Positions 1-64,000 of a stretch of DNA of 64,000 nt are shown piece after piece (within the stretch, counting starts at the first letter, position 1; each line of letters opens with the position of its first letter). The notes below the pieces were generated by a model. That model did not search any database. It had not been told where the DNA came from and worked only from the letters and a program-made list of their open reading frames with translations. This DNA comes from Bacteroidia bacterium (GTDB lineage Bacteria; Bacteroidota; Bacteroidia; B-17B0; Aurantibacillaceae), in NCBI GenBank assembly GCA_016787445.1, contig JAEUTQ010000021.1:1-64000 (forward strand). The letters run 5' to 3'. Position numbers and translations under genes: made by a program.

Positions 1-449
1 AATTTTTGCATGATGAATCCTTCACCACCAAACAAACCGGTTCCTAATTTCTTTTGAAATTCAATTCCGATATCTACGCCTTTTGCCGCGCATAAAAAAC
101 TATCCTTCTGACAAATAATTTTTCCGCCGAGCTGTGCTAAATTCATCGGAATGATTTTTCCGGTATAGGGTCCTGCAAATGTTACCTGACGTTTTTGATT
201 TGAAACGTTCGAATACACTGTCATGAATAAATTTTCGCCGGTTAACAAACGCTTACCTGCCGTAAATAATTTACCCATGAAACCACCTTGATTACTTCCG
301 TCGCCAAACATGGTTTGCATTTCGATGCCTTCTGTCATCATCATAAAACTTCCGGGCTCAGCAATAACTGCTTCTTGCGGATCTAATTCAATCTCCACGC
401 ATTGTAATTCTTCGCCTGAAATCTTGTAATCTATTTCGTGATTTTTCAT
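1..449 (-). CDS. AIM24/TIGR00266 family protein (3' end outside the window)
   Basis: The first 149 codons of a gene that runs off the left edge. The start is ATG at 447-449. The N-terminus (MKNHEIDYKISGEELQCVEI) followed by EPGSFMMMTEGIEM and a glycine-rich FMGKLFTAGKRLLTGENLF segment is typical of the TIGR00266/AIM24 family of beta-sandwich proteins; its biochemical role in bacteria is not established. There is no signal peptide, so it is probably cytoplasmic. It lies in the same direction as the S23 gene and ychF, with the S23 gene ending only 19 bases before it. The family call rests on recognisable sequence; the function is not inferred. Confidence 0.75.
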   Translation of the reverse strand, partial: MKNHEIDYKISGEELQCVEIELDPQEAVIAEPGSFMMMTEGIEMQTMFGDGSNQGGFMGKLFTAGKRLLTGENLFMTVYSNVSNQKRQVTFAGPYTGKIIPMNLAQLGGKIICQKDSFLCAAKGVDIGIEFQKKLGTGLFGGEGFIMQK

Positions 450-458
450 TTTCTATGA

Positions 459-894
459 TTTCTTGTTTCTAGTTAGTTGTTTCTGGTTGTTTACCTGATT
501 TGAACTTATTTCCTTTATATATACTACCGTTTAAGTAAGTAATAAACTTGCTGATTTTAGTTGCGAGTAATAAACACTCCGCATTAATTTCCTCATGAGT
601 TTTTACATCAATAATATCTCTATCAAGCACTCGGTACAACTGAGATCTTACTTCACCCAATGAACCCTTTGATATGGCTAAAAACTGAATAAATTCCCTG
701 TTACCATCTCTTTCAAAACCTTCTGAAATGTTATCCATAACCGAACCTGCTGATCTATCTAACTGACTTTTCAAATCAAAATTTTTTGTTTCATTCAATT
801 TATCCAATATCGGAGATATTCGTTTATTGAGTTCTCTGGCCAGCTGCCAAACTTCCAAATCCTCAAATCTTTTTATCGTTGCCATAACAAGAAA
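459..894. repeat. 9-bp inverted repeat bracketing the S23 gene
   Basis: TTTCTTGTT at 459-467 and its exact reverse complement AACAAGAAA at 886-894 flank the 469-885 gene with one base or none between repeat and gene. Both flanks also carry extra GAAAC-type repeats, for example two GAAACCT copies just beyond 890. A 9-bp match could arise by chance, but its position at both gene boundaries is notable. No transposase is visible. Confidence 0.5.
469..885 (-). CDS. Four-helix-bundle protein, S23 / 23S rRNA intervening-sequence family
   Basis: A 138-residue protein opening with FEDLEVWQLARELNKRI, the characteristic start of the TIGR02436 four-helix-bundle (S23) family. Relatives are encoded inside 23S rRNA intervening sequences in some bacteria and as free-standing intergenic genes in many Bacteroidota; related helical bundles act as accessory proteins of diversity-generating retroelements. 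No reverse transcriptase or variable repeat is near here. The gene is bracketed by a 9-base inverted repeat, AACAAGAAA at 886-894 and TTTCTTGTT at 459-467, which nearly touches both ends of the coding region. That suggests it may have arrived as a small insertion between ychF and the AIM24-like gene. The function in this organism is unknown. Confidence 0.8.
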   Translation of the reverse strand: MATIKRFEDLEVWQLARELNKRISPILDKLNETKNFDLKSQLDRSAGSVMDNISEGFERDGNREFIQFLAISKGSLGEVRSQLYRVLDRDIIDVKTHEEINAECLLLATKISKFITYLNGSIYKGNKFKSGKQPETTN

Positions 895-918
895 CCTGAA
901 ACCTCAAACAATAAATAA

Positions 919-2019
919 CTAAACATTAAATCTAAAATGCATCACATCTCCGTCTGCAACTACATACTCCTTACCTTCAATTCTTAATTTACCGGCATCC
1001 CTGCAAGCTGCTTCTGAACCGAGTGTAATGAAATCATTGTAACCGATTACTTCTGCCTTGATGAAACCCTTTGTAAAATCTGTATGAATTACGCCGGCTG
1101 CTTCCGGTGCTTTCATTCCCTTTGTGATTGTCCATGCACGCACTTCTTTCACTCCTGCCGTAAAGTACGTTTGAAGATTTAAAAGTTTGTAAGCCGACTT
1201 AATTAATTTATTTACGCCCGGCTCATCCAAACCCATCTCCTGTAAGAACATTTGCTTTTCTTCATACGTTTCAAGCGCGGCAATTTCACTTTCCATTTGT
1301 GCGGTAATCACTAAAATTTCCGCATTCTCATCTTTCACAGCCTCTCTAACTTGGTCAACGTATTTATTCCCGCTCTTTGCAGATGCTTCGTCAACATTAC
1401 ATACATACATCACCGGTTTAATAGTGAGCAGATGTAAATCCTCAACATATGGCAATTCATTATCTTCAAGATTAGCAGCACGAGCCGATTTTCCACTCTC
1501 TAAAGTAGCTTTCACTTTTAAAAGCGTGTTATACGTTTTTACAGCTTCCTTATCACTGCCTGTTTTTGCTTGCTTCTCAAACTTTTTGATTTTTACATCA
1601 ACACTTTCCAAATCTTTCAACTGTAACTCGGTGTCGATAATTTCTTTATCACGTACCGGATTCACTGAACCATCCACGTGTACTACATTTGGATCATCGA
1701 AACAACGCAACACATGCAAAATAGCATTACACTCACGAATGTTTGCTAAAAACTTATTTCCTAAACCTTCGCCTTTGCTGGCGCCCTTTACCAAACCTGC
1801 AATGTCTACAATCTCAACTGTAGTTGGTAAAATATTTTGTGGTTTTACAAATTCAGCCAACTTGTTCAAACGCTCATCAGGCACTGTAATCGTACCTACG
1901 TTTGGATCGATTGTACAAAACGGAAAATTCGCCGCTTGCGCTTTTGCATTACTTAAACAATTAAAAAGGGTCGATTTTCCTACATTCGGTAACCCTACAA
2001 TTCCACACTTTAAAGCCAT
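919..2019 (-). CDS. ychF: Ribosome-associated ATPase/GTPase YchF (OLA1 family)
   Basis: A full-length 366-residue Obg-family P-loop protein. It shows G1 GLPNVGKST (residues 9-17), the G3 region DIAGLVKGASKGEGLGN (from about 72) and, in place of the GTPase NKxD, the NVDE motif near residue 208 that goes with ATP preference in this family. A coiled-coil region lies between G3 and G4, and the C-terminal TGS domain (from about 280, TYFTAGVKEVRAWT) closes the protein. YchF binds ribosomes and is implicated in stress responses and translation control. The start is ATG at 2017-2019. A consensus promoter lies about 85 bases upstream (2105-2135). Confidence 0.96.
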   Translation of the reverse strand: MALKCGIVGLPNVGKSTLFNCLSNAKAQAANFPFCTIDPNVGTITVPDERLNKLAEFVKPQNILPTTVEIVDIAGLVKGASKGEGLGNKFLANIRECNAILHVLRCFDDPNVVHVDGSVNPVRDKEIIDTELQLKDLESVDVKIKKFEKQAKTGSDKEAVKTYNTLLKVKATLESGKSARAANLEDNELPYVEDLHLLTIKPVMYVCNVDEASAKSGNKYVDQVREAVKDENAEILVITAQMESEIAALETYEEKQMFLQEMGLDEPGVNKLIKSAYKLLNLQTYFTAGVKEVRAWTITKGMKAPEAAGVIHTDFTKGFIKAEVIGYNDFITLGSEAACRDAGKLRIEGKEYVVADGDVMHFRFNV

Positions 2020-2104
2020 TTTATTTAAATTCAGATTTTTAGAACTCAGCTAGTTAGGTATTTTATATACTTTTCTCTCTGAATCCCCTAGTTCAACAAA
2101 CCTG

Positions 2105-2135
2105 CAAATATAGCAATTGCAAGGGCCATCGTCAA
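2105..2135 (-). promoter_or_regulatory. Predicted promoter of ychF
   Basis: On the minus strand TTG (2133-2135), a 20-base spacer, then TATATTTG (2105-2112). This matches the Bacteroidota primary-sigma consensus TTG-N17-23-TAnnTTTG. It would give a leader of about 80 bases before ychF. Confidence 0.6.
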
Positions 2136-2218
2136 TTTACCTTCTCTCTATACTCTCTATAGTTTTTAACATACTTCCTATATTTTCAACATTACTGAAT
2201 AGTGGCCTAGGCAAATAG

Positions 2219-2226
2219 TATTTTTG
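2219..2226 (+). promoter_or_regulatory. Predicted -7 box for the transketolase operon
   Basis: TATTTTTG matches TAnnTTTG exactly and ends 15 bases before the ATG at 2242. No clear TTG -33 element is visible at the expected distance. The box overlaps a possible TTG start at 2224, which argues against using that start. Confidence 0.5.
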
Positions 2227-2241
2227 CCCAAATTGCTTATT

Positions 2242-3090
2242 ATGGCCAATATTTCCGAATTAAAAAAATTAAGTTCACAGGTAAGAAGAGACATCGTACG
2301 TATGGTGCATGCTGTAAATTCAGGGCATCCGGGCGGTTCTCTCGGCTGCGTTGAGTTTTTTGTAGCTCTATACAATGATATTTTAAAACATAATCCGAAA
2401 AACTTTACAATGGATGGTAAAGGTGAAGATTTGTTTTTCCTGAGTAACGGTCATATTTCTCCTGTTTACTACAGCGTTCTCTCTCGTGCAGGTTATTTTC
2501 CTGTTTCAGAATTAAAAACATTTAGAAAATTAAATACACGTTTACAAGGACATCCTACAACACACGAAAATTTACCGGGCGTGCGTATCGCAAGTGGTTC
2601 ACTCGGACAAGGCATGAGTGTTGCTGTTGGTGCAGCTTTGAGTAAAAAATTAAACAAAGATAATTCGGTAGTGTATAGCTTACACGGTGATGGTGAATTA
2701 CAGGAAGGACAGATTTGGGAAGCTGCTTTATATGCAGCAGCTAACAAAATCGACAATTACATTGCAACTGTAGATTATAATGGTCGCCAGATTGACGGTG
2801 ATGTAGATAACGTACTTTCATTAGGAAATTTGAAAGCTAAATTTGAAGCTTTCGGTTGGACCACCTTAGAAATTGCAAATGGCAATGATATGGAACAAGT
2901 GATTTCAGGAATTAAGAATGCACAAACGTATCTTGGCAAAGGAAAACCCGTTATTATCTTAATGCGCACTGAAATGGGTTACGGCGTTGATTACATGATG
3001 GGCACTCACAAATGGCATGGCAAAGCTCCTAATGACGATCAATTAAAAGCTGCTCTCGGACAATTAGAGGAAACCTTAGGCGATTATTAA
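2242..3090 (+). CDS. Transketolase, N-terminal (thiamine-diphosphate binding) subunit
   Basis: A 282-residue half-transketolase. The thiamine-diphosphate/metal motif is intact: GDG at 149-151 in LHGDGELQEGQIWE and the paired Asn at about 180 (VDYNG). N-terminal substrate and cofactor residues such as GHPGGSLG (28-35) and GSLGQGMSVAVGAAL are present. It transfers two-carbon ketol units in the pentose phosphate pathway and needs the C-terminal half encoded at 4533-5486. Split transketolases are normal in many bacteria and archaea, but the halves are usually adjacent; here a secreted VWA gene lies between them. The ATG at 2242 is preferred to an upstream TTG because the predicted -7 box sits over that TTG. 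Confidence 0.93.
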   Translation: MANISELKKLSSQVRRDIVRMVHAVNSGHPGGSLGCVEFFVALYNDILKHNPKNFTMDGKGEDLFFLSNGHISPVYYSVLSRAGYFPVSELKTFRKLNTRLQGHPTTHENLPGVRIASGSLGQGMSVAVGAALSKKLNKDNSVVYSLHGDGELQEGQIWEAALYAAANKIDNYIATVDYNGRQIDGDVDNVLSLGNLKAKFEAFGWTTLEIANGNDMEQVISGIKNAQTYLGKGKPVIILMRTEMGYGVDYMMGTHKWHGKAPNDDQLKAALGQLEETLGDY

Positions 3091-3158
3091 TTTTTGAATG
3101 AATGAACTGTAGGATTTTAGAAATGAAAGGCATGTTTTTTGGACTAGTTTCAAAAAGT

Positions 3159-4526
3159 ATGAATTTCAAAAAGTCTAAAATTTTAAGTTTTGTTTTTGCA
3201 TTTTTCTTCTTCTCATTTTTCGCTCAACCAACCAATCGCATTCTTTTTATTTTCGATGACTCATACAGCATGTATGCGCCATGGAATAGCAACATTAAAA
3301 TTGAAGTGGCGAAAAAAGTAATGGCTGAATTCCTCGACAGCTTAAAATCCATTCCGAATTTAGAATTAGCGCTTCGCTGTTACGGACATACTACTTTTTT
3401 TAAAGAGAAAAACTGTAAGGATACCAAGCTCGAAGTTCCTTTTGCTCCGGCTACTACCAATTCTGAAAAAATTAAGCAACGTATTAAGAAATTGGAACCG
3501 ATGGGTACAACACCTATTGCACTTTCTTTGGGAGAATCCGTTGCGGATTTCACACCGTGCTCTAATTGTCGCAACATTGTTATTTTAATTACCGATGGCA
3601 TTGAAGAATGTGAAGGAAATCCGTGTAAAGTCTCCATGGAATTACAGAAAAAAGGAATTTTTCTTCGTCCTTTTGTGATTGGTATTGGATTAGATGTAAA
3701 GTTTGCGGATGTTTTTGGTTGCATGGGTAAATTTTATGATGTGAGTAACGAAGCCAATTTTGGTGATGTATTAAAACTGGTTTTAACCGAAGCTATTTCT
3801 CAAACAACAGTGCAGGTAGATTTACTGGATATTACCAAAAAGCCAACGGAAACGGACGTGAATATGACGTTTTACGATGCATCAAACGGACAAATAAAAT
3901 ACAACTATTTGCACACCATCAATCACCGTGGTAATCCGGATACTCTTGTTTTGGATCCCGATTTGAAATATAACCTAACGGTTCATACCATCCCTCCAGT
4001 AGAAAAGAAAAACATAACTATCTTAAAAGGAAAACACAACGTAATTCCGGTTGATGCACCACAAGGTTTTTTAAAATTGGAGATTGAAGGAACTTTATCG
4101 AAATACTTTCCAACCACCATTGTTCGGCAGGCCGGAAATATGAAAACCTTAAACGTTCATGAATTCGGAAAAAGTGAAAAATACATTGTAGGCAAATACG
4201 ATCTTGAGATTTTAACCTTGCCGCGTATCAAATTAAATGATGTGGAAATAAAACAAAGCACCACCAACTCTATTAAAATTCCAGCTTCCGGTAATGTATA
4301 CGTGAGTCGCGGTACACTTGGTTATGGCAGCATTTATCTCGACGACGGCAAACAAGTAACCTGGGTATGTAATTTAAATAGCAACATTCAAAGTGAAATT
4401 ATTTATCTTCAACCCGGCAATTACAAATTAGAATTCAGAGGAGAAAACACCAAAGAAACAATTAAAACACAAGAGAAAAAATTTACAGTTACATCAGGAC
4501 AAACAACCAACATCAGATTGAATTAA
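3159..4526 (+). CDS. Secreted VWA-domain protein, paralog 1
   Basis: A 455-residue exported protein. The ATG at 3159 begins a signal peptide (MNFKKSKILSFVFAFFFFSF, cleavage near residues 22-24); upstream ATGs at 3102 and 3123 would hide it. With this start the length nearly equals that of its paralog at 34417-35787 (456). The VWA domain (about 25-225) has a complete MIDAS: DxSxS at 33-37, Thr at 117-118 and TDG at 145-147. Conserved cysteines lie at C86 (KNC), C151 and C156 (EECEGNPC) and in FGCMG. A beta-rich C-terminal half (about 235-455) contains VNMTFYDA and VPVDAPQGFLKLE segments shared with the paralog. No sorting domain is seen. It lies 68 bases after the N-terminal transketolase gene and 6 bases before the C-terminal one. 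Ligand and role are unknown. Confidence 0.85.
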   Translation: MNFKKSKILSFVFAFFFFSFFAQPTNRILFIFDDSYSMYAPWNSNIKIEVAKKVMAEFLDSLKSIPNLELALRCYGHTTFFKEKNCKDTKLEVPFAPATTNSEKIKQRIKKLEPMGTTPIALSLGESVADFTPCSNCRNIVILITDGIEECEGNPCKVSMELQKKGIFLRPFVIGIGLDVKFADVFGCMGKFYDVSNEANFGDVLKLVLTEAISQTTVQVDLLDITKKPTETDVNMTFYDASNGQIKYNYLHTINHRGNPDTLVLDPDLKYNLTVHTIPPVEKKNITILKGKHNVIPVDAPQGFLKLEIEGTLSKYFPTTIVRQAGNMKTLNVHEFGKSEKYIVGKYDLEILTLPRIKLNDVEIKQSTTNSIKIPASGNVYVSRGTLGYGSIYLDDGKQVTWVCNLNSNIQSEIIYLQPGNYKLEFRGENTKETIKTQEKKFTVTSGQTTNIRLN

Positions 4527-4532
4527 TTTATT

Positions 4533-5486
4533 ATGACAAAATATAGCTTTACAGAAAAGAAAGACACACGCTCAGGATTTGGAGCGGGATTATTAGAAAT
4601 CGGAAAACAAGATGCCAATGTAGTGGCATTGTGTGCCGACTTAACCGAATCATTAAAAATGGATGCTTTCGCTAAAGAATTTCCTGACAGATTTTTTCAG
4701 GTGGGAATTGCTGAAGCGAATATGATTGGTATGGCAGCCGGTTTAACCATTGGCGGAAAAATTCCGTTTACAGGAACTTTTGCAAATTTCAGCACAGGTC
4801 GTGTGTATGATCAAATTCGTCAGAGTGTTGCTTACTCTGATAAGAACGTAAAAATCTGCGCTTCGCATGCCGGATTAACATTGGGCGAAGATGGCGCAAC
4901 GCATCAAATCTTAGAAGATATTGGTTTAATGAAAATGTTACCAAACATGACTGTCATTAACACCTGTGATTTCAACCAAACAAAGGCTGCTACCATTGCT
5001 GTAGCTAAACATCATGGTCCGGTTTATTTACGTTTTGGTCGCCCTGCAGTACCAAACTTTACTGCACCTGATCAAAAGTTTGAAATTGGAAAAGCTGTTG
5101 TGTTAACCGAAGGGAAAGATGTAACCATCATTGCTACCGGACATTTAGTTTGGAAAGCCATTGAAGCCGAAGCTAAATTAGCAGAAGCAGGAATAAGCGC
5201 GGAAGTGATCAATATTCACACGATTAAACCATTGGATGAAGAAGCTATTTTAAAATCCATCGCTAAAACTAAATGCGTTGTAACTGCTGAAGAACATCAG
5301 ATGAATGGCGGATTAGGTGACAGCGTGGCTCAGTTATTATCTCGCAAATCACCAACACCTCAAGAATTTGTTGCAGTGAACGATAGTTTTGGTGAGAGTG
5401 GAACACCGGATGAGTTAATGAAGAAATACGGTTTGGAGACAGATAATATAATTGAAGCTGCCAAAAAAGTAATTAAACGCAAATAA
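4533..5486 (+). CDS. Transketolase, C-terminal (pyrimidine-binding) subunit
   Basis: A 317-residue protein covering the pyrimidine-binding and C-terminal domains of transketolase. It includes [18 protein letters not shown] with the expected catalytic glutamate, [19 protein letters not shown] and a C-terminal domain with [20 protein letters not shown]. It pairs with the 2242-3090 product to form an active enzyme. The start is ATG six bases after the VWA gene's stop, so the three genes are likely one transcript. Both halves are complete and have independent starts, so this is a true two-subunit enzyme and not a frameshifted gene. Confidence 0.93.
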
Positions 5487-5495
5487 CTTCTATAA

Positions 5496-5960
5496 ATGAA
5501 AAAACTATTTTTAGCACTATTGGTTTTCGGCTTAGTGAGCTGCGAACAAATTGAGAAACTCGATGCTCAGATGGAGCCCGATTCAACCGATATCGCTAAT
5601 GAAATAGCTGATGTAAAAAAAGAAATGGCTATTGTGGAACAATTAGCCAAAGAGGGAGAATCAAAGTTATTATTCAAAGCATTTGGAACAGAGCCGGGCT
5701 GGTACATGGAAATTTATTCGGGACACATGAAAGTGTTATTGAACTATGGCAAGGATAGTTTGTGGATTAGTGATGATTTTTATAAAGCTGCTGATGCAGG
5801 TGGATTTGAATACGAAGCTGAAAACGATGGTAGTAAATTAACTCTAAAAATTAAAGACGAAAAATGTACCGACGACGCGAAAGGTGATACACACAATCGC
5901 AAAGTGGAATTAAAAGTACAAAACAAAACATACACCGGCTGGGGTGATACACAGAATTAA
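5496..5960 (+). CDS. Lipoprotein, COG3650-like
   Basis: A 154-residue predicted lipoprotein: MKKLFLALLVFGLVSC ends in a lipobox with Cys16. The mature part contains FKAFGTEPGWYMEIYSG, YEAENDGSKLTLKI, a CTDDAKGD segment and a terminal TYTGWGD. These resemble the small beta-barrel domain of COG3650/MliC-HslJ-like envelope proteins. The cysteine normally found near the end (GCG) is replaced by GWG. It lies 9 bases after the transketolase subunit and one base before the TPR gene, so it is probably co-transcribed. The function is unknown. Confidence 0.6.
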   Translation: MKKLFLALLVFGLVSCEQIEKLDAQMEPDSTDIANEIADVKKEMAIVEQLAKEGESKLLFKAFGTEPGWYMEIYSGHMKVLLNYGKDSLWISDDFYKAADAGGFEYEAENDGSKLTLKIKDEKCTDDAKGDTHNRKVELKVQNKTYTGWGDTQN

Positions 5961-5961
5961 A

Positions 5962-6522
5962 ATGAATTTTAAGAACGAAGAATTATTGGATAATGCCGAT
6001 CTTTTAATTAAAGACGGAAAAATCAACGATGCTATTGATGTATTGAATGAGATTTTAGCGGATGATCCTTTATTTGGGAAGGCGCACAATCATTTAGGAT
6101 ATATTTACGAAACAAAAATCCGTGATTACGCGAAGGCCGAAGAGCATTATAAAATTTGCTTGAAAACAAATCCTGAATATGGTGCGGTTTATTATAACGC
6201 TGCCATTCTTTTTTCTACACTTAAAAAATTTGATGAACTAAAAGATTTACTGACAAAAGCTGAAAGTGTTCCGGGCATTAATAAAGCCACCATCAATAAC
6301 GAATGGGCTATTATGTATGAAGCTCAGGGCGATTTTGATAAAGCTATTCAGTATTACAGAAACGTAATTACACAAACTTACGACAACAAAACATTGGACA
6401 TAGCGATGGAAAGTGTAAGACGTTGTGAGAAGAAAAAGAATTTTCTGAGTGGGAATACGGACTCTACAATGAACACCGTGAATTCAGGCAAACCACCTGC
6501 AAATTTACCTCCGGGTATGTAA
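5962..6522 (+). CDS. TPR-repeat protein
   Basis: A 186-residue tetratricopeptide protein without a signal peptide. Helical repeat units are visible, such as ADLLIKDGKINDAIDVLNEILADDP, AHNHLGYIYETKIRDYAKAEEHYKICLKTNPEY and EWAIMYEAQGDFDKAIQYY. The C-terminus is low-complexity and proline-rich (PPANLPPGM). The ATG at 5962 follows the preceding stop by one base; a GTG at 5944 inside the upstream gene is less likely. Probably a protein-interaction adaptor; the partner is unknown. Its TAA abuts the stop codon of the convergent gene at 6523 (TAATTA). Confidence 0.75.
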   Translation: MNFKNEELLDNADLLIKDGKINDAIDVLNEILADDPLFGKAHNHLGYIYETKIRDYAKAEEHYKICLKTNPEYGAVYYNAAILFSTLKKFDELKDLLTKAESVPGINKATINNEWAIMYEAQGDFDKAIQYYRNVITQTYDNKTLDIAMESVRRCEKKKNFLSGNTDSTMNTVNSGKPPANLPPGM

Positions 6523-7074
6523 TTAGTAACTGATACCAACTGAAATTCCGAACCAGAATTTATTTTTTGGCGGGAATTCCGTACCACAATCATCCTTCTT
6601 ATAAGGAATACCTAATAATCCGGCGCGGAAGAAAAAACCATCTTCTTGTTTTTGGTATCTGTAACCAACCCGTAACATGCCGTACCAGAGACTTTCCCAA
6701 ATAAAATTTGTACTGTCTCGGCAGGCAGCCTGATATTTTCGTTGAAGAGTTATTCCTGGACCTAACTCTAAATGATGGGGATTACGAAATAAAATATAAT
6801 TGTTTTCAAAAACGTAAGCTTGCTCAATGTGATAACCATTGGGAAAAATAGCGAACCCTAATCGTCCCGCAATTTTGAACTTTTCACGGTATAATAATAT
6901 TTCATCGAAATTAACGGAGTATAAACTGCCGTTGCCGCCTATTTCAAAATACGTTGCCGTACGAGCCGGATATTTATCGTAGTCGTGCGGTTTTTCTAAT
7001 ACATACTCTGTTTCTTTAACCTGTGCATGAGCCCCAGTTATGATAAAGAAAAAGAATATGAGGAGTTTTTTCAA
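6523..7074 (-). CDS. Outer-membrane-type protein of unknown function (TTG start)
   Basis: A 183-residue exported protein. There is no in-frame ATG near the N-terminus. TTG at 7072-7074 gives a clean signal peptide, MKKLLIFFFFIITGAHAQ, and is chosen for that reason; extending further would translate the palindromic repeat at 7091-7158. The mature protein alternates hydrophobic and aromatic residues (YFEIGGNGSLYSVNFDEIL, LWYGMLRVGYRYQ, FWFGISVGISY) and ends in Tyr, as outer-membrane beta-barrels often do. One CRDS and one DDCG segment each carry a cysteine. I do not recognise the family beyond small barrel proteins. Confidence 0.6.
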   Translation of the reverse strand: MKKLLIFFFFIITGAHAQVKETEYVLEKPHDYDKYPARTATYFEIGGNGSLYSVNFDEILLYREKFKIAGRLGFAIFPNGYHIEQAYVFENNYILFRNPHHLELGPGITLQRKYQAACRDSTNFIWESLWYGMLRVGYRYQKQEDGFFFRAGLLGIPYKKDDCGTEFPPKNKFWFGISVGISY

Positions 7075-7090
7075 ATAATTGATTGGTGAG

Positions 7091-7158
7091 TTTCGCCTCG
7101 ACCTCGCTCGACGTGACAACTTACAACTGTCATTTCGAGCGTAGTTGAGAAATGACAG
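7091..7158. repeat. Intergenic palindromic repeat pair
   Basis: CTGTCATTTC (7127-7136) and GAAATGACAG (7149-7158) form a perfect 10-bp stem with a 12-base loop containing GAGCGTAGTTGA. A related half unit (CTCGACCTCGCTCGACGTGACA, about 7097-7118) precedes it. This resembles the GTCAxxTCGAGCG...CGAGAxxTGAC palindromes scattered between genes in Flavobacteria-like genomes. It begins one base downstream of the yqeY stop on the minus strand and has no T-tract, so it is not a classical terminator. Confidence 0.65.
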
Positions 7159-7159
7159 A

Positions 7160-7603
7160 CTACTTGCTTAAAAGATCCTTTACTAATTGAGAAACAATTT
7201 TATTATCCGCTTTGCCGGCAAAAGCTTTTGATGCCGCACCCATTACCTTACCCATATCGGCAGCAGAAGAAGCGCCAACCTGTGCAATTATTTTTACCAA
7301 CTCAGCTTTAATCTCATCTTCACCCATTTGCTTAGGCAAGTACTCTTCCATAACGGATGCCTGATATAATTCCACCTCAGCCAAATCAGCACGGTTTTGT
7401 TGCTTAAAAATATCTGCCGACTCTTTACGCTTCTTAACTTCTTTCTGTATAGATTTCATTATAGCATCATCAGAAATTCCTTCAGGTGATGTTTTTAATA
7501 TAATAACCACATTTTTAATAGCTCTTAAAACTTCCAGTTTTTTGCTATCCTTAGCCAGCATGGCGGTTTTTATATCGCCGTTTATTTTATCTTCAAATGA
7601 CAT
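7160..7603 (-). CDS. GatB/YqeY domain protein
   Basis: A 147-residue protein that is entirely one YqeY/GatB C-terminal-like helical domain: MSFEDKINGDIKTAMLAKDS, the KRKESADIFKQQNRADLAEVE segment and the EYLPKQMGEDEIKAEL core are typical. The related domain of the tRNA amidotransferase subunit GatB binds tRNA; free-standing YqeY proteins have no settled role. In many Bacteroidota this gene directly follows ftsZ. Here a 1.7-kb gene on the opposite strand separates them. The start is ATG at 7601-7603. Confidence 0.9.
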   Translation of the reverse strand: MSFEDKINGDIKTAMLAKDSKKLEVLRAIKNVVIILKTSPEGISDDAIMKSIQKEVKKRKESADIFKQQNRADLAEVELYQASVMEEYLPKQMGEDEIKAELVKIIAQVGASSAADMGKVMGAASKAFAGKADNKIVSQLVKDLLSK

Positions 7604-7878
7604 GATTGTAAATTTTAAGCTAAGTTAAAGGAATTTTGGAAAACGAAGTATAATCTTGATAAAACAAGAAATCTTCTGGGATATTTGGATGATTCCGAAT
7701 ACTTAATGATAAGAAATTTCGATGAAAACGATTCAAACTAAGATAATGGTTAATAATTCCACATTAAAAAACCTACCAGTTATAAAGTAAAAGCACAGAT
7801 TGGAATATACCTTATTGTTTTGCAAAATAAATTGTACTAATTTTAACTAAAGACCTAAGGTCGATATTATTTAAAATC

Positions 7879-9621
7879 ATGAAACGCTTTCTTATTATAA
7901 TCTTACTATTCACATATCTTTTGCCTGAGGCATTTAGCCAGTCATTTGAAAAAAACTTTGGTTCAGCGAATAATGATATCATTCGATCCATGAAACTAAC
8001 TAACGACAAAGGAATGATTGTTTGTGGTGATGATAACGGAATACGACTTACAAAATTTGACTCAACAGGCAATTTAAACTGGTCTAAGGCATACCCAATG
8101 ATTGCACCGGGTATGAGAAATCCTGTAGTGCATTTAAAAAATTCCGGCTACGCATTATGTGGTCAGGGACAGGGTATGGGGCTCATTATGGCCCTTAATC
8201 CAAATGGGAACGTATTATGGGGGAAATATTACTCACTTGTAAATAGCTTCACAAGCATTAAACAAACCTTTGACAAGGGATATATTATTGCCGGAGGAAG
8301 AGTGATTAGTTCTGAATCTATAATTATGAAAACCGATTCTAACGGAACAATTATTTGGACTTACTTAATTAAAAATTCTAATTCCATAAATGATTTACAT
8401 ATTAATGACATTATTGAACTACCTTCTGATTCGGGTTTAATAGCAACATTCAGACACAATCCACCACCTGGAACCCAAGAATTTATTACTTTTTTAAAGC
8501 TATCTAAAAGTGGTAATCTTATTTGGCAAAGAAAAATCAACACACCCAATCTTCAAATATTTGGCAATTTACACTTAATGGAGAATGAAGATGTCTTATT
8601 AGCATCCCCTTTTTTTGGCTTTGTAAAGTTGGATAAATCGGGATTAAATGGTGAGCTAATTGGAGCGTCTCCCTTGTCAATGAGCAATTATGTTATTCGT
8701 GATGTTCTCCCTTCTAAACGTTTTAAAAAGGGGTTTTTGGTCTTGGGAACCGGAGGCACAACCGTTTCGGACTTTATTCTTTCTGAAATTGATTCTTTAG
8801 CTAATGTCATTTGGGCAAAACATATAGGAGGGGCTAATTTTGAATATGCCATGAACTTCTATCAAACATCATCTAAAAATATTATTATTTCAGGTTTAAC
8901 TAAAAGTTTTTCATCAGGCAACAACGACTATTACCTAGTTAAAACAGATAGCTTAGGCAATACTTGTAATTCAGATACTATTGCGCTCGTTAATATGAGT
9001 AACACGCCTTTTACAACATCTGCATTAACCAGTACTTTATCCCCCTTTGTTGCCGGCGTAATAACAAATACAGTATTCGTTGAAAGCACAAATACTTTTA
9101 CATTGCAAAATCCATGCGTTTGTCAACCTCCTATGGCAAGTTTTTCGGTTAACTCATCTGGCTTTGTAACTGATAAATCGTTATGGGCGAATAAATGGTA
9201 CTGGTGGTTTAGCACCGGTGCAATTGACACAATAAATATTAATGGATCAACAAATACCTTTTCTGTCAACGGCACTTATACGGTTTGCTTAAAAGTTACT
9301 AATAACTGCGGCAGTGATTCCACATGCGTTCCTTTCACCTATATTCAACCCGGTCCAATTTCTGTTTCTGAACTTTCTGAAAATAGTTTCTTACAACTTT
9401 TTCCTAATCCCGCAATCGACTATTTAACAATACTATTAAATAACCCATATACTGAATTCACTGATTACTACTTTTATAACACTTTAGGAGAAAAGGTATT
9501 GAACGTAAAGCTAAAAAACGGAGAAAACATTGTTAATTTAACTGAACTTCGGCAAGGAGTTTATTATCTGCGAGGAGAAAATAAAAATAGTGTTCTCGTT
9601 AAAAAAGTAATAAAAAATTAA
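7879..9621 (+). CDS. Secreted repeat protein with type IX (type A) sorting domain
   Basis: A 580-residue exported protein. The signal peptide is MKRFLIIILLFTYLLPEAFS. Residues about 25-370 look like repeated propeller-type units: recurrent patterns of the form GFLVLGTGG...ILSEIDSLANVIWAKHIGG and KTDSNGTIIWTY. A PKD/Ig-like segment follows (about 420-490: ASFSVNSSGFVTDKSLWANKWYWWF). The last 75 residues are a type A sorting domain (LQLFPNPAIDYLTILL ... GVYYLRGENKNSVLVKKVIKN). It is predicted to be secreted and anchored by PorU. It is the only plus-strand gene between yqeY and ftsZ and may be an insertion into an older gene order. Confidence 0.8.
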   Translation: MKRFLIIILLFTYLLPEAFSQSFEKNFGSANNDIIRSMKLTNDKGMIVCGDDNGIRLTKFDSTGNLNWSKAYPMIAPGMRNPVVHLKNSGYALCGQGQGMGLIMALNPNGNVLWGKYYSLVNSFTSIKQTFDKGYIIAGGRVISSESIIMKTDSNGTIIWTYLIKNSNSINDLHINDIIELPSDSGLIATFRHNPPPGTQEFITFLKLSKSGNLIWQRKINTPNLQIFGNLHLMENEDVLLASPFFGFVKLDKSGLNGELIGASPLSMSNYVIRDVLPSKRFKKGFLVLGTGGTTVSDFILSEIDSLANVIWAKHIGGANFEYAMNFYQTSSKNIIISGLTKSFSSGNNDYYLVKTDSLGNTCNSDTIALVNMSNTPFTTSALTSTLSPFVAGVITNTVFVESTNTFTLQNPCVCQPPMASFSVNSSGFVTDKSLWANKWYWWFSTGAIDTININGSTNTFSVNGTYTVCLKVTNNCGSDSTCVPFTYIQPGPISVSELSENSFLQLFPNPAIDYLTILLNNPYTEFTDYYFYNTLGEKVLNVKLKNGENIVNLTELRQGVYYLRGENKNSVLVKKVIKN

Positions 9622-9626
9622 ATTAC

Positions 9627-9660
9627 AAAAAAAGCCGCTTCTTACAGGAAGCGGCTTTTT
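9627..9660. terminator. Bidirectional intrinsic terminator
   Basis: GCCGCTTC (9634-9641), a 6-base loop and GAAGCGGC (9648-9655) form an 8-bp stem, preceded by seven A and followed by five T. It lies between the convergent cargo gene and ftsZ and can serve both. Confidence 0.9.
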
Positions 9661-9678
9661 ATCTTAGGACTTGTTTAA

Positions 9679-11259
9679 TTAATCCACATTATCATGCAGA
9701 AAAGAGTTATTCGGACGAATCTCGATTTTTTTGTCGTCACCTTCCGATAAAGTGAAACGAGATACTTGTGATTCAGATGACGGTGTTTTGTTCTCCAATT
9801 GGATGTTCTTACGAGAGAACGCAGTTTCTTTTTCCAATTGCGCTAAACCATCCGGGCTTTTCATCTTTAAGGTAATTTCTTTCAGCTTGCGTATACGCTC
9901 TTGCGCTAAACGAATTTGCTCTTCACGAGAAACTGTTTCAGTATGACTTTCTTCAGAAGTTGTATCCGTTGTTTCGCTATTTACTGTATGGAAAGTAAAT
10001 TCAGTGGTAGTTGTACTTTCAGAAACTGTTTCTTCTGTTTTGCTTTCAATAGTAGTTTCGGTTGTATTAACGGTATAGGTAATTTCCTCCTGCTTTGTTT
10101 CTATTACAGTTGGCACTACATTCACAACAACCGGCTCTTCTACTTTCTCTTCTGTTTTAGTATACACAAACGGTTCAGCTTTTTGAACTTCATCTACAAT
10201 ACTGGTTTGCTTTACTTCAGCAACTGGCTTCACTTCCGGCTGATCTAAACTTACCACCTTACGGTCTTTATTTAAAATCGGCGGCTCATAACCAAATGAT
10301 TTTGTATTAAATCCGGTTGCGATAATTGTTACCGATACGCTATCACCTAATGAAGGATCAGTACCGTAACCTGTAATTAATTCTGCTGTACCACCTGCAG
10401 CTTCCTGAATGAAGTCAGTGATTTCACCAAATTCATCCATATCGATATCATCAGAACCACTCATGATATTTAATAACACATGGCGTGCACCGCGGATATC
10501 ATTATCATTTAATAATGGTGAATTTAATGATTCTTCTACGGCACGCAATGCACGGCGTTCTCCGCTCGCTATCGCAGAACCCATGATAGCCACACCACTG
10601 TCTTTCATTACTGTCTTCACATCATTGAAGTCAACGTTGATGTGCATGTGTAAGCTGATGATTTCAGCGATACTTTTTGCAGCACCGGTTAATACATCAT
10701 CGGCATGAGCAAAAGCTTCACTCATTTTTAAGTTGCCATATATTTCACGCAATTTATCATTACCAATAACTAATAAAGTATCTACATACTTTTTCATTTC
10801 TTCCAAACCTTGCTCGGCTTGAGCACGACGTTTCTTACCTTCAAAGGCGAAAGGAATAGTAACTATACCAACAGTTAAAATACCTAATTCTCTCGCAACT
10901 GAAGCAATCACAGGCGCCGCACCGGTACCTGTACCACCACCTAAACCGGCAGTGATGAACACCATTTGCGTGTTATCTTCTAAATATTTGCGAATCTCTT
11001 CTACTGATTCAATAGCCGCTTCACGACCTACTTCAGGAATTGAACCTGCGCCCAATCCTTTTGTTAAGTGTGAACCTAACTGAATTTTATGAGGAACCGG
11101 ACTTTTTTCCAAAGCCTGGTGATCCGTATTACAAATGATAAAATCTACTCCTTTAATACCTAAGCGGTACATATGGTTAACGGCGTTACTTCCGCCTCCA
11201 CCTACACCAATTACTTTGATAATTGAGTGTTCGTCTTTTGGTAATTCAAATTGCATCAT
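9679..11259 (-). CDS. ftsZ: Cell-division GTPase FtsZ
   Basis: A 526-residue tubulin-like GTPase. The GTP-binding loop GGGTGTG is at 107-113, and the catalytic T7 loop NVDFNDVKTVM is near 210. The conserved globular domain ends near residue 320. It is followed by a long, low-complexity Thr/Glu-rich linker (about 335-435), a charged helix (REEQIRLAQERIRKLKEITL) and a short conserved-looking tail ending IRPNNSFLHDNVD, which probably contacts FtsA. FtsZ polymerises into the septal ring. Two ATGs lie in tandem (11257-11259 and 11254-11256); either could be used. A 91-base gap, the longest in the cluster, separates it from ftsA. Confidence 0.98.
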   Translation of the reverse strand: MMQFELPKDEHSIIKVIGVGGGGSNAVNHMYRLGIKGVDFIICNTDHQALEKSPVPHKIQLGSHLTKGLGAGSIPEVGREAAIESVEEIRKYLEDNTQMVFITAGLGGGTGTGAAPVIASVARELGILTVGIVTIPFAFEGKKRRAQAEQGLEEMKKYVDTLLVIGNDKLREIYGNLKMSEAFAHADDVLTGAAKSIAEIISLHMHINVDFNDVKTVMKDSGVAIMGSAIASGERRALRAVEESLNSPLLNDNDIRGARHVLLNIMSGSDDIDMDEFGEITDFIQEAAGGTAELITGYGTDPSLGDSVSVTIIATGFNTKSFGYEPPILNKDRKVVSLDQPEVKPVAEVKQTSIVDEVQKAEPFVYTKTEEKVEEPVVVNVVPTVIETKQEEITYTVNTTETTIESKTEETVSESTTTTEFTFHTVNSETTDTTSEESHTETVSREEQIRLAQERIRKLKEITLKMKSPDGLAQLEKETAFSRKNIQLENKTPSSESQVSRFTLSEGDDKKIEIRPNNSFLHDNVD

Positions 11260-11272
11260 GTTGGTATATTTA

Positions 11273-11338
11273 TTAGTTATTATTTTTTAGTTATTAGTTT
11301 TTAATATTTAGTGTTTCATCTATTAAAAACTCAACACT
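11273..11338 (-). repeat. Direct and inverted repeats in the ftsA-ftsZ gap
   Basis: The 10-mer TTAGTTATTA occurs exactly twice (11273-11282 and 11287-11296), 14 bases apart. AGTGTT (11310-11315) and AACACT (11333-11338) are inverted with a 17-base loop. All lie in the 91-base leader directly before ftsZ. AT-rich composition weakens the significance. Confidence 0.4.
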
Positions 11339-11350
11339 TAACATTCATCA

Positions 11351-12700
11351 TTATTCAATATCGTCGCTCATCCAATCTTTGGCTCTGGTAATTAAAGTAT
11401 CAAAGAATGTTCCTGCTTTTTTCTTGGAATGATCGACCACTTTCTTTTCTTCCTTCTTTTTTTCTTCTTGTGTTACTTCAGCCACTTTCATGGTATTGTT
11501 TCCTCGCTTCGCTTCGCGCTCGTATTTCTCAATACCCTTCATTACTAAACCAACACCGGTTGCATATAATGGATTTTTCAATTCATCATCAGCAGCTGCT
11601 AAATGTTCGTTTGGTGTTCCAATGCGGCAATCCATTCCTGTCGTTAACATTACTAATTGAGGTAAGTGCTTTAACATAGAACCACCACCGGTTACTACAA
11701 TTCCTGCCGATAATTTGCGCTCGTAACCTGAGTTTTTAATTTCAAATAAAACGAATTCTAAAATTTCTTCCATACGTGCCTGAATAATCTGCGCTAAGAA
11801 TTTTACAGAGATTTCTTTATGCGGACGACCACGTAAACCAGGAATAGAAATAATTTCATTTTCCTGATTTTCCTGCGCTAATGCAGAACCAAATCTGATT
11901 TTTAATTGCTCCGCTTGTGTTTTAATAATACTGCATCCTTCTTTAATATCATCTGTAATAATATTACCTCCGAAAGGAATCACAGCAGTGTGACGAATAA
12001 TTCCATCATAGAAAATAGCCACATCGGTCGTTCCACCACCAATGTCAACTAAAACAACACCGGCTTCTTTTTCTTCATCACTTAAAACCGCATCAGCACT
12101 TGCCAATGGCTCTAAGTGTAAATCCACTGTTTCTAATCCGGCTCTGTTCACACATTTAAAAATATTTTTTACCGCAGAAACTTGTCCTGTAATTATATGG
12201 AAATTTCCTTCCAGGCGAATACCTGCATGTCCGATTGGATTTTTAATTCCGATTTCGCTATCGATGATATACTCTTGAGGAATCACATGGATAATTTCTT
12301 CACCCGGACTCATCACTAAACGGTGCATGTTATCAATCAAAGTATCTACATCCTTTTGATTAACTTCATCATCTAAAGACTGACGCGTAATCATACCACG
12401 GTGTTGAACACTCTTAATGTGTTGTCCGGCAATACCTACGATTACTTCTCCGATATCTACGTTTGCTTTATCGGCAGCAATAGCAACCGCGGCCTTAATA
12501 GAAGCAACAGTTTGCTCGATATTTACAACTACACCACGAGTAACGCCAAGAGACTCAGCTTTACCAATGCCAAGAATTTCAACTTTGCCGAATTCATTTT
12601 TACGGCCTACAATTGCAGCGATTTTAGTTGTACCAATATCCAATCCAACCACTAAATCAGATCCTTGGTTTTGATTGCTTGAGTTAACTGCGTTTTCCAT
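11351..12700 (-). CDS. ftsA: Cell-division actin-like ATPase FtsA
   Basis: A 449-residue actin-fold protein. It shows phosphate-1 VVGLDIGTTKIAAIVG near the N-terminus, VLVDIGGGTTDVAIF as phosphate-2 and VVTGGGSMLKHL as the adenosine motif. A C-terminal amphipathic helix (AGTFFDTLITRAKDWMSDDIE region) follows a lysine/glutamate-rich linker and would tether FtsZ to the inner membrane. The start is ATG at 12698-12700; an in-frame TTG at 12719-12721 would overlap ftsQ and is rejected. It lies 5 bases after ftsQ. Confidence 0.97.
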   Translation of the reverse strand: MENAVNSSNQNQGSDLVVGLDIGTTKIAAIVGRKNEFGKVEILGIGKAESLGVTRGVVVNIEQTVASIKAAVAIAADKANVDIGEVIVGIAGQHIKSVQHRGMITRQSLDDEVNQKDVDTLIDNMHRLVMSPGEEIIHVIPQEYIIDSEIGIKNPIGHAGIRLEGNFHIITGQVSAVKNIFKCVNRAGLETVDLHLEPLASADAVLSDEEKEAGVVLVDIGGGTTDVAIFYDGIIRHTAVIPFGGNIITDDIKEGCSIIKTQAEQLKIRFGSALAQENQENEIISIPGLRGRPHKEISVKFLAQIIQARMEEILEFVLFEIKNSGYERKLSAGIVVTGGGSMLKHLPQLVMLTTGMDCRIGTPNEHLAAADDELKNPLYATGVGLVMKGIEKYEREAKRGNNTMKVAEVTQEEKKKEEKKVVDHSKKKAGTFFDTLITRAKDWMSDDIE

Positions 12701-12705
12701 AAATT

Positions 12706-13515
12706 TTACTTTTTGGTGCAAACCACCTGGTTTTTATATTTTAAATTTACTATAGCGTATTTATTCCAATTATCGGTTTTGTTTAAGCCTTCATTGTAAA
12801 ACAATTTCAGCTTCTCAAATTTTTCAGCAATATCTTTCGCTTCTCCAAAAATTATTTTGTGTCCGCCTACTGAAGGATACATTTCAAATTCACGCTCCTC
12901 ATTTATACTCAATTGCTGAATCAAGGGATTAAGAATTGAGTCGTTAGTGATGTAAGTTGCCATTTCATAAATATCATCCAACATACTTACTTCGCTGAAA
13001 ATTTCGTTTTTAGCGATTTCTTTCACTGAATACATGTTGCGGCGAACAAAAGGCTCGTAAATATGTCCGTTTACAACCAGTACTCTTGCTGTGAATTTGT
13101 CGCTCAATGGCATTAGTTTACTTTGTGAATCGATGTAGTAACTTTCTCCACTCATGGTAATCACTCTGACAAGTGGAGTGCGTTGAAGCACATCAATTTT
13201 TACATCACCATTCACCGAAACACTTAAGTCAGCGTTTTCGATGGCGGGATGTGCATTTAATGCTTTTTCGAGTGAATTGATATCGATGTTTTTTAATTCA
13301 GTATTCAGAATAACATCGTTGCGCTCTTCAAAATAGCGCTTAATATCATCTTCATCCACAAAATCATTTTCACCGGTTTGGTTAACATTAATCTCCAATT
13401 GTTTTGCAACAATTTTGGTTTCCTTTTTGCTAACAAAAGCCAGCGAAGCCATTAAGCCCGATAATGCAATAATCCAAAGAACTGTAATTAATATTTTTTT
13501 ATAGTTTACTTTCAC
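12706..13515 (-). CDS. ftsQ: Cell-division protein FtsQ (POTRA-like)
   Basis: A 269-residue bitopic membrane protein: a short basic cytoplasmic tail, one transmembrane helix (about 8-26, ILITVLWIIALSGLMASLAF), then a periplasmic POTRA-like region (about 40-115) and a beta domain. FtsQ scaffolds FtsB/FtsL in the divisome. It starts with GTG at 13515, and the sequence GTGA joins the murC stop with this start (4-base overlap), which points to translational coupling. The sequence is divergent, as usual for this family, but the position between murC and ftsA is diagnostic. Confidence 0.9.
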   Translation of the reverse strand: MKVNYKKILITVLWIIALSGLMASLAFVSKKETKIVAKQLEINVNQTGENDFVDEDDIKRYFEERNDVILNTELKNIDINSLEKALNAHPAIENADLSVSVNGDVKIDVLQRTPLVRVITMSGESYYIDSQSKLMPLSDKFTARVLVVNGHIYEPFVRRNMYSVKEIAKNEIFSEVSMLDDIYEMATYITNDSILNPLIQQLSINEEREFEMYPSVGGHKIIFGEAKDIAEKFEKLKLFYNEGLNKTDNWNKYAIVNLKYKNQVVCTKK

Positions 13516-14903
13516 TTTATACGTTGCTTTAGCAACTCTTCAATTGGTGTAACCAGTTTATCGATATCGCCTGCTCCCATCGTCATCAACACTTCTGTAT
13601 TTTTATTTTTCAAAAACTCCAGAACGTTTTCTTTTTGTACCAAGTACTTATTCGACGATTTCATTTTGTCTAACAACATTTGTGAGTTGACACCCTCAAT
13701 CGGTAATTCGCGTGCCGGATAAATTTCAAGAAGTATGCACTCATCCAACATATCCAAACTTTTTGCAAAATCATCCGCAAAATCACGGGTGCGTGTAAAT
13801 AAGTGTGGTTGAAATATGCCGGTGATTTTTTTATCAGGATAAAGTTGTTTTGCTGCTCCAATGGATGCTTTCAACTCTTCCGGATGATGCGCATAATCAT
13901 CAATGTAAATTACATTTTCTGATTTCACTCTGTAATCGAACCTGCGTTTAACACCTTGAAAAGAACGTAATGCTTGTTTTATAGTTTCGCCTTTTATCCC
14001 TAACTGTTGCGCTATGGTAACTGCAGCTATGGAATTCTCTACATTGTGTAAACCGGGTAAGCCAATTACCACATCAGTAATTTTCTCAACCGGACTTACA
14101 ATATCGTAATGAAAGGCGCCGTCTTTAACCTGCACCGATTCAGCACAATATTCCGTATTTAAATTTAGCGAGTAGATAAGCCTCTTATTGGTGAGCTTCA
14201 ATTCGTTATCAACATTCTTTTTAACAATCAAACACCCGTCGGATTTAACCAGTTTTGAGAAGAGAAAATAGCCTTCCAGCACACTGTTTTTATCGCCGTA
14301 AATATCCAGATGATCCGCGTCTACACTGGTAATAACGGCAATGTGCGGACTAAGTGTCAAGAAAGAACGGTCGTATTCATCGGCCTCCACCACAACATAA
14401 GCGTTGGAATCATTCGGGTTTCCTAAAAGCAAATTGGTTCCGTAATTTTTTGAAATTCCACCCATAAATGAGTAGCAATTAATACCCGCCGTTTTTAAGA
14501 GATGCGTAACTAAAGTGGTTGTGGTTGTTTTGCCATGCGTTCCGGCAATCGCTATGGTTTTGAACGATTGTGTTATCTCACCTAAAACCTGCGAACGCTT
14601 TTTAATGTTAAATCCGTTACTTTCTAAATAAACATACTCGGCATGATTTTTTGGAACGGCCGGCGTATACACAATTAAAACCTCCTCGGGTCTAAATCCG
14701 GAAAGAATGGATTTAAGTAACTCAACATCTTCATTATAGTGGCACTTTATATTCTCCCCTTCTAATTCCTTGGTAAGTACAGTTTGAGTTTTATCATACC
14801 CCTGGACGTTCTTACCATAATGATTAAAGAAACGGGCCAATGCACTCATGCCTATTCCGCCAACACCTAAGAAATAATATAATTTATAATCGAGTATCTT
14901 CAT
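13512..14903 (-). CDS. murC: UDP-N-acetylmuramate--L-alanine ligase MurC
   Basis: A 463-residue Mur ligase. It has an N-terminal nucleotide-sugar-binding GVGGIGMSALARFFNHYG, the ATP-binding loop GTHGKTTTTTL and the central segments VVEADEYDRSFL and ITSVDADHLDIYG. The C-terminal domain carries YIDDYAHHPEEL. It adds L-alanine to UDP-MurNAc in the cytoplasm. The start is ATG at 14901-14903, 26 bases after murG, and the stop overlaps the ftsQ start by 4 bases. Confidence 0.97.
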   Translation of the reverse strand: MKILDYKLYYFLGVGGIGMSALARFFNHYGKNVQGYDKTQTVLTKELEGENIKCHYNEDVELLKSILSGFRPEEVLIVYTPAVPKNHAEYVYLESNGFNIKKRSQVLGEITQSFKTIAIAGTHGKTTTTTLVTHLLKTAGINCYSFMGGISKNYGTNLLLGNPNDSNAYVVVEADEYDRSFLTLSPHIAVITSVDADHLDIYGDKNSVLEGYFLFSKLVKSDGCLIVKKNVDNELKLTNKRLIYSLNLNTEYCAESVQVKDGAFHYDIVSPVEKITDVVIGLPGLHNVENSIAAVTIAQQLGIKGETIKQALRSFQGVKRRFDYRVKSENVIYIDDYAHHPEELKASIGAAKQLYPDKKITGIFQPHLFTRTRDFADDFAKSLDMLDECILLEIYPARELPIEGVNSQMLLDKMKSSNKYLVQKENVLEFLKNKNTEVLMTMGAGDIDKLVTPIEELLKQRIK

Positions 14904-14929
14904 TGGTTAATAGTTCAGAGTCGTAGATC

Positions 14930-16039
14930 TTATAAGTTGTACTTTGCCAGCTTTAAAACTTCCTTCGCAATTACATTAGCCGAATTATGATAAGCTAATG
15001 GTGCCATGTTATTTTCTAATTCTCTTTTTAATGATTCGTTATTGATTAAGGTCACCGCTTCTTTCACTAGCTTTTCTTTACACTCTGTGTCCTTGACTAA
15101 AATTGCCGCTTTCTTATTCACTAAGGCCATTGCATTTTGCGTTTGATGATCTTCCGCCGCTGTTGGAAGCGGAACCAAAATAGAAGCCTTTTTCACGATA
15201 CACAATTCTGAAACCGCACCGGCACCTGCGCGTGAAACAACCGCATCGGCAATCGCGTAGGCTAAATCCATTCGCGAAATAAAATCAACCGCTTTAATGT
15301 TCTTTGTTTCATAAGGACTTGCTTGTTGCTTAGCCTTTTCGAAATACACTTTTCCTGTCTGCCAGATCAATTGAATATTATTGTCAGCCAATATTTGCAA
15401 ACCCTCACCTATTCCTTCGTTGATTCCCTTTGCTCCCAAACTTCCACCAATTACCAATAAGGTTTTTTGGTTCGGGTTTAATCCGAAAAACTTTTGTCCT
15501 TCTTCTCTTAAATGTGAAACATCCTTAATGTCTTGGCGAACCGGATTACCGGTAAGCATAATTTTTTCCTTTGGGAAAAATTTCTCCATGCCTTCATAAG
15601 CCACGCAAATCTTTGCCGCCTTTTTTGCCAACCATTTATTCGTTACACCTGCGTATGAATTTTGTTCTTGTATTAAAGCCGGCACATCCATTGAAGTTGC
15701 TGCGCGCAGTAACGGTCCGCTTGCATAGCCTCCTGTCCCTACCACAACATCCGGTTTAAATTCTTTTACAATCGAACGCGCTTTTAAAACACTTTGAATT
15801 AACAGAAACGGAAATTTCAGATTGGCTAATGTTAATTTGCGTTGAATACCTGCAATTGGTAATCCGATAATTTTATAGCCGGCAGCAGGAACCTTTTCCA
15901 TTTCCATTTTCCCAAGAGCGCCAACAAACAAAATCTCAGCTTCAGGAACTAATTTTTTTATTTCATTAGCGATAGATACTGCAGGGAAGATATGTCCGCC
16001 CGTTCCGCCACCACTCAATATAACTTTAAGCTTCTTCAA
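14930..16039 (-). CDS. murG: Lipid II-forming GlcNAc transferase MurG (TTG start)
   Basis: A 369-residue GT-B glycosyltransferase that converts lipid I to lipid II on the inner face of the membrane. Motifs: KVILSGGGTGGHIFPAVSIA at the N-terminus, QEQNSYAGVTNKWLA, VIGGSLGAKGIN and VSRAGAGAVSEL. No ATG is available. TTG at 16037-16039 gives MKKLKVILSGGGTGG, which fits the family's usual N-terminus and length; it overlaps ftsW by 14 bases. GTGs further upstream (16078, 16063) would add an unconserved extension. Confidence 0.95.
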   Translation of the reverse strand: MKKLKVILSGGGTGGHIFPAVSIANEIKKLVPEAEILFVGALGKMEMEKVPAAGYKIIGLPIAGIQRKLTLANLKFPFLLIQSVLKARSIVKEFKPDVVVGTGGYASGPLLRAATSMDVPALIQEQNSYAGVTNKWLAKKAAKICVAYEGMEKFFPKEKIMLTGNPVRQDIKDVSHLREEGQKFFGLNPNQKTLLVIGGSLGAKGINEGIGEGLQILADNNIQLIWQTGKVYFEKAKQQASPYETKNIKAVDFISRMDLAYAIADAVVSRAGAGAVSELCIVKKASILVPLPTAAEDHQTQNAMALVNKKAAILVKDTECKEKLVKEAVTLINNESLKRELENNMAPLAYHNSANVIAKEVLKLAKYNL

Positions 16040-17174
16040 GGTTCTCTGTTGTTTTATCGTCACTACTTCTGCTAACACTTAAAATAATTCCTATAGCAAT
16101 ACAAGTAAACCAAATGGAAGTACCACCCATACTCACTAATGGTAATGGCTGACCTGTAACCGGAAATAAATTAACAGCCACCGCCATATTGATTAAAGCT
16201 TGAAACACTAAACTGAATGCGAGACCAGAAGCTAAATAGCCTCCGAATGTTTTTTCGGTGTCACGCATAATGCGAATACCGCGAAATAAAAATATCATAT
16301 AGAGAAAGAGCATTACAAAACCAATTAATAAACCATACTCTTCTATAATAATTGCATAAATAAAATCCGATGAGGCTTGCGGCAAAAATGCGCGTTGCGT
16401 ACTGTTACCCGGACCTTTTCCAATAACTCCACCGGTTGCAATGGCAATTTTAGCCTGCTCTGATTGATAATTACTTTTTGAATCCCCTTTAGAAAAATTT
16501 TCGATTCGCGCTTTCCATGTAGCTCCGCGTGGAATTGCGTTTGGAAATTGATAAATCACAACGCCCAATAATAAAGCAAAGGCGATGCAAAATCCGAGGA
16601 TGTAAAGTAAAAAACGAATTTTTACACGACCCACAAACATTAAAAACAAACAGTTTACGAAAAGTAATGCTGCTGTAGAAAAGTTGGCGGGTAATATTAA
16701 TGCGCAAACTAATCCGATTGGTATTAATAAATACTTGAACAACGATTTGAAATCACCAAGCTCTTCTTGCTTTGTGGTTAATACACGCGCTACATACATT
16801 AACAACATTAATTTAGCGATATCGGAAGTTTGGAAGGTAAGTCCGATTCCGGGAATTTCTAACCAACGGCTTGCCTCGCCCGCGCTTACACCACGCAATA
16901 ATGTATATAATAATAAGGGGATGGAAAGTATAAAACCGATTTGCGCAACTTTTGAGAATACCGTGTATTTTATTTTATGAAACACATACGTTAAACCAAA
17001 TCCCAAGGTGATAATCACCATGTGTTTAAATAAATAATACTCGGTATTACCTTGCTTGAATTTATGTGCCAATGTAACAATGGCACTATAAACAACCAAG
17101 ATGGAAATGAGTGATAGTAAGAGCATGATAGCCCATATCACCTTATCTCCTTTTAAGTAATTAAAAAGTTTCAC
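16026..17174 (-). CDS. ftsW: SEDS glycosyltransferase FtsW (GTG start)
   Basis: A 382-residue polytopic SEDS protein with about ten transmembrane helices and a conserved C-terminal loop PVTGQPLPLVSMGGTS. The periplasmic SNYQSEQAKIAIATGGVIGKGPGNSTQRAFLPQASSDFI region is strongly conserved in FtsW/RodA. It polymerises lipid II for septal peptidoglycan together with FtsI. The start is GTG at 17172-17174. The position between murD and murG supports FtsW and not RodA. Confidence 0.95.
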   Translation of the reverse strand: MKLFNYLKGDKVIWAIMLLLSLISILVVYSAIVTLAHKFKQGNTEYYLFKHMVIITLGFGLTYVFHKIKYTVFSKVAQIGFILSIPLLLYTLLRGVSAGEASRWLEIPGIGLTFQTSDIAKLMLLMYVARVLTTKQEELGDFKSLFKYLLIPIGLVCALILPANFSTAALLFVNCLFLMFVGRVKIRFLLYILGFCIAFALLLGVVIYQFPNAIPRGATWKARIENFSKGDSKSNYQSEQAKIAIATGGVIGKGPGNSTQRAFLPQASSDFIYAIIIEEYGLLIGFVMLFLYMIFLFRGIRIMRDTEKTFGGYLASGLAFSLVFQALINMAVAVNLFPVTGQPLPLVSMGGTSIWFTCIAIGIILSVSRSSDDKTTENLEEA

Positions 17175-17230
17175 GCATTACCTCCTGTCTCCCTTTTTGA
17201 GGAAGACGATTTAATTGATCGGTTAATTTT

Positions 17231-18580
17231 TTACAAACTTCTTACAGCAGCTTTAAATTGCATACCGCGGTCTTCGTAGTTTTGAAATAAGTCAAAACTT
17301 GCGCAAGCCGGTGATAACAATACAGCTTCACCTTTCTTTGCCAATCGGTAAGATGCAGCTACAGCTTCTGCTGCGGTTTTAGTTTCAACGATGGTATCCA
17401 CTACACCTTCAAATGCTTTAAGGATTTTTTTGTTGTCAACTCCTAAGCAAACGATGGCTTTTACTTTGTGCTTTACAAGGTCTAATAATTCGTTGTAATC
17501 ATTTCCTTTGTCTTGTCCACCGCAAATCCAAACAGTTGGTTTTTGCATGCTTTCAAGTGCGTACCAAGCCGAGTTAACGTTAGTAGCTTTAGAATCGTTG
17601 ATGAATTCAACACCATTGATAGAAGCTACGAATTCCAAACGATGTTCAACATTTTGGAAATCCTGTAAGCTTTCGCGGATGGTTTCTTTGCGTACATCTA
17701 CGATACGAGCTGCTAATGAAGCGGCCATTGAATTGTAAACATTGTGTTTACCTTGCAGAGCTAATTGTTCGATTGTCATAATTAAGGGATTTTGGTTTTG
17801 GTTTTTATAATTAAGGGTTATTTGGTTCTCATTTAAGTAAGCGCCATCGCCTTCAATTTTATGCTTGATGCTGAATGGCACTTTTTCTGCTTTGATTTGG
17901 TGATGCTTCATAAACTCACTCATCACTGCATCATCATCACAATAAACAAAAGCATCGGTTTCTGTTTGGTTTTGTGTAATCCGGAATTTTGATTTTACAT
18001 AATTCTCGAATTTGTAATCATAACGGTCGAGATGGTCAGGCGTGATATTCAACAACACCGCCACATCGGCCTTAAATTTGTACATATCGTCTAATTGGAA
18101 ACTACTTAACTCCAATACGTAGTAGTCGAAGTTTTCAGTCGCCACCTGATAGGCGAAACTTTTTCCCACATTACCACCTAAACCAACATTATATCCTGCT
18201 TTTTTAAGAATGTGGTAAGTAAGCATGGTGGTTGTGGTTTTTCCATTACTACCTGTGATGCAAATTTTCTTGGCATTGGTATAACGGCCCGCAAATTCTA
18301 TTTCAGAAACAACCGGAATATTTTTCTCACGTAACTTTTTTACTAAATCGGCCTTCTCAGGAATGCCGGGACTTTTAATTACTTCCGTTGCATTTAAGAC
18401 TAAATCTTCAGTATGCATTCCTTCTTCAAAAGCAATTCCGTTTTCCTGCAATGGCTTTTTGTATTTATCCTTAATAAGACCTTTATCAGATACAAATACA
18501 TCATAGCCTTTCTGTTTAGCCAGAATAGCACTCCCTACTCCGCTTTCGCCGCTACCTAATATGACAATTCTTTGTTTCAA
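17231..18580 (-). CDS. murD: UDP-MurNAc-L-Ala--D-Glu ligase MurD (TTG start)
   Basis: A 449-residue Mur ligase: N-terminal VILGSGESGVGSAILA, ATP loop ITGSNGKTTTTML, LLNITPDHLDRYD, FINDSKATNVNSAWYAL and C-terminal LLSPACASFDLFQNYEDRG, all typical MurD motifs. It adds D-glutamate in the cytoplasm. The only sensible start is TTG at 18578-18580, one base after the mraY stop. A 56-base gap separates its stop from ftsW. Confidence 0.97.
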   Translation of the reverse strand: MKQRIVILGSGESGVGSAILAKQKGYDVFVSDKGLIKDKYKKPLQENGIAFEEGMHTEDLVLNATEVIKSPGIPEKADLVKKLREKNIPVVSEIEFAGRYTNAKKICITGSNGKTTTTMLTYHILKKAGYNVGLGGNVGKSFAYQVATENFDYYVLELSSFQLDDMYKFKADVAVLLNITPDHLDRYDYKFENYVKSKFRITQNQTETDAFVYCDDDAVMSEFMKHHQIKAEKVPFSIKHKIEGDGAYLNENQITLNYKNQNQNPLIMTIEQLALQGKHNVYNSMAASLAARIVDVRKETIRESLQDFQNVEHRLEFVASINGVEFINDSKATNVNSAWYALESMQKPTVWICGGQDKGNDYNELLDLVKHKVKAIVCLGVDNKKILKAFEGVVDTIVETKTAAEAVAASYRLAKKGEAVLLSPACASFDLFQNYEDRGMQFKAAVRSL

Positions 18581-18581
18581 T

Positions 18582-19841
18582 TTATCTTAACTTAAGTGTT
18601 ACAATAGTTAATACCGCCAATGCCAATCCAATAATGAAAAAGCGCATTACAATTTTCGATTCGTGAAAACCAACTTTTTGATAATGGTGATGCAATGGAG
18701 CCATTTTAAACAAGCGATGTGTTTGTGCGTATTCCAATCCGCGTTTTTTCTTTTGATACTTGAAGTAAAACACTTGCATGATGACCGAAAGATTTTCCAC
18801 CAAAAACACACCGCATAAAATCGGAATCAAAAGCTCTTTACGAATAGCGATAGCAAAAACAGCAATGATTCCACCTATTGCTAAAGAGCCTGTGTCGCCC
18901 ATGAATACTTGCGCCGGATAAGCATTATACCATAAGAAACCTACACATGCACCAACGAAAGCAGCGATGAATACCACCAACTCCGCGGTGTTTGGCAAAT
19001 ACATGATGTTCAAATAATCTGCAAACACCATATTACCGGAAACGTATGCTAAAATTCCAAGTGTAACTCCAATAATGGCACTCGTTCCTGCAGCCAATCC
19101 ATCTATACCGTCGGTTATATTCGCACCGTTAGAAACAGCGGTAACAATTAAAATAACCATTGGGATAAAAATGATCCATCCGTACTTAGTACAATCATCA
19201 CATAACCATGAAATAAATTTGCCATAATCCAACTCGTTATTTTTTAAAAACGGAATAGTTGTTTTTAAAGTTTTAGTTGGTGTACTGGCATACTTAGGTT
19301 CATGCAATTTAATTTCTGTTTGTCCCGAAATTTTTCCAATATCAGCACCGGTACTTTCAATGCGTTCCTTTATCACCACATCCGGATGGAAATACAATAC
19401 ACTTCCTACTATCAATCCAATTCCGATTTGTCCGATAACTTTAAACTTTCCTTGTAAGCCTTCTTTATTCTTCCTAAATACTTTGATATAATCATCTAAG
19501 AAACCAATGCCGCCAAGCCACACTGTAGATATAAGCATTAGGATGATATACACATTAAGAACTTTTGTGAATAATAAAGTAGGGACGATAATGGCCAGAA
19601 TGATAATTAAACCACCCATTGTTGGTGTACCGGTTTTTTGAACTTGTCCTTCTAATCCTAACTCACGTATTGTTTCTCCGATTTGTTTGCGGCGGATAAA
19701 TTCGATGATGCGCTTACCAAACACTAATGAAATCAATAGCGAAGTGATTAAAGCCAATGCTGCACGGAAAGAGATATATTGAAACACACCCGCTCCCGGA
19801 AAATCAAGTTTATCTAAATATTGAAATAAGTAATACAGCAT
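18582..19841 (-). CDS. mraY: Phospho-MurNAc-pentapeptide transferase MraY
   Basis: A 419-residue integral membrane enzyme that forms lipid I from UDP-MurNAc-pentapeptide and undecaprenyl phosphate. Catalytic signatures are present: [42 protein letters not shown] and the HHHYQ loop near the C-terminus. It is about 60 residues longer than the E. coli enzyme because of an extra hydrophilic segment (about 160-220, including a CDDC pair); I believe such insertions are common in Bacteroidota. The start is ATG at 19839-19841, one base after the murE stop. Confidence 0.97.
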
Positions 19842-19842
19842 A

Positions 19843-21306
19843 TTAAATTCCCATTGCTTTAATCGTTTCTTTTAAAATTTCTAAATCATCAAAAGGATGT
19901 TTCACCCCTTTTATCTCCTGATATTTCTCGTGACCTTTTCCGGCAATTAAAATGATATCGCCTTTTTGTGCTAAGGTGCAAGCTGTTTTAATCGCTTCTC
20001 TTCTATCACTAATGCGTAATGTCTTTTTAAAATCAGTTGCATCAACGCCCGCTTGCATTTGATTTAAAATTTCCTCCGGATCTTCGCTACGCGGATTATC
20101 AGAAGTTAAAATCACTTTATTGCTATACTGACAAGCGATATTTGCCATCACCGGACGTTTTGCCGCATCACGGTCACCACCACATCCCACCAACGTAATT
20201 ACATTTTCATCACCTGTGCGGATATCTTTAATAGTTTCTAATACATTTTTCAATGCATCCGGTGTGTGCGCATAATCCACAATACCAATAATTCCGGTTT
20301 CCGATTTCACATATTGGAAACGTCCTTCTACCGAATTTAAATTGCTTAATGTGGTAAGAATATTAATGACATCCTGCTTTAATAAATGTGCTGCTGCGAA
20401 AACAGCTAAAACATTATACGCATTAAAAGTGCCAATCAACTTCACCCAAACTTCATGATTATTAATGTTCAATAACAATCCGTTCAAATGATTTTCGATA
20501 ATCTTACATTTATAATCGGCTACATTTTTAATGCTGTAGGAGTATTTATGTGCTTTGGTGTTTTGCAACATCACCATCCCGTTTTTATCATCTTTATTAG
20601 TGATGGCAAAAGCTTCTTCAGGAAGATTATCAAAAAATCTTTTCTTAGCCTTAATGTACTCGTCAAAAGTTTTGTGATAATCCAAATGATCGTGCGTGAT
20701 GTTTGTGAATATGGCACCGGTAAACTGAATGCCTGCAATTCTATTTTGTACAACTGCATGAGAACTCACTTCCATAAAAGCGTATTCACATCCTTGCTCC
20801 ACCATTACCGATAATAATTCATTTAAGGATAAGGCATCCGGTGTTGTATGGGTTGAAGGAATGACAGTGTTATTGATTTTGTTTTGAACAGTAGAAAGCA
20901 ATCCTACATTGTATCCAAGTGTTCTGAATAAATTAAACAATAAAGTAACTGTAGTTGTCTTACCATTAGTTCCGGTAACACCAACCAGTTTTAATTTAGC
21001 AGAAGGATTGTCGAAATAATTGCAAGCTATAAAACCGAGAGCATGCGTTGAATCCGTAACTTTAATATATGTTACATTTTCTTTTCTTGTTTCCGGAAGA
21101 TCCTCACATACGATAGCAACAGCACCCGCTTCAATGGCTTTATCAATGTATGCATGTCCGTCGGTTGCAGTTCCGCGAGTTGCCACAAACAATGTATCCT
21201 TCTTTACTTTGCGTGAATCAAACGTAACAGAAGAAATAGCCATGTGTGTTGAACCAATCACTTCCTCCAAACGGGTTTTATATAATATGTCGCTTAATAA
21301 TTTCAC
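19843..21306 (-). CDS. murE: UDP-MurNAc-tripeptide synthetase MurE, meso-DAP type (GTG start)
   Basis: A 487-residue Mur ligase. The ATP loop TGTNGKTT is at 111-118, [14 protein letters not shown] and THDHLDYH follow, and the carbamylated-lysine region is near 220. The substrate-selecting motif DNPR is at 403-406, the signature of meso-diaminopimelate enzymes, so the peptidoglycan is predicted to be DAP-type. The start is GTG at 21304-21306, directly following the ftsI stop with no spacer, which suggests translational coupling. Confidence 0.97.
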
Positions 21307-23418
21307 TTAGCTGAGTATTAAACTGATTTTATCGCCTTTATTAAATTTCTTTCCGGCTTCCAGAGATTGTTTTTTTACCGTACCAACTCCAAATAATTTT
21401 ACATTCAATCCGTTATTCTCCAATAAAAACAAAGCATCCTTTGCTGATAATCCTTGTAGATTTGGCATCAATCCCTTTTTCAATGAGCTCTCAATATTTG
21501 TTTCAACCAAAACAACTTTAGTTGAATCACCGGAACTTCTTACTACGTACTTATCTCCTTCAATACCATTTTTCTCAGGTAGATTGAAAGCTTTACAAAC
21601 TTTGTCAAGCTCAGCGCCCTTTGATTTAATTACTTCTGGTGCTTTAGTTAAAAGATTTTGTTTTGTATTAATTGGCTGAATGAAATCAAGACTTCCTGAA
21701 TACACTTTTTCGGCAATCTCTTTAAATACCGGACCCGCAACTAATCCGCCATAATAAATTCCATTACTTGGCGAGTTAATGATAACAATGCAAGTGTAGA
21801 GTGGATTATCAGCAGGGAAATACCCTACGAAAGAGGCCTGATATGTTTTTTCGTAAATACCGTTCTTAGAAATTTTTGCAGTGCCTGTTTTTCCGGCAAC
21901 CGGGAACGCGCTCACATTTAATCCTTTTCCTGAACCATTCTTTACTACACCTTCCATTAATTTTTTTGCCTTCGCTACAGTTTCCCTTTTTACAATTTGT
22001 TCGGCAATCACTTCTGCTTCAAATTTCTTTACAGTTTTTCCGTTGCGTTGGATTTCCTTTACAAAGCGTGGCTTAATCATTTTTCCACCATTGGCAATGG
22101 CGTTATATAGCGTTAAAGTTTGAATTGGTGTTACTAAACTTTCATAACCATGACTAATCCAAGGCAATGAAGTTCCGTACCAATCTTTATTCTTCGTTTG
22201 CTTGATACGTGGCGTTGCTTCACCCGGAATGGTGATTCCCAATTTTCTGTCCAGATGAAATGAATTTAATTTATCAATGAATTTCTGTGGTTCCTTCGAA
22301 AAATATTTTGTTACCAATTTAGCCACACCCACATTCGATGAAGTTTCAAAAATGCGCTGTACAGTTAATGTTGGCGTTTCAGGCGCGTGAGAATCTTTCA
22401 TCTCCAAATTAGAGAACATCGCTTTACCATCACCTACAAATACTTTTTCCTCCAATGAAATATTGTATTCGTCGATTACCGCCAACATAGAAGCCAACTT
22501 AAATGTTGAACCCGGCTCCGTAGCGTAACCAATAGCATAATTTAAATTTTCAGAGTAAGAAGTTGAATCCTTTTGATTGCGTGTTAAATTGGCAATGGCT
22601 TTAATTTCTCCGGTTTTCACTTCCATCAACACCACACATCCATATGACGCATTATTTTTAACTAAGGTTTTTAGTAATGCATGGGATGCCACATCCTGAA
22701 TATTTACATCGATGGTTGTGTACAAATCACTTCCGTCTTTTGGCTCTACTTCAAACTCATCATTAATAGGACGCCATACATCACCTGCAATTTTTTGCAT
22801 TAAACGTTTTCCGGGTGTACCTAATAAAATAGTATCAAATGCGCCTTCGAGTCCTACCGGTTTAACACCCTGACGGGATAATCCGATGGTACGTGCCGCT
22901 AACATTTTAAAAGGGCGTTCACGTTTATTCGTTTGCAACGTAACTAAACCACCGCGGCGACCACGACGAAGAATCGGGAACTTTTTGAGCGCTTGTAAAT
23001 CTTTGTATGGCACATTACGCTTTAATACAACATAATTATCACCTGAAGAACGGGCACTTTTTAAGATACGCAAGTACTCACGTTTGCTTTTATCTTTAAA
23101 TAAATCGCTTAAGCATTGTGCCAAAGAATCCTTTTTGCTGTTAAACAATTTATCATCGATTCCCGGTGCATTGATATCAACTGCCACTTCGTAATAAGGT
23201 AAAGAAGTCGCTAAGAGATTTCCATTGGCATCAAAAATATTTCCGCGTACCGCTTCAATCTCAACTAATTTTGTAGTTAAGGATTCGGCACGCGCTTTCC
23301 AATGTTCACCTTCCTTAAATTGGATAACACAAATTCTGTAAAGAATAGTAACAGCAAACACACACATGAGTATGTACACAATGTAAGCGCGACTTAATAT
23401 GTCTTTTTTATTCTCCAC
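21307..23418 (-). CDS. ftsI: Septal peptidoglycan transpeptidase FtsI/PBP with PASTA domain (GTG start)
   Basis: A 703-residue class B penicillin-binding protein. An N-terminal transmembrane helix lies at about 11-30, followed by the dimerisation domain with the RGNIFDANGNLLA motif near 59. The transpeptidase domain has S304-x-x-K307 (GSTFK), SSN at 360-362 and KTGTAK near 510. A single PASTA domain occupies the last 55 residues (MPNLQGLSAKDALFLLENNG), a common feature in Bacteroidota and unlike E. coli FtsI. It cross-links septal peptidoglycan with FtsW. The GTG start at 23416-23418 abuts the ftsL stop. Confidence 0.96.
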   Translation of the reverse strand: MENKKDILSRAYIVYILMCVFAVTILYRICVIQFKEGEHWKARAESLTTKLVEIEAVRGNIFDANGNLLATSLPYYEVAVDINAPGIDDKLFNSKKDSLAQCLSDLFKDKSKREYLRILKSARSSGDNYVVLKRNVPYKDLQALKKFPILRRGRRGGLVTLQTNKRERPFKMLAARTIGLSRQGVKPVGLEGAFDTILLGTPGKRLMQKIAGDVWRPINDEFEVEPKDGSDLYTTIDVNIQDVASHALLKTLVKNNASYGCVVLMEVKTGEIKAIANLTRNQKDSTSYSENLNYAIGYATEPGSTFKLASMLAVIDEYNISLEEKVFVGDGKAMFSNLEMKDSHAPETPTLTVQRIFETSSNVGVAKLVTKYFSKEPQKFIDKLNSFHLDRKLGITIPGEATPRIKQTKNKDWYGTSLPWISHGYESLVTPIQTLTLYNAIANGGKMIKPRFVKEIQRNGKTVKKFEAEVIAEQIVKRETVAKAKKLMEGVVKNGSGKGLNVSAFPVAGKTGTAKISKNGIYEKTYQASFVGYFPADNPLYTCIVIINSPSNGIYYGGLVAGPVFKEIAEKVYSGSLDFIQPINTKQNLLTKAPEVIKSKGAELDKVCKAFNLPEKNGIEGDKYVVRSSGDSTKVVLVETNIESSLKKGLMPNLQGLSAKDALFLLENNGLNVKLFGVGTVKKQSLEAGKKFNKGDKISLILS

Positions 23419-23874
23419 TTATTTAATTGCAACTGTTGAATCCACTTTAATTTTCATTGGCGGTACAATGGGTTCTTTTATTCCCAATGGTTCCGCAGCT
23501 TTTGCCACTTCACTTTGCTTACTCACAAACATTAAATCTGATTTTGTAGAAATGTATTCCGACCTTAACTCTTTTAATTCATTGGTGATTTTATTTACCT
23601 CACGCAATTTGTCATCGGCATAATAACCGTTAGCGATGTACAGAATTGCGATTAAAGCGAGGAACAAGATGAAAGGCACATGCTTAAGTGTGCTTTCATT
23701 GGTTAAAAACGTACCGCTGAATACAGCCGAAAGACCTTTGGCTAATACTCCTTTTTTGCGTCCGCCGCGGCGGATAGGGGGAGGGGTGTCCGTTGTTGAT
23801 TTTTTTGAATCAACGTTTTCAACTTCTTTCTCTATAATTTCCTTTACAGGAACTTCTCTGAATTTGTTGGACAC
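23419..23874 (-). CDS. ftsL: FtsL-like division protein (GTG start)
   Basis: A 151-residue bitopic protein. It has a long basic cytoplasmic tail with a proline- and glycine-rich patch (TPPPIRRGGRKKG, about 30-42), one transmembrane helix (about 68-86, FILFLALIAILYIANGYYA) and a periplasmic coiled coil (about 90-125, KLREVNKITNELKELRSEY). It corresponds to the FtsL-like proteins found between rsmH and ftsI in Bacteroidota; FtsL bridges FtsQ and FtsW/FtsI. The start is GTG at 23872-23874, 28 bases after rsmH. The name rests on topology and position more than on sequence. Confidence 0.85.
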   Translation of the reverse strand: MSNKFREVPVKEIIEKEVENVDSKKSTTDTPPPIRRGGRKKGVLAKGLSAVFSGTFLTNESTLKHVPFILFLALIAILYIANGYYADDKLREVNKITNELKELRSEYISTKSDLMFVSKQSEVAKAAEPLGIKEPIVPPMKIKVDSTVAIK

Positions 23875-23902
23875 TTAGGTTTTTAGTTATTTAATTAGTA
23901 CT

Positions 23903-24811
23903 CTATATTTTTTCAGCGACCCGAAGTTTTGCGCTACGGGCTCTGCTGTTATTTTTAATTTCATCTTCGCTCGGAATAATTGGTTTGGAACCTAAAAGCT
24001 TAAATACTTTTTTACTTGTTCCAAAAACAATATCCTTTTCTTCAATGCCTTCAATATTTCCTGTCTTCATGATGTTCTTAACCAAACGATCTTCCAAACT
24101 GTGATAAGACATAATCACTAATCTCCCACCCGGTTTCAGCACTTCCACACATTGTGATAAACATTCTTTGAGTGCTTCCATCTCCTGGTTCACTTCCATT
24201 CTGATTGCCTGAAACACTTTCGCGAGGTAACGGCTCTCTTCAAATTTCGGTGTGCAGGATTTAATCGCTTTTTTTAAATCATCGGTGGTTTCAATCGTTT
24301 CTTCATTTCGTTTTTCGATAATGAGTTTTACCAAGCGAAACGCGTTATCGATTTCACCATAATTTTTAAAAATGAAGAGCAGTTGCTTTTCATCATAATT
24401 ATTAATGACTTCACGAGCCGACAAATCACTCTGTTGATTCATTCGCATATCCAATTTGGAATCAAAGCGAATGGAAAAACCTCTTTCGGCAACATCGAAC
24501 TGATGAGAAGAAACGCCTAAATCTCCCAAAATACCATCCACGCTGTTAAAACCATTAATGCGTAAATAGTTTTTCAGAAAACGAAAATTTTGCGGAACAA
24601 AAATTAAACGATCGTCTTGAGGAACATTAGCAGCAGCATCTTTATCCTGATCGAAAGCAATGAGCTTACCGTTAGGTCCGAGATGTTTCAAAATTTCTTT
24701 TGAATGCCCTCCTCCACCGAATGTGATATCAACGTATACACCATCAGGTTTAATATTAAGGCCTTGAATACATGCTTGTAAAAGAACGGGGATGTGATAA
24801 TGATTACTCAT
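23903..24811 (-). CDS. rsmH: 16S rRNA m4C1402 methyltransferase RsmH (MraW)
   Basis: A 302-residue SAM-dependent methyltransferase: HIPVLLQACIQGL at the N-terminus, the SAM loop VDITFGGGGHSKEIL, DGILGDLGVSSHQFD and the C-terminal VIMSYHSLEDRLVK. It methylates N4 of C1402 in 16S rRNA. Four ATGs compete for the start (24823, 24820, 24814, 24811); I chose the last because MSNHYHIPVLL matches the usual N-terminus. All overlap the 3' end of mraZ, so translation is probably coupled. Confidence 0.96.
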   Translation of the reverse strand: MSNHYHIPVLLQACIQGLNIKPDGVYVDITFGGGGHSKEILKHLGPNGKLIAFDQDKDAAANVPQDDRLIFVPQNFRFLKNYLRINGFNSVDGILGDLGVSSHQFDVAERGFSIRFDSKLDMRMNQQSDLSAREVINNYDEKQLLFIFKNYGEIDNAFRLVKLIIEKRNEETIETTDDLKKAIKSCTPKFEESRYLAKVFQAIRMEVNQEMEALKECLSQCVEVLKPGGRLVIMSYHSLEDRLVKNIMKTGNIEGIEEKDIVFGTSKKVFKLLGSKPIIPSEDEIKNNSRARSAKLRVAEKI

Positions 24812-25274
24812 CATCTCCATCATTAAAGTTTAATCCACCCAACACATCTTCAGCTAATTTTTCAATATTGACATCCTGGTTTAAGAAGTCTTCATACATT
24901 TTCTTATCCCAGATTTCAATCACATTATTACTACCTAAAACTTTGATGTCTGTTTTAATATCAGCGTACTCAGTTAAAGCTTTCGGCAAAAGAATACGTC
25001 CGGTTGTATCGGCATCGCAAGCGGTAGCACCACCTGTAAACTTTCGTACAAAAACATCATTGGCTTTTATTAGGCGGTTGAGTTTGCTCAATTTTTTGTT
25101 GAGCTTATTCCATTCGGCCACCGGATATAAAACCAAACATTTTTGGTGAAGATTTCGGTTAATCACAAACCCTTGATCAAAGGCAGCTTCCAGTTGCTTC
25201 CGTAGATTAACCGGAAACATGATGCGGCCTTTGGCATCCATCTTACAATCGTATTCTCCTATCAAACTGTTCAT
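24804..25274 (-). CDS. mraZ: Transcriptional regulator MraZ
   Basis: A 156-residue protein with two AbrB-like (SpoVT) MraZ domains: IGEYDCKMDAKGRIMFPVNL at the N-terminus and a second copy with ATACDADTTGRILLPKAL. MraZ binds repeated GTGG/TGGG boxes in front of its own gene and controls the dcw cluster. The ATG at 25272-25274 is chosen because it matches the family's N-terminus and lies downstream of a promoter; extending to 25334 would translate the operator. Four operator boxes at 25319-25356 support autoregulation. Confidence 0.95.
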   Translation of the reverse strand: MNSLIGEYDCKMDAKGRIMFPVNLRKQLEAAFDQGFVINRNLHQKCLVLYPVAEWNKLNKKLSKLNRLIKANDVFVRKFTGGATACDADTTGRILLPKALTEYADIKTDIKVLGSNNVIEIWDKKMYEDFLNQDVNIEKLAEDVLGGLNFNDGDDE

Positions 25275-25300
25275 TACAAGGGTTTTCCTGTGATATGGGT

Positions 25301-25308
25301 CAAAAATA
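25301..25308 (-). promoter_or_regulatory. Predicted -7 box of the mraZ/dcw promoter
   Basis: On the minus strand this reads TATTTTTG, an exact TAnnTTTG match, 26 bases before the mraZ ATG. Its -33 region would fall inside the MraZ boxes, so bound MraZ should block the polymerase. Confidence 0.65.
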
Positions 25309-25318
25309 CCCAAATTTT

Positions 25319-25356
25319 TACCACCTTTTACCACTTTAACCCATTTTTTACCACTT
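25319..25356 (-). promoter_or_regulatory. MraZ operator: four boxes with 10-bp period
   Basis: On the minus strand four boxes, AGTGGTAAAA, AATGGGTTAA, AGTGGTAAAA and GGTGGTAAAA, recur exactly every 10 bases (plus-strand CCA at 25351, 25341, 25331 and 25321). An additional TTTGGG lies one base out of phase at about 25309-25314. MraZ is known to bind such 10-bp-phased GTGG/TGGG direct repeats. The boxes lie directly upstream of the -7 box. Confidence 0.85.
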
Positions 25357-25526
25357 TGTTGAAAACTTGATTTCTGTTAATATTTTTGAAAGGAAAAAAT
25401 GCTTAATAAATAAAATTTGAAAATGGCTTAAAACACAGAATTGGCGCGGCTTTCAGGGTTTTTAGGTAAGCGTTCTGATTTGAAAAAAGCTTTGATTTTT
25501 GATATACAGATATTAACAAGTAATGT

Positions 25527-25534
25527 TAACTTTG
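25527..25534 (+). promoter_or_regulatory. Predicted -7 box of the acyltransferase gene
   Basis: TAACTTTG matches TAnnTTTG and ends 12 bases before the ATG at 25547. It lies downstream of the alternative ATG at 25523 and so favours the later start. The only upstream TTG (25499-25501) is 25 bases away, slightly too far. Confidence 0.5.
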
Positions 25535-25546
25535 CAATCCCGTAAT

Positions 25547-26398
25547 ATGTCGGATCCTAAATTCATAGACGTTTCTAAAATTTTAAAGGAAAAGGTGCCA
25601 CACATCGAAAAGTGGTTACCGGGTTTTACCATTAATTGGTTGAAGCGCAAACTTCATGAAGATGAGATCAATGAAGCGATGGTGATTTTGAAAGACCTTT
25701 ACGGTTTGGAGTTTAATGCGAAGGGACTTGATTTATTAGGTGCGAAAATTGAATCGGTGAATGCGCATCATGTTCCAACTGATAAACGCATTATTGTGGC
25801 GTCTAATCATCCACTTGGCGGATTAGATGGTATGGCTTTAATTAGAGCCGTTGGCGAGATTCGTCCGGATGTGCGTTTTTTAGTAAACGATGTATTAAAG
25901 AATCTCAAAAATTTTGGCGATGTATTTGTTGGCGTTAATAAAATAGGAAATAACTCAGCGAAATCATTACGAAGCATGGATGAAGTATTACGCTCGGACG
26001 ATGCCGTTTTAATTTTTCCGGCGGGATTAGTTTCGCGTAAGCAAGAAGGACTCATCCGTGATTTAGAATGGAAAAAAAGTTTTGTGACGCAGGCCATCGA
26101 TCATAAGCGTATGATTGTTCCGACTTTTATTGAGGGGGAAAATTCAAAATTCTTTTACCGTTTTGCCAACGCACGAAAGCGATTTGGAATTAAAGGCAAT
26201 ATTGAAATGCTTTTCTTGCCGGACGAAATGTTTAAGCAACGCGGACAAACCGTGCGTATCCATTTCAGTAAACCGTTTGATGCAGCTATTTTACACGATA
26301 AAAAATCTCATCGCGAATGGGCAGCCCACTTAAAGCAATTCATTTACTCCAAAGAATTTCATCAGGGTATTCCGTTTGAGGAATACATGCACTTATAA
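25547..26398 (+). CDS. Lysophospholipid acyltransferase-like protein (PlsC superfamily)
   Basis: A 283-residue protein with a PlsC-type acyltransferase core: IIVASNHPLGGLDGMALI carries a variant of the H-x4-D motif (H-P-L-G-G-L-D, with two extra residues), and VLIFPAGLVSRKQEG corresponds to the P-x-G block. FVGVNKIGNNSAKSLRSMDEVL resembles block II. No signal peptide or clear membrane helix is seen, so it is probably a peripheral membrane enzyme of lipid or ornithine-lipid acylation. The HPLGGLD spacing matches the hemolysin/ornithine-acyltransferase-like branch. The substrate is unknown. The ATG at 25547 is chosen because of the promoter at 25527-25534. Confidence 0.75.
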   Translation: MSDPKFIDVSKILKEKVPHIEKWLPGFTINWLKRKLHEDEINEAMVILKDLYGLEFNAKGLDLLGAKIESVNAHHVPTDKRIIVASNHPLGGLDGMALIRAVGEIRPDVRFLVNDVLKNLKNFGDVFVGVNKIGNNSAKSLRSMDEVLRSDDAVLIFPAGLVSRKQEGLIRDLEWKKSFVTQAIDHKRMIVPTFIEGENSKFFYRFANARKRFGIKGNIEMLFLPDEMFKQRGQTVRIHFSKPFDAAILHDKKSHREWAAHLKQFIYSKEFHQGIPFEEYMHL

Positions 26399-26469
26399 TC
26401 CAGTTTGTATTGTTGAAAATTTAATTTTTGCAGGAATTCACTCTGTGATGGATTCCGTAACTTTATTTT

Positions 26470-27114
26470 ATGACGGCGCGCGAATTGCAATTTCAAAAAA
26501 ACTGTGAAGTACTGAAAAAGTACATTCCGGAAGGCGCTGTTGAAACCATTGCGCGTTGGATTGTAGATTTCGATTTCAAATTAAAAATCAAAAAAGAACG
26601 CAGCACCAAACTGGGCGATTACTCTTCCCCTCAAAACGGAATGAACCATGTGATTACGATTAATCACAATCTTAACAAATATTCCTTTTTAGTAACGCTT
26701 GTACATGAAGTGGCGCACCTAAGTACCTTTAATAAATTTAAAAATACAGTGGCGCCGCACGGACAAGAATGGAAAAATGAATTTAAAATTTTGATGCAGC
26801 CATTTTTGGTAACTGAAATTTTTCCGGTGGATGTATTGTATGCCATTCGGAATTACTTGCAAAATCCGGCCGCTTCCAGTTGTACCGATACCAATTTATT
26901 ACGGACGCTAAAACTTTACGACGAAAATACGCGGCAAATATTCTTAGAATATCTCCCATATAAAAGTGTGTTTTTGTACAATGGGAATAAAGTTTTCGAA
27001 AAAGGAGAGCGCATACGAAAACGGTTCCGCTGCATTGAAATAGCAACCGGAACCGTCTATCTTTTTAATCCCTTAACGGAAGTAGAACTTTTCGAAGAAT
27101 TAGCTAAAAACTAG
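26470..27114 (+). CDS. SprT-like zinc metalloprotease domain protein
   Basis: A 214-residue protein with a zinc-protease signature: H79-E80-V-A-H83 in TLVHEVAHLSTFNKF, and a third probable ligand at H97 (APHGQEW), the SprT-like arrangement. The C-terminal part includes a beta-rich segment (KRFRCIEIATGTVYLFNPLTEVELF) where other SprT proteins have a zinc ribbon, but the cysteines are absent. No signal peptide. SprT-like proteases in eukaryotes cleave DNA-protein crosslinks; the bacterial role is unclear. Its TAG shares CTAG with the stop of the convergent lacI-type gene. Confidence 0.8.
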   Translation: MTARELQFQKNCEVLKKYIPEGAVETIARWIVDFDFKLKIKKERSTKLGDYSSPQNGMNHVITINHNLNKYSFLVTLVHEVAHLSTFNKFKNTVAPHGQEWKNEFKILMQPFLVTEIFPVDVLYAIRNYLQNPAASSCTDTNLLRTLKLYDENTRQIFLEYLPYKSVFLYNGNKVFEKGERIRKRFRCIEIATGTVYLFNPLTEVELFEELAKN

Positions 27115-28121
27115 CGAACAATCAATGAAGTTGGTAATACCAACATTGATTTGTTTTCCTTTTTACCATCAATAATATCCAACATTAATAAACTAGCATT
27201 TCTGCCGATATCATCCACCGGTTGTGATACCGATAATACAGGTTTGTCAACGAGGTTAAATAAATCGATATCATCGAAACAAGCTAATTTCACTTTATCG
27301 TAATATTTACTGAGTGATTTGTCTTTGAAGGCTTTTAAAGTAGCTGTACCTAAATGGTTATTCAATGAATACACCGCATCAATATCCGGATGCAGGTAGA
27401 ACATTTTCTTTAACGTTGTTAAAGTATCTTCCTGAATTTTATTGAAATTAATCGGCGCAATAAATTCAGAACCTAAATTTAAGTTGTGCTTTTCGGTTGC
27501 ATCCACAAAACCTTTAATACGATCGTCGATGGTACTGATATAAGAAGGCGTTACCGACAAACATAAAATTTTCTTGCAGCCTTTTTTAATTAAAGCTTCT
27601 ACAATTTCTTTAGAGCCTCCATAGTTATCGGTTACCACAAAATTGCCATTATATAAAGGCAGAATACGGTCGATAAACACAAGCGGTGTGCGTTGAAAAC
27701 GCGGACTATTAAAATAATCGGAGTTCTTTAAAGTAGAAGCAATGATAATACCGTCTACACCTTGTTGATTAATGAGCATGTCAATTAATTTTTTCTCGCG
27801 CTCTTCATCTTCTTCGGTGCTACACACCATTAAATTATAACCACGATCAAACAAAGTGGTTTCAATGTTTTTAGCGATGGTAGAATAAAATGGATTGGAA
27901 ATGTCGGCCACAATTAAACCAATGAAATTACTTTTGCCTGTACGAAGTGCTTTCGCAAATTTATTAGGCGTGTAATCCAGTTTAGCAACGGCATCCAAAA
28001 CAATCGCCTGCGTTTTTTTACTAATGCCATACTGGTCGGCTTTGCCGTTCAGTACCATTGAGATTAAGGTTTTTGAATACCCTAATTGTTTCGAAAGATC
28101 TTCAAGTTGTAATCTTTTCAT
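27111..28121 (-). CDS. LacI-family transcriptional regulator
   Basis: A 336-residue regulator. The helix-turn-helix and hinge at residues 3-60 (LEDLSKQLGYSKTLISMVLN ... LDYTPNKFAKALRTGKSNFI) are followed by a periplasmic-binding-protein-like sensor domain (IGLIVADISNPFYSTIAKNIE onwards) that should bind a sugar or related effector. No sugar-use genes are adjacent; the divergent neighbour is an aminotransferase. A perfect palindrome 19 bases upstream (28140-28152) may be its operator. The start is ATG at 28119-28121. The effector and targets are unknown. Confidence 0.9.
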   Translation of the reverse strand: MKRLQLEDLSKQLGYSKTLISMVLNGKADQYGISKKTQAIVLDAVAKLDYTPNKFAKALRTGKSNFIGLIVADISNPFYSTIAKNIETTLFDRGYNLMVCSTEEDEEREKKLIDMLINQQGVDGIIIASTLKNSDYFNSPRFQRTPLVFIDRILPLYNGNFVVTDNYGGSKEIVEALIKKGCKKILCLSVTPSYISTIDDRIKGFVDATEKHNLNLGSEFIAPINFNKIQEDTLTTLKKMFYLHPDIDAVYSLNNHLGTATLKAFKDKSLSKYYDKVKLACFDDIDLFNLVDKPVLSVSQPVDDIGRNASLLMLDIIDGKKENKSMLVLPTSLIVR

Positions 28122-28139
28122 AGGCTTTGTTTTATTAGT

Positions 28140-28152
28140 CTAAATTATTTAG
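28140..28152. promoter_or_regulatory. Candidate operator of the LacI-type regulator
   Basis: CTAAATTATTTAG is a perfect 13-base palindrome (6-bp arms, 1-base centre) 18 bases upstream of the regulator's ATG, where an autoregulatory LacI-type operator is expected. The arms are all but one A/T, and LacI-family operators usually have a central CG, so this is tentative. Confidence 0.4.
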
Positions 28153-28453
28153 AATATTTAGATAGTTATTATATAAGTAAATATTGTAATTTAAATTGAT
28201 TTAGTCAATAGATGCCCCCTGATTTTCGACGAATTAGGAGGAAAAATGCACAAAATACTAAATCTTTTTAGCTGAATTTAGGAATTTCAAAGACGAATTT
28301 AGGTGCTCGTTTAGCGATTTTAGATGCATGGTTTATAGGGTCGCCTTTTCAACTTCGCTTTCTGCGCACGCACTTCTTCACCATTTGTTCTTCCTGTTGA
28401 TAGTAAATCATTAGTTTTTACACCATCGGCTTTTAATTATTTGAGATTTACTT

Positions 28454-28461
28454 TACGTTTG
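28454..28461 (+). promoter_or_regulatory. Predicted -7 box of the aminotransferase gene
   Basis: TACGTTTG matches TAnnTTTG and ends 16 bases before the ATG at 28478. No TTG lies at the usual -33 distance. Confidence 0.5.
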
Positions 28462-28477
28462 CCCAAATTTTTTTACA

Positions 28478-29761
28478 ATGAGTACCGCACAAAAACCAAT
28501 GGATTTAAAAGTATCCAAATTAGCCGAAAATATTATCGGCTCAGAAATTATTAAACTCGCCGGCGAAGTCAACGAGAAAATTAAAAACGGCGAGAAGATT
28601 TATAATCTTACCATTGGTGATTTTAATCCGAAGGTATTCCCTATTCCAACCGAATTAAAACAAGCGATCGTTGACGCGTATTTTGATGATCAAACCAATT
28701 ATCCTGCAGCCGACGGTATGCTCGAACTGCGTGAAGCGGTTTCTAACTTATTAAAAGAGCGCGGAGGTTTAAATTATTCAGCCGGTGAAATTTTAATTGC
28801 CGGAGGGGCGCGCCCCGTTATCTACAGTATTTTCCGCGCTATCGTGGATGCTAATGATACTGTGATATTCGCAGTGCCATCCTGGAATAACAACCACTAT
28901 ACTTACTTAAATGGCGCTAAGCCGGTAGTGATTGAGGCAACTCCTGAAAATAATTTCATGCCGAAAGCTTCAGATATCAAACCATTCATTCAACAAGCTT
29001 CTTTAGTGGCTTTATGCTCACCGCAAAATCCTACCGGTACTGTATTTAGTAAAGAAGGCTTGGAAGAAATTTGCGATATGATTCTTGCAGAGAACATTCG
29101 TCGCGGACCGGATGCGAAACCTGTATACTTAATGTACGATCAAATTTATTGGGCTTTAACTCACGGCAACACGAAGCACTACGATCCGGTTAGTTTACGT
29201 CCTGAAATGAAAAATTACACGGTGTTTGTTGATGGGATCTCCAAATCATTAGCCGCTACCGGTGTTCGTGTTGGCTGGAGCATGGGTCCGAAAAAATTAA
29301 TTGATAAAATGAAAGCCATTTTAACGCACGTGGGTGCATGGGCTCCTAAAGCGGAACAAATGGCGAGTGCAAAATATTTGAGTGACCTCAGCAAGTATGA
29401 TGTTTTCTTAGCGGAGCAAAAACAAAAAATCAGCGACCGCCTCGAAGGATTTTACAAAGGCTTCCAGCAATTAAAAGCAGAAGGTCATAAAGTGGATGCG
29501 ATTGCGCCACAAGCAGCGATTTACTTAACCATTAAGTTTTCATTGCACGGACAAAAAACAGCAGACGGAAAAGTTTTAGCGACAACCAAAGATGTGACTA
29601 AATATATTTTGGATGAGGCAAAAGTGGCCGTGGTTCCTTTCTATGCCTTCGGTGCAAGTGAAGACTCAGCCTGGTATCGCTTATCGGTGGGAACTTGCAA
29701 AATGGAAGATGTAGATGGAATTATTTCCAATCTGCGTGCAGCGTTAAAGAAATTATCTTAA
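28478..29761 (+). CDS. PLP-dependent class I/II aminotransferase
   Basis: A 427-residue fold-type I aminotransferase. Expected segments are present: YNLTIGDFNPKVFPIP (substrate loop), NYPAADGMLELREAVSNLL, LCSPQNPTGTVFSKEGL, YLMYDQIYWAL and the PLP-lysine region DGISKSLAATGVRVGW. It is soluble, without a signal peptide. The family includes aspartate and related amino-acid aminotransferases; the amino-donor specificity cannot be read from the sequence. It is monocistronic, with its own promoter and a strong terminator at 29785-29806, and divergent from the LacI-type gene, which may regulate it. Confidence 0.88.
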   Translation: MSTAQKPMDLKVSKLAENIIGSEIIKLAGEVNEKIKNGEKIYNLTIGDFNPKVFPIPTELKQAIVDAYFDDQTNYPAADGMLELREAVSNLLKERGGLNYSAGEILIAGGARPVIYSIFRAIVDANDTVIFAVPSWNNNHYTYLNGAKPVVIEATPENNFMPKASDIKPFIQQASLVALCSPQNPTGTVFSKEGLEEICDMILAENIRRGPDAKPVYLMYDQIYWALTHGNTKHYDPVSLRPEMKNYTVFVDGISKSLAATGVRVGWSMGPKKLIDKMKAILTHVGAWAPKAEQMASAKYLSDLSKYDVFLAEQKQKISDRLEGFYKGFQQLKAEGHKVDAIAPQAAIYLTIKFSLHGQKTADGKVLATTKDVTKYILDEAKVAVVPFYAFGASEDSAWYRLSVGTCKMEDVDGIISNLRAALKKLS

Positions 29762-29782
29762 TCAAAATTCCCTTTAATAAAA

Positions 29783-29806
29783 AAGCCCTCATGCGAGGGC
29801 TTTTTT
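29783..29806. terminator. Bidirectional intrinsic terminator
   Basis: GCCCTC (29785-29790), loop ATGC and GAGGGC (29795-29800), with A-tract before and TTTTTT after. It serves the aminotransferase and, in the other direction, the convergent cargo gene ending at 29805. Confidence 0.9.
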
Positions 29807-31025
29807 ATTTAGTAATTACCAAACGCTTGTTGGCTATTTGTCCTGTATGATTGATGAATTGTAGGGAGTAAACAGCATCGTTTAATTCAGTTGTATTCAA
29901 TGTAACTTGTCCATTCTTCACGATGCCATCTTCATGTCTTAATAATCTGCCATTTAAATCATAAACCTTTATCTCAATGTTAGACTCGTAGTAATTACTC
30001 AAACTAATTGTTACTACATCTTTGGCAGGTTGAGGATAAACAGAAATACTATTGGCGAATAACTCATTTTCATTGACTAATCCCGGACTTACATTTACGT
30101 TTACAGTATCTGTTTTAATATTGCCGCAAATGTTTTGTGTAACTACATAACTAAATGTGCCGGTGCTGGTAGGTTTTACCCATAAACCACCTCCTGTACC
30201 AATAGTTGTTGTACCAGTAGCCCAAGTACACTCTAAACCTATCTCAGGTGGACGACCAATAAAAGCGCTATCTCCAAGATTAATGTTTTTATCAGGACCT
30301 GCAAATGCAGGCAGATTAAAATCTATAACTGAGATATCGTCAACATTATATTCACTCCAATTACCTGAACCAACACCTGTAATGCTAGTTGTAGTAGCCG
30401 CATCCGACTTAAAATTGCCAATTACTAGATATTTCTCATTTCCGGTAGCCGTAAATGTCCCACTTACTTCTACCCATCCAAGAGTATCTGTTATAAAATT
30501 AGCTGAAGGATTTTGAATTTGTGGGATGAGGTATGACAGTGGGATACTGCAATAGCTTATTGTATCAACAGAGCTGTCAGATAAGTATATTCCAAATGAC
30601 GCTAATGACATTGGTGCGTCGTTCTGAAGATTCAGGAACATTTTAATACAGTATGTTTTACCTGTTACTAAATTTGACAAAAGCCGATTTTTAGGATAAG
30701 TTCTACCAGATGATAAATAGTAGAATGTAACTCGGGCAAAGCCATTTCCTGTTCTTGGACTTTGAAACCGACCTGTACCATTGTATGGAACATTTCCATA
30801 ACATGTGTTATAGCATAACCCTCCACATACAAGTTTTGCTGAATCAATCCCGTTCCAGAAAAAACATCTTTTTAAAAAATTAGGTGAAATACAGTTCAGA
30901 TTTTCAAACGAAGGATTACCAACTTTATTAACTTGTGAAAAAACGAGATTGAATTCAAGAACAAAAAACAAAACAAGCATTAACCTGCCTTGTTTTGATA
31001 GTCGCTTATGCAAACCAATTAACAT
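29805..31025 (-). CDS. Secreted protein with type IX (type A) sorting domain
   Basis: A 406-residue exported protein. The N-terminus (MLIGLHKRLSKQGRLMLVLF) has a positively charged n-region followed by a hydrophobic core ending near FSQ; a later ATG at 30980 would lose the charges, so 31025 is kept. Residues about 35-230 contain NPSFENLN and a jelly-roll-like pattern resembling carbohydrate-binding modules. A PKD/Ig-like domain (about 240-315) precedes the type A sorting domain (SISVYPQPAKDVVTISL ... AVYSLQFINHTGQIANKRLVITK). Its ligand is unknown. SecDF ends 72 bases upstream behind a terminator, so it is likely transcribed separately. Confidence 0.78.
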   Translation of the reverse strand: MLIGLHKRLSKQGRLMLVLFFVLEFNLVFSQVNKVGNPSFENLNCISPNFLKRCFFWNGIDSAKLVCGGLCYNTCYGNVPYNGTGRFQSPRTGNGFARVTFYYLSSGRTYPKNRLLSNLVTGKTYCIKMFLNLQNDAPMSLASFGIYLSDSSVDTISYCSIPLSYLIPQIQNPSANFITDTLGWVEVSGTFTATGNEKYLVIGNFKSDAATTTSITGVGSGNWSEYNVDDISVIDFNLPAFAGPDKNINLGDSAFIGRPPEIGLECTWATGTTTIGTGGGLWVKPTSTGTFSYVVTQNICGNIKTDTVNVNVSPGLVNENELFANSISVYPQPAKDVVTISLSNYYESNIEIKVYDLNGRLLRHEDGIVKNGQVTLNTTELNDAVYSLQFINHTGQIANKRLVITK

Positions 31026-31049
31026 TTGTAAAATAAATTTACAAAATAA

Positions 31050-31078
31050 AAAAGCCCCAGGAAAATCCGGAGGCTTTT
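31050..31078 (-). terminator. Intrinsic terminator after secDF
   Basis: The arms AAAAGCC and GGCTTTT (31050-31056/31072-31078) extend inward with two mismatches to a short A-rich loop. On the minus strand the stem is followed by a T-rich run. It lies 19 bases past the secDF stop. Confidence 0.7.
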
Positions 31079-31097
31079 AATTTATAGCTAAAGCTAA

Positions 31098-34000
31098 TTA
31101 CTTCTTCTTCTCTGTATCGAAGTCAACTACAATTGGAGTTGAGATACATAATGAAGAATAAGTACCAATTACACGACCAATTAATAAGGCAAAGATAAAT
31201 CCGCGGATACTTTCTCCACCCCAAATAAAGATTACCAATAACACGAAGAATACGGTTAATGATGTTAAGATGGTACGGCTCAAGGTACTGTTCAACGCGA
31301 AGTTGATTAACTTGTTACGCTCTTCACCTTGTACATCCGATTTTCCGCTTTCTGCTAAACGCTCACGGATACGGTCAAACACAACCACCGTTTCAGTCAT
31401 AGTATAACCCATAACCGTTAAAATCGCCGCGATGAAGTCCTGACCAATTTCTAAAGAGAAAGGAAGGATACCGTCGAAAATCGTGTAGAACGATAATACG
31501 ATAAGCACGTCGTGGAATAAAGCCACGACCGAACCTAAACCGTACTGCCATTTTTTGAATCGGATTACGATATAAATAAACATTAATAAACATGAGAACA
31601 AGATGGAACCATAAGCACCATATACGATATCCGTTGCAATGGTTGGTCCAACTTTTTGCTGCTGCATGATTTCATACTTAGTGCCTAAAGTTTTTAAACC
31701 TGTATTTAAAGCTTCTTCCACTTCCTGATCAGCTGTTGCTGCATTATCAGAAACACGGTAAGTAGTTGTGATTTTAACCTGGTTCGCGCTTCCTAAAGTT
31801 TTTACTTCCGGAGCTGATTCAAAAGGAGTCGCTAACGATTTTTTCACGTCTTCGGTATTCATGTCCTTTTCAAAACGAACTTGGTAAGTACGTCCACCTT
31901 TGAAATCAACACCTAAATTGAAACCACCGTTTTTAAAGTAGAATACAATACCTACAACAATTACTAAAGTAGAGATAGCGTAGTACACTTTACGTTTTGC
32001 AACGAAATCGATGCTTACATTCTTGAAGGCGTTACGCGTAGCGTTGTTATCAAATGGAATTTCCATTTTACGCTCTAACATCCAATCGAAAATTAAACGG
32101 GTAATTAAGATAGCAGAGAATAAAGACGCGCCGATACCAATTAATAATGTTGTAGCAAAACCTTGAACCGGTCCTGTACCAAACACCATTAAGATAACCG
32201 CTAAAATGGCAAGTGTAACGTTAGAGTCAATGATAGAACTCATCGCATGTTTGAAACCTTCTTTAATAGACTGTGACGTTGATTTTCCTAATGCTAATTC
32301 CTCACGAACACGTTCGAAGATTAGGATGTTCGCATCCACTGCTAAACCAATGGTTAATACGATACCCGCAATACCCGGTAAGGTTAACACCGCACCAAGG
32401 GAAGTTAAGATACCCATGATGAAGAACATGTTTGCGATCAATGCCACGTTAGCAACAACACCGGCTTTGTTGTAATACATCGCCATGAAAACTAAAATCA
32501 CTAATAAGGCAATTACGAATGAAATTAATCCGGAATTAATTGCTTCTAAACCTAAAGTCGGACCAACAATATTTTCTTCAACGATACGAGCAGGAGCAGG
32601 TAATTTACCGGCACTTAAAATCGCTACTAAAGCGTCTGCTTCTTCGTTGGTGAAATCACCTGTAATTTGAGATTGACCACCTGCAATTTCAGATTGTACG
32701 CGTGGTGCAGAGAACACCATGTTATCCATTACTACTGCGATACAACGACCTTGCTTATTACCTGAAGGCATGTTAGCCTTTGTTAAGTTCTTCCATTTAA
32801 TAGCAGCTTCAGAGTTCATGCTCATGCTGATGTATGGATGCGCACCGCTCTTTTGATCGTAATCTTTACGAGCGTCGGTAATAATATCTCCGAATAAAGC
32901 AGCTTTACCGTTACGGTCTGTAATTTTAATTGCATACAATTCAAAGTATGAACCAACTACTTCACCACTTTGGTTTTTGCTTTCCTTCGCTTTTGAACTC
33001 CACATGAATTTCATTTTTGAAGGGAAGGCAGAGCGAACTTTTTCGTTACGTAAATACTCGTTAGCTTTTGCAGTATCTTCTTTGCTGTAAGCTAAACCAA
33101 CAATAGGACCCGGAGTGAAATACTGTTGTTTCCCATCACTATATAAGCTCGGTTTAATTGGAGCCAATTGAGAATATAATGGGTAACGCTTAATGAAGTT
33201 TTTGTAAGCTGTATCTTGAGCGTTTACAGAATTTGTGTTAGCAGCCAAAGCAGCTTTTGCAATACTATCTGCAGTACGGGAAGAATCACCAACTAAAGAA
33301 TCTGCTTTTGCAACGTTAGCCGATAAGCTATCGGTTTTAGTTGAATCAGCAACAACAGGTGCTTCATCCGGATTCAATACTAAACGTAATTTTTCGTTTG
33401 CTTTTTCGAAATACTGAGCTACTTCCTGATTTTCGTAAGTTTCCCAGAACTCTAAGTTTGCAGTACCTTGTAATAATTCACGTACACGTGCTTTATCTTT
33501 TACACCAGGTAACTCAACTAAGATACGTCCGCTTGATTCTAATTTTTGGATATTTGGTTGTGCTACACCAAAACGGTCGATACGGGAACGGAATGTTTTT
33601 TCAGCGTTTGTGATTGACTCATCCACTTGCTGACGGATAAATTTGATTACTTGCTCATTGGTAGCGTTGTATTCGATTTTTCCTTTGTTCTCGATAGTAG
33701 TGAAAAGAGGAGCTAATTTTCCGTTTGGAGCAACTTGCTTATACGTTTTCTCGAATAAGGTAATGAAATCATCATTGTTTGCTTTACCTAAATTCTTTTG
33801 AGTTTCATCTAATGCTTTGTTGAAGTTTGCATCAGCACTGTTGTTAGATAAATTCTTGATGATATCGATAACCGAAACTTCTAAAGTAACGTTCATACCA
33901 CCACGTAAATCTAATCCTAAGTTGATTTCGCGTTTCTTACACTCTTCGTAAGTGTAGCTCGCAAATCCTAAACTGTAAGCAGGTAAATTCTTAACAGAAT

Positions 34001-34238
34001 CTAAGTAACGATCAGCAACTTTCGTTTTTACCGAATCGATATAGCTTAATTCTTTTGTTGAATTTCCCTTAGCATAATCTTTTGCTTGTTGCATCACCTT
34101 TGGAGATGAAGCTAATCCTTCAGCGTAAGCTAATGCTTCTTGTTCAACACCTCTTGTAACCCATGTAAACGACAAATAGAAGATACAAGCCAGACCTAAT
34201 AAGATTGCGAAAACTTTAATCGCGCCTTTGTTTTGCAT
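31098..34238 (-). CDS. secDF: Fused protein-export membrane protein SecDF
   Basis: A 1046-residue fusion of SecD and SecF. The SecD half has the N-terminal helix (about 9-27), the INLGLDLRGGMNVTLEV P1 motif near 105 and an extended periplasmic region with a Ala/Ser/Asp-rich insert (about 290-345). Six membrane segments follow, with GIVLTIGLAVDANILIFERVREE. The SecF half has FNLGVDFKGGRTYQVRF and GYTMTETVVVFDRIRE. It uses the proton gradient to pull Sec substrates into the periplasm and is needed here for all signal-peptide and type IX cargo proteins. The start is ATG at 34236-34238; a full consensus promoter lies at 34278-34308. Confidence 0.97.
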   Translation of the reverse strand: MQNKGAIKVFAILLGLACIFYLSFTWVTRGVEQEALAYAEGLASSPKVMQQAKDYAKGNSTKELSYIDSVKTKVADRYLDSVKNLPAYSLGFASYTYEECKKREINLGLDLRGGMNVTLEVSVIDIIKNLSNNSADANFNKALDETQKNLGKANNDDFITLFEKTYKQVAPNGKLAPLFTTIENKGKIEYNATNEQVIKFIRQQVDESITNAEKTFRSRIDRFGVAQPNIQKLESSGRILVELPGVKDKARVRELLQGTANLEFWETYENQEVAQYFEKANEKLRLVLNPDEAPVVADSTKTDSLSANVAKADSLVGDSSRTADSIAKAALAANTNSVNAQDTAYKNFIKRYPLYSQLAPIKPSLYSDGKQQYFTPGPIVGLAYSKEDTAKANEYLRNEKVRSAFPSKMKFMWSSKAKESKNQSGEVVGSYFELYAIKITDRNGKAALFGDIITDARKDYDQKSGAHPYISMSMNSEAAIKWKNLTKANMPSGNKQGRCIAVVMDNMVFSAPRVQSEIAGGQSQITGDFTNEEADALVAILSAGKLPAPARIVEENIVGPTLGLEAINSGLISFVIALLVILVFMAMYYNKAGVVANVALIANMFFIMGILTSLGAVLTLPGIAGIVLTIGLAVDANILIFERVREELALGKSTSQSIKEGFKHAMSSIIDSNVTLAILAVILMVFGTGPVQGFATTLLIGIGASLFSAILITRLIFDWMLERKMEIPFDNNATRNAFKNVSIDFVAKRKVYYAISTLVIVVGIVFYFKNGGFNLGVDFKGGRTYQVRFEKDMNTEDVKKSLATPFESAPEVKTLGSANQVKITTTYRVSDNAATADQEVEEALNTGLKTLGTKYEIMQQQKVGPTIATDIVYGAYGSILFSCLLMFIYIVIRFKKWQYGLGSVVALFHDVLIVLSFYTIFDGILPFSLEIGQDFIAAILTVMGYTMTETVVVFDRIRERLAESGKSDVQGEERNKLINFALNSTLSRTILTSLTVFFVLLVIFIWGGESIRGFIFALLIGRVIGTYSSLCISTPIVVDFDTEKKK

Positions 34239-34277
34239 AATGTTTTAAAATTTGATAAATATCCTAAAATAAGGGTG

Positions 34278-34308
34278 CAAATATATGATTTATGGTCGGA
34301 TTTAGCAA
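34278..34308 (-). promoter_or_regulatory. Predicted promoter of secDF
   Basis: Minus strand: TTG (34306-34308), a 20-base spacer and TATATTTG (34278-34285). An exact match to the Bacteroidota consensus, giving a leader of about 35 bases. Confidence 0.65.
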
Positions 34309-34416
34309 TTTAAGTTTAATAAATTGTAAGACAGTAATTTACAAGGGTTTTGAGAGGCTTTTTTGGTGCTTTTTTCGGCCTTGATAATCAGTAGGTTTTG
34401 GCCGTAAAATGAAGGC

Positions 34417-35787
34417 TTATTTATACAAATCGACCTTGGTTTCCTGATCGGAACGGATGTTGAATTTTTTCTCGATGGTATAGATGCTGCCTCTTAAACT
34501 TTTCGAACGCCATTCGATGCGATAGTTGCCGGGCTGCAAATAAAAAGATTGCTGGGTGGCCGTAGTTAAATTACACACCCACTCTACTTTGTTGTTTTTT
34601 TCTTGCATGATACAACCATCGCCACTCTCTAAAGATTTTACAGAGAGTAATCCGGCACTGGCAATATCTACACTTTTAGTTTTGGATTGTTCAATTTGAT
34701 TGGAGGAAATGTACGTGCGCGGTAGCGTTAAGATTTCCAAATCATAATTTCCTACAATGTATTTTTCGGTTGTATTGAGTTGTTGTACGTGAATGGTTTG
34801 CATATCTCCTCCCTTTCTTACAACACATTTAATTTTTTCGTTATAATTATAAACTCCTACCGCGCGGTTGATTTGCAAAAATCCTTGCGGCGCATCAATC
34901 GGAATAAGGGTATGTTTGCCAACCGTTAGTTTAACTTCTTTGCTTTCGGTAGGCGGAATGGTATGGGCTACTACTTTATACGTTGGATAATCATCAATGT
35001 ATAAAGTATCCGGGTTCCCAATATAATTAAGTGTATGAATGTAATTATAAACGTACTGCTTTTTGTTGACGTCGTAGAAAGTCATGTTGACATTTGTCTC
35101 ACTCGGTTTTGAAGTGATATCCAGCAAATTTACCTGCGCACTTGTTTTATTAAGCTTTTGCTTGATGATGATATCACTGATACTGAAAAAGGTATTGGCG
35201 TTATCATAATCATAATAACTTCCCACACATTCAAATGTTTTTATTTGCTCCGGAGTTAATCCTATGCCGATAATAAAAGGCTTAAAAACGATTCCTTTTT
35301 CCATTAACTTCTGTCGTGCCTTGCACGGATCTCCTGCACATTCTTCGATGCCATCCGTAATAATGATAATCATATTCACGGCTTTGTTATCCGGAAAATC
35401 ATTGGCAGCTTGCGTTAATGAATGCTCAATGGGCGTAATTCCGGTAGGCTTTGCTTCACTCACTTTTTGCTTTATGAGTGCCAAATTATTTTTCGCGAAT
35501 GGGACTATCAATTTCGAATCGTTGCAATTGCCGGGAGGATATTTTACCGTATGTCCGTACATACGCAAAGCGAATTGCATGTTTTTTTGTTTCGAGAGAC
35601 TGTCTACGAATTTGTAAAATAATTTTTTGGCGCCTTCCATGCGTGTAAGTGGGCCATGTGTATTAACCATGCTGCGGCTGGCATCAAACACAAACAAGAT
35701 GCGGGTTAGTTGCTCAGTTTTTTTCACCTGCGCCACTAAACCAAAGTTCAGCAACAAGAATAGAAGTATAAAACGCAGTAAACGCAT
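34417..35787 (-). CDS. Secreted VWA-domain protein, paralog 2
   Basis: A 456-residue exported paralog of the 3159-4526 product. The signal peptide is MRLLRFILLFLLLNFGLVAQ. The VWA MIDAS is complete: D35-A-S37-R-S39, Thr near 117 (TGITPIEHSL) and TDG at 144-146. The cysteine pattern matches paralog 1 (NCND, EECAGDPC, FECVG). The C-terminal half shares QVNLLDITSKPSETNVNMTFYD, GNPDTL and PIDAPQGFLQ with paralog 1. No sorting domain or lipobox is seen, so the mature protein is probably periplasmic or released. It lies between secDF and a type B cargo gene. The -7 box ends only five bases before the ATG, implying a leaderless transcript. The function is unknown. Confidence 0.85.
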   Translation of the reverse strand: MRLLRFILLFLLLNFGLVAQVKKTEQLTRILFVFDASRSMVNTHGPLTRMEGAKKLFYKFVDSLSKQKNMQFALRMYGHTVKYPPGNCNDSKLIVPFAKNNLALIKQKVSEAKPTGITPIEHSLTQAANDFPDNKAVNMIIIITDGIEECAGDPCKARQKLMEKGIVFKPFIIGIGLTPEQIKTFECVGSYYDYDNANTFFSISDIIIKQKLNKTSAQVNLLDITSKPSETNVNMTFYDVNKKQYVYNYIHTLNYIGNPDTLYIDDYPTYKVVAHTIPPTESKEVKLTVGKHTLIPIDAPQGFLQINRAVGVYNYNEKIKCVVRKGGDMQTIHVQQLNTTEKYIVGNYDLEILTLPRTYISSNQIEQSKTKSVDIASAGLLSVKSLESGDGCIMQEKNNKVEWVCNLTTATQQSFYLQPGNYRIEWRSKSLRGSIYTIEKKFNIRSDQETKVDLYK

Positions 35788-35792
35788 CTCAA

Positions 35793-35800
35793 CAAAATTA
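35793..35800 (-). promoter_or_regulatory. Predicted -7 box of VWA paralog 2 (leaderless)
   Basis: Minus strand TAATTTTG matches TAnnTTTG and ends five bases before the ATG at 35787, so transcription would start at or next to the start codon. No -33 TTG is seen. Confidence 0.5.
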
Positions 35801-35865
35801 GCCTTAGACTAGTAATGAAATTTAACAGAGAAAGATACTTTTAAACCAAACTAATGTTTAAAAGA

Positions 35866-37878
35866 TTAGCGAATCATAACGATGGTGCCCTTTTTTTCAA
35901 TGAATTCGCCCCGGGCATTTTTGTATTGAAGTATATAAACGTATGTATTGTCTTCCATTCCGGAACCATCCCATCCTTGATTTTCGTCGGTGGTTTCAAA
36001 TACTTTTGTTCCCCATCGATTTAAGACAGTAACCTTATAATCGGTTTTTTCTACGAATTGTGTAATCGGTTTCCAGATACGGTTTTCGCCTTTTGGTGCG
36101 AAAGCACCGGGTACAAATACGCCACCTTCCACATAAGCTTCCGCGATATTGGAAGCGCTTGAACCCGTGAGACCGTAAACGTTACCAAAATTTTCAACGG
36201 CAGTAACGATATAACCTACCTTGCCGCTGTTTTGAACGATGTCTTCTACATTATCGGTATATGTATTGATACCAACAGGAATAAAAGTAACCGGTGAAGA
36301 TTGTAGCTGTTCATCCACGACTCTGTAAATGTTATAACCGGCCACTCCACCCGACCAATTTGTATAATGATCCCAACTCAAATTATTATTAAAAATCTTT
36401 TCGCCATCGTTCTTTACTTTTAGTAAAATTGTTTTTCCGATGTTACTAACGTAGCGCACATTGCCGCAACTATCCAACAACTCCACTTTATAATAGTAAG
36501 GTTTTTCACTTGCCTTGATATCCATGTCTTTATAAGTGACAAATAAATTTCCGGTGTATGGAGCGAAGCCTATCAGATTAAAATTCACCGCGTCTTCAGA
36601 GCGCAGAATGTTATATCCCTTGCAGGATTTGGTAGTATCGCAATAGATACTCAATAAGGCAGCCTGATCTAAATCAACGCTCGCATAATGTAAATAAGCG
36701 AAAGCTGATGACGGTGGTGCCGTAGCTACCAAACATGTTCGGTTAGATGTAGAGGTAATTACGCCGGGTACATTCACCACTCGCACAATATAACAATACG
36801 TTTTTCCGGGTTCTAGTCCGCTATGCTTAAAGGTAGTTGAACTTGTATTGCCGATTAAATTGTACACACCACCATTTACTGAACAATAAATTTTATATTG
36901 TAAAACGCCTAAAGGTAAATTAGAATAGGCAATCCAAGTTAGATTTGCAGACCTTCCGCAAACATCATAGGTGTTTTTTAGATTGATACTGTTGTGACTG
37001 GTACCAAGCGGACTGATATTTCCACAACTATCGATAGCTGCAATGCAATGTGTAACACTGTTACTACTCGCGCTTAAAGTACTTGTGTAACTTGTGTTAT
37101 TTTTTCCTAATACGGTATCGATGTTCGACCAGGAAGAGCCGTTGAAATAATAAATCACATATCCGATACAATCATTGGAAGAAGAAACATTCCAACCCAT
37201 TGTTGTAAATCCGGCCGAGTTGACACTCACTGAATCCAGAATTCCATTTTGCGGAGGAATTAAATCCTTAAAATTTTGTCCGGCTACATTAGACGTAGAA
37301 ATACATCCGCTTGCATCGGCCAATTGAATTTGATAATTGTAAAACACATTACACACACTGATTGTATCGCGATAATTTAAAGCGCCTGTGTTTTTTATAT
37401 TCACCCATGAAGGCGTTGGATTCTCACGATAAATATTAAACACATTGGCTGAGCTTATAAGTTTTGGCGTGTGAATATTGTTATACATTAACGAAGCTGT
37501 TCCGTCATTTGGATTGGTAAGATTTAAATAAATAGAACGAAGCGTATCCGAAGCAATAGACGTATTAGTGCCTGCTGCGCCCCAACGCGTTTTAATGTAA
37601 TAATATTTGCTTTGCGTGTTTCCTCCTGCGCCTACATCAGTAAATGAAGTAATGGTACGTGTGCTAACTGTTCCAATGTTGATGTATGGTCCGGTTAAAA
37701 CATTTGCTTTAAAAATTTCGTAACTAAAAAATTGTGATGAAGGGTCGGTTGGACTAATCCACGTAAGCGTTAAATCACCGCTTGCGTTACAAGCAATGCA
37801 ACGCAATGATGGCGGAGCCACCTGCGCTTTGATTAAAACAAAGGCAAAAAAGAATATGAGCAGAAATCTGTTTTTCAA
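35866..37878 (-). CDS. Secreted fibronectin-III-like protein with type B sorting domain (TTG start)
   Basis: A 670-residue exported protein. TTG at 37876-37878 starts the signal peptide MKNRFLLIFFFAFVLIKAQ; an upstream ATG is blocked by an in-frame TAA. Several fibronectin-III-like modules are visible, for example around LTWISPTDPSSQFFSYEIFK, MGWNVSSSNDCIGYVIYY, LTWIAYSNLPLGVLQYKIYC and LSWDHYTNWSGGVAGYNIY. The C-terminus (FVPGAFAPKGENRIWKPITQ ... NRWGTKVFETTDENQGWDGS ... KKGTIVMIR) is the gliding-motility-associated type B sorting domain. It is predicted to be secreted by the type IX system. Its role is unknown. Confidence 0.83.
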   Translation of the reverse strand: MKNRFLLIFFFAFVLIKAQVAPPSLRCIACNASGDLTLTWISPTDPSSQFFSYEIFKANVLTGPYINIGTVSTRTITSFTDVGAGGNTQSKYYYIKTRWGAAGTNTSIASDTLRSIYLNLTNPNDGTASLMYNNIHTPKLISSANVFNIYRENPTPSWVNIKNTGALNYRDTISVCNVFYNYQIQLADASGCISTSNVAGQNFKDLIPPQNGILDSVSVNSAGFTTMGWNVSSSNDCIGYVIYYFNGSSWSNIDTVLGKNNTSYTSTLSASSNSVTHCIAAIDSCGNISPLGTSHNSINLKNTYDVCGRSANLTWIAYSNLPLGVLQYKIYCSVNGGVYNLIGNTSSTTFKHSGLEPGKTYCYIVRVVNVPGVITSTSNRTCLVATAPPSSAFAYLHYASVDLDQAALLSIYCDTTKSCKGYNILRSEDAVNFNLIGFAPYTGNLFVTYKDMDIKASEKPYYYKVELLDSCGNVRYVSNIGKTILLKVKNDGEKIFNNNLSWDHYTNWSGGVAGYNIYRVVDEQLQSSPVTFIPVGINTYTDNVEDIVQNSGKVGYIVTAVENFGNVYGLTGSSASNIAEAYVEGGVFVPGAFAPKGENRIWKPITQFVEKTDYKVTVLNRWGTKVFETTDENQGWDGSGMEDNTYVYILQYKNARGEFIEKKGTIVMIR

Positions 37879-37905
37879 TTAACTGAAATACATCTGTTTA
37901 ACGTA

Positions 37906-37913
37906 CAAATTTA
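37906..37913 (-). promoter_or_regulatory. Predicted -7 box of the type B cargo gene
   Basis: Minus strand TAAATTTG, an exact TAnnTTTG match, 27 bases before the TTG start at 37878. It supports transcription beginning close to that start. No -33 TTG is visible. Confidence 0.5.
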
Positions 37914-37990
37914 GCGTTTATTTTGCGGGTGCGTAAATAAAATTAGCCAGGTGGCCAAGTAATTACTACAAGTGGCGTTTTATTGAGCAA

Positions 37991-38016
37991 AAAAGGCGGA
38001 CCAAAGCCCGCCTTTT
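37991..38016 (-). terminator. Intrinsic terminator after the tandem cargo gene
   Basis: AAAAGGCGG (37991-37999) and CCGCCTTTT (38008-38016) form a 9-bp stem with an 8-base loop; on the minus strand a T-run follows. It lies 20 bases after the stop of the 38037-39065 gene. Confidence 0.85.
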
Positions 38017-38036
38017 AACAATTTATTCTATTAAAA

Positions 38037-39065
38037 TTATTGAACGTTAATCTTTTGAACTGCTGATTTTTCACCAACGATTAAACGAACGAAATACATA
38101 CCGCTGCTTAATCCGTTTAAGCTGATAGATTGCTTATTGAAACCGTTAGAAGAATTTACTTTTTCTGATTTCACTAATTGTCCGTTAGTATTAATTACTT
38201 CATAAGAAACTGCTTCGTTAGAAGGATTGTTGTAAGAAACATTTACAACATCAGAAGCAGGATTAGGGAACACTTCAAATCCTAATGCAATTTGATCTTG
38301 TTGTTCTTTCACACCTAACACTAAATAATTAGAGTTAATAGTTGCAAATGTTTGAATTGAATTCCCTAATGGAGATGCTAAAGTTGAAGACGCAATAGAG
38401 AACATTGGCGCTTTAGAACCTGAAGGAGAATAGTAATCAGTTGTTATCATGTTTAAAGTACCTGCAACGATAATTGTGAAACTGATGGTTTGTACCGATA
38501 CAACTTTAATCACATTTGGGAAAGTCATTGATGGTAAATTAAGTGTTCCTGTACCGGTTGCTGTAACAGTTGCATTACCGGTAAAAGTACCGTTATTGCT
38601 GAACGCAGAAATAGAACCTGCGATGGAAGAAGTTGTTGCATTAGAAATAGCCATTGGATAACGCGCTGCTGCTAATGGAGAAGAATAATTTAAAACAACC
38701 GCATTGGTTCCAACCATTACATCACCACCATAATATTTATAATCGGTTGTGTTTGATGAATAAAAACTATTCTGATTAGCACCTGCACTTACAGCAACAC
38801 TTGCTGAAGGATATGCTGCTGCGCTTCCTGTAGAAGCAACAGTTACCGCGTTATAGTTTTTTAAAGTTGAGTTATGAATAGCGATGGTAGAGAAATTCCA
38901 TGTTTGTCCTGTACCGTTACCACCCGGAGTAACACCGGTTGAGTCACATTGTTTAGTTGCATAAGAGTTACCAACCACCATCGCGTGATTAGCCTGATTT
39001 AATGTTTGTGCATAAGCACCTGCGCTTAATAAAGCTGCTGAAATAAGTAAGTAGATTTTTTTCAT
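38037..39065 (-). CDS. Secreted type IX cargo protein, tandem paralog B
   Basis: A 342-residue exported protein: signal peptide MKKIYLLISAALLSAGAYAQ, then NHAMVVGNSYATKQCDSTGV. The body is rich in Ser/Thr/Ala and beta structure. The C-terminus is a type A sorting domain (FEVFPNPASDVVNVSYNN ... LSSGMYFVRLIVGEKSAVQKINVQ). It is clearly paralogous to the upstream gene at 39110-40168: NHAxVVGxSY, DSTG, the YYSxSxSKxPxFSxAxST segment and the sorting domain align. Strong secretion features, no recognised catalytic motif. Confidence 0.8.
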   Translation of the reverse strand: MKKIYLLISAALLSAGAYAQTLNQANHAMVVGNSYATKQCDSTGVTPGGNGTGQTWNFSTIAIHNSTLKNYNAVTVASTGSAAAYPSASVAVSAGANQNSFYSSNTTDYKYYGGDVMVGTNAVVLNYSSPLAAARYPMAISNATTSSIAGSISAFSNNGTFTGNATVTATGTGTLNLPSMTFPNVIKVVSVQTISFTIIVAGTLNMITTDYYSPSGSKAPMFSIASSTLASPLGNSIQTFATINSNYLVLGVKEQQDQIALGFEVFPNPASDVVNVSYNNPSNEAVSYEVINTNGQLVKSEKVNSSNGFNKQSISLNGLSSGMYFVRLIVGEKSAVQKINVQ

Positions 39066-39082
39066 TGTTTGGTTTTTAAATA

Positions 39083-39104
39083 CAATAATGCAATTACATT
39101 ATTG
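39083..39104. repeat. Perfect hairpin between the tandem paralogs
   Basis: CAATAATG (39083-39090) and CATTATTG (39097-39104) form a perfect 8-bp stem with a 6-base loop, five bases past the stop of the upstream paralog and 18 bases before the start of the downstream one. There is no GC-rich stem or T-tract, so it may shape mRNA processing and not termination. Confidence 0.55.
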
Positions 39105-39109
39105 ATGGG

Positions 39110-40168
39110 TTAATTATTAATGGTTAATTTTTTTACAGATGATTTGGTTCCAACCGTGGTTTTCACGAAATAAATTCCGGAATGTAAACCTTCAGTTTCG
39201 ATGTAGTACTCCGACTTACCTTTCTGCGAAATTAATTTTTCGCTCTTAATGGTTTGTCCGAGTGCGTTAATGATTTCATACGAAGCAGGTAAATTGTTTT
39301 CGTTGATGAAACTAATTTTAAAATCGGATTGCGCCGGATTTGGAAATACTTTGAAAGCGGAAACTTCCTTAGATACTTCTTCAACACTAATTGCTAAATA
39401 ATCCGCATTCACATAAGCGAAAAACTGAATTGAAGGCGGACCGAAAGAAGAAGTAATTGTAGATGCCGCTACTGAAAAAATAGGATGCTTAGAATTTGAT
39501 AAAGAATAGTAATCGTAATTTTCGAACGTCACAGAACCTGTAACACCCGCTACATAATCAAAATAAGTGCGTGTTTTTAAACGAACTACATTACCAAAAC
39601 TACGACCCGGTAAATTTAAAACCCCAACACCGTCATAGGTTACAACAGCGCTTCCGTTAGATATTGATCCCATAACAAAAGAAGCAATGGTTCCCGTAAA
39701 CGCAGGAGTAGTTGCAGAACCACCATACACCATTGGATACACAGCGTGCGTTACCCCGGTTGACAATAAGAAATCGGCCGCCACGGTAGCAATCGTAATT
39801 TTTCCACCCCAAAATTCCAATCCTGAAGAAGAAGTAGTGTAAAACGATTTATCACTGGTATTTACTTTAGCAATGGATGCAGCCGGATACGTTAAAGCCG
39901 TTGAAGTATTAGCCGCTGTTCCCGGTGAATACGTATTTACCGCATTATACCAACCTGCAGTTACTGTACGCGTAATTGGCGTTGTGAAAGTCCAAACTGA
40001 TGTACTTCCTGTAATCGTTGCTAAAGCTGCTGCACCGGTTGAATCTACTTGCGTTCTGGTATAAGAATCCCCAACAACAGGAGCATGATTTGCAAAGGTT
40101 AAAAGCGGGTTTTGCGCCGAACCCATTGCAACTAATAATGTAAATAAAGAAAAGTAAAGTTTTTTCAT
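39110..40168 (-). CDS. Secreted type IX cargo protein, tandem paralog A
   Basis: A 352-residue exported protein. The ATG at 40166-40168 gives a signal peptide (MKKLYFSLFTLLVAMGSAQ); an upstream in-frame ATG at 40216 would cover the predicted promoter. The mature N-terminus (LLTFANHAPVVGDSYTRTQVDSTG) and the YDYYSLSNSKHPIFSVAAST segment match the neighbour at 38037-39065, so the two are a tandem duplication. It ends with a type A sorting domain (FKVFPNPAQSDFKISF ... LHSGIYFVKTTVGTKSSVKKLTIN). No catalytic motif recognised. Confidence 0.8.
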   Translation of the reverse strand: MKKLYFSLFTLLVAMGSAQNPLLTFANHAPVVGDSYTRTQVDSTGAAALATITGSTSVWTFTTPITRTVTAGWYNAVNTYSPGTAANTSTALTYPAASIAKVNTSDKSFYTTSSSGLEFWGGKITIATVAADFLLSTGVTHAVYPMVYGGSATTPAFTGTIASFVMGSISNGSAVVTYDGVGVLNLPGRSFGNVVRLKTRTYFDYVAGVTGSVTFENYDYYSLSNSKHPIFSVAASTITSSFGPPSIQFFAYVNADYLAISVEEVSKEVSAFKVFPNPAQSDFKISFINENNLPASYEIINALGQTIKSEKLISQKGKSEYYIETEGLHSGIYFVKTTVGTKSSVKKLTINN

Positions 40169-40194
40169 TCGTAAACAGTTAAATGATTGAATAC

Positions 40195-40202
40195 CAAATA
40201 TA
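40195..40202 (-). promoter_or_regulatory. Predicted -7 box of tandem cargo paralog A
   Basis: Minus strand TATATTTG matches TAnnTTTG, 26 bases before the ATG at 40168. It suggests that the tandem pair can be transcribed independently of the sigma/anti-sigma genes upstream. Confidence 0.5.
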
Positions 40203-40251
40203 GTAATATTTAGCATTTATCCTTTACGCTATACAATAAAATAAGGTTGGG

Positions 40252-40956
40252 TTAATCGAGCTTAATTTCCAGTTCCGGTTCAGCCTCAGTGGTTTCGGTT
40301 TCCACTTTCATTAAATCAGGGGCTTTAATTGTTTCGATTTGCTCGGCCGGCACCTTTTCTTTTTTCTTACGGCGAATACGTGGTACTGTAGTTTGAGCTG
40401 TTAAACTATCAGAAGTAGGTTTGATAATTGCATTAGTGGTGGCCGGCATTATTCGGGCAGAATTTATATTTGAACCGCCCGTTGCCATGGTAGCGACAGG
40501 AGTGGAAATGACCACTTGTGGATTTTGAATAACAGGTGCAGAAACAATACTATCTTTTTTTACCGCTATCGCCTTTGGTTCCGGCTTGGAAACAACTTCT
40601 TGTTTTGTTTCCATTTTTTCAGGAGCAATGGTTGCTTTGAAATTATTCGGATTCGGATCTAATTTTTTCTCTACCTGTTCTTGATCCGGTTTAAAATCGA
40701 TGAAACTTAAAAGTATTGCCGAAACACCAACCAATGCCAATATAAAAAAGATAGGCAAAACAATGTTTCGGTTGATGTTTAAATTGATTTCAGGAAGTTT
40801 GATGAATGACAGTGTTGAGTTTTTGTTACACACTTCCTTACAATAATTTTCTTCAAAATCGCGCCATGCCGCTTCTGAAAATTCGTTATGCCTCGCATTC
40901 AGCAAGGATGAACGAATATTCTTTTCGTCTAATTCGTAATTAAACAGACTGCTCAT
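40252..40956 (-). CDS. Single-pass membrane protein, probable anti-sigma-like partner
   Basis: A 234-residue protein. The cytoplasmic N-terminus (about 1-65) contains EAAWRDFEENYCKEV and could bind a sigma factor. One transmembrane helix lies at about 66-86 (VLPIFFILALVGVSAILLSF). The rest is a low-complexity Pro/Thr/Lys/Glu-rich periplasmic region with basic RIRRKKKEKVPAE near 200. The gene overlaps the sigma-factor gene by 17 bases, the usual arrangement of ECF sigma factors with their membrane anti-sigma factors. No zinc-binding HxxxCxxC motif is present, so the anti-sigma role is inferred from topology and context only. Confidence 0.6.
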   Translation of the reverse strand: MSSLFNYELDEKNIRSSLLNARHNEFSEAAWRDFEENYCKEVCNKNSTLSFIKLPEINLNINRNIVLPIFFILALVGVSAILLSFIDFKPDQEQVEKKLDPNPNNFKATIAPEKMETKQEVVSKPEPKAIAVKKDSIVSAPVIQNPQVVISTPVATMATGGSNINSARIMPATTNAIIKPTSDSLTAQTTVPRIRRKKKEKVPAEQIETIKAPDLMKVETETTEAEPELEIKLD

Positions 40957-41524
40957 TTTTTTGCGACTTAAAATTCTTATCTATATTTTTTTGAAGGTTG
41001 TAACGTGCCTTCTCTAAATTCGCTTTTACGGTTTGTTCGCTGGCTTCTAAAATATCGGCTGCCTTTCTCAAATCATATTCTTCCACCACGTGTAAATTAT
41101 AAATCAAACGTTGTGATGGAACCAATTGATGCAGCGATTCTATTAACACATCATACTCTACATTTTTAAAATCGGTGAGAACAGCATCCACAAACAAATC
41201 ATAATTTTTAGCAGGCGTATCCGTTACACGAACCGTGCTTGCTACATAATATTCGCTGCGGATATTTCGTATAAACTCAACGCAAAATTTAATAAACTCG
41301 TTACGCACCCAATCACTTAAAATTAAATTAGTGTTCGATTTAAAATTACTAATGTGAGAGAGCAAATGAGCCATTCCGTTTTGCAAAAGCTCATTACTCT
41401 GAGTTTTATTTTTTGCGTAACGAATCGAAATCCCCGATAAAACCGGATAATAGGTTTCATAGAACTGCTTCTTGGCAGAGACATCATTTTTAGAGATAGC
41501 CGATATGAGTTCAGAATCAGTCAC
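40940..41524 (-). CDS. ECF-type RNA polymerase sigma factor (GTG start)
   Basis: A 194-residue sigma-70 family protein. The region-2 part starts at ELISAISKNDVSAKKQFYETYYPVLSGISIRYAKN. Region 4 near the C-terminus has the helix-turn-helix EEYDLRKAADILEASEQTVKANLEKARYNLQKN. Region 2 is divergent from typical ECF factors, lacking an obvious DIVQDTF-type motif. The start is GTG at 41522-41524. It is followed by a membrane anti-sigma-like gene and then by two tandem cargo genes on the same strand. A 7-bp inverted repeat (41526-41550) lies just before the start. The signal and regulon are unknown. Confidence 0.8.
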   Translation of the reverse strand: MTDSELISAISKNDVSAKKQFYETYYPVLSGISIRYAKNKTQSNELLQNGMAHLLSHISNFKSNTNLILSDWVRNEFIKFCVEFIRNIRSEYYVASTVRVTDTPAKNYDLFVDAVLTDFKNVEYDVLIESLHQLVPSQRLIYNLHVVEEYDLRKAADILEASEQTVKANLEKARYNLQKNIDKNFKSQKNEQSV

Positions 41525-41525
41525 A

Positions 41526-41550
41526 GTACAAGGGATTTAGCTACTTGTAC
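41526..41550. promoter_or_regulatory. Inverted repeat before the sigma-factor gene
   Basis: GTACAAG (41526-41532) and CTTGTAC (41544-41550) are exact reverse complements with an 11-base spacer, one base upstream of the GTG start. It could be a repressor operator or a hairpin hiding the start codon. Confidence 0.5.
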
Positions 41551-41603
41551 GAGGGCTTATTAACAAAGGTTACGGAATTGTTAGAATAATTTTAGATTTT
41601 AGA

Positions 41604-42068
41604 TTATCTACTCATCTTGTAATCAGAGGTTTTATAATCAATCGGGAACTTCTTTTTAACCCACATTTTCCCGGCTTTTAGGTCGCCTTTAACCTGCATT
41701 GTGCCTAATTTTGAGCCACTTAGCATCTTTGTAATGTCCATGAAATTAAACTCCTTAAAAGAGGAGTTAAGCTCAAATGTGTAGGCCTTTTCGCAATTGG
41801 CATCGATGTGCACACGCTTCTTTAATTTAGCTTTCCCCAAATTCATCCCGCTGAAAATAATATCAAACTCCGACGGATAAATGGAGAAACCCATGCTGTT
41901 TGGGTTTTTAATGTTAAGCTCAATCAATGCTTCAATGCCTTCCAAACCGATTTTCTTTAATTTAAAATCTTTGACGCCTACTACTTCCACTTCTTTAAAT
42001 TCTTTACATGAAGAAAATGTAACTGCGATTAATAAAAAGAATATTTGAAAAATGCGTTTAAACTTCAT
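41604..42068 (-). CDS. Lipoprotein with WHy/LEA14-like domain
   Basis: A 154-residue predicted lipoprotein. The ATG at 42066-42068 gives MKFKRIFQIFFLLIAVTFSSC with the lipobox cysteine at 21. The mature region (EVEVVGVKDFKLKKIGLEGIEALIELNIKNPNSMGFSIYPSEFDII) is typical of the LEA-2/WHy fold, where an NPN segment is conserved. Such domains in bacteria are linked to envelope or desiccation stress, but the role is not settled. It overlaps the preceding small membrane-protein gene by 11 bases. Confidence 0.75.
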   Translation of the reverse strand: MKFKRIFQIFFLLIAVTFSSCKEFKEVEVVGVKDFKLKKIGLEGIEALIELNIKNPNSMGFSIYPSEFDIIFSGMNLGKAKLKKRVHIDANCEKAYTFELNSSFKEFNFMDITKMLSGSKLGTMQVKGDLKAGKMWVKKKFPIDYKTSDYKMSR

Positions 42069-42315
42069 TTGATTTTTTCCGATCATTTATTTTTTTCATC
42101 AAGGCAAACAGCGACACGAGCATCCACACCAATTCTAAAATCACAAAGGGAACATAATTTATGAGAATGGATGCAAGTCCTGCCAACAATGCACCCATAA
42201 CGTTAAAAACCAAATAGAGATACGAATCGGCTTTAATTAATTTTAAAAGATTTAGTCCGAATGCCAATAACAGCAAACTAACGCCAATGGTACCAATCCA
42301 ATCCGGAACAGTCAT
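42058..42315 (-). CDS. Small integral membrane protein, CBU_0592-like
   Basis: An 85-residue protein with three hydrophobic segments: about 6-26 (WIGTIGVSLLLLAFGLNLL), 33-50 (YLVFNVMGALLAGLASIL) and 54-72. The pattern DSYLYLVFNVMGALLAG is characteristic of the CBU_0592 family of small inner-membrane proteins with no known function. Its ATG shares one base with the stop of the upstream M20 peptidase gene (TAATG), and its end overlaps the lipoprotein gene, so the three genes look like one operon. Confidence 0.75.
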   Translation of the reverse strand: MTVPDWIGTIGVSLLLLAFGLNLLKLIKADSYLYLVFNVMGALLAGLASILINYVPFVILELVWMLVSLFALMKKINDRKKSNEV

Positions 42316-43709
42316 TACTTAGTTAACTCGCTAAAGTGTTTGTAGAATAAAGGAATAGTTTCAATTCCTTTATAGTAATTAAACAAACCATAATGTTCGT
42401 TTGGCGAATGTAAAGCATCGGTGTCTAAACCAAATCCAAATAAAATACTATCTAAACCTAATTCCTTTTTAAACAATGCGACAATAGGAATACTTCCTCC
42501 TCCTCTAGTCGGAACCGGCTTTTTACCGAATGATTCTGTCATTGCCAAACTTGCTGCTTTAAATCCTGGTGAGTCAGGTGTAACCACAACAGGTTCGCCG
42601 CCATGATGCGGTGTAACTTTCACCTTCACTGATTTTGGCGCTACACTCTCAAAATATTTTTGGAACAACTTACTAATCACATCTGAATTTTGATTCGGCA
42701 CTAAGCGCATGCTTATTTTCGCAAATGCTTTAGAAGGTAAAACCGTTTTTGCACCCTCACCAATATAACCTCCCCAAATTCCGTTTACATCTAAAGTCGG
42801 ACGGATGCCTGTTCTCTCCATGGTAGTATAACCCTCCTCGCCTTGCTCCTGCTCTATATTCAAATCTTTTTTAAATTCATTAATATCGAATGGCGCTAAA
42901 TTTAATTCGGCGCGCTCAGCATTCGTTAGTTCGAGTACCTCATCATAAAATCCCGGAATCGTGATGTGATTATTTTCATCATGACATGAGGCAATTAACT
43001 TACACAATACATTAACAGGATTTGCAACAGCGCCTCCGTAAACACCACTGTGTAAATCACGATTTGGACCTGTAACTTCTACTTCCATGTATGCTAATCC
43101 GCGTAAGCCTGTATCAATACTTGGAATATCTTTCGCGATCATGGATGTATCTGAAATTAAAATAACATCTCCTTTTAAACGCGCTTTATTTTTGATAATC
43201 CAGTCTCCCAAATTCGCGGAACCTACTTCTTCCTCACCTTCAATCATAAACTTTACATTACAAGGCAATGTTCCGGTTTTCATCATTAGTTCAAATGCTT
43301 TAACATGCATGTACATTTGTCCTTTATCGTCGCAAGCACCACGCGCGAAAATGGCACCATCCGGATGAACTTCTGTTTTCTTAATTACCGGTTCAAAAGG
43401 TGGAGAATGCCATAAATTTATTGGGTCGGCCGGTTGCACATCGTAATGCCCGTACACAATAACCGTTGGTTTTTTAGGATCAATTATTTTTTCTCCATAT
43501 ACAACAGGATATCCCTTAGTTGGAGAAACTTCCACATTATCAACACCGGCCTCTATTAAACGTTGTTTAACCGCCTCCGCCGTTTTATTTACATCACCTG
43601 CATATTTTGGGTCGGCACTCACCGAAGGAATACGTAACAAATCTAAAAGTTCATTTAAAAACCGCTCTTTGTTTGCGTTGATATAATTGGTAATTACACT
43701 GCGTTCCAT
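42315..43709 (-). CDS. M20-family dipeptidase/metallopeptidase
   Basis: A 464-residue cytoplasmic zinc exopeptidase. Metal ligands and catalytic residues are visible in VIVYGHYDVQPADPINLWHSPPFEP (His, Asp), FARGACDDKGQMYMHV (bridging Asp) and MIEGEEEVGSANLG (catalytic Glu and ligand). A dimerisation lid domain occupies about 200-360 and a C-terminal ligand His lies in DALHSPNEHYG. The length and motifs fit the CNDP/DapE-like dipeptidases. The substrate is not predictable in detail. The start is ATG at 43707-43709. Confidence 0.93.
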   Translation of the reverse strand: MERSVITNYINANKERFLNELLDLLRIPSVSADPKYAGDVNKTAEAVKQRLIEAGVDNVEVSPTKGYPVVYGEKIIDPKKPTVIVYGHYDVQPADPINLWHSPPFEPVIKKTEVHPDGAIFARGACDDKGQMYMHVKAFELMMKTGTLPCNVKFMIEGEEEVGSANLGDWIIKNKARLKGDVILISDTSMIAKDIPSIDTGLRGLAYMEVEVTGPNRDLHSGVYGGAVANPVNVLCKLIASCHDENNHITIPGFYDEVLELTNAERAELNLAPFDINEFKKDLNIEQEQGEEGYTTMERTGIRPTLDVNGIWGGYIGEGAKTVLPSKAFAKISMRLVPNQNSDVISKLFQKYFESVAPKSVKVKVTPHHGGEPVVVTPDSPGFKAASLAMTESFGKKPVPTRGGGSIPIVALFKKELGLDSILFGFGLDTDALHSPNEHYGLFNYYKGIETIPLFYKHFSELTK

Positions 43710-43888
43710 AAAAAAATAATTTGCGCTAATGTAAGGTTTTAGGTGTAATTGTTAAAACAGGCATAGACTAAATCCCTTGAATTTTCGTTTAATATCGAAG
43801 GGCTATTGACACTTATTAACTTTTGTCTCTTAAAATTAATACGACTTATGCTTGAAATAAGCTTTTGGATAGATTAACTTTATACATT

Positions 43889-44488
43889 ATGAAACGTTGG
43901 TTGTCGGCTTTACTTTTCTTCTTCGTCTTCTTTGGCGCGCACGCACAAAGCCGCATCATCTATTTCAAAGCAACAGCCTTGGGCGATTCGGTTCGTTTAA
44001 ATTTTACCATTTCTTCAGGTACAGCTTGTGCCGGATATAATGTTTTAAAAGGATCTGATTCTTTAAACTTAAATCCTGTTTACGTCTATCCCGGAATTTG
44101 CGGAAATAATTCTTCCAACGAGACATATGCTTATACTGATTTTTCACCCAATAAAACCACGCCCAATTTTTACCGCATATTAATTCCTCCCGGAGATTAT
44201 TCGAACACGTTGCGTGTTGATGTGGCTGCTTCATTCTCCGATATGATTATTTTTCCGCAACCCACCGAAGATGTACTCAATATAAAATTTCTGAATAAAA
44301 GCTATTTCTATTATGAAATGAAAATTTATGATCGTTTCGGTAGGAAAATGGGAGAGACAAACGGTAATTCATCCGACAGAATAACAGTGAATGTTTCCGG
44401 TTTGCCTATCGGACTTTACGCCTTTATGATTATTGATATCAACGGCAACGCTTACCGCGGGAAGTTCATCAAAACAACTTCAAACTAG
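43889..44488 (+). CDS. Small secreted protein with type IX sorting domain
   Basis: A 199-residue exported protein. The ATG at 43889 gives the signal peptide MKRWLSALLFFFVFFGAHAQ; an in-frame ATG at 43865 would extend it upstream over a near-consensus -7 element (TAACTTTA, 43875-43882). The central region is a single beta domain with FTISSGTACAGYNVLKGSDS, like one fibronectin-III module. The last about 75 residues are a type A sorting domain (MIIFPQPTEDVLNIKFLN ... PIGLYAFMIIDINGNAYRGKFIK). Its TAG shares CTAG with the stop of the convergent radical SAM gene. Confidence 0.75.
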   Translation: MKRWLSALLFFFVFFGAHAQSRIIYFKATALGDSVRLNFTISSGTACAGYNVLKGSDSLNLNPVYVYPGICGNNSSNETYAYTDFSPNKTTPNFYRILIPPGDYSNTLRVDVAASFSDMIIFPQPTEDVLNIKFLNKSYFYYEMKIYDRFGRKMGETNGNSSDRITVNVSGLPIGLYAFMIIDINGNAYRGKFIKTTSN

Positions 44489-45555
44489 AACAAGCTCATT
44501 TGAATATCTCCGGCTTTATAATTAAAAGCGGAAGTGTTGAATTCAAATTTTAATTCTTCTTTCATAAATCTCAGTTTAGACAAACGAAACAATTGTCTCA
44601 CACTTTCCGCCATATGGCCTTGTCCGCGCATACGAACACCAAATCTTGAATCTTTCACATCACCATCGTGCGCTTCACAAATTTGATTCCACACTTTATC
44701 GGCGCGGTCGGGAAAATTTTTAATAAGCCAGTCTTTTAACACAGGACCAATCGCACCATTTAATCTCACCATGGTGTAACCTGCAAACTTTGCACCTGAT
44801 TTTGCAGCGAGCTCCATCACTTCAGGAATACAATGATTATTGATACCCGGAATAACAGGCGCAATCATCACTCCACACGGAATGTTGTGTGCACTTAAAA
44901 CTGCCAATGCTTTAAAACGATTTTTATACGTTGATGTTCTAGGTTCTAATTTTTGTCGGATCGCTTCATCAGTTCCCGTAATCGAAATCATTACGGATAC
45001 AAGATTATGTTTTGCGAGTTCGGAAAGAATATCCAAATCGCGCAACACTAATGCGTTTTTCGTGATGATTCCAACCGGATGTTTAAACTTTAAACAAGTC
45101 TGCAAAATGCGACGTGTAATCTCTAATTCTTTTTCGATAGGCTGATAACAATCTGTATTCCCTGAAAGCATAATAGCGGAGGGCTTCCATTTTTTGCTGC
45201 TGAATTGTTTTTCCAAAACCTCAACCGCATTTTGTTTCACAATGATTTTCTGTTCAAAATCCAATCCCGCGCTATAGCCCCAATACTCATGCGTGTTGCG
45301 CGCGTAACAATACACGCAGCCATGCTCACAACCCTGATAAGGATTTACTGAATATTCACCAGGAATATCCGGACTATCCACTTTATTGATGATGGTTTTA
45401 GGATGCGTGCAAATAATTTCAGTTTTATGATTCACTAAAAATTCTTCATCCAGAACCTCTTTATATTCCTGAACGTATTGATGGCGGTTAAACTTATTAT
45501 GTGTGTTCAGTTGTGAGCCGCGCCCTTTGAAATATGTATCAGTAAGTTCCATCAT
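44485..45555 (-). CDS. Radical SAM protein (PA0069/SplB-like family)
   Basis: A 356-residue iron-sulfur enzyme. The radical SAM cluster motif CxxxCxxC is C76-C80-C83 in NPYQGCEHGCVYCYARNTHE. The EYWG segment, LSGNTDCYQPIEKELEITR and GVMIAPVIPGIN are typical of the PA0069 family, related to spore photoproduct lyase. The reaction is unknown. ATGs at 45553-45555 and 45550-45552 fit the family's N-terminus, and a -7 box lies 18 bases upstream (45574-45581); an extension to 45636 would cross both the promoter and a terminator. Confidence 0.88.
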   Translation of the reverse strand: MMELTDTYFKGRGSQLNTHNKFNRHQYVQEYKEVLDEEFLVNHKTEIICTHPKTIINKVDSPDIPGEYSVNPYQGCEHGCVYCYARNTHEYWGYSAGLDFEQKIIVKQNAVEVLEKQFSSKKWKPSAIMLSGNTDCYQPIEKELEITRRILQTCLKFKHPVGIITKNALVLRDLDILSELAKHNLVSVMISITGTDEAIRQKLEPRTSTYKNRFKALAVLSAHNIPCGVMIAPVIPGINNHCIPEVMELAAKSGAKFAGYTMVRLNGAIGPVLKDWLIKNFPDRADKVWNQICEAHDGDVKDSRFGVRMRGQGHMAESVRQLFRLSKLRFMKEELKFEFNTSAFNYKAGDIQMSLF

Positions 45556-45573
45556 AAGCAATAATTGATGAAA

Positions 45574-45581
45574 CAAAGTTA
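45574..45581 (-). promoter_or_regulatory. Predicted -7 box of the radical SAM gene
   Basis: Minus strand TAACTTTG, an exact TAnnTTTG match 18 bases before the ATG at 45555. Confidence 0.5.
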
Positions 45582-45627
45582 GCACGTAGCATAGCAATTG
45601 ATGGCTACAAATTGTAGCAAAACAAAA

Positions 45628-45650
45628 AAGCCCCATTTTTATAATGGGGC
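45628..45650 (-). terminator. Intrinsic terminator after the 45671-46753 cargo gene
   Basis: GCCCCATT (45630-45637) and AATGGGGC (45643-45650) form a perfect 8-bp stem with a 5-base loop; on the minus strand it is followed by six T. It also separates this gene from the radical SAM promoter. Confidence 0.9.
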
Positions 45651-45670
45651 TTCATTCTAAATTAAGCGAA

Positions 45671-46753
45671 TTACTGTTTAATTATTTTCTTTTTAAATGA
45701 GCCGGAAGACTGCGTCATCTGCAAATAATAAATACCTGAAGGAAGAGTGCTTAAATCCAACTCTTTCTCACCATCTTCAATATCTACATTCTTTACGATT
45801 CTTCCGAATACATCAAGTACCATTACTTCTCCTTTTTCTATTCCTGAAATTTTAATTTTACCGGTTGTAGGGTTAGGATATACAACTAAATTATCTTCCA
45901 TATTTAACTCATCATCAATTCCGGTACATGTGCTCAATACACTTACACTCTGAGAAACGGTACACCCAAAGCCATCTTTCAAGGTTGCGATATATAATCC
46001 GGGTGTGCATGCCAAAAACGCTCCATTTGCAGGTGTTGCGGTAGTTGAAGTTGTGACATTTGTCCACGTGTATGAAATTGGTGCAACTGAAGAGGTTGTT
46101 GTAATAGACATATTCAAACAAACCGTTAGACAACTAAGTGTGTACCCCATACTTGAAGACACAGACATTGTTGGTATAACAGTTGAACCTATTACCGAGA
46201 CAGTATTAGAGGTTGCACAGCCATTACTGCCATTTACAAAAACTACACTATAGGTGCCCATTGACTTAGCACTTAAAACTACTGGCGATGCAACCGGACT
46301 GTTATATAATGATCCTCCGGGATTAATCCAGTATCCTGTAACATTTGTTGTAGGACTTGATACAGCAGTAAATGTAACAGGAGGACCGTTGCAAATCAAA
46401 GTTCCTATCAGCGGACTTACTGTAACTGTTGGTGCAACCGTATTTGAACTCAAACTTATTTGCTGTGTGCTAATACATGTTGAGGCAGGACTAGATGCCA
46501 AAACCGTATAAGTATTAGAACCTGTAGGCGCTGTTCCATTTATGGTTGCACCTGTTGCTGTTCCTGTAGTGGCACTCACCCAGGTAAATGTTACATTCGA
46601 CAAAGTTGAAGAATTTGCAGCTGTAAGAATTACGGAAGCGGGATTACAACCTACTACTGTACCCTGAGGCGTGCTGATAATAAATGTCGGACATTGGGCA
46701 TTTACTTTTGTAAATAATAACACACCCATTAATAAACTGAAAATGTTTTTCAT
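45671..46753 (-). CDS. Secreted Ig-like repeat protein with type IX sorting domain
   Basis: A 360-residue exported protein. The signal peptide is MKNIFSLLMGVLLFTKVNAQ. Three successive Ig/SprB-like modules rich in Ser/Thr/Val follow: units such as TFTWVSATTGTATGATINGTAPTG, TVTVSPLIGTLICNGPPVTF and TYTWT-like repeats with paired cysteines (SCLTVCLN, FGCTVSQ). The type A sorting domain occupies the last about 75 residues (NLVVYPNPTTGKIKISGIEK ... LPSGIYYLQMTQSSGSFKKKIIKQ). Probably surface-exposed. It lies 21 bases after a lipoprotein gene and may be co-transcribed with it. Confidence 0.8.
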   Translation of the reverse strand: MKNIFSLLMGVLLFTKVNAQCPTFIISTPQGTVVGCNPASVILTAANSSTLSNVTFTWVSATTGTATGATINGTAPTGSNTYTVLASSPASTCISTQQISLSSNTVAPTVTVSPLIGTLICNGPPVTFTAVSSPTTNVTGYWINPGGSLYNSPVASPVVLSAKSMGTYSVVFVNGSNGCATSNTVSVIGSTVIPTMSVSSSMGYTLSCLTVCLNMSITTTSSVAPISYTWTNVTTSTTATPANGAFLACTPGLYIATLKDGFGCTVSQSVSVLSTCTGIDDELNMEDNLVVYPNPTTGKIKISGIEKGEVMVLDVFGRIVKNVDIEDGEKELDLSTLPSGIYYLQMTQSSGSFKKKIIKQ

Positions 46754-46774
46754 TTAAATTTTTTACTTAAAAAA

Positions 46775-47773
46775 TTAATACTTAGGTATCATACCGCGTA
46801 TACCCATATCCACCGGGAATTCTCCGGCATCGGGTTGGAAATATCCATCCAATACCATTTCCTTCCATTCGAAACTTTTGTTGGTAGATAATGATACTGT
46901 AATAATAACGTCGCTGGTTTCTGTTCCTGTTATAGTTAATGGCATTGTTAATCCGCCTACGCTATTAAAAAACTCACCGGTTACCAAACAACTTCCTGCC
47001 GGAATCGGAGAGGTGGCGCTGATTGGATTTACAACTGTTGTGCCTGCTGCTTGTCCATCGGTTGTATAACTAATGCTCGACATTTCAAATCCCCAATAAC
47101 CTTGCTTGTAATTACCATTAATGCCTAAGCTGGCAGTTGGCGTCATGGTCATGTTTTTAATTTTATACTGCGACATGTTGGTTTGAAATCCTACAAAAGA
47201 CGCGATAGTTCCCCACTGTGTTCCTGGTAAGGAGGTTGACTTAAAAGCTATGTCATAATTTTGATACGCTAAAGAAACACGTAACCACTGATAGCTTCCC
47301 GGCGTAATCTGACTGATTGGAACTTTATAAAAAATTTCACCATCACCCACTTGTATCGACTGACAATAAATGATTGAAGCGCTCGGAGAATTCGCTGAGG
47401 TTAGTCCGCAGTTAGTTTCAGGTGCTCTATATAAAACTTGTCCCCCGCCTACTTGAGTTGTACTGTTAGGAGCAATCTCAATATAGTGCGCCGACATTTT
47501 ATTAAACACAGGCGAAAAAGCTGCATTACCTGAAGGTATAGTTGAGGGAGCTCCGAAATTATCTAAGCGCGCTTGTGTTGAATCAAACTTAAATTTAAAT
47601 ACTAGGAATGGTCCCGTTTGAGAAGTGGTAAAAACCGTGCTTGGTGAAGTACAAGATGCAGGCGGACAATTACTCGTTGGTGGTTCAGGAGTAGGTTCCG
47701 GTTCACTCTTGGTATCTTTTTTACAGGAAACAACGGCTAAAGCCAAAAGGGAAAACAAAAGAATTTTTTTCAT
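46775..47773 (-). CDS. Lipoprotein of unknown function (distantly MbnP-like?)
   Basis: A 332-residue predicted lipoprotein: MKKILLFSLLALAVVSC, then a flexible KKDTKSEPEPTPEPPTSNCPP linker. The mature domain begins FLVFKFKFDSTQARLDNFG and includes SAHYIEIAPNSTTQVGGGQVL and several Cys/aromatic segments. The opening F-x-F-x-F strand and the description-like loops faintly recall MbnP proteins, but I would not assign that family on sequence alone. It lies upstream of a type IX cargo gene on the same strand, 21 bases apart, so the two may act together at the cell surface. Confidence 0.5.
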   Translation of the reverse strand: MKKILLFSLLALAVVSCKKDTKSEPEPTPEPPTSNCPPASCTSPSTVFTTSQTGPFLVFKFKFDSTQARLDNFGAPSTIPSGNAAFSPVFNKMSAHYIEIAPNSTTQVGGGQVLYRAPETNCGLTSANSPSASIIYCQSIQVGDGEIFYKVPISQITPGSYQWLRVSLAYQNYDIAFKSTSLPGTQWGTIASFVGFQTNMSQYKIKNMTMTPTASLGINGNYKQGYWGFEMSSISYTTDGQAAGTTVVNPISATSPIPAGSCLVTGEFFNSVGGLTMPLTITGTETSDVIITVSLSTNKSFEWKEMVLDGYFQPDAGEFPVDMGIRGMIPKY

Positions 47774-47821
47774 TTTAAAAGTATAATTGAATAAACGTAA
47801 ATTTAACCAAATTTTTTGATT

Positions 47822-48274
47822 ATGCGATTAGTCATTCAGAGAGTAAGTAAAGCTTCCGTAACAATAAACGGCGCTATATATTCTTCCATTCAAAACGGCT
47901 TAATGGTTTTAATGGGGATTGAAGATGCCGACGATGATAAAGATATAGAATGGCTGGTTCAGAAAATGGTGAATATGCGCATCTTTTCGGATGCAGAAGG
48001 TAAAATGAATTTAAGTGTGAAAGATGTAAATGGAGATGTTTTATTAGTGAGTCAGTTTACTTTACACGCCTCCACACAAAAAGGAAATCGACCTTCTTTT
48101 ATAAAAGCGGCACGTCCTGAAAAAGCCATTCCGCTTTACGAAGCTTTCATTAAAAAAACAGAAACTGAATTAGGAAAAAAATGCGCGACCGGTGAATTCG
48201 GTGCCGACATGAAAGTGGAATTAATCAACGATGGTCCGGTGACGATTGTAATTGATAGTAAGAGTAAGGAATAA
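47822..48274 (+). CDS. dtd: D-aminoacyl-tRNA deacylase
   Basis: A 150-residue enzyme that hydrolyses D-amino acids mischarged on tRNA. Both signature motifs are present: SQFTLHAST (catalytic site, about 78-86) and NDGPVTIVID near the C-terminus (the cross-subunit NxGPVT/P motif). N-terminal MRLVIQRVSKASVTING is typical. The ATG at 47822 is chosen over an upstream TTG at 47816. Its TAA directly abuts the stop codon of the convergent sigma-factor gene (TAATTA at 48272-48277). Confidence 0.96.
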   Translation: MRLVIQRVSKASVTINGAIYSSIQNGLMVLMGIEDADDDKDIEWLVQKMVNMRIFSDAEGKMNLSVKDVNGDVLLVSQFTLHASTQKGNRPSFIKAARPEKAIPLYEAFIKKTETELGKKCATGEFGADMKVELINDGPVTIVIDSKSKE

Positions 48275-49141
48275 TTATCCCAAATAAGCCTTCAGTAATT
48301 TGCTTCTGGAACCATGCTTTAATCGGCGTACTGCTTTCTCTTTTATTTGACGCACGCGTTCACGTGTTAAATCAAATTTTTCGCCGATCTCTTCCAAAGA
48401 ATGTGCATGTCCTCCGCTCAATCCAAAATATAATCTTACCACATCGGCTTCTCTTCCTGTTAAAGTAGAGAGCGCGCGCTCTATTTCCTTTCTTAAACTC
48501 TCACTAATTAATTCCTTATCCGGACTAATCACGCTTGGGTTTTCCAACAAATCATACATCGTGCCGCCATCTTCTCCGTTACTTAAAGGAGCATCCATAC
48601 TTAAATGACGGTTATTGTTTTTAAGCGTGTCCATAATATCTCCCGGTAACATATCCAAAGCCTCAGCCACTTCATCATAACTTGGCTCGCGCTCCAAATC
48701 TTGCTCTAATTTAGAATACGTTTTATTGATTTTATTGATAGCACCAATTTTATTAAGAGGTAAACGCACAATACGACTTTGTTCAGCCAATGCCTGTAAA
48801 ATACTCTGACGAATCCACCACACCGCGTAAGAAATAAATTTAAATCCGCGTGTTTCATCAAAACGTTGTGCAGCTTTTATTAAACCCAAATTTCCTTCGT
48901 TAATTAAATCAGGCAGACTTAATCCCTGGTTTTGGTATTGCTTAGAAACCGATACCACGAAACGCAGATTGGATTTTACCAATTTATCCAATGCTCTTTG
49001 ATCACCCGCCTTGATTTTTCGAGCCAAATCCACCTCTTCATCGGCCGTTATTAATTCAACTTTGCCAATGTCCTGTAAATACATATCAAGGGATGCAGTT
49101 TCACGATTCGTGATTTGCTTGGTAATCTTAAGCTGACGCAT
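48275..49141 (-). CDS. rpoD: Primary RNA polymerase sigma factor (RpoD/SigA)
   Basis: A 288-residue sigma-70 factor without region 1.1, the normal size for Bacteroidota. Visible parts are region 1.2 ([18 protein letters not shown]), region 2 ([42 protein letters not shown] and the -10-binding [14 protein letters not shown]), region 3 and region 4 with [26 protein letters not shown]. It should recognise the TAnnTTTG promoters found throughout the window. The start is ATG at 49139-49141; a near-perfect 12-bp inverted repeat lies 38 bases upstream. Confidence 0.96.
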
Positions 49142-49178
49142 TTGGTTTGATTTTTATAGGTTTAACTCTATTTATTAC

Positions 49179-49224
49179 GTTAAAATCCGGCGATGGTTAC
49201 ATAAATAATTAACCGGTTTTTAAC
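49179..49224. promoter_or_regulatory. Inverted repeat between rpoD and recN
   Basis: GTTAAAATCCGG (49179-49190) and CCGGTTTTTAAC (49213-49224) are reverse complements at 11 of 12 positions, with a 22-base centre. It lies 37 bases upstream of the rpoD start and 97 bases upstream of recN. No TAnnTTTG box was found for either gene, so this may be a regulator site or a large hairpin in the rpoD leader. Confidence 0.5.
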
Positions 49225-49321
49225 AAAATGAGCCAAGCCCTACCTTATCTGAGTAAAATAAAACATAGTGTTAATAATATCCCTTGCCGAAAATGGCTAA
49301 TATTTCTGAACTTTAGCCGAA

Positions 49322-50980
49322 ATGCTTAAGAAATTAAACATCAGTAATTACGCTCTCATTGAAGAGGTAAAAGTGAATTTTCCTGTAAATCTGGCTATTG
49401 TAACCGGCGAAACCGGTGCCGGTAAATCCATTTTTCTGGAAGCCTTATCGCTTGTTTTGGGGGCTCGCGCCGATGTTGGAGTTTTACAGGATAAGAAAAA
49501 GAAATGCGTGGTTGAAGCTGAATTCGACTTAAAAAATTACAAGCTCAATGATTTTTTTGAAAGCAATGAGCTCGATTACGAAGATATCTCCATTTTAAGA
49601 AGAGAAATAAATCCGGAGGGGAAATCGCGTGCCTTCATTAATGACACACCGGTAAATATTACCGTTTTAAAACAGTTAGGGGAAAAATTGGTGGATGTTC
49701 ATTCGCAACACGAAACATTGATGTTGAATGAAAGCGTTTTTCAGTTTGATGTTATCGACAGCGTAGCCGGAACTCATTCCATTTTTCAGCAATACAAAAA
49801 ACAATTCGCTGCTTTTAATCAGAAGAAAAAACAATTAAACGCTTTAGAAGAACAGGAAGCGCAGGCCAAAAAAGATTTGGATTACTATCAGTTTCTTTTT
49901 AATGAATTAGAAGAAATCACCATTGAAGTCGGTGATTTAAAAAAACTGGAAGAAGAAAGCGCTTCACTTGAAAACGCTGAAAACATTAAATCGGGACTTT
50001 TAAAATCGGCTGCTCTTATTTCGGAAGAAGAAAGCAATATTTTATCCGCATTAGCTTTAGTGAAACAACAACTCAATCAGTTGTCGAAATTTGGCGATAC
50101 CTATAAAACCTTGTTTGAAAAAGCGAATGGTTTATATCTGGAATTGAAAGAATTTTCGAATGATATTTTAGATACTGAATCCGGAATCAATTACAATCCT
50201 GCTAAACTGGAAGAAGTAAATTCTAAACTCGATAAACTTAACCGTCTTCTTAAAAAACATAACGCCAAATCGGAAGAGGAATTAATCAGCATTAAATCTG
50301 AGATAGAAGAAAAACTTCAAAAGTTCGGATCACTGGAACATGAAATAGAAAAAGTGCGTAAAGAAATTGATTTGCTGAAAAAAGATTTACAGCAAATTGC
50401 CGTTGACTTAAACAAAAAACGCAACGCTTCCATTCCATCGCTTGAAAAAGAAATTAAATCCATACTTTCCAATTTAAGTATGCCCAATGCAAATTTTAAA
50501 GTGGAATTAGAGCTTACTCAAGATTTCAATGCCTACGGATTAAATCAGATTAAATTTTTATTCAGCGCCAATAAAGGAAGTGATTTTAAAGAATTACACA
50601 AGGTAGCTTCCGGCGGGGAATTATCGCGTTTAATGTTGAGTATTAAGTCTATCATGGCAGCGAAAAAAGCATTACCAACAATTATTTTTGACGAGATTGA
50701 CACGGGTGTAAGTGGCGATGTGGCTGATAAAATCGGACAAATCTTAGTGGAGATGAGTGAAAAAATGCAAGTGATAAGCATTACACATTTACCTCAAATC
50801 GCCAGCAAAGGGCAATTCCATTTGTTTGTCTATAAGAATGACCAAAAAGATAAAACCATCTCTCACATTAAACAATTAAGTAAAGATGAGCGTGTGGTAG
50901 AAATTGCGAAGATGCTAAGCACAAGTAATCCGAGTGCATCGGCCATTAAGAATGCGAAAGACCTCTTGAATCAGAACTAA
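49322..50980 (+). CDS. recN: DNA repair protein RecN
   Basis: A 552-residue SMC-like ATPase for double-strand-break repair. Walker A GETGAGKS is at 29-36 and a Q-loop region (DVHSQHETLML) near 130. A central coiled coil (about 150-370, very rich in Glu/Lys/Leu) follows, with the ABC signature KVASGGELSRLMLSIKSI and Walker B TIIFDEIDTGVSGDVADKIG. The start is ATG at 49322. It is divergent from rpoD; a recognisable SOS box was not found. Confidence 0.96.
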   Translation: MLKKLNISNYALIEEVKVNFPVNLAIVTGETGAGKSIFLEALSLVLGARADVGVLQDKKKKCVVEAEFDLKNYKLNDFFESNELDYEDISILRREINPEGKSRAFINDTPVNITVLKQLGEKLVDVHSQHETLMLNESVFQFDVIDSVAGTHSIFQQYKKQFAAFNQKKKQLNALEEQEAQAKKDLDYYQFLFNELEEITIEVGDLKKLEEESASLENAENIKSGLLKSAALISEEESNILSALALVKQQLNQLSKFGDTYKTLFEKANGLYLELKEFSNDILDTESGINYNPAKLEEVNSKLDKLNRLLKKHNAKSEEELISIKSEIEEKLQKFGSLEHEIEKVRKEIDLLKKDLQQIAVDLNKKRNASIPSLEKEIKSILSNLSMPNANFKVELELTQDFNAYGLNQIKFLFSANKGSDFKELHKVASGGELSRLMLSIKSIMAAKKALPTIIFDEIDTGVSGDVADKIGQILVEMSEKMQVISITHLPQIASKGQFHLFVYKNDQKDKTISHIKQLSKDERVVEIAKMLSTSNPSASAIKNAKDLLNQN

Positions 50981-51009
50981 TATGAACTTTTAAGAAATCA
51001 GAATAATAG

Positions 51010-51017
51010 TATATTTG
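51010..51017 (+). promoter_or_regulatory. Predicted -7 box of fabI
   Basis: TATATTTG, an exact TAnnTTTG match ending 19 bases before the fabI ATG. No -33 TTG at the usual spacing. Confidence 0.5.
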
Positions 51018-51036
51018 TACAACTAAAAAACACATT

Positions 51037-51849
51037 ATGGCATACAATTTATTAAAAGGCAAACGTGGCATTATTACCGGTGCATTAGATGAAAACTCCA
51101 TTGCTTGGAAAGTTGCACAACGTTGTCACGATGAAGGCGCCACCTTTACATTAACCAATGCTCCTATTGCGATGCGTATGGGCGAGATTAATAAACTGGC
51201 GGAAAATACCGGTTCAAAAATCATTCCTGCCGATGCAACCAATATGGATGATTTAAATAAACTTTATACTGAGAGTATGGATGTTTTAGGAGGGAAAATT
51301 GATTTTGTACTCCACTCTATCGGTATGAGCGTAAACATCCGCAAAAACATTCCGTATACCGAATTGAATTACGATTTTTATAATAAAGGCATTGATGTAT
51401 CCGCTTTATCATTTCATAAAATGTTAGCAGCTGCACATAAATTAGATGCTTTAAACGAGCACGCTTCTGTAGTTGCGTTAAGTTATATCGCGGCGCAAAA
51501 AGCCTATCCGTTTTATACTGACATGGCCGACATTAAAGCAATGTTAGAAAGTATTGCGCGCACATTTGGTTACCATTATGGTAAACAAAAGAAAGTTCGT
51601 ATCAATACGGTTTCTCAATCTCCTACTAAAACAACAGCGGGTAGCGGTATTAAAGGATTCAGTGAGTTCTATGATTTTGCTGAAGCGCAATCACCATTAG
51701 GAAATGCAAGCGCTGATGACTGTGCTAATTTCTGTGTGAGCCTATTCTCTGATTTAACCCGTATGGTTACCATGCAAAACTTATACCACGATGGCGGTTA
51801 CAGCACAACCGGTGTTAGTCAGGAACAATTAAACATGATCAGTAAATAA
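51037..51849 (+). CDS. fabI: Enoyl-[acyl-carrier-protein] reductase (NADH) FabI
   Basis: A 270-residue short-chain-dehydrogenase-fold enzyme that performs the last reduction of each fatty-acid elongation cycle. N-terminal cofactor loop GKRGIITGALDENSIAW (FabI-type), VLHSIGMS near 92, and the catalytic Tyr160-x6-Lys167 pair in YPFYTDMADIKAML, with Y150 as the second tyrosine. The C-terminal substrate loop TTAGSGIKGF is present. It stands alone, with its own promoter and a strong terminator at 51874-51897. Confidence 0.95.
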   Translation: MAYNLLKGKRGIITGALDENSIAWKVAQRCHDEGATFTLTNAPIAMRMGEINKLAENTGSKIIPADATNMDDLNKLYTESMDVLGGKIDFVLHSIGMSVNIRKNIPYTELNYDFYNKGIDVSALSFHKMLAAAHKLDALNEHASVVALSYIAAQKAYPFYTDMADIKAMLESIARTFGYHYGKQKKVRINTVSQSPTKTTAGSGIKGFSEFYDFAEAQSPLGNASADDCANFCVSLFSDLTRMVTMQNLYHDGGYSTTGVSQEQLNMISK

Positions 51850-51873
51850 TTACTGACCCTATAAATTAAGAAG

Positions 51874-51897
51874 ACCCCGTTTATACGGGGTTTTTTT
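51874..51897 (+). terminator. Intrinsic terminator of fabI
   Basis: ACCCCGT (51874-51880), loop TTAT and ACGGGGT (51885-51891), followed by a run of T to 51897. 24 bases after the fabI stop. Confidence 0.93.
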
Positions 51898-51973
51898 ATA
51901 TACTAAATCTTTGATTTGTACGTTAAGCTTTTTGAGAGTACATTTATATTAACTTGTTTGAGTTTATCGAACT

Positions 51974-53482
51974 ATGAATATTTATTCGCAAAAACAAAAA
52001 TGGAAGTGGCTACTTTTTGTAGTGGCTATCCTCATTGTTTTTACCTCCTTGTGGTACACTAATAACTTGGTGCGGAGAATTGCGGATGATGAAAAAGCCA
52101 AAGTGAAATTGTGGGCACAGGCGGTTGAGAAAAAAGCGAACCTTATTCGTTTCACCAATGATTTATTCACAAAAATAAAATTAGAAGAAAGAAAAAAAGC
52201 AGAGTTATATGCTGAGGCGACAAAGCAATTAGCCGGCATGAGTTACAACAGTGATATTTCATTCGTATTAAAAGTACTACAGGATAATACAACCGTTCCT
52301 GTAATTTTAACCGATGAAGAGGGCAGAATATCAGCCAGCAGAAATTTAGATTCTCTAAGGGAAAACGACACCGCTTACGTACGAGAACAATTGAATTTAA
52401 TGAAAGAAAGTTATGCGCCGGTTGTCATTAATACTTACAAAACACACAAGAATTTTCTTTACTACAAAGACAGTAAAGTATTCTCGGATATTAAATTGGT
52501 GTTTGATAAATTAACTTTATCGTTTCTGGATGAGGTAACGGTAAACACCGCTGACGTTCCCGTTATTTTCACTGATTCCAGCAAAACTGTGGTGTTACAA
52601 AAAAACAATAAAATTGATTCCATTTCCATTTTACCACAAAATTTAAAAGCCACTCTTGATAAACTATCTCAACAAAATCCGCCAATTGCCATTGACCTCG
52701 GCGATGGTTATACAAAATATGTTTTCTACGCCGAATCGGAGTTGCTTACTACGTTGAAATATTATCCATACGTTCAGTTTGGAGTCATCGGCTTGTTTTT
52801 ATTGATTGCCTACATTTTATTTAGTACCGCACGCAAAGCAGAACAAGATCAGGTGTGGGTAGGTATGAGTAAAGAAACCGCGCATCAATTAGGAACACCT
52901 TTATCTTCTTTAATCGGCTGGAATGAACATTTACGGAGTATTGGTGTCGACGAAAGTATCGTGAATGAAATGAATCGTGATATCAGGCGATTAAACACGA
53001 TTACTGATCGCTTTTCGAAAATCGGCTCTCAACCAACATTGCAAGATGAAAACATCTGTACGGTTATTCAGAACGCCACTGACTATTTAAAACAACGTAC
53101 TTCCAAAAATGTAAAGTATGAAGTAATTGTGCCGCAGAAAGAAGTGCATGTGCAACTATCAGTTCCTTTATTTGAATGGGTCATTGAAAATCTCTGTAAA
53201 AATGCGGTTGATGCCATGGATGGTAAGGGACAAATTACCGTACTGGTGGAAGAAATCCCCGAAGGTATTGCCATTGATATTTCTGATACGGGTAAAGGCA
53301 TTCCGAAATCAAAATTCAAAACAGTTTTTGAGCCGGGCTATACAACTAAACAACGTGGTTGGGGACTTGGACTTTCCCTATGTAAAAGAATAATCGAAAA
53401 CTATCATAAAGGTAAAATTTACGTTTTACGCAGTGAACCAAACAGCGGAACTACTTTTAGAATTCTCCTAAACAGATTTTAG
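51974..53482 (+). CDS. Membrane sensor histidine kinase
   Basis: A 502-residue two-pass kinase. TM1 is at about 10-29, a sensor region of about 230 residues faces the periplasm, and TM2 is at about 264-285. The dimerisation/phosphoacceptor helix has His303 in SKETAHQLGTPLSSLIGW, with Gln in the position after His where most HisKA kinases have Glu or Asp. The ATPase domain has the N box (ENLCKNAVDAM), G1 (DTGKGIP) and G2 (GWGLGLSLCKRI). No response regulator is adjacent. A second kinase gene follows 89 bases later with its own promoter. Confidence 0.9.
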   Translation: MNIYSQKQKWKWLLFVVAILIVFTSLWYTNNLVRRIADDEKAKVKLWAQAVEKKANLIRFTNDLFTKIKLEERKKAELYAEATKQLAGMSYNSDISFVLKVLQDNTTVPVILTDEEGRISASRNLDSLRENDTAYVREQLNLMKESYAPVVINTYKTHKNFLYYKDSKVFSDIKLVFDKLTLSFLDEVTVNTADVPVIFTDSSKTVVLQKNNKIDSISILPQNLKATLDKLSQQNPPIAIDLGDGYTKYVFYAESELLTTLKYYPYVQFGVIGLFLLIAYILFSTARKAEQDQVWVGMSKETAHQLGTPLSSLIGWNEHLRSIGVDESIVNEMNRDIRRLNTITDRFSKIGSQPTLQDENICTVIQNATDYLKQRTSKNVKYEVIVPQKEVHVQLSVPLFEWVIENLCKNAVDAMDGKGQITVLVEEIPEGIAIDISDTGKGIPKSKFKTVFEPGYTTKQRGWGLGLSLCKRIIENYHKGKIYVLRSEPNSGTTFRILLNRF

Positions 53483-53506
53483 TGCTGTTAAAATGCAAAG
53501 TTTATC

Positions 53507-53536
53507 TTGCATTTCATATGAATTTTCTTATTTTTG
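53507..53536 (+). promoter_or_regulatory. Predicted promoter of the GAF histidine kinase
   Basis: TTG (53507-53509), a 19-base spacer and TATTTTTG (53529-53536): an exact match to the Bacteroidota consensus, 35 bases before the ATG at 53572. Confidence 0.65.
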
Positions 53537-53571
53537 ATTAGCCTCTCGTTGAATTATTTCATCGTTTATTT

Positions 53572-54729
53572 ATGCTTGATAAGTCGGTCAACTTATTAGA
53601 GGAACTCGATAGCATTTCGAAAATACATTTTTTGAAACGCGATGATATTGATGATATCATGATTGAGTTTTCCAAGCGCATACTCGTGGCTTTAAAAATT
53701 GAGCGTATAAGCGTTTGGTTGTTCAATCCAGATAAAACGGCTATCATTTCTGCAGGTGAATACGATTTAAGAAGCCGCGCCTTTAAAAAGAATTCGGTAC
53801 TAACGCAAGCGGAACACCCACACTATTTTGAAGCTATTAATCATAATAAAATTCTTTTAGTGCCAAATACGTATAAGCATGTGAGTACTGAAGAATTTAC
53901 AGATGATTATCTTAAACCGAATGATATTATTTCTCTAATGGATATTCCACTTCGAATTGAAGGTGAGCTCATAGGAGTTATGTGTTTCGAAAAAACCGGA
54001 AAAACAGAAAAGGAATTTACCGATAAAGAACAAACTTTTGCATTCAGTATTGCTTTGGTATTTACTTCCAACATGGAAGCGCGTCATCGTCGTGCCGCTC
54101 AACACAAATTAGAACAAGCTCTCCACGAAAAAGACTTGCTCATCAAAGAAATCAATCATCGTGTTAAAAATAATTTTTCGATTTTAATTAGTCTCCTTCG
54201 CATCCGTAAAAACCAAAGTCACTCACCCGAATTACAAAACATTCTTGAAGAATACGAACAAAGAATTTTCTCGATGATGAAGATTCAAGATTTGTTATCG
54301 CATTCAGAAAACTATACGTCAGTAAATGTGTCCGACTATTTGAATGAGTTAATAAAGGAATTTAAATCTACACACCCTGAAATAGCTTCTAATATAGAAA
54401 GTAATATTATCCGAACGGAACATTCATTGCCAACTAAAAACGCTATACACTTAGGTCTGTTGGTGACCGAGATTTTTATAAATTCATTTAAGTATGCGCA
54501 TCCATCTAGCAAAAATTATAAATTCTCTATTGGATTGAGCGCAAATAAAAATCAAGTAAGCTTGATGATTGGTGATAATGGCGGTGGATTTGACTTCAAG
54601 AAACTTTCAACAGGAAATACATTAGGCTTACCGCTTATTAAGGATCTTTCTGAAAACATCGATGCTAAAAGTGATTTCCCAACAACAGGAAACGGGTTCT
54701 ATAAGTTTTTAATTCAAACAAGTATTTAA
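53572..54729 (+). CDS. Cytoplasmic GAF-domain sensor kinase, HisKA_2 type
   Basis: A 385-residue soluble kinase. An N-terminal GAF domain (about 20-165: ILVALKIERISVWLFNPDKT, DIPLRIEGELIGVMCFEKTG) is followed by a coiled linker and a HisKA_2 phosphoacceptor domain with His196 in LIKEINHRVKNNFSILISLL. The ATPase domain has NSFKYAHPSS and GDNGGGFDF. No transmembrane segment, so it senses an intracellular signal. The response regulator is not in this window. Its TAA shares TTAA with the stop of the convergent cyclase gene. Confidence 0.9.
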   Translation: MLDKSVNLLEELDSISKIHFLKRDDIDDIMIEFSKRILVALKIERISVWLFNPDKTAIISAGEYDLRSRAFKKNSVLTQAEHPHYFEAINHNKILLVPNTYKHVSTEEFTDDYLKPNDIISLMDIPLRIEGELIGVMCFEKTGKTEKEFTDKEQTFAFSIALVFTSNMEARHRRAAQHKLEQALHEKDLLIKEINHRVKNNFSILISLLRIRKNQSHSPELQNILEEYEQRIFSMMKIQDLLSHSENYTSVNVSDYLNELIKEFKSTHPEIASNIESNIIRTEHSLPTKNAIHLGLLVTEIFINSFKYAHPSSKNYKFSIGLSANKNQVSLMIGDNGGGFDFKKLSTGNTLGLPLIKDLSENIDAKSDFPTTGNGFYKFLIQTSI

Positions 54730-55475
54730 ACCACTTTGTATAATACCGGTTTACTTGGACTGGCATCATTTTCAAAACTGGCAATCTGTATATTTAAAAT
54801 GTATGTCCCGTCAAATACATCATTGGGTACATAAATCATTTCTGTAATTGTTTTCTGTAGCTGAGTATTTTGTGGATATTGCCAGAAAATATGATGCGCT
54901 GCTAATGTACCGCCATCTACTTCCTTGTCTACGCTAGGCATATCAAATAATAAATGCTCCACGCCAATATTATTTAAATACTGCATCGCTTCAGCGGTTA
55001 TGTAGGGAGGATTAGTATTTGAATATTGCATTTTCATTTTTGCCGGACCGTTCGTTAAGGTTCTAATTACGATAGCTTCCGGCTTGCTGTTTTCAAGAGC
55101 CACTTCGAGTTGCTTTTTACTCACCACAAAGTCACCATTCTCTAATTGTTCCGGCAGAATTGTAACCAGTTCCGCAATAAAAACAAATCGCTTTAAACAT
55201 TGATTAATTGTAATGAACTCTTTACTGATATGTCCGACACATTCGGTATGTGTTCCATTACCATGCGGATTAAAAGTTACATTTCTGAAATTCACACTTC
55301 CACCCTGATTAACATCACCAACCCAATCACCCATTCTAACCGGTTCTATTTGCATTGGTTTAACATACCACGCACTGACACAATCGGCTCCCGAATGTAG
55401 CGGCAAGGAAATGTCTATTGGATGAAAAAAATCCGTTTTATATTCTTTACCTCTGTGAAAAATGCTTGCTATCAT
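54726..55475 (-). CDS. Cyclase family protein (kynurenine-formamidase-like)
   Basis: A 249-residue putative metal hydrolase. The metal-binding motif of the cyclase/formamidase family (HxGTHxDxPxH) appears as HGNGTHTECVGHI, with GTH and the final H retained. DFFHPIDISLPLHSGADCVSAW and MPSVDKEVDGGTLAAHHIFW are also family segments. Members hydrolyse N-formylkynurenine or similar amides; the true substrate is unclear, and no tryptophan-degradation gene is near. The ATG overlaps the murF stop by one base (TAATG), so it is probably translated with murF. Confidence 0.83.
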   Translation of the reverse strand: MIASIFHRGKEYKTDFFHPIDISLPLHSGADCVSAWYVKPMQIEPVRMGDWVGDVNQGGSVNFRNVTFNPHGNGTHTECVGHISKEFITINQCLKRFVFIAELVTILPEQLENGDFVVSKKQLEVALENSKPEAIVIRTLTNGPAKMKMQYSNTNPPYITAEAMQYLNNIGVEHLLFDMPSVDKEVDGGTLAAHHIFWQYPQNTQLQKTITEMIYVPNDVFDGTYILNIQIASFENDASPSKPVLYKVV

Positions 55476-56791
55476 TATAATGTATCCTTTAATAATTCCA
55501 GTTTCATGCCTCTGGAACCTTTGATTAAAATGGTTTTATTTTTTTGAATATTTGCTTTCAAATGTTCAAGAGCTTCATTGGTTGTTTTGAAAGTTTTGAA
55601 ATTTGAAGGAGCTACTTTACAGAATTCCGGTCCAACCAAAATAACATCTACTATCTTTTTATCAGCAATTAAATCGACAATTTTCTTATGCTCTTCTCCC
55701 GCGTACTCACCTAACTCAAACATGTCGCCAATAATTAATAATTTGTTTGCAGATGAAAGAGCCGCAAAATTTTCGATAGCTACTTTCATACTGGAAGGAT
55801 TAGCGTTATAGGCATCAAGTATTAAAGTATTATTGGTTGTTTTCTCTAACTGGGAACGATTCATGTTAGGCGTGTACTCTGACAAAGCTTCATTTATCTT
55901 CAAATCTTCTACTTTAAAATAATTTCCCACACTCACAGCACAGAGCAAATTAATAAAATTGTAATGTCCTATAATATTTGTTTTAACCAATGGTAACTTA
56001 CTCCAATCCTTTTCGCCGTATCGTGTTGTCCATTTAAAACTCACAAATTCATCTGTATTGCTCGCCTGCCCTATTACATCAAACAAACGTGTTGTCCCAT
56101 AAGTTATTTTATCATTTGCGTTAGCTAAAGATTGAAGAACCTCATCATCTCCATTAATAAAAATTTTACCGCCTTTCGTTGCGATAAACTTATACATTTC
56201 ACTCTTGCCCTTTTTAACGCCTTCTATACCGCCAAAACCTTCCAGGTGAGCCTTACCAATATTTGTAATTAATCCGAAATCGGGCTCTGCTATTTTACAC
56301 AGAGCATCAATTTCTCCTTGGTGATTTGCCCCCATTTCTATAATAGCAAATTCGTGTTCTTTGGTAATTGATAAAATAGTTAATGGAACACCAATATGAT
56401 TATTTAAATTTCCAATTGTAGAGAGGGTTTTATATTTCTTTGATAATACAGCGTTGATTAATTCCTTGTTCGTTGTTTTTCCATTGCTGCCTGTTATGGC
56501 AAGAAACGGTATTGATAATTGCTTACGATGGTAGTTGGCTAATTGTTGAAGCGCCGTTAAAACATCGCGAACAAAAAAAGTTTTTGGGGTAGTTACATAC
56601 TTTTCTTCATCAACAACAACATAAGAGCAACCGCCATCAAGTGCTTTTGCCGCAAACTCATTCGCGTTAAAGTTTGCTCCTTTTAAACAAAAGAAAATAC
56701 TTCCTTCAATTAATTTTCTTGTATCTGTACAAATTTTCTGATTGCATTGAATAAAGGCATCATAAATTTTTTCGATAGGAGTTTCTTGCAT
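55475..56791 (-). CDS. murF: UDP-MurNAc-tripeptide--D-Ala-D-Ala ligase MurF
   Basis: A 438-residue Mur ligase that completes the cytoplasmic pentapeptide precursor. It has the ATP loop ITGSNGKTTNKEL (101-108), ATIGNLNNHIGVPLTIL and IEMGANHQGEID, and C-terminal LILDAYNANPSSMKVAIENF. It sits outside the dcw cluster, next to gldJ, as also seen in other Bacteroidota. The ATG at 56789-56791 is preferred; an upstream in-frame ATG would start inside the gldJ terminator hairpin. Confidence 0.96.
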   Translation of the reverse strand: MQETPIEKIYDAFIQCNQKICTDTRKLIEGSIFFCLKGANFNANEFAAKALDGGCSYVVVDEEKYVTTPKTFFVRDVLTALQQLANYHRKQLSIPFLAITGSNGKTTNKELINAVLSKKYKTLSTIGNLNNHIGVPLTILSITKEHEFAIIEMGANHQGEIDALCKIAEPDFGLITNIGKAHLEGFGGIEGVKKGKSEMYKFIATKGGKIFINGDDEVLQSLANANDKITYGTTRLFDVIGQASNTDEFVSFKWTTRYGEKDWSKLPLVKTNIIGHYNFINLLCAVSVGNYFKVEDLKINEALSEYTPNMNRSQLEKTTNNTLILDAYNANPSSMKVAIENFAALSSANKLLIIGDMFELGEYAGEEHKKIVDLIADKKIVDVILVGPEFCKVAPSNFKTFKTTNEALEHLKANIQKNKTILIKGSRGMKLELLKDTL

Positions 56792-56803
56792 ACTGCAAAT
56801 TAA

Positions 56804-56831
56804 AAACCCCCGGCTTTGCAACCGAGGGTTT
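56804..56831 (-). terminator. Intrinsic terminator after gldJ
   Basis: AAACCCCCGG (56804-56813) and CCGAGGGTTT (56822-56831) pair with one internal mismatch around an 8-base loop; on the minus strand a short T-run follows. It lies between gldJ and murF. Confidence 0.75.
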
Positions 56832-56853
56832 AATATTTATTTTATTAACAGAA

Positions 56854-58524
56854 TTATTTACCCATTCCAACCGGACTACCCACACGAGTCATCGCACAAC
56901 GGAAACCTAACCAAGCGGCAGTTTGACGTTGATCTAAATAACGACGGGTACCAGGATTTAAGAAGTATGCGCGGTCTCTCCAGCTACCACCTTTGTATAC
57001 GTGTGCTTTATCATTCACTAAGGAAGTTTTTGCATATTCATACATTAATTTATCTGCCATATCAGTATAAGCGTCTTCACCTAAATTATAGTAAATACTA
57101 GATTGAACGTCTCCATCTAAATAGTTGATATAATCAGCAGTTTTGTAGTTACGTCTTTCATCCAAATTATCGGCAGCAATAGCAGAAGAAACTTCACGCC
57201 ATTGAACACGGCCAGGGATATCTGATTTACCTTCAGCAGTAACGTTTTTATTACCGTTCATATCATCCGCATTAGGAGCAGCACCAGTCATACGTGTTAA
57301 CACGCTATCCACGGCTTCAACAACTTCACCACTCACACCGTGTGGAGTTGGAGTGCTTACCTTATGCTTGAATTTTTGGTAAACTGGCCCATCTACGTTA
57401 GTTAAGATGTCGCCACCTAAACCACCAACTAATGTTGTACTATCACGTTGTTGAGTTACGAATACGTTACCACGGAAAGGACGGAATTCATCGGCATCAC
57501 CAATTGTTTGAGCACGATAAACGTCCATTACCCATTCTGATACGTTACCAGCCATGTTATATAAACCGTAATCATTTGGCCAATATGAATAAACAGGAGC
57601 AGTTACGTCGGCGTTATCATTTAAGAAACCTGCTGTACCCATGTAGTCACCGGCACCACGAACGAAGTTCGCATTGATTTGACCCATGTATTCATCAACT
57701 GCATTACGCACACCATGACCATTCCAAGGGTAAATACGACGCTCAGTGATACGCTCACCAATTGTGTTACCAATTAAACCATAAGCAGCATATTCCCACT
57801 CAGCTTCTGTTGGGAGACGATACTTTGGTAAAAAGATACCATCTTCCATGCGTACATCACGCTCTGGGTTTTGTTCATCAAATGAAGGTAATTTTTGCTT
57901 TAATTGTCCTTGCCATTTACCAGCTAAATAAGCTTCAGTACTGAAATAATCCTGATCTGAAGGATTTGGAACGTGTTCCAATAAACCTTCACGGATTAAG
58001 ATAAACTCATTAACGCGGTCGGTACGCCAAGCACAAAATTCGTTTGCTTGTAACCAGTTTACACCTACTACCGGATAATCACGGTATGCCGGGTGGCGTA
58101 AATAATATTCAACGTAAGGTTCGTTGTAAGCTAATTTTTCACGCCATACTAAAGTATCAGGCAATGCTTTATAATAGATATCCGGAAAAGTTGGTCCGAA
58201 TACACGAGAAGTCCAATATAGATATTCTAAATAAGAGAAATTGCTAACCTCAGTTTCATCCATGTAGAAAGAAGAAACAGTTACGCGGCGCGGAACGTTA
58301 TTCCACTCATAAGTAACATCGTGTTCAACACGACCCATTGTAAAGGTACCACCCTCAATTAGTACAAGTCCGGGACCGGTTTCTTGTTCTTCATAAGGAA
58401 CTTTCTCAAAACCGCCATTGGTTGGGTCATTGTAGGCCCAGCCTGTAACCGGAGAGCGCTCTTCGGCACAAGAAACCAAAATCATAGCCAAAATGGCTGT
58501 TAAGGTTTTACGGTTCTTTATCAT
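56854..58524 (-). CDS. gldJ: Gliding/type IX secretion lipoprotein GldJ
   Basis: A 556-residue outer-membrane lipoprotein. MIKNRKTLTAILAMILVSC has a lipobox with Cys19, followed by the GldJ-typical TGWAYNDPTNGGFE. The remainder is a formylglycine-generating-enzyme (SUMF1)-like domain: LVLIEGGTFTMGR, YMDETEVSNFSYLEYL, RLPTEAEWEYAA, MAGNVSEWVMDVY and the terminal GGSWRDRAYFLNPGTRRYLD ... WLGFRCAMTRVGS. GldJ is needed for gliding and stabilises GldK in the type IX ring. The length and ending favour GldJ over GldK. An ATG four codons upstream (58536) is also possible. The murF/porU neighbourhood supports the call. Confidence 0.9.
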   Translation of the reverse strand: MIKNRKTLTAILAMILVSCAEERSPVTGWAYNDPTNGGFEKVPYEEQETGPGLVLIEGGTFTMGRVEHDVTYEWNNVPRRVTVSSFYMDETEVSNFSYLEYLYWTSRVFGPTFPDIYYKALPDTLVWREKLAYNEPYVEYYLRHPAYRDYPVVGVNWLQANEFCAWRTDRVNEFILIREGLLEHVPNPSDQDYFSTEAYLAGKWQGQLKQKLPSFDEQNPERDVRMEDGIFLPKYRLPTEAEWEYAAYGLIGNTIGERITERRIYPWNGHGVRNAVDEYMGQINANFVRGAGDYMGTAGFLNDNADVTAPVYSYWPNDYGLYNMAGNVSEWVMDVYRAQTIGDADEFRPFRGNVFVTQQRDSTTLVGGLGGDILTNVDGPVYQKFKHKVSTPTPHGVSGEVVEAVDSVLTRMTGAAPNADDMNGNKNVTAEGKSDIPGRVQWREVSSAIAADNLDERRNYKTADYINYLDGDVQSSIYYNLGEDAYTDMADKLMYEYAKTSLVNDKAHVYKGGSWRDRAYFLNPGTRRYLDQRQTAAWLGFRCAMTRVGSPVGMGK

Positions 58525-58595
58525 ATTTATTCTCATAGTTTTTGAGCTTAATGTAAGGCTATAACGAAAAAAAGTTAATAAGGTTACAAATATTG

Positions 58596-59543
58596 TTAGA
58601 AAGATGGACAGCTGATGGTTCTGTATTTCTTCTTTTTAGGTTTACACTCGAACTGTATTTGTAAGGATACTTCATGCGAACCGGCAGTGTTACCTGCTAA
58701 TTTTGAAACAGTTACGTCATAACTATATCCGAATTTGAAGGCTTTTGTTTGAACACCCACTAAGGCAATTACGGCATCTAAATTTCTATACCATAAACCG
58801 GCCACGAAAGCTCCTTTAACATAATAAAGACCTAAATTAAGTTGGGTAAATTTTTGCTGTGCTTGAAATAATACGTTTGGTGATAAGTAACTAGCTCCAC
58901 CTTTTTCCAATTCAATAATAGCGCCCCCGTGAACCGTGAATTTAGCCGGTAATTTAGAAACCCCTAATAACCCTTCATCAGGTTGAGTAATATGATGAGC
59001 TGCAAATCCGAAGAAATAACGCTTGCTATACCCTAAAATACCTGCAGAGAAATCGGCGTTACGTTTAGTTTGAGAAGGTACAATTTCGTTTGTATTCCAT
59101 ACGAAACCACGGCGAGGATCAATCATATCCCCGAAATTCAACTTTGTACGATCTAAGGTTTTTTGGAAGTAAGTTGCTTGTAATCCGAATTTTAGAGAGA
59201 ATTCGCGGTTAACAGCCAAATGGTAAGAATACATACCGCTAGCCGTTGTTGTCTTTAAAGTTCCTTTAGCTTGATCATCAGTTGTAACTAATAATCCAAA
59301 ACCACCACCAATCGCATCATAATGTTGATCGTAGGAGGCGCTGTAAGTAACATATGTACCAGATAAGTTGGGCCATTGATTACGATAGTTTAAGCAAATA
59401 CGCGGACAACGTGCCGTACCTGCGAATGCAGGATTAAGATACGTTGGATTAGCGTAAAACTGCGTAAACTGCGGATCCTGAGCCTTAGAATCGATAAAAA
59501 TTCCAAGGATTAAAAATAAAAATAATCCAAATCTCTTAGTCAT
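58596..59543 (-). CDS. PorP/SprF-family type IX secretion membrane protein
   Basis: A 315-residue outer-membrane protein. The ATG at 59541-59543 gives the signal peptide MTKRFGLFLFLILGIFIDSKAQ, and the mature N-terminus DPQFTQFYANPTYLNPAFAG is the hallmark of the PorP/SprF family. Alternating strands such as FGFAAHHITQPDE, PNVLFQAQQKFTQLNLGLYY and FKFGYSYDVTVS indicate a beta-barrel. Family members help PorV/GldK-type complexes or anchor type B cargo. An extension to 59660 would run through the promoter and overlap porU. It lies divergently from porU and 71 bases upstream of gldJ. Confidence 0.88.
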   Translation of the reverse strand: MTKRFGLFLFLILGIFIDSKAQDPQFTQFYANPTYLNPAFAGTARCPRICLNYRNQWPNLSGTYVTYSASYDQHYDAIGGGFGLLVTTDDQAKGTLKTTTASGMYSYHLAVNREFSLKFGLQATYFQKTLDRTKLNFGDMIDPRRGFVWNTNEIVPSQTKRNADFSAGILGYSKRYFFGFAAHHITQPDEGLLGVSKLPAKFTVHGGAIIELEKGGASYLSPNVLFQAQQKFTQLNLGLYYVKGAFVAGLWYRNLDAVIALVGVQTKAFKFGYSYDVTVSKLAGNTAGSHEVSLQIQFECKPKKKKYRTISCPSF

Positions 59544-59573
59544 ACAAGAAGTTAAGTGCCACTTAGGGCTAGA

Positions 59574-59602
59574 CAAATTTAATAATCTATTTTTAAATAC
59601 AA
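59574..59602 (-). promoter_or_regulatory. Predicted promoter of the porP-like gene
   Basis: Minus strand: TTG (59600-59602), 18-base spacer, TAAATTTG (59574-59581), 30 bases before the ATG at 59543. A good consensus match, and decisive for the start choice. Confidence 0.65.
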
Positions 59603-59639
59603 AAAATTTATTTGAACAATATTTTGGCATATCAATCGT

Positions 59640-59647
59640 TATTTTTG
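59640..59647 (+). promoter_or_regulatory. Predicted -7 box of porU
   Basis: TATTTTTG matches TAnnTTTG and ends 11 bases before the porU ATG, giving a leader of only a few bases. Upstream TTGs are at 13 or 25 bases, outside the usual spacing. Confidence 0.5.
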
Positions 59648-59658
59648 CAAGACTCAAC

Positions 59659-62600
59659 ATGAAAAACGCTAATTTCTTATATACTATTACGTTAGTTTTG
59701 GCAATAGGGTTGCTTTATAGCCAAAAACAAGCTAACGGCTTGACTACCACGGTTCGTCCGGGAAATACTTTCAAAAGTAAGCTATCCGACAATACAAAAT
59801 TTCCCGTAAATCTTGAAAACGCACATTATGATGTGGCCAACAATAATTGTCCTTATTTCTCGGTAAATAAAAGTGTAAATTTAAATGAAGACTTAAATGC
59901 ATCTTTAACCGAAATTAAAACCGCTGTTGTTTCATCAGAAATTTCTCAAAAAATTCTAGCCGCATTTGGCAAAAACATTTCTTCTGATTTCAATACAAAA
60001 ATAATTACCGTTCAGGAAAAACAACAAAAGACAAGTACTTTAAAAATTACTCCTTATCGTATTAATAATGCAGGACAAGTTGAAGAACTTTTATCATACA
60101 AGGTTAATTGGACAATAATTGAATCTTCCAACACTCAAAAACTTCAGTCTTCATCATCTTTCACTAATAACTCTGTGCTTTCTACAGGAAATTGGTATAA
60201 AATAGGCGTCACAAAATCGGGGGTTTACAAAATTGACAGAAACTTTCTCCTTTCAATGGGAGTAGATGTGACGGCCGTTAATCCTAAAAACATTCGTATC
60301 TATGGAAACGGTGGTTATATGTTACCGGAATTAAATTCTGCTTACCGACATGATGATTTAAAAGAGAATGCCATTATTGTTACCGGAGAAAACGATAATT
60401 CATTAGATGTAAGTGATTATATTTTATTTTACGGTCAGGCTACAAATCAATGGTTACTTGATAAAACGCATTCAAATTCTTGTCTAGATTTCTTTAATAA
60501 ATTAAATTATTACTCTGATACCACTTATTATTACTTAACGACAGACCTTGGTCCCGGTAAAAGAATTAGCGACCGCCCCTCTGCAACAGAAACTGTATTA
60601 AACACATCTAACGACTACGATTATTACGACTACCATGAACTTAATTCTACCAACTTCATCAAATCGGGAACAGAATTTTACGGCGAGTATTATGATTTTA
60701 ATACTTCATACAGCTTCAATTTCCCTATACCAAATTTAGTAATTGGTGATACCGTTCGGACGTACGTGAAAATTGCCGCAAGAGGTTTAAGTAATTCAAC
60801 ATATAATGTTTCCTTTAGCGGCTCTGCTTTTTCATTTACTTCACCTGCCGTGAATGTAAATGATTATTTGGGTGATTATGCATCACGAAGTTCGATGTGC
60901 AATTATGCACTTTGTAATAGTCCTTCTTTGTTAAATTTTACAGTAAGTAAACAAACTCCGGGATCAGTTGGATGGCTTGATAAAATTATTTTTAATTGTC
61001 GACGTAATCTCGTTTTTAATAATTCACAATTTAGTTTCCGTGATTTAAGAACTGTTGGTGCCGGTAATGTGACTAAATACAGTATTAATACAAATGGAAA
61101 CCCCAATATTTCAGTTTGGGACGTCACAAACATTTTCGAAGTAAACAATCAGCAATATTCTTTGAGTGGTTCAACGCTTGAGTTTGTATTCAAAAACGAT
61201 TCGCTTCGCGAGTTTGTCATCCATAACGGAACCGATTATTTGACACCTAAGTTTGTAAAGAAAATCGGGAATCAAAATCTCCACGGTGTTGCGCAAGCAG
61301 ATTACGTAATTGTAACATATCCGGGCTATTTACCTTATGCTCAAAAGCTAGCGCAATTACATCAGCAATACGATACCTTAACCACTTCAGTTGTTACCGC
61401 TGATGAAGTTTACAATGAGTTTTCTTCAGGCAAACCAGATCCTACGGCCATTCGTGATTATGTTCGTATGCTTTACAACAAAAATTTATCCGTCGGAAAA
61501 CAAGTAAAATACTTACTCTTGTTTGGCGATGGTTCTTACAGAGTAAAAGACAGATATGCCTCAGGAAACAGTTCCATGTTGCCGGTTTATGAAACCGGAT
61601 ACCCGAAAGATAACTCATGGAATCCTACACTTTCAACCGCATGCGATGACTTCTTTGGATGGATGGATGATGCTGAGGGTGATGAATGGGGAATGGCCAT
61701 GGTTGATGTAGGCGTTGGACGCTTTCCTGTTAAAACAAACAACGAAGCTTACGCCGCCATTGATAAAGTAGAAGCTTATTATAAAAAGAATTTTAATTAC
61801 TCTGTTACAGCCGATGAGAATCTTTGTAATACCACTTCTTGCTTTCCTCAGGGAGATTGGAGAAACTGGGTTTCATTTATTGCTGATGACGAAGATTATC
61901 AAACACACTTGACCGATGCAGATGCATTAGCGAATAAGGTTAAAGTAAATCATCCTGAATACAACATCGATAAAATATATTCGGATGCTTACTTACAATA
62001 TTCTAGTCCGGGAGGTCAGCGTTATTATGATGTTAGTACCGGAATTGATCAGCGTATTGCGAAGGGATGTTTGGTTCTAAATTATACCGGACATGGCGGG
62101 GAGGTTGGATTAGGTCACGAGCGTTACCTTGAAATTGGACAAATACAATCTTACACCAATAAGTGCAACATGCCTTTGTTTATTACGGCCACTTGCGAAT
62201 TCAGCCGATTTGATGATCCTGACCGTACATCTGCTGGAGAACTTTGCTTCTTGAATCCTAACGGTGCGGCCATTGCTCTTTTAACAACAGTTCGTCTTGC
62301 CTTCTCCAATACAAACTTCACACTAAACTCTGTGTTATACGACTATATTTTTGATACTCTTCCTGGAGGTAAAATGCCGGCACTTGGAGATGTGGTGCGT
62401 TTAACAAAAAGAAATGCCGGATTTAGTTTTTATTATCTCAACTTTCATTTACTTGGAGATCCTGCATTGCGATTGGCGTATCCGCAACAAAAAGTTTATA
62501 CAACTCATATAAATAATAACCCTGTAACTGTTACCAGCAGCGACACATTAAAAGCTTTAGCCAAGGTTACTATAAGAGGATATGTTGGGAACGCTGGTGG

Positions 62601-63582
62601 TGCAAAGCTAACATCATTTAATGGTGTACTAAATCCGACAGTATTTGACAAAGAACAAGAAATTACTTGTTTAGGAAACGATCCCGGCTCCGTTACTTCT
62701 TTAGGGCCGTTTAAATTTAAACAACAAAAAAACATCATTTATAAAGGTAAAGTACAAGTTAAAAATGGTGATTTTGAGTTTTCCTTCATTGTACCAAAAG
62801 ACATTTCATACAATTTTGATTTAGGAAAATTAAGTTACTATGCACACAATGGCGTTCAAGATGCACATGGATATAATAATAAATTTTATGTTGGTGGTTC
62901 AGCTTCAAATGTAATTCCGGATAATGCAGGACCAACGGTAAACCTTTATATGAACGATAAAAAATTTGTGACAGGAGGAACTACAAATGAACGACCAAAT
63001 ATTTATGCTGAGGTTACCGACTCAAGCGGAATTAATACCGTTGGAACCGGTATCGGACATGACATTACTGCCATTTTAGATGAAAACTCTAGCAAGCCAA
63101 TTATTCTTAATGATTATTATGAGGCGGATTTAAATTCTTATCAAAGCGGAAAAATTAAATATCCATTTTCGGAATTATCAGAAGGTTCTCACCGCTTGAG
63201 TTTAAAAGTGTGGGATGTGCAGAATAACTCCTCAACAGCTTACACTGATTTTGTGGTAGCTAAATCAGCCGAAATGGCTTTAACCCATGTTTTAAATTAT
63301 CCTAATCCATTTACAACAAAAACTCAATTCTTTTTCGAGAACAATCAGTGCTGTCAATCTGTTAAAGTAAATATTCAAATCTTTACAATAAGCGGCAAAA
63401 TGGTTAAAACAATAAGTGAAAATGTTTATAACGAAGGGTTTAGGTCGCCAGGAATTGAATGGGATGGGAAAGATGAATATGGCGATAAACTGGCTAAAGG
63501 AGTTTATATTTATAAGTTAAGTGTTTTAGGCTCAGAGAATAAAAAAGCCGAAAAAACTGAAAAATTAGTAATTTTAAATTAG
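59659..63582 (+). CDS. porU: Type IX secretion sortase PorU
   Basis: A 1307-residue outer-membrane protease of the gingipain (C25) family that removes type A sorting domains and attaches cargo to A-LPS. The signal region is at 1-25; an N-terminal prodomain-like part runs to about 550. The catalytic domain has TGHGG with His812 and TATCEFSRFDDP with Cys846, and the DGSYRVKDRYASGN and VGRFPVKTNNEA segments are typical. An Ig-like region follows, and the C-terminus is itself a sorting-like domain (LNYPNPFTTKTQFFFENN ... GVYIYKLSVLGSENKKAEKTEKLVIL). The ATG at 59659 follows a -7 box. porV follows 35 bases downstream, the usual pairing. Confidence 0.95.
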   Translation: MKNANFLYTITLVLAIGLLYSQKQANGLTTTVRPGNTFKSKLSDNTKFPVNLENAHYDVANNNCPYFSVNKSVNLNEDLNASLTEIKTAVVSSEISQKILAAFGKNISSDFNTKIITVQEKQQKTSTLKITPYRINNAGQVEELLSYKVNWTIIESSNTQKLQSSSSFTNNSVLSTGNWYKIGVTKSGVYKIDRNFLLSMGVDVTAVNPKNIRIYGNGGYMLPELNSAYRHDDLKENAIIVTGENDNSLDVSDYILFYGQATNQWLLDKTHSNSCLDFFNKLNYYSDTTYYYLTTDLGPGKRISDRPSATETVLNTSNDYDYYDYHELNSTNFIKSGTEFYGEYYDFNTSYSFNFPIPNLVIGDTVRTYVKIAARGLSNSTYNVSFSGSAFSFTSPAVNVNDYLGDYASRSSMCNYALCNSPSLLNFTVSKQTPGSVGWLDKIIFNCRRNLVFNNSQFSFRDLRTVGAGNVTKYSINTNGNPNISVWDVTNIFEVNNQQYSLSGSTLEFVFKNDSLREFVIHNGTDYLTPKFVKKIGNQNLHGVAQADYVIVTYPGYLPYAQKLAQLHQQYDTLTTSVVTADEVYNEFSSGKPDPTAIRDYVRMLYNKNLSVGKQVKYLLLFGDGSYRVKDRYASGNSSMLPVYETGYPKDNSWNPTLSTACDDFFGWMDDAEGDEWGMAMVDVGVGRFPVKTNNEAYAAIDKVEAYYKKNFNYSVTADENLCNTTSCFPQGDWRNWVSFIADDEDYQTHLTDADALANKVKVNHPEYNIDKIYSDAYLQYSSPGGQRYYDVSTGIDQRIAKGCLVLNYTGHGGEVGLGHERYLEIGQIQSYTNKCNMPLFITATCEFSRFDDPDRTSAGELCFLNPNGAAIALLTTVRLAFSNTNFTLNSVLYDYIFDTLPGGKMPALGDVVRLTKRNAGFSFYYLNFHLLGDPALRLAYPQQKVYTTHINNNPVTVTSSDTLKALAKVTIRGYVGNAGGAKLTSFNGVLNPTVFDKEQEITCLGNDPGSVTSLGPFKFKQQKNIIYKGKVQVKNGDFEFSFIVPKDISYNFDLGKLSYYAHNGVQDAHGYNNKFYVGGSASNVIPDNAGPTVNLYMNDKKFVTGGTTNERPNIYAEVTDSSGINTVGTGIGHDITAILDENSSKPIILNDYYEADLNSYQSGKIKYPFSELSEGSHRLSLKVWDVQNNSSTAYTDFVVAKSAEMALTHVLNYPNPFTTKTQFFFENNQCCQSVKVNIQIFTISGKMVKTISENVYNEGFRSPGIEWDGKDEYGDKLAKGVYIYKLSVLGSENKKAEKTEKLVILN

Positions 63583-63590
63583 TACATTTG
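63583..63590 (+). promoter_or_regulatory. Predicted -7 box of porV
   Basis: TACATTTG, an exact TAnnTTTG match that begins at the base after the porU stop codon and ends 27 bases before the porV ATG. No -33 TTG is visible. It would let porV be transcribed apart from porU. Confidence 0.5.
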
Positions 63591-63592
63591 AG

Positions 63593-63609
63593 GTTCACTC
63601 GAAGTGAAC
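63593..63609 (+). promoter_or_regulatory. Hairpin in the porV leader
   Basis: GTTCACT (63593-63599), loop CGA and AGTGAAC (63603-63609): a perfect 7-bp stem located just downstream of the -7 box and eight bases before the porV ATG. It could be an operator for a regulator or an mRNA structure controlling porV translation. Confidence 0.55.
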
Positions 63610-63617
63610 AGGATTTT

Positions 63618-64000
63618 ATGAAGATTAAGAATTTTGTTGTCATTATTTTTTGTTTGTCGCTTTTAACATCAACTAAAGCGCAAATAAGCACTCAGCAATT
63701 AAGCGGTGGTATTAATCCTATTACCACATCTGTTCCATTTTTATTGATTGCACCTGATTCACGTCAGGGAGGCATGGGCGAAGTTGGTGCAGCTACACCT
63801 GCTGATGTAAATTCATTACACTGGAATTGTTCCAAATTAGCTTTTGCTGAAAAAAACATGGGCTTTGGTATTTCTTACACACCATGGTTACGTCAATTAG
63901 TTCCGGACATTAGTTTATCTTATGTTAGTTTTTATAAAAAGGTAAGTAAACTGGGAGCAGTTGGTGCGTCATTACGATACTTTTCTCTTGGTAATATTAC
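63618..64000 (+). CDS. porV: Type IX secretion outer-membrane protein PorV (3' end outside the window)
   Basis: The first 127 codons. Signal peptide MKIKNFVVIIFCLSLLTSTK followed by AQ, then GGINPITTSVPFLLIAPDSRQGGMGEVGAATPADVNSLHWNCSKLAFAEKNMGFGISYTPWLRQLVPDI, the highly conserved N-terminal part of PorV (LptO), a FadL-like barrel. PorV collects cargo from the translocon and delivers it to PorU. The position right after porU is the normal one. The gene continues beyond 64000. Confidence 0.93.
   Translation, partial: MKIKNFVVIIFCLSLLTSTKAQISTQQLSGGINPITTSVPFLLIAPDSRQGGMGEVGAATPADVNSLHWNCSKLAFAEKNMGFGISYTPWLRQLVPDISLSYVSFYKKVSKLGAVGASLRYFSLGNI

Follow-up and report, generated by a model that had tools for sequence, protein, structure and literature searches.

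ECF circuits and type IX secretion in Bacteroidota

The closest known counterparts of the locus described here are the Dma/ECF21 systems of Bacteroides thetaiotaomicron (Dma1/Das1 and Dma2/Das2), which, in the portions of their description available to us, are given as restricted to Bacteroidota; the term 'type IX' is absent from the main text of that account (PMC13088901). In Porphyromonas gingivalis, the PorXY-SigP pathway provides a case of an ECF sigma factor acting on type IX genes, with the cargo-type protein PorA feeding into it (PMC7712824, PMC4800418), and the available text does not name the gene downstream of SigP among possible anti-sigmas (PMC7712824). A third relevant instance is the SM6 promoter set of Flavobacterium psychrophilum, ECF-type with a CGT -10 box and common to an ECF sigma/anti-sigma pair and the type IX genes gldN and porU; the same text counts seven ECF sigmas in this organism and leaves open which of them acts at SM6 (PMC9723704).

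The locus and its favoured interpretation

The DNA under consideration derives from a Bacteroidia bacterium (uncultured Bacteroidota; assembly GCA_016787445.1), and the window, i.e. the entire 64 kb stretch analysed, comprises positions 1-64,000 of contig JAEUTQ010000021.1. Re-derived coordinates bear out the arrangement proposed in the earlier note, with four genes on the minus strand read in one direction, the second overlapping the first by 17 bases and coding for a single-pass membrane protein:

40940..41524, minus strand: sigma1, ECF sigma factor gene (GTG start, 194 aa; matched by TIGR02937, with clear orthologs in 71 other family genomes)
40252..40956, minus strand: anti1, membrane anti-sigma-like partner gene (234 aa; alignment A2 and structure model m7d2c1db62667)
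40940..40956, minus strand: overlap of 17 bases between the sigma1 and anti1 genes (ORF coordinates)
39110..40168, minus strand: cargo 1 gene (352 aa, ending in a type A type IX sorting domain; PF18962, 53.4 bits)
38037..39065, minus strand: cargo 2 gene (342 aa, type A sorting domain; PF18962, 59.7 bits; paralog of cargo 1)

The start of cargo 1 at 40168 is a likely ATG, the longest frame beginning at 40216. The interpretation that we favour, and regard as reasonably probable, is that of an inherited sigma1/anti1 circuit beside which the cargo pair is a genus-level arrangement, predicted to follow a second sigma factor (sigma2) together with the housekeeping sigma, with both circuits probably watching type IX secretion.

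A conserved sigma/anti-sigma-like pair

The earlier description of sigma1 as a divergent ECF factor agrees with the profile searches: it scores 53.2 bits against TIGR02937 (cut-off 42.9), thereby belonging to the ECF factors by the ECF model, and ranks 15th among the 16 frames of the genome above that cut-off; region 4 (PF08281, 30.7 bits) exceeds its cut-off of 25.7 and region 2 (PF04542, 19.9 bits) falls below its cut-off of 24. A match to anti1 at E 0.001 is found in 72 of 87 family genomes, and at all 72 family loci a partner gene adjoins the sigma1 ortholog, upholding the view of the two as a conserved ECF/anti-sigma-like pair. The same 17-base overlap recurs at 39 of 71 measured loci when longest-frame starts are used. 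Judging by this distribution, sigma1/anti1 is an old, vertically inherited pair.

Anti1 has a conserved N-terminus with helices at residues 11-22 and 28-45 (alignment A2 and model) and one membrane helix at residues 63-85, modelled with high confidence. This is followed by a long disordered part (pLDDT 48-68 in 10-residue blocks past residue 90), a basic stretch and a conserved acidic C-tail. Its best match in Pfam, the known anti-sigma domains included, has an E of only 0.087; a search of the anti-sigma profile against solved structures returned no match, and neither a type IX sorting domain (Pfam search) nor a barrel (structure model) is present. No FecR match is listed for anti1 or 40 of its relatives, and the genes beside the pair are LEA_2 and cargo genes instead of a TonB-dependent receptor gene, so that the pair does not qualify as FecR-type surface signaling. 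The conservation of the pair and of the ECF-type promoter before sigma1 (see below), the membrane helix and the disordered tail are direct observations on sequence or model. On these we predict that anti1 is an inner-membrane anti-sigma whose cytosolic N-terminus would hold sigma1, and whose periplasmic tail, lacking a folded domain, would report an envelope signal; sigma1, once released, would transcribe its own operon.

The position of the cargo pair is confined to the genus

Both cargo proteins end in a Por_Secre_tail (PF18962, cut-off 27), placing them among type A cargo, with signal peptides judged by eye only, and they are 39% identical end to end, in line with their earlier identification as tandem paralogs. 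A fold search with the cargo structure model (mean pLDDT 61.5) gave nothing usable, the best E being 0.099. The genome encodes at least 150 Por_Secre_tail proteins in 3.77 Mb (219 candidates, of which 150 were scored) along with many ECF genes; hence a cargo gene adjoining an ECF gene is unsurprising per se.

The earlier note had suggested that the four genes could be a local circuit. On this reading sigma1, freed by anti1, would transcribe the cargo genes, whether it starts at the 40226-40251 promoter or reads through a single four-gene operon. The reading can draw on the shared strand, the gap of just 83 nt between anti1 and cargo 1, in which no terminator is listed, and the order sigma-anti-cargo-cargo, kept at 6/6 other genus loci that continue past the partner (a seventh stops at a contig end, and the cargo pair of that genome starts another contig). 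However, outside the genus the cargo pair is found behind the sigma/anti pair at none of 64 loci (a few are cut; 59 extend 1.5 kb or more beyond the partner), even though the cargo domain is present in 79/87 family genomes. The sigma/anti pair therefore occurs in relatives without the cargo genes beside it, precisely the outcome that the earlier note had set against its own proposal, and the position of the cargo genes behind sigma1/anti1 is, on present genomes, a genus-level arrangement.

Two sister sigmas and their promoters

A second ECF of the sigma1 subfamily, sigma2, is encoded on another contig of this genome (C43), in an operon that ends in a gene for a type A-tailed cargo, a PKD protein. 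The C-terminal part of its partner, anti2 (L181, 539 aa), resembles an outer-membrane barrel, with a weak porin match (18.5 bits, cut-off 21). In a tree of 71 sigma sequences, which is midpoint-rooted, carries SH-aLRT support only and leaves out alternate CHU_C rows, L205 and the majority of the family rows, the family sigma1 proteins form one clade (98), and sigma2 forms another (100) within a 35-row set labelled CHU_C and PorP-fused (98), the partner labels being read from partner length and C-terminus. The following elements bear on which sigma factor serves which gene:

41548..41571, minus strand: sigma1-type promoter, GTAACCTT-N14-CGTA (exact match in the window; autoregulation predicted)
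40226..40251, minus strand: ECF-type promoter before the cargo genes, of sigma2 type, CCCAACC-N16-CGT (6/8 genus genomes)
40195..40202, minus strand: TATATTTG, matching the housekeeping -7 box TAnnTTTG (7/7 genus cargo 1 upstream regions read)
58559..58588, minus strand: match to the sigma1-type promoter, 23 nt ahead of gldJ (second-best sigma1 matrix match in the window, 16.9 bits)

Upstream of sigma1, AAC-N16/17-CGT is present at 51 of 72 family loci and reads G(T/A/C)AAC...CGT in 50 of these, the letters preceding AAC being GT (20), GA (20), GC (10) and TA (1). In contrast, all 17 promoters found for sigma2 carry CCAAC (upstream regions were readable at 21 of 30 loci, four of them without a site), and among 12 ECF loci of the source genome other than sigma1 that were scanned upstream for AAC-N15-18-CGT, CCAAC is seen only at sigma2.

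The ECF-type promoter now recognised at the cargo pair falls on the sigma2 side of this distinction: CC precedes AAC at 6/6 cargo 1 sites, all six score better with the sigma2 than with the sigma1 matrix, and this preference persists in all six with matrices built without genus sites. The site is absent before cargo 1 in two genus members (G055 and G057). In the six aligned genus members (two near-identical), CCCAACCTT and CGT are retained while spacer and flanks have changed, the conserved portion comprising 11 unbroken identical bases plus CGT. Genus-wide, CCCAACC-N16-CGT occurs at 57 sites in 8 genomes versus 26 for the reversed pattern. One site in the source genome lies 59 nt before a gene whose product, a PKD protein, ends in a type A tail; in G055, too, a gene for such a protein has a site of its own. 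Beyond the genus, a CCCAACC site accompanies 2 of 45 cargo orthologs, or three counting G019, where the spacer is one base longer; GAAAC...CGT with a spacer of 18, lying far upstream of the orthologs in G024 and G028 (both non-genus), was not counted as a site.

Transcription of the cargo promoter by sigma1 was initially favoured by us, since AACCTT-N14-CGTA has exactly two exact matches in the window, at the sigma1 and cargo promoters, with identical spacing. Genome-wide, AACYTT-N14-CGTA shows no excess (26 sites, one of them before sigma2, versus 31 for the reversed pattern). The assignment was reversed by the comparison with sigma2 and by the cargo orthologs, of which just one in 46 (the genus member G054 included) scores at least 8 bits with the sigma1 matrix. 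Because the cargo promoter carries the CCAAC of sigma2 and not the GNAAC of sigma1, the cargo pair is predicted to be under sigma2; together with the distribution of the pair, this speaks against the single local unit of the earlier note, and we consider control by sigma1 unlikely. The assignment turns on two -35 letters, and related sigmas can share promoters.

Still less probable is that the cargo pair consists of ordinary housekeeping-promoter genes, accidental neighbours of sigma1/anti1 with an unused ECF-like site: TAnnTTTG, the Bacteroidota housekeeping -7 box in the available text of PMC9723704, does lie before all seven genus cargo 1 genes read, cargo genes abound in this genome and 0.45 sigma2 matrix matches of equal strength are expected per shuffled window, but the retention of the ECF-type elements amid changed flanks and the roughly twofold surplus of sites over the reversed pattern run counter to disuse. 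Returning to the reading with two circuits, the cargo genes would possess two start signals of their own, a housekeeping-type -7 box and a sigma2-type ECF promoter. The prediction is accordingly that cargo output answers to sigma2, along with the housekeeping sigma, rather than to the neighbouring sigma1, whose switch probably does not control the adjoining cargo genes.

The match before gldJ is a weak lead to a further sigma1-type promoter, a candidate only: its spacer is 16, as against 17 in 8/8 genus sigma1 promoters, and 0.23 matches as strong are expected per shuffled window, 12 of 60 shuffled windows containing one or more.

A type IX connection in the wider subfamily

Across the class, a type B sorting domain (CHU_C) is detected in 35 and a PorP_SprF barrel in 7 of the 68 partner proteins examined (E 0.01), and a separate porP gene lies behind 15 of 19 short-tailed partners. 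As a control for cargo-type neighbours, CHU_C was scored in the genes directly following the partner, where 12 of 36 have it (of 55 listed, those with a long flank), and in those preceding the sigma gene, where 6 of 50 do (of 59 listed); the contrast is rough, since many genes of both sets are truncated by the ends of the retrieved stretches. At the class loci GC precedes AAC at 29 of 40 sites and CC at 3.

The suggestion of the earlier note that the pair is tied to type IX secretion is thereby strengthened for the sigma subfamily, whose link to it is likely, but not for the anti1 of the window itself, which has neither sorting domain nor barrel and whose connection would come through kinship with its class relatives. 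Anti1 may, as the earlier note supposed, sense the state of secretion. Given that the tips of the class partners are often sorting domains of type B, barrels of the PorP/SprF kind or short tails with porP alongside, the sigma1 and sigma2 circuits both probably monitor type IX secretion on its outer-membrane side.

As a tentative generalization, possible rather than probable, one ECF subfamily across Bacteroidia might read the type IX apparatus directly through envelope-spanning anti-sigmas, each consisting of a cytosolic end that holds the sigma, a single inner-membrane helix, a tether and a tip, the last being a PorP-docking type B domain, the PorP/SprF barrel itself, or else a short tail with an adjacent porP. 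A PorP side that becomes filled or is lost would release the sigma factor and adjust type IX machinery (possibly gldJ here) and cargo; a single genome might operate two such circuits with different promoter letters, and cargo might come to lie behind the wrong one. To our knowledge, the sensing of working type IX secretion is an open question outside P. gingivalis. Anti-sigmas whose own terminus is a type IX sorting domain, or is the PorP anchor, would constitute a direct wire from secretion pore to transcription, testable in cultured Bacteroidota. The locus further illustrates that adjacency alone can give a cargo gene a wrong regulator, and that -35 letters can distinguish two sister sigmas.

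Comparison with known systems

Among the papers listed by literature searches for type IX-domain anti-sigmas, Dma and ECF21, in some cases a small part of those matched, no title or opening of an abstract describes the sorting-domain or PorP-barrel fusions. As in the Dma systems, the ECF sigma gene of our locus adjoins the anti-sigma gene; the conserved helical N-terminus of anti1 is a candidate counterpart of the N-terminal sigma-binding part of the Dma anti-sigmas, and common to both proteins are one membrane helix and the long disordered tether that follows (PMC13088901, so far as its available text describes them). The likeness of sigma1 to ECF21 itself comes from neighbourhood and partner layout alone. 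The two differ at the C-terminus, which in Dma is an outer-membrane beta-barrel and in anti1 the disordered basic and acidic tail; anti2 is closer to Dma in its barrel-like C-terminus, albeit with a weak porin match only, and the anti-sigmas of class relatives, unlike Dma, often have as their tip a sorting domain of type B or a barrel of the PorP/SprF kind (PMC13088901, same portions). With the PorXY-SigP pathway this genome shares a PorX homolog; whereas SigP owes its activation to the response regulator PorX, as the available text has it (PMC7712824), sigma1 and sigma2 each have an adjacently encoded membrane partner. Comparable to SM6, finally, is the presence of ECF-type CGT promoters at both the sigma/anti pair and type IX cargo.

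Conservation of the sigma1-anti1 pair and its neighbourhood

The ECF sigma factor gene (sigma1) and its partner (anti1; a partner being the anti-sigma-like protein beside a sigma) lie ahead of two cargo genes:

41524-40940: sigma1
40956-40252: anti1, single-pass membrane protein
from 40168 (probably; not 40216): cargo 1, followed by cargo 2
37989-38020, minus strand: hairpin rich in G+C with T after it, downstream of cargo 2, spotted by visual inspection and not listed by the terminator scan
35866-37878: shortly after the cargo pair, an fn3 protein carrying a type B sorting domain

The coordinates and strand of the genes, the 17-base overlap of sigma1 and anti1, the single membrane helix of the latter and the paralogy of the two cargo genes are all as the earlier note described them. 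The genome comprises 3.77 Mb in 83 contigs, with the window part of contig C54, and is rated 100% complete; its named relatives are metagenome-assembled Bacteroidota, mostly labelled Bacteroidetes, Bacteroidia or Sphingobacteriaceae bacterium.

A sigma match was found in 83 of the 87 family genomes, and from these matches 71 clear orthologs besides that of the window were fetched. The partner profile matches 72 of the 87 genomes, always no more than 150 nt from the end of the sigma (72/72 loci). Among the 71 loci measured, the two genes share 17 bases in 39 and 1-23 bases in 29; at one locus the overlap is 44 bases, with an early start codon in the frame call, and at two there are gaps of 1 and 21 bases. 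Several genera have an LEA_2 gene upstream of the pair.

The cargo pair follows the partner in all six other loci of the genus that continue (L031-L034, L036, L037; the seventh, L035, ends at this point), and the fn3/type B protein is likewise present behind it in 6/6 genus loci with sufficient flank. Outside the genus the cargo pair is found behind the partner in none of 64 loci, 59 of which extend at least 1.5 kb past it. Thus, the earlier proposal of a local circuit of sigma, membrane protein and cargo genes, sensing the state of secretion or cargo, probably does not hold for these genes as one unit, since relatives carry the pair without the cargo. At one locus outside the genus, L100, a different protein with a similar C-terminus lies behind the partner, and no cargo domain was found in that genome. 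Without its tail, the cargo domain belongs to a large family, present in 79/87 family genomes with six copies in the window's own. Gene order across these genomes indicates that the sigma-partner pair is old and its cargo neighbourhood young.

Partner architecture and links to type IX secretion

Across 40 aligned family rows (mean column identity 22%) partners share an N-terminus of the form F.YELDE..IR..L......W..F; a single helix comes next, then a variable region, a basic run and the conserved tail EPEL. The anti1 model shows helices at 11-22, 28-45 and 63-85 and a short one at 48-51, with the remainder unstructured. Searches with anti1 gave no match better than E 0.087 in Pfam and none up to E 1 in NCBIfam, and its profile matched no solved structure. 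A bacterial SH3 domain (SH3_3) was matched in 6 of the 40 relatives, which suits a periplasmic location; by eye, seven rows (family loci L045, L050, L057, L062, L066, L074, L089) have an insert resembling SH3 within the periplasmic part.

Among 395 genomes drawn from the class, 12 outside the family match the partner profile, each with a sigma of the same subfamily directly upstream. The sigma profile itself matches 265/295 class genomes at E 1e-22 or better, and a partner gene is present at 67/67 loci examined outside the family; these were taken from the best sigma-profile matches, and the counts hence describe the best-scoring loci rather than weaker ones. Together with the second pair of the window's own genome they give 68 partner proteins, of which, at E 0.01, 35 contain CHU_C (the type B sorting domain), 33 PKD_4 and 7 PorP_SprF; with NCBIfam models, type B tails number 34 and PorP family members 7. 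The single-pass anti-sigma-like proteins that end in the type B domain (35 of the 68), many of them also containing PKD domains, are found among class loci L215-L263. Seven partners of 578-675 aa (L230, L231, L233, L238, L248, L253, L258) start with N-terminal motif repeats; their number and C-termini fit the seven PorP_SprF matches, an assignment of our own. Of 19 short-tailed partners (L194-L212), 15 have behind them, on the same strand, a gene whose product closely resembles the window's PorP (aligned parts 42-64% identical). In P. gingivalis and F. johnsoniae, according to PMC9143113, tails of type B bind barrels of the PorP kind, and the partner tips therefore point to one and the same place in the envelope.

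The genome has at least 150 scored type A type IX tails and encodes PorX on contig C48. One stretch of the window (56854-63582) carries machinery genes and, among them, the match that ranks second in the window for a sigma1-type promoter:

59659-63582: PorU, divergent gene
58596-59660: PorP/SprF-family protein
58559-58588: promoter match, 23 nt ahead of gldJ
56854-58536: GldJ, scoring 456.8 bits (cut-off 458.2)

Promoters of sigma1, sigma2 and the cargo genes

AAC and CGT boxes are the general form of ECF promoters. AAC-N16/17-CGT is found upstream of the sigma gene in 51/72 family loci, with the window's site about 24 nt ahead of the sigma1 start; for spacer 17, 24 of the 72 regions have a site versus 2.2 of 72 when shuffled. 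In 50 of the 51 sites the letter two positions ahead of AAC is G. The window has two exact matches to AACYTT-N14-CGTA, one ahead of sigma1 and one ahead of cargo 1, where shuffling predicts 0.43. Despite this match the cargo 1 promoter reads CCCAACC, as does that of sigma2, on contig C43, the only other sigma of the genome matching the subfamily profile at E 1e-22. Its operon (L181) runs sigma, barrel-like anti-sigma, PKD protein and PKD cargo with a type A tail. In the family, 21 of 30 sigma2 loci could be read upstream; 17 have a site, all with CC. Before class-loci sigma genes GC precedes AAC in 29/40 and CC in 3/40, so that CC is not exclusive to sigma2.

CCCAACC-N16-CGT gives 57 sites in eight genus genomes versus 26 for the reversed pattern; several of the former fall within genes and are probably due to chance. 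It precedes cargo 1 in 6/8 of these genomes (absent in G055 and G057), where it is conspicuously conserved within the aligned intergenic region, and matrices built without genus sites favour sigma2 over sigma1 at all six. On contig C61 the same site lies ahead of a type A-tailed PKD protein, and in G055 it precedes a gene of this kind close to one of the sigma2 copies. It is also found before a small protein of the window's own genome and a similar one of G057; in G052 the letters are identical to the own genome's small-protein site. Sigma2 is thus the most likely regulator of the cargo pair beside sigma1. Few cargo orthologs from outside the genus are preceded by either promoter type, and hence this control is either recent or was lost elsewhere.

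Comparison with known systems

Sigma1 and anti1 are an inherited, putative envelope-signal pair that probably controls itself. From the fused and neighbouring domains in relatives we infer that the subfamily may sense type IX secretion. The sigma1-type match before gldJ fits this, short of proof, as does F. psychrophilum, where PMC9723704 reports one ECF promoter type common to a sigma/anti-sigma pair, gldN and porU; it also describes a TAnnTTTG box and states the CGT box of ECF promoters. Among the papers listed by a literature search, with subscription papers mostly outside its coverage, none was seen to describe anti-sigmas that carry a type B sorting domain or a PorP barrel. The closest comparison is with the Dma/ECF21 pairs, as presented in PMC13088901: anti1 does not have the barrel feature of Dma anti-sigmas and sigma1-anti1 is therefore not classed with them, but the pair would work like a Dma/ECF21 pair.
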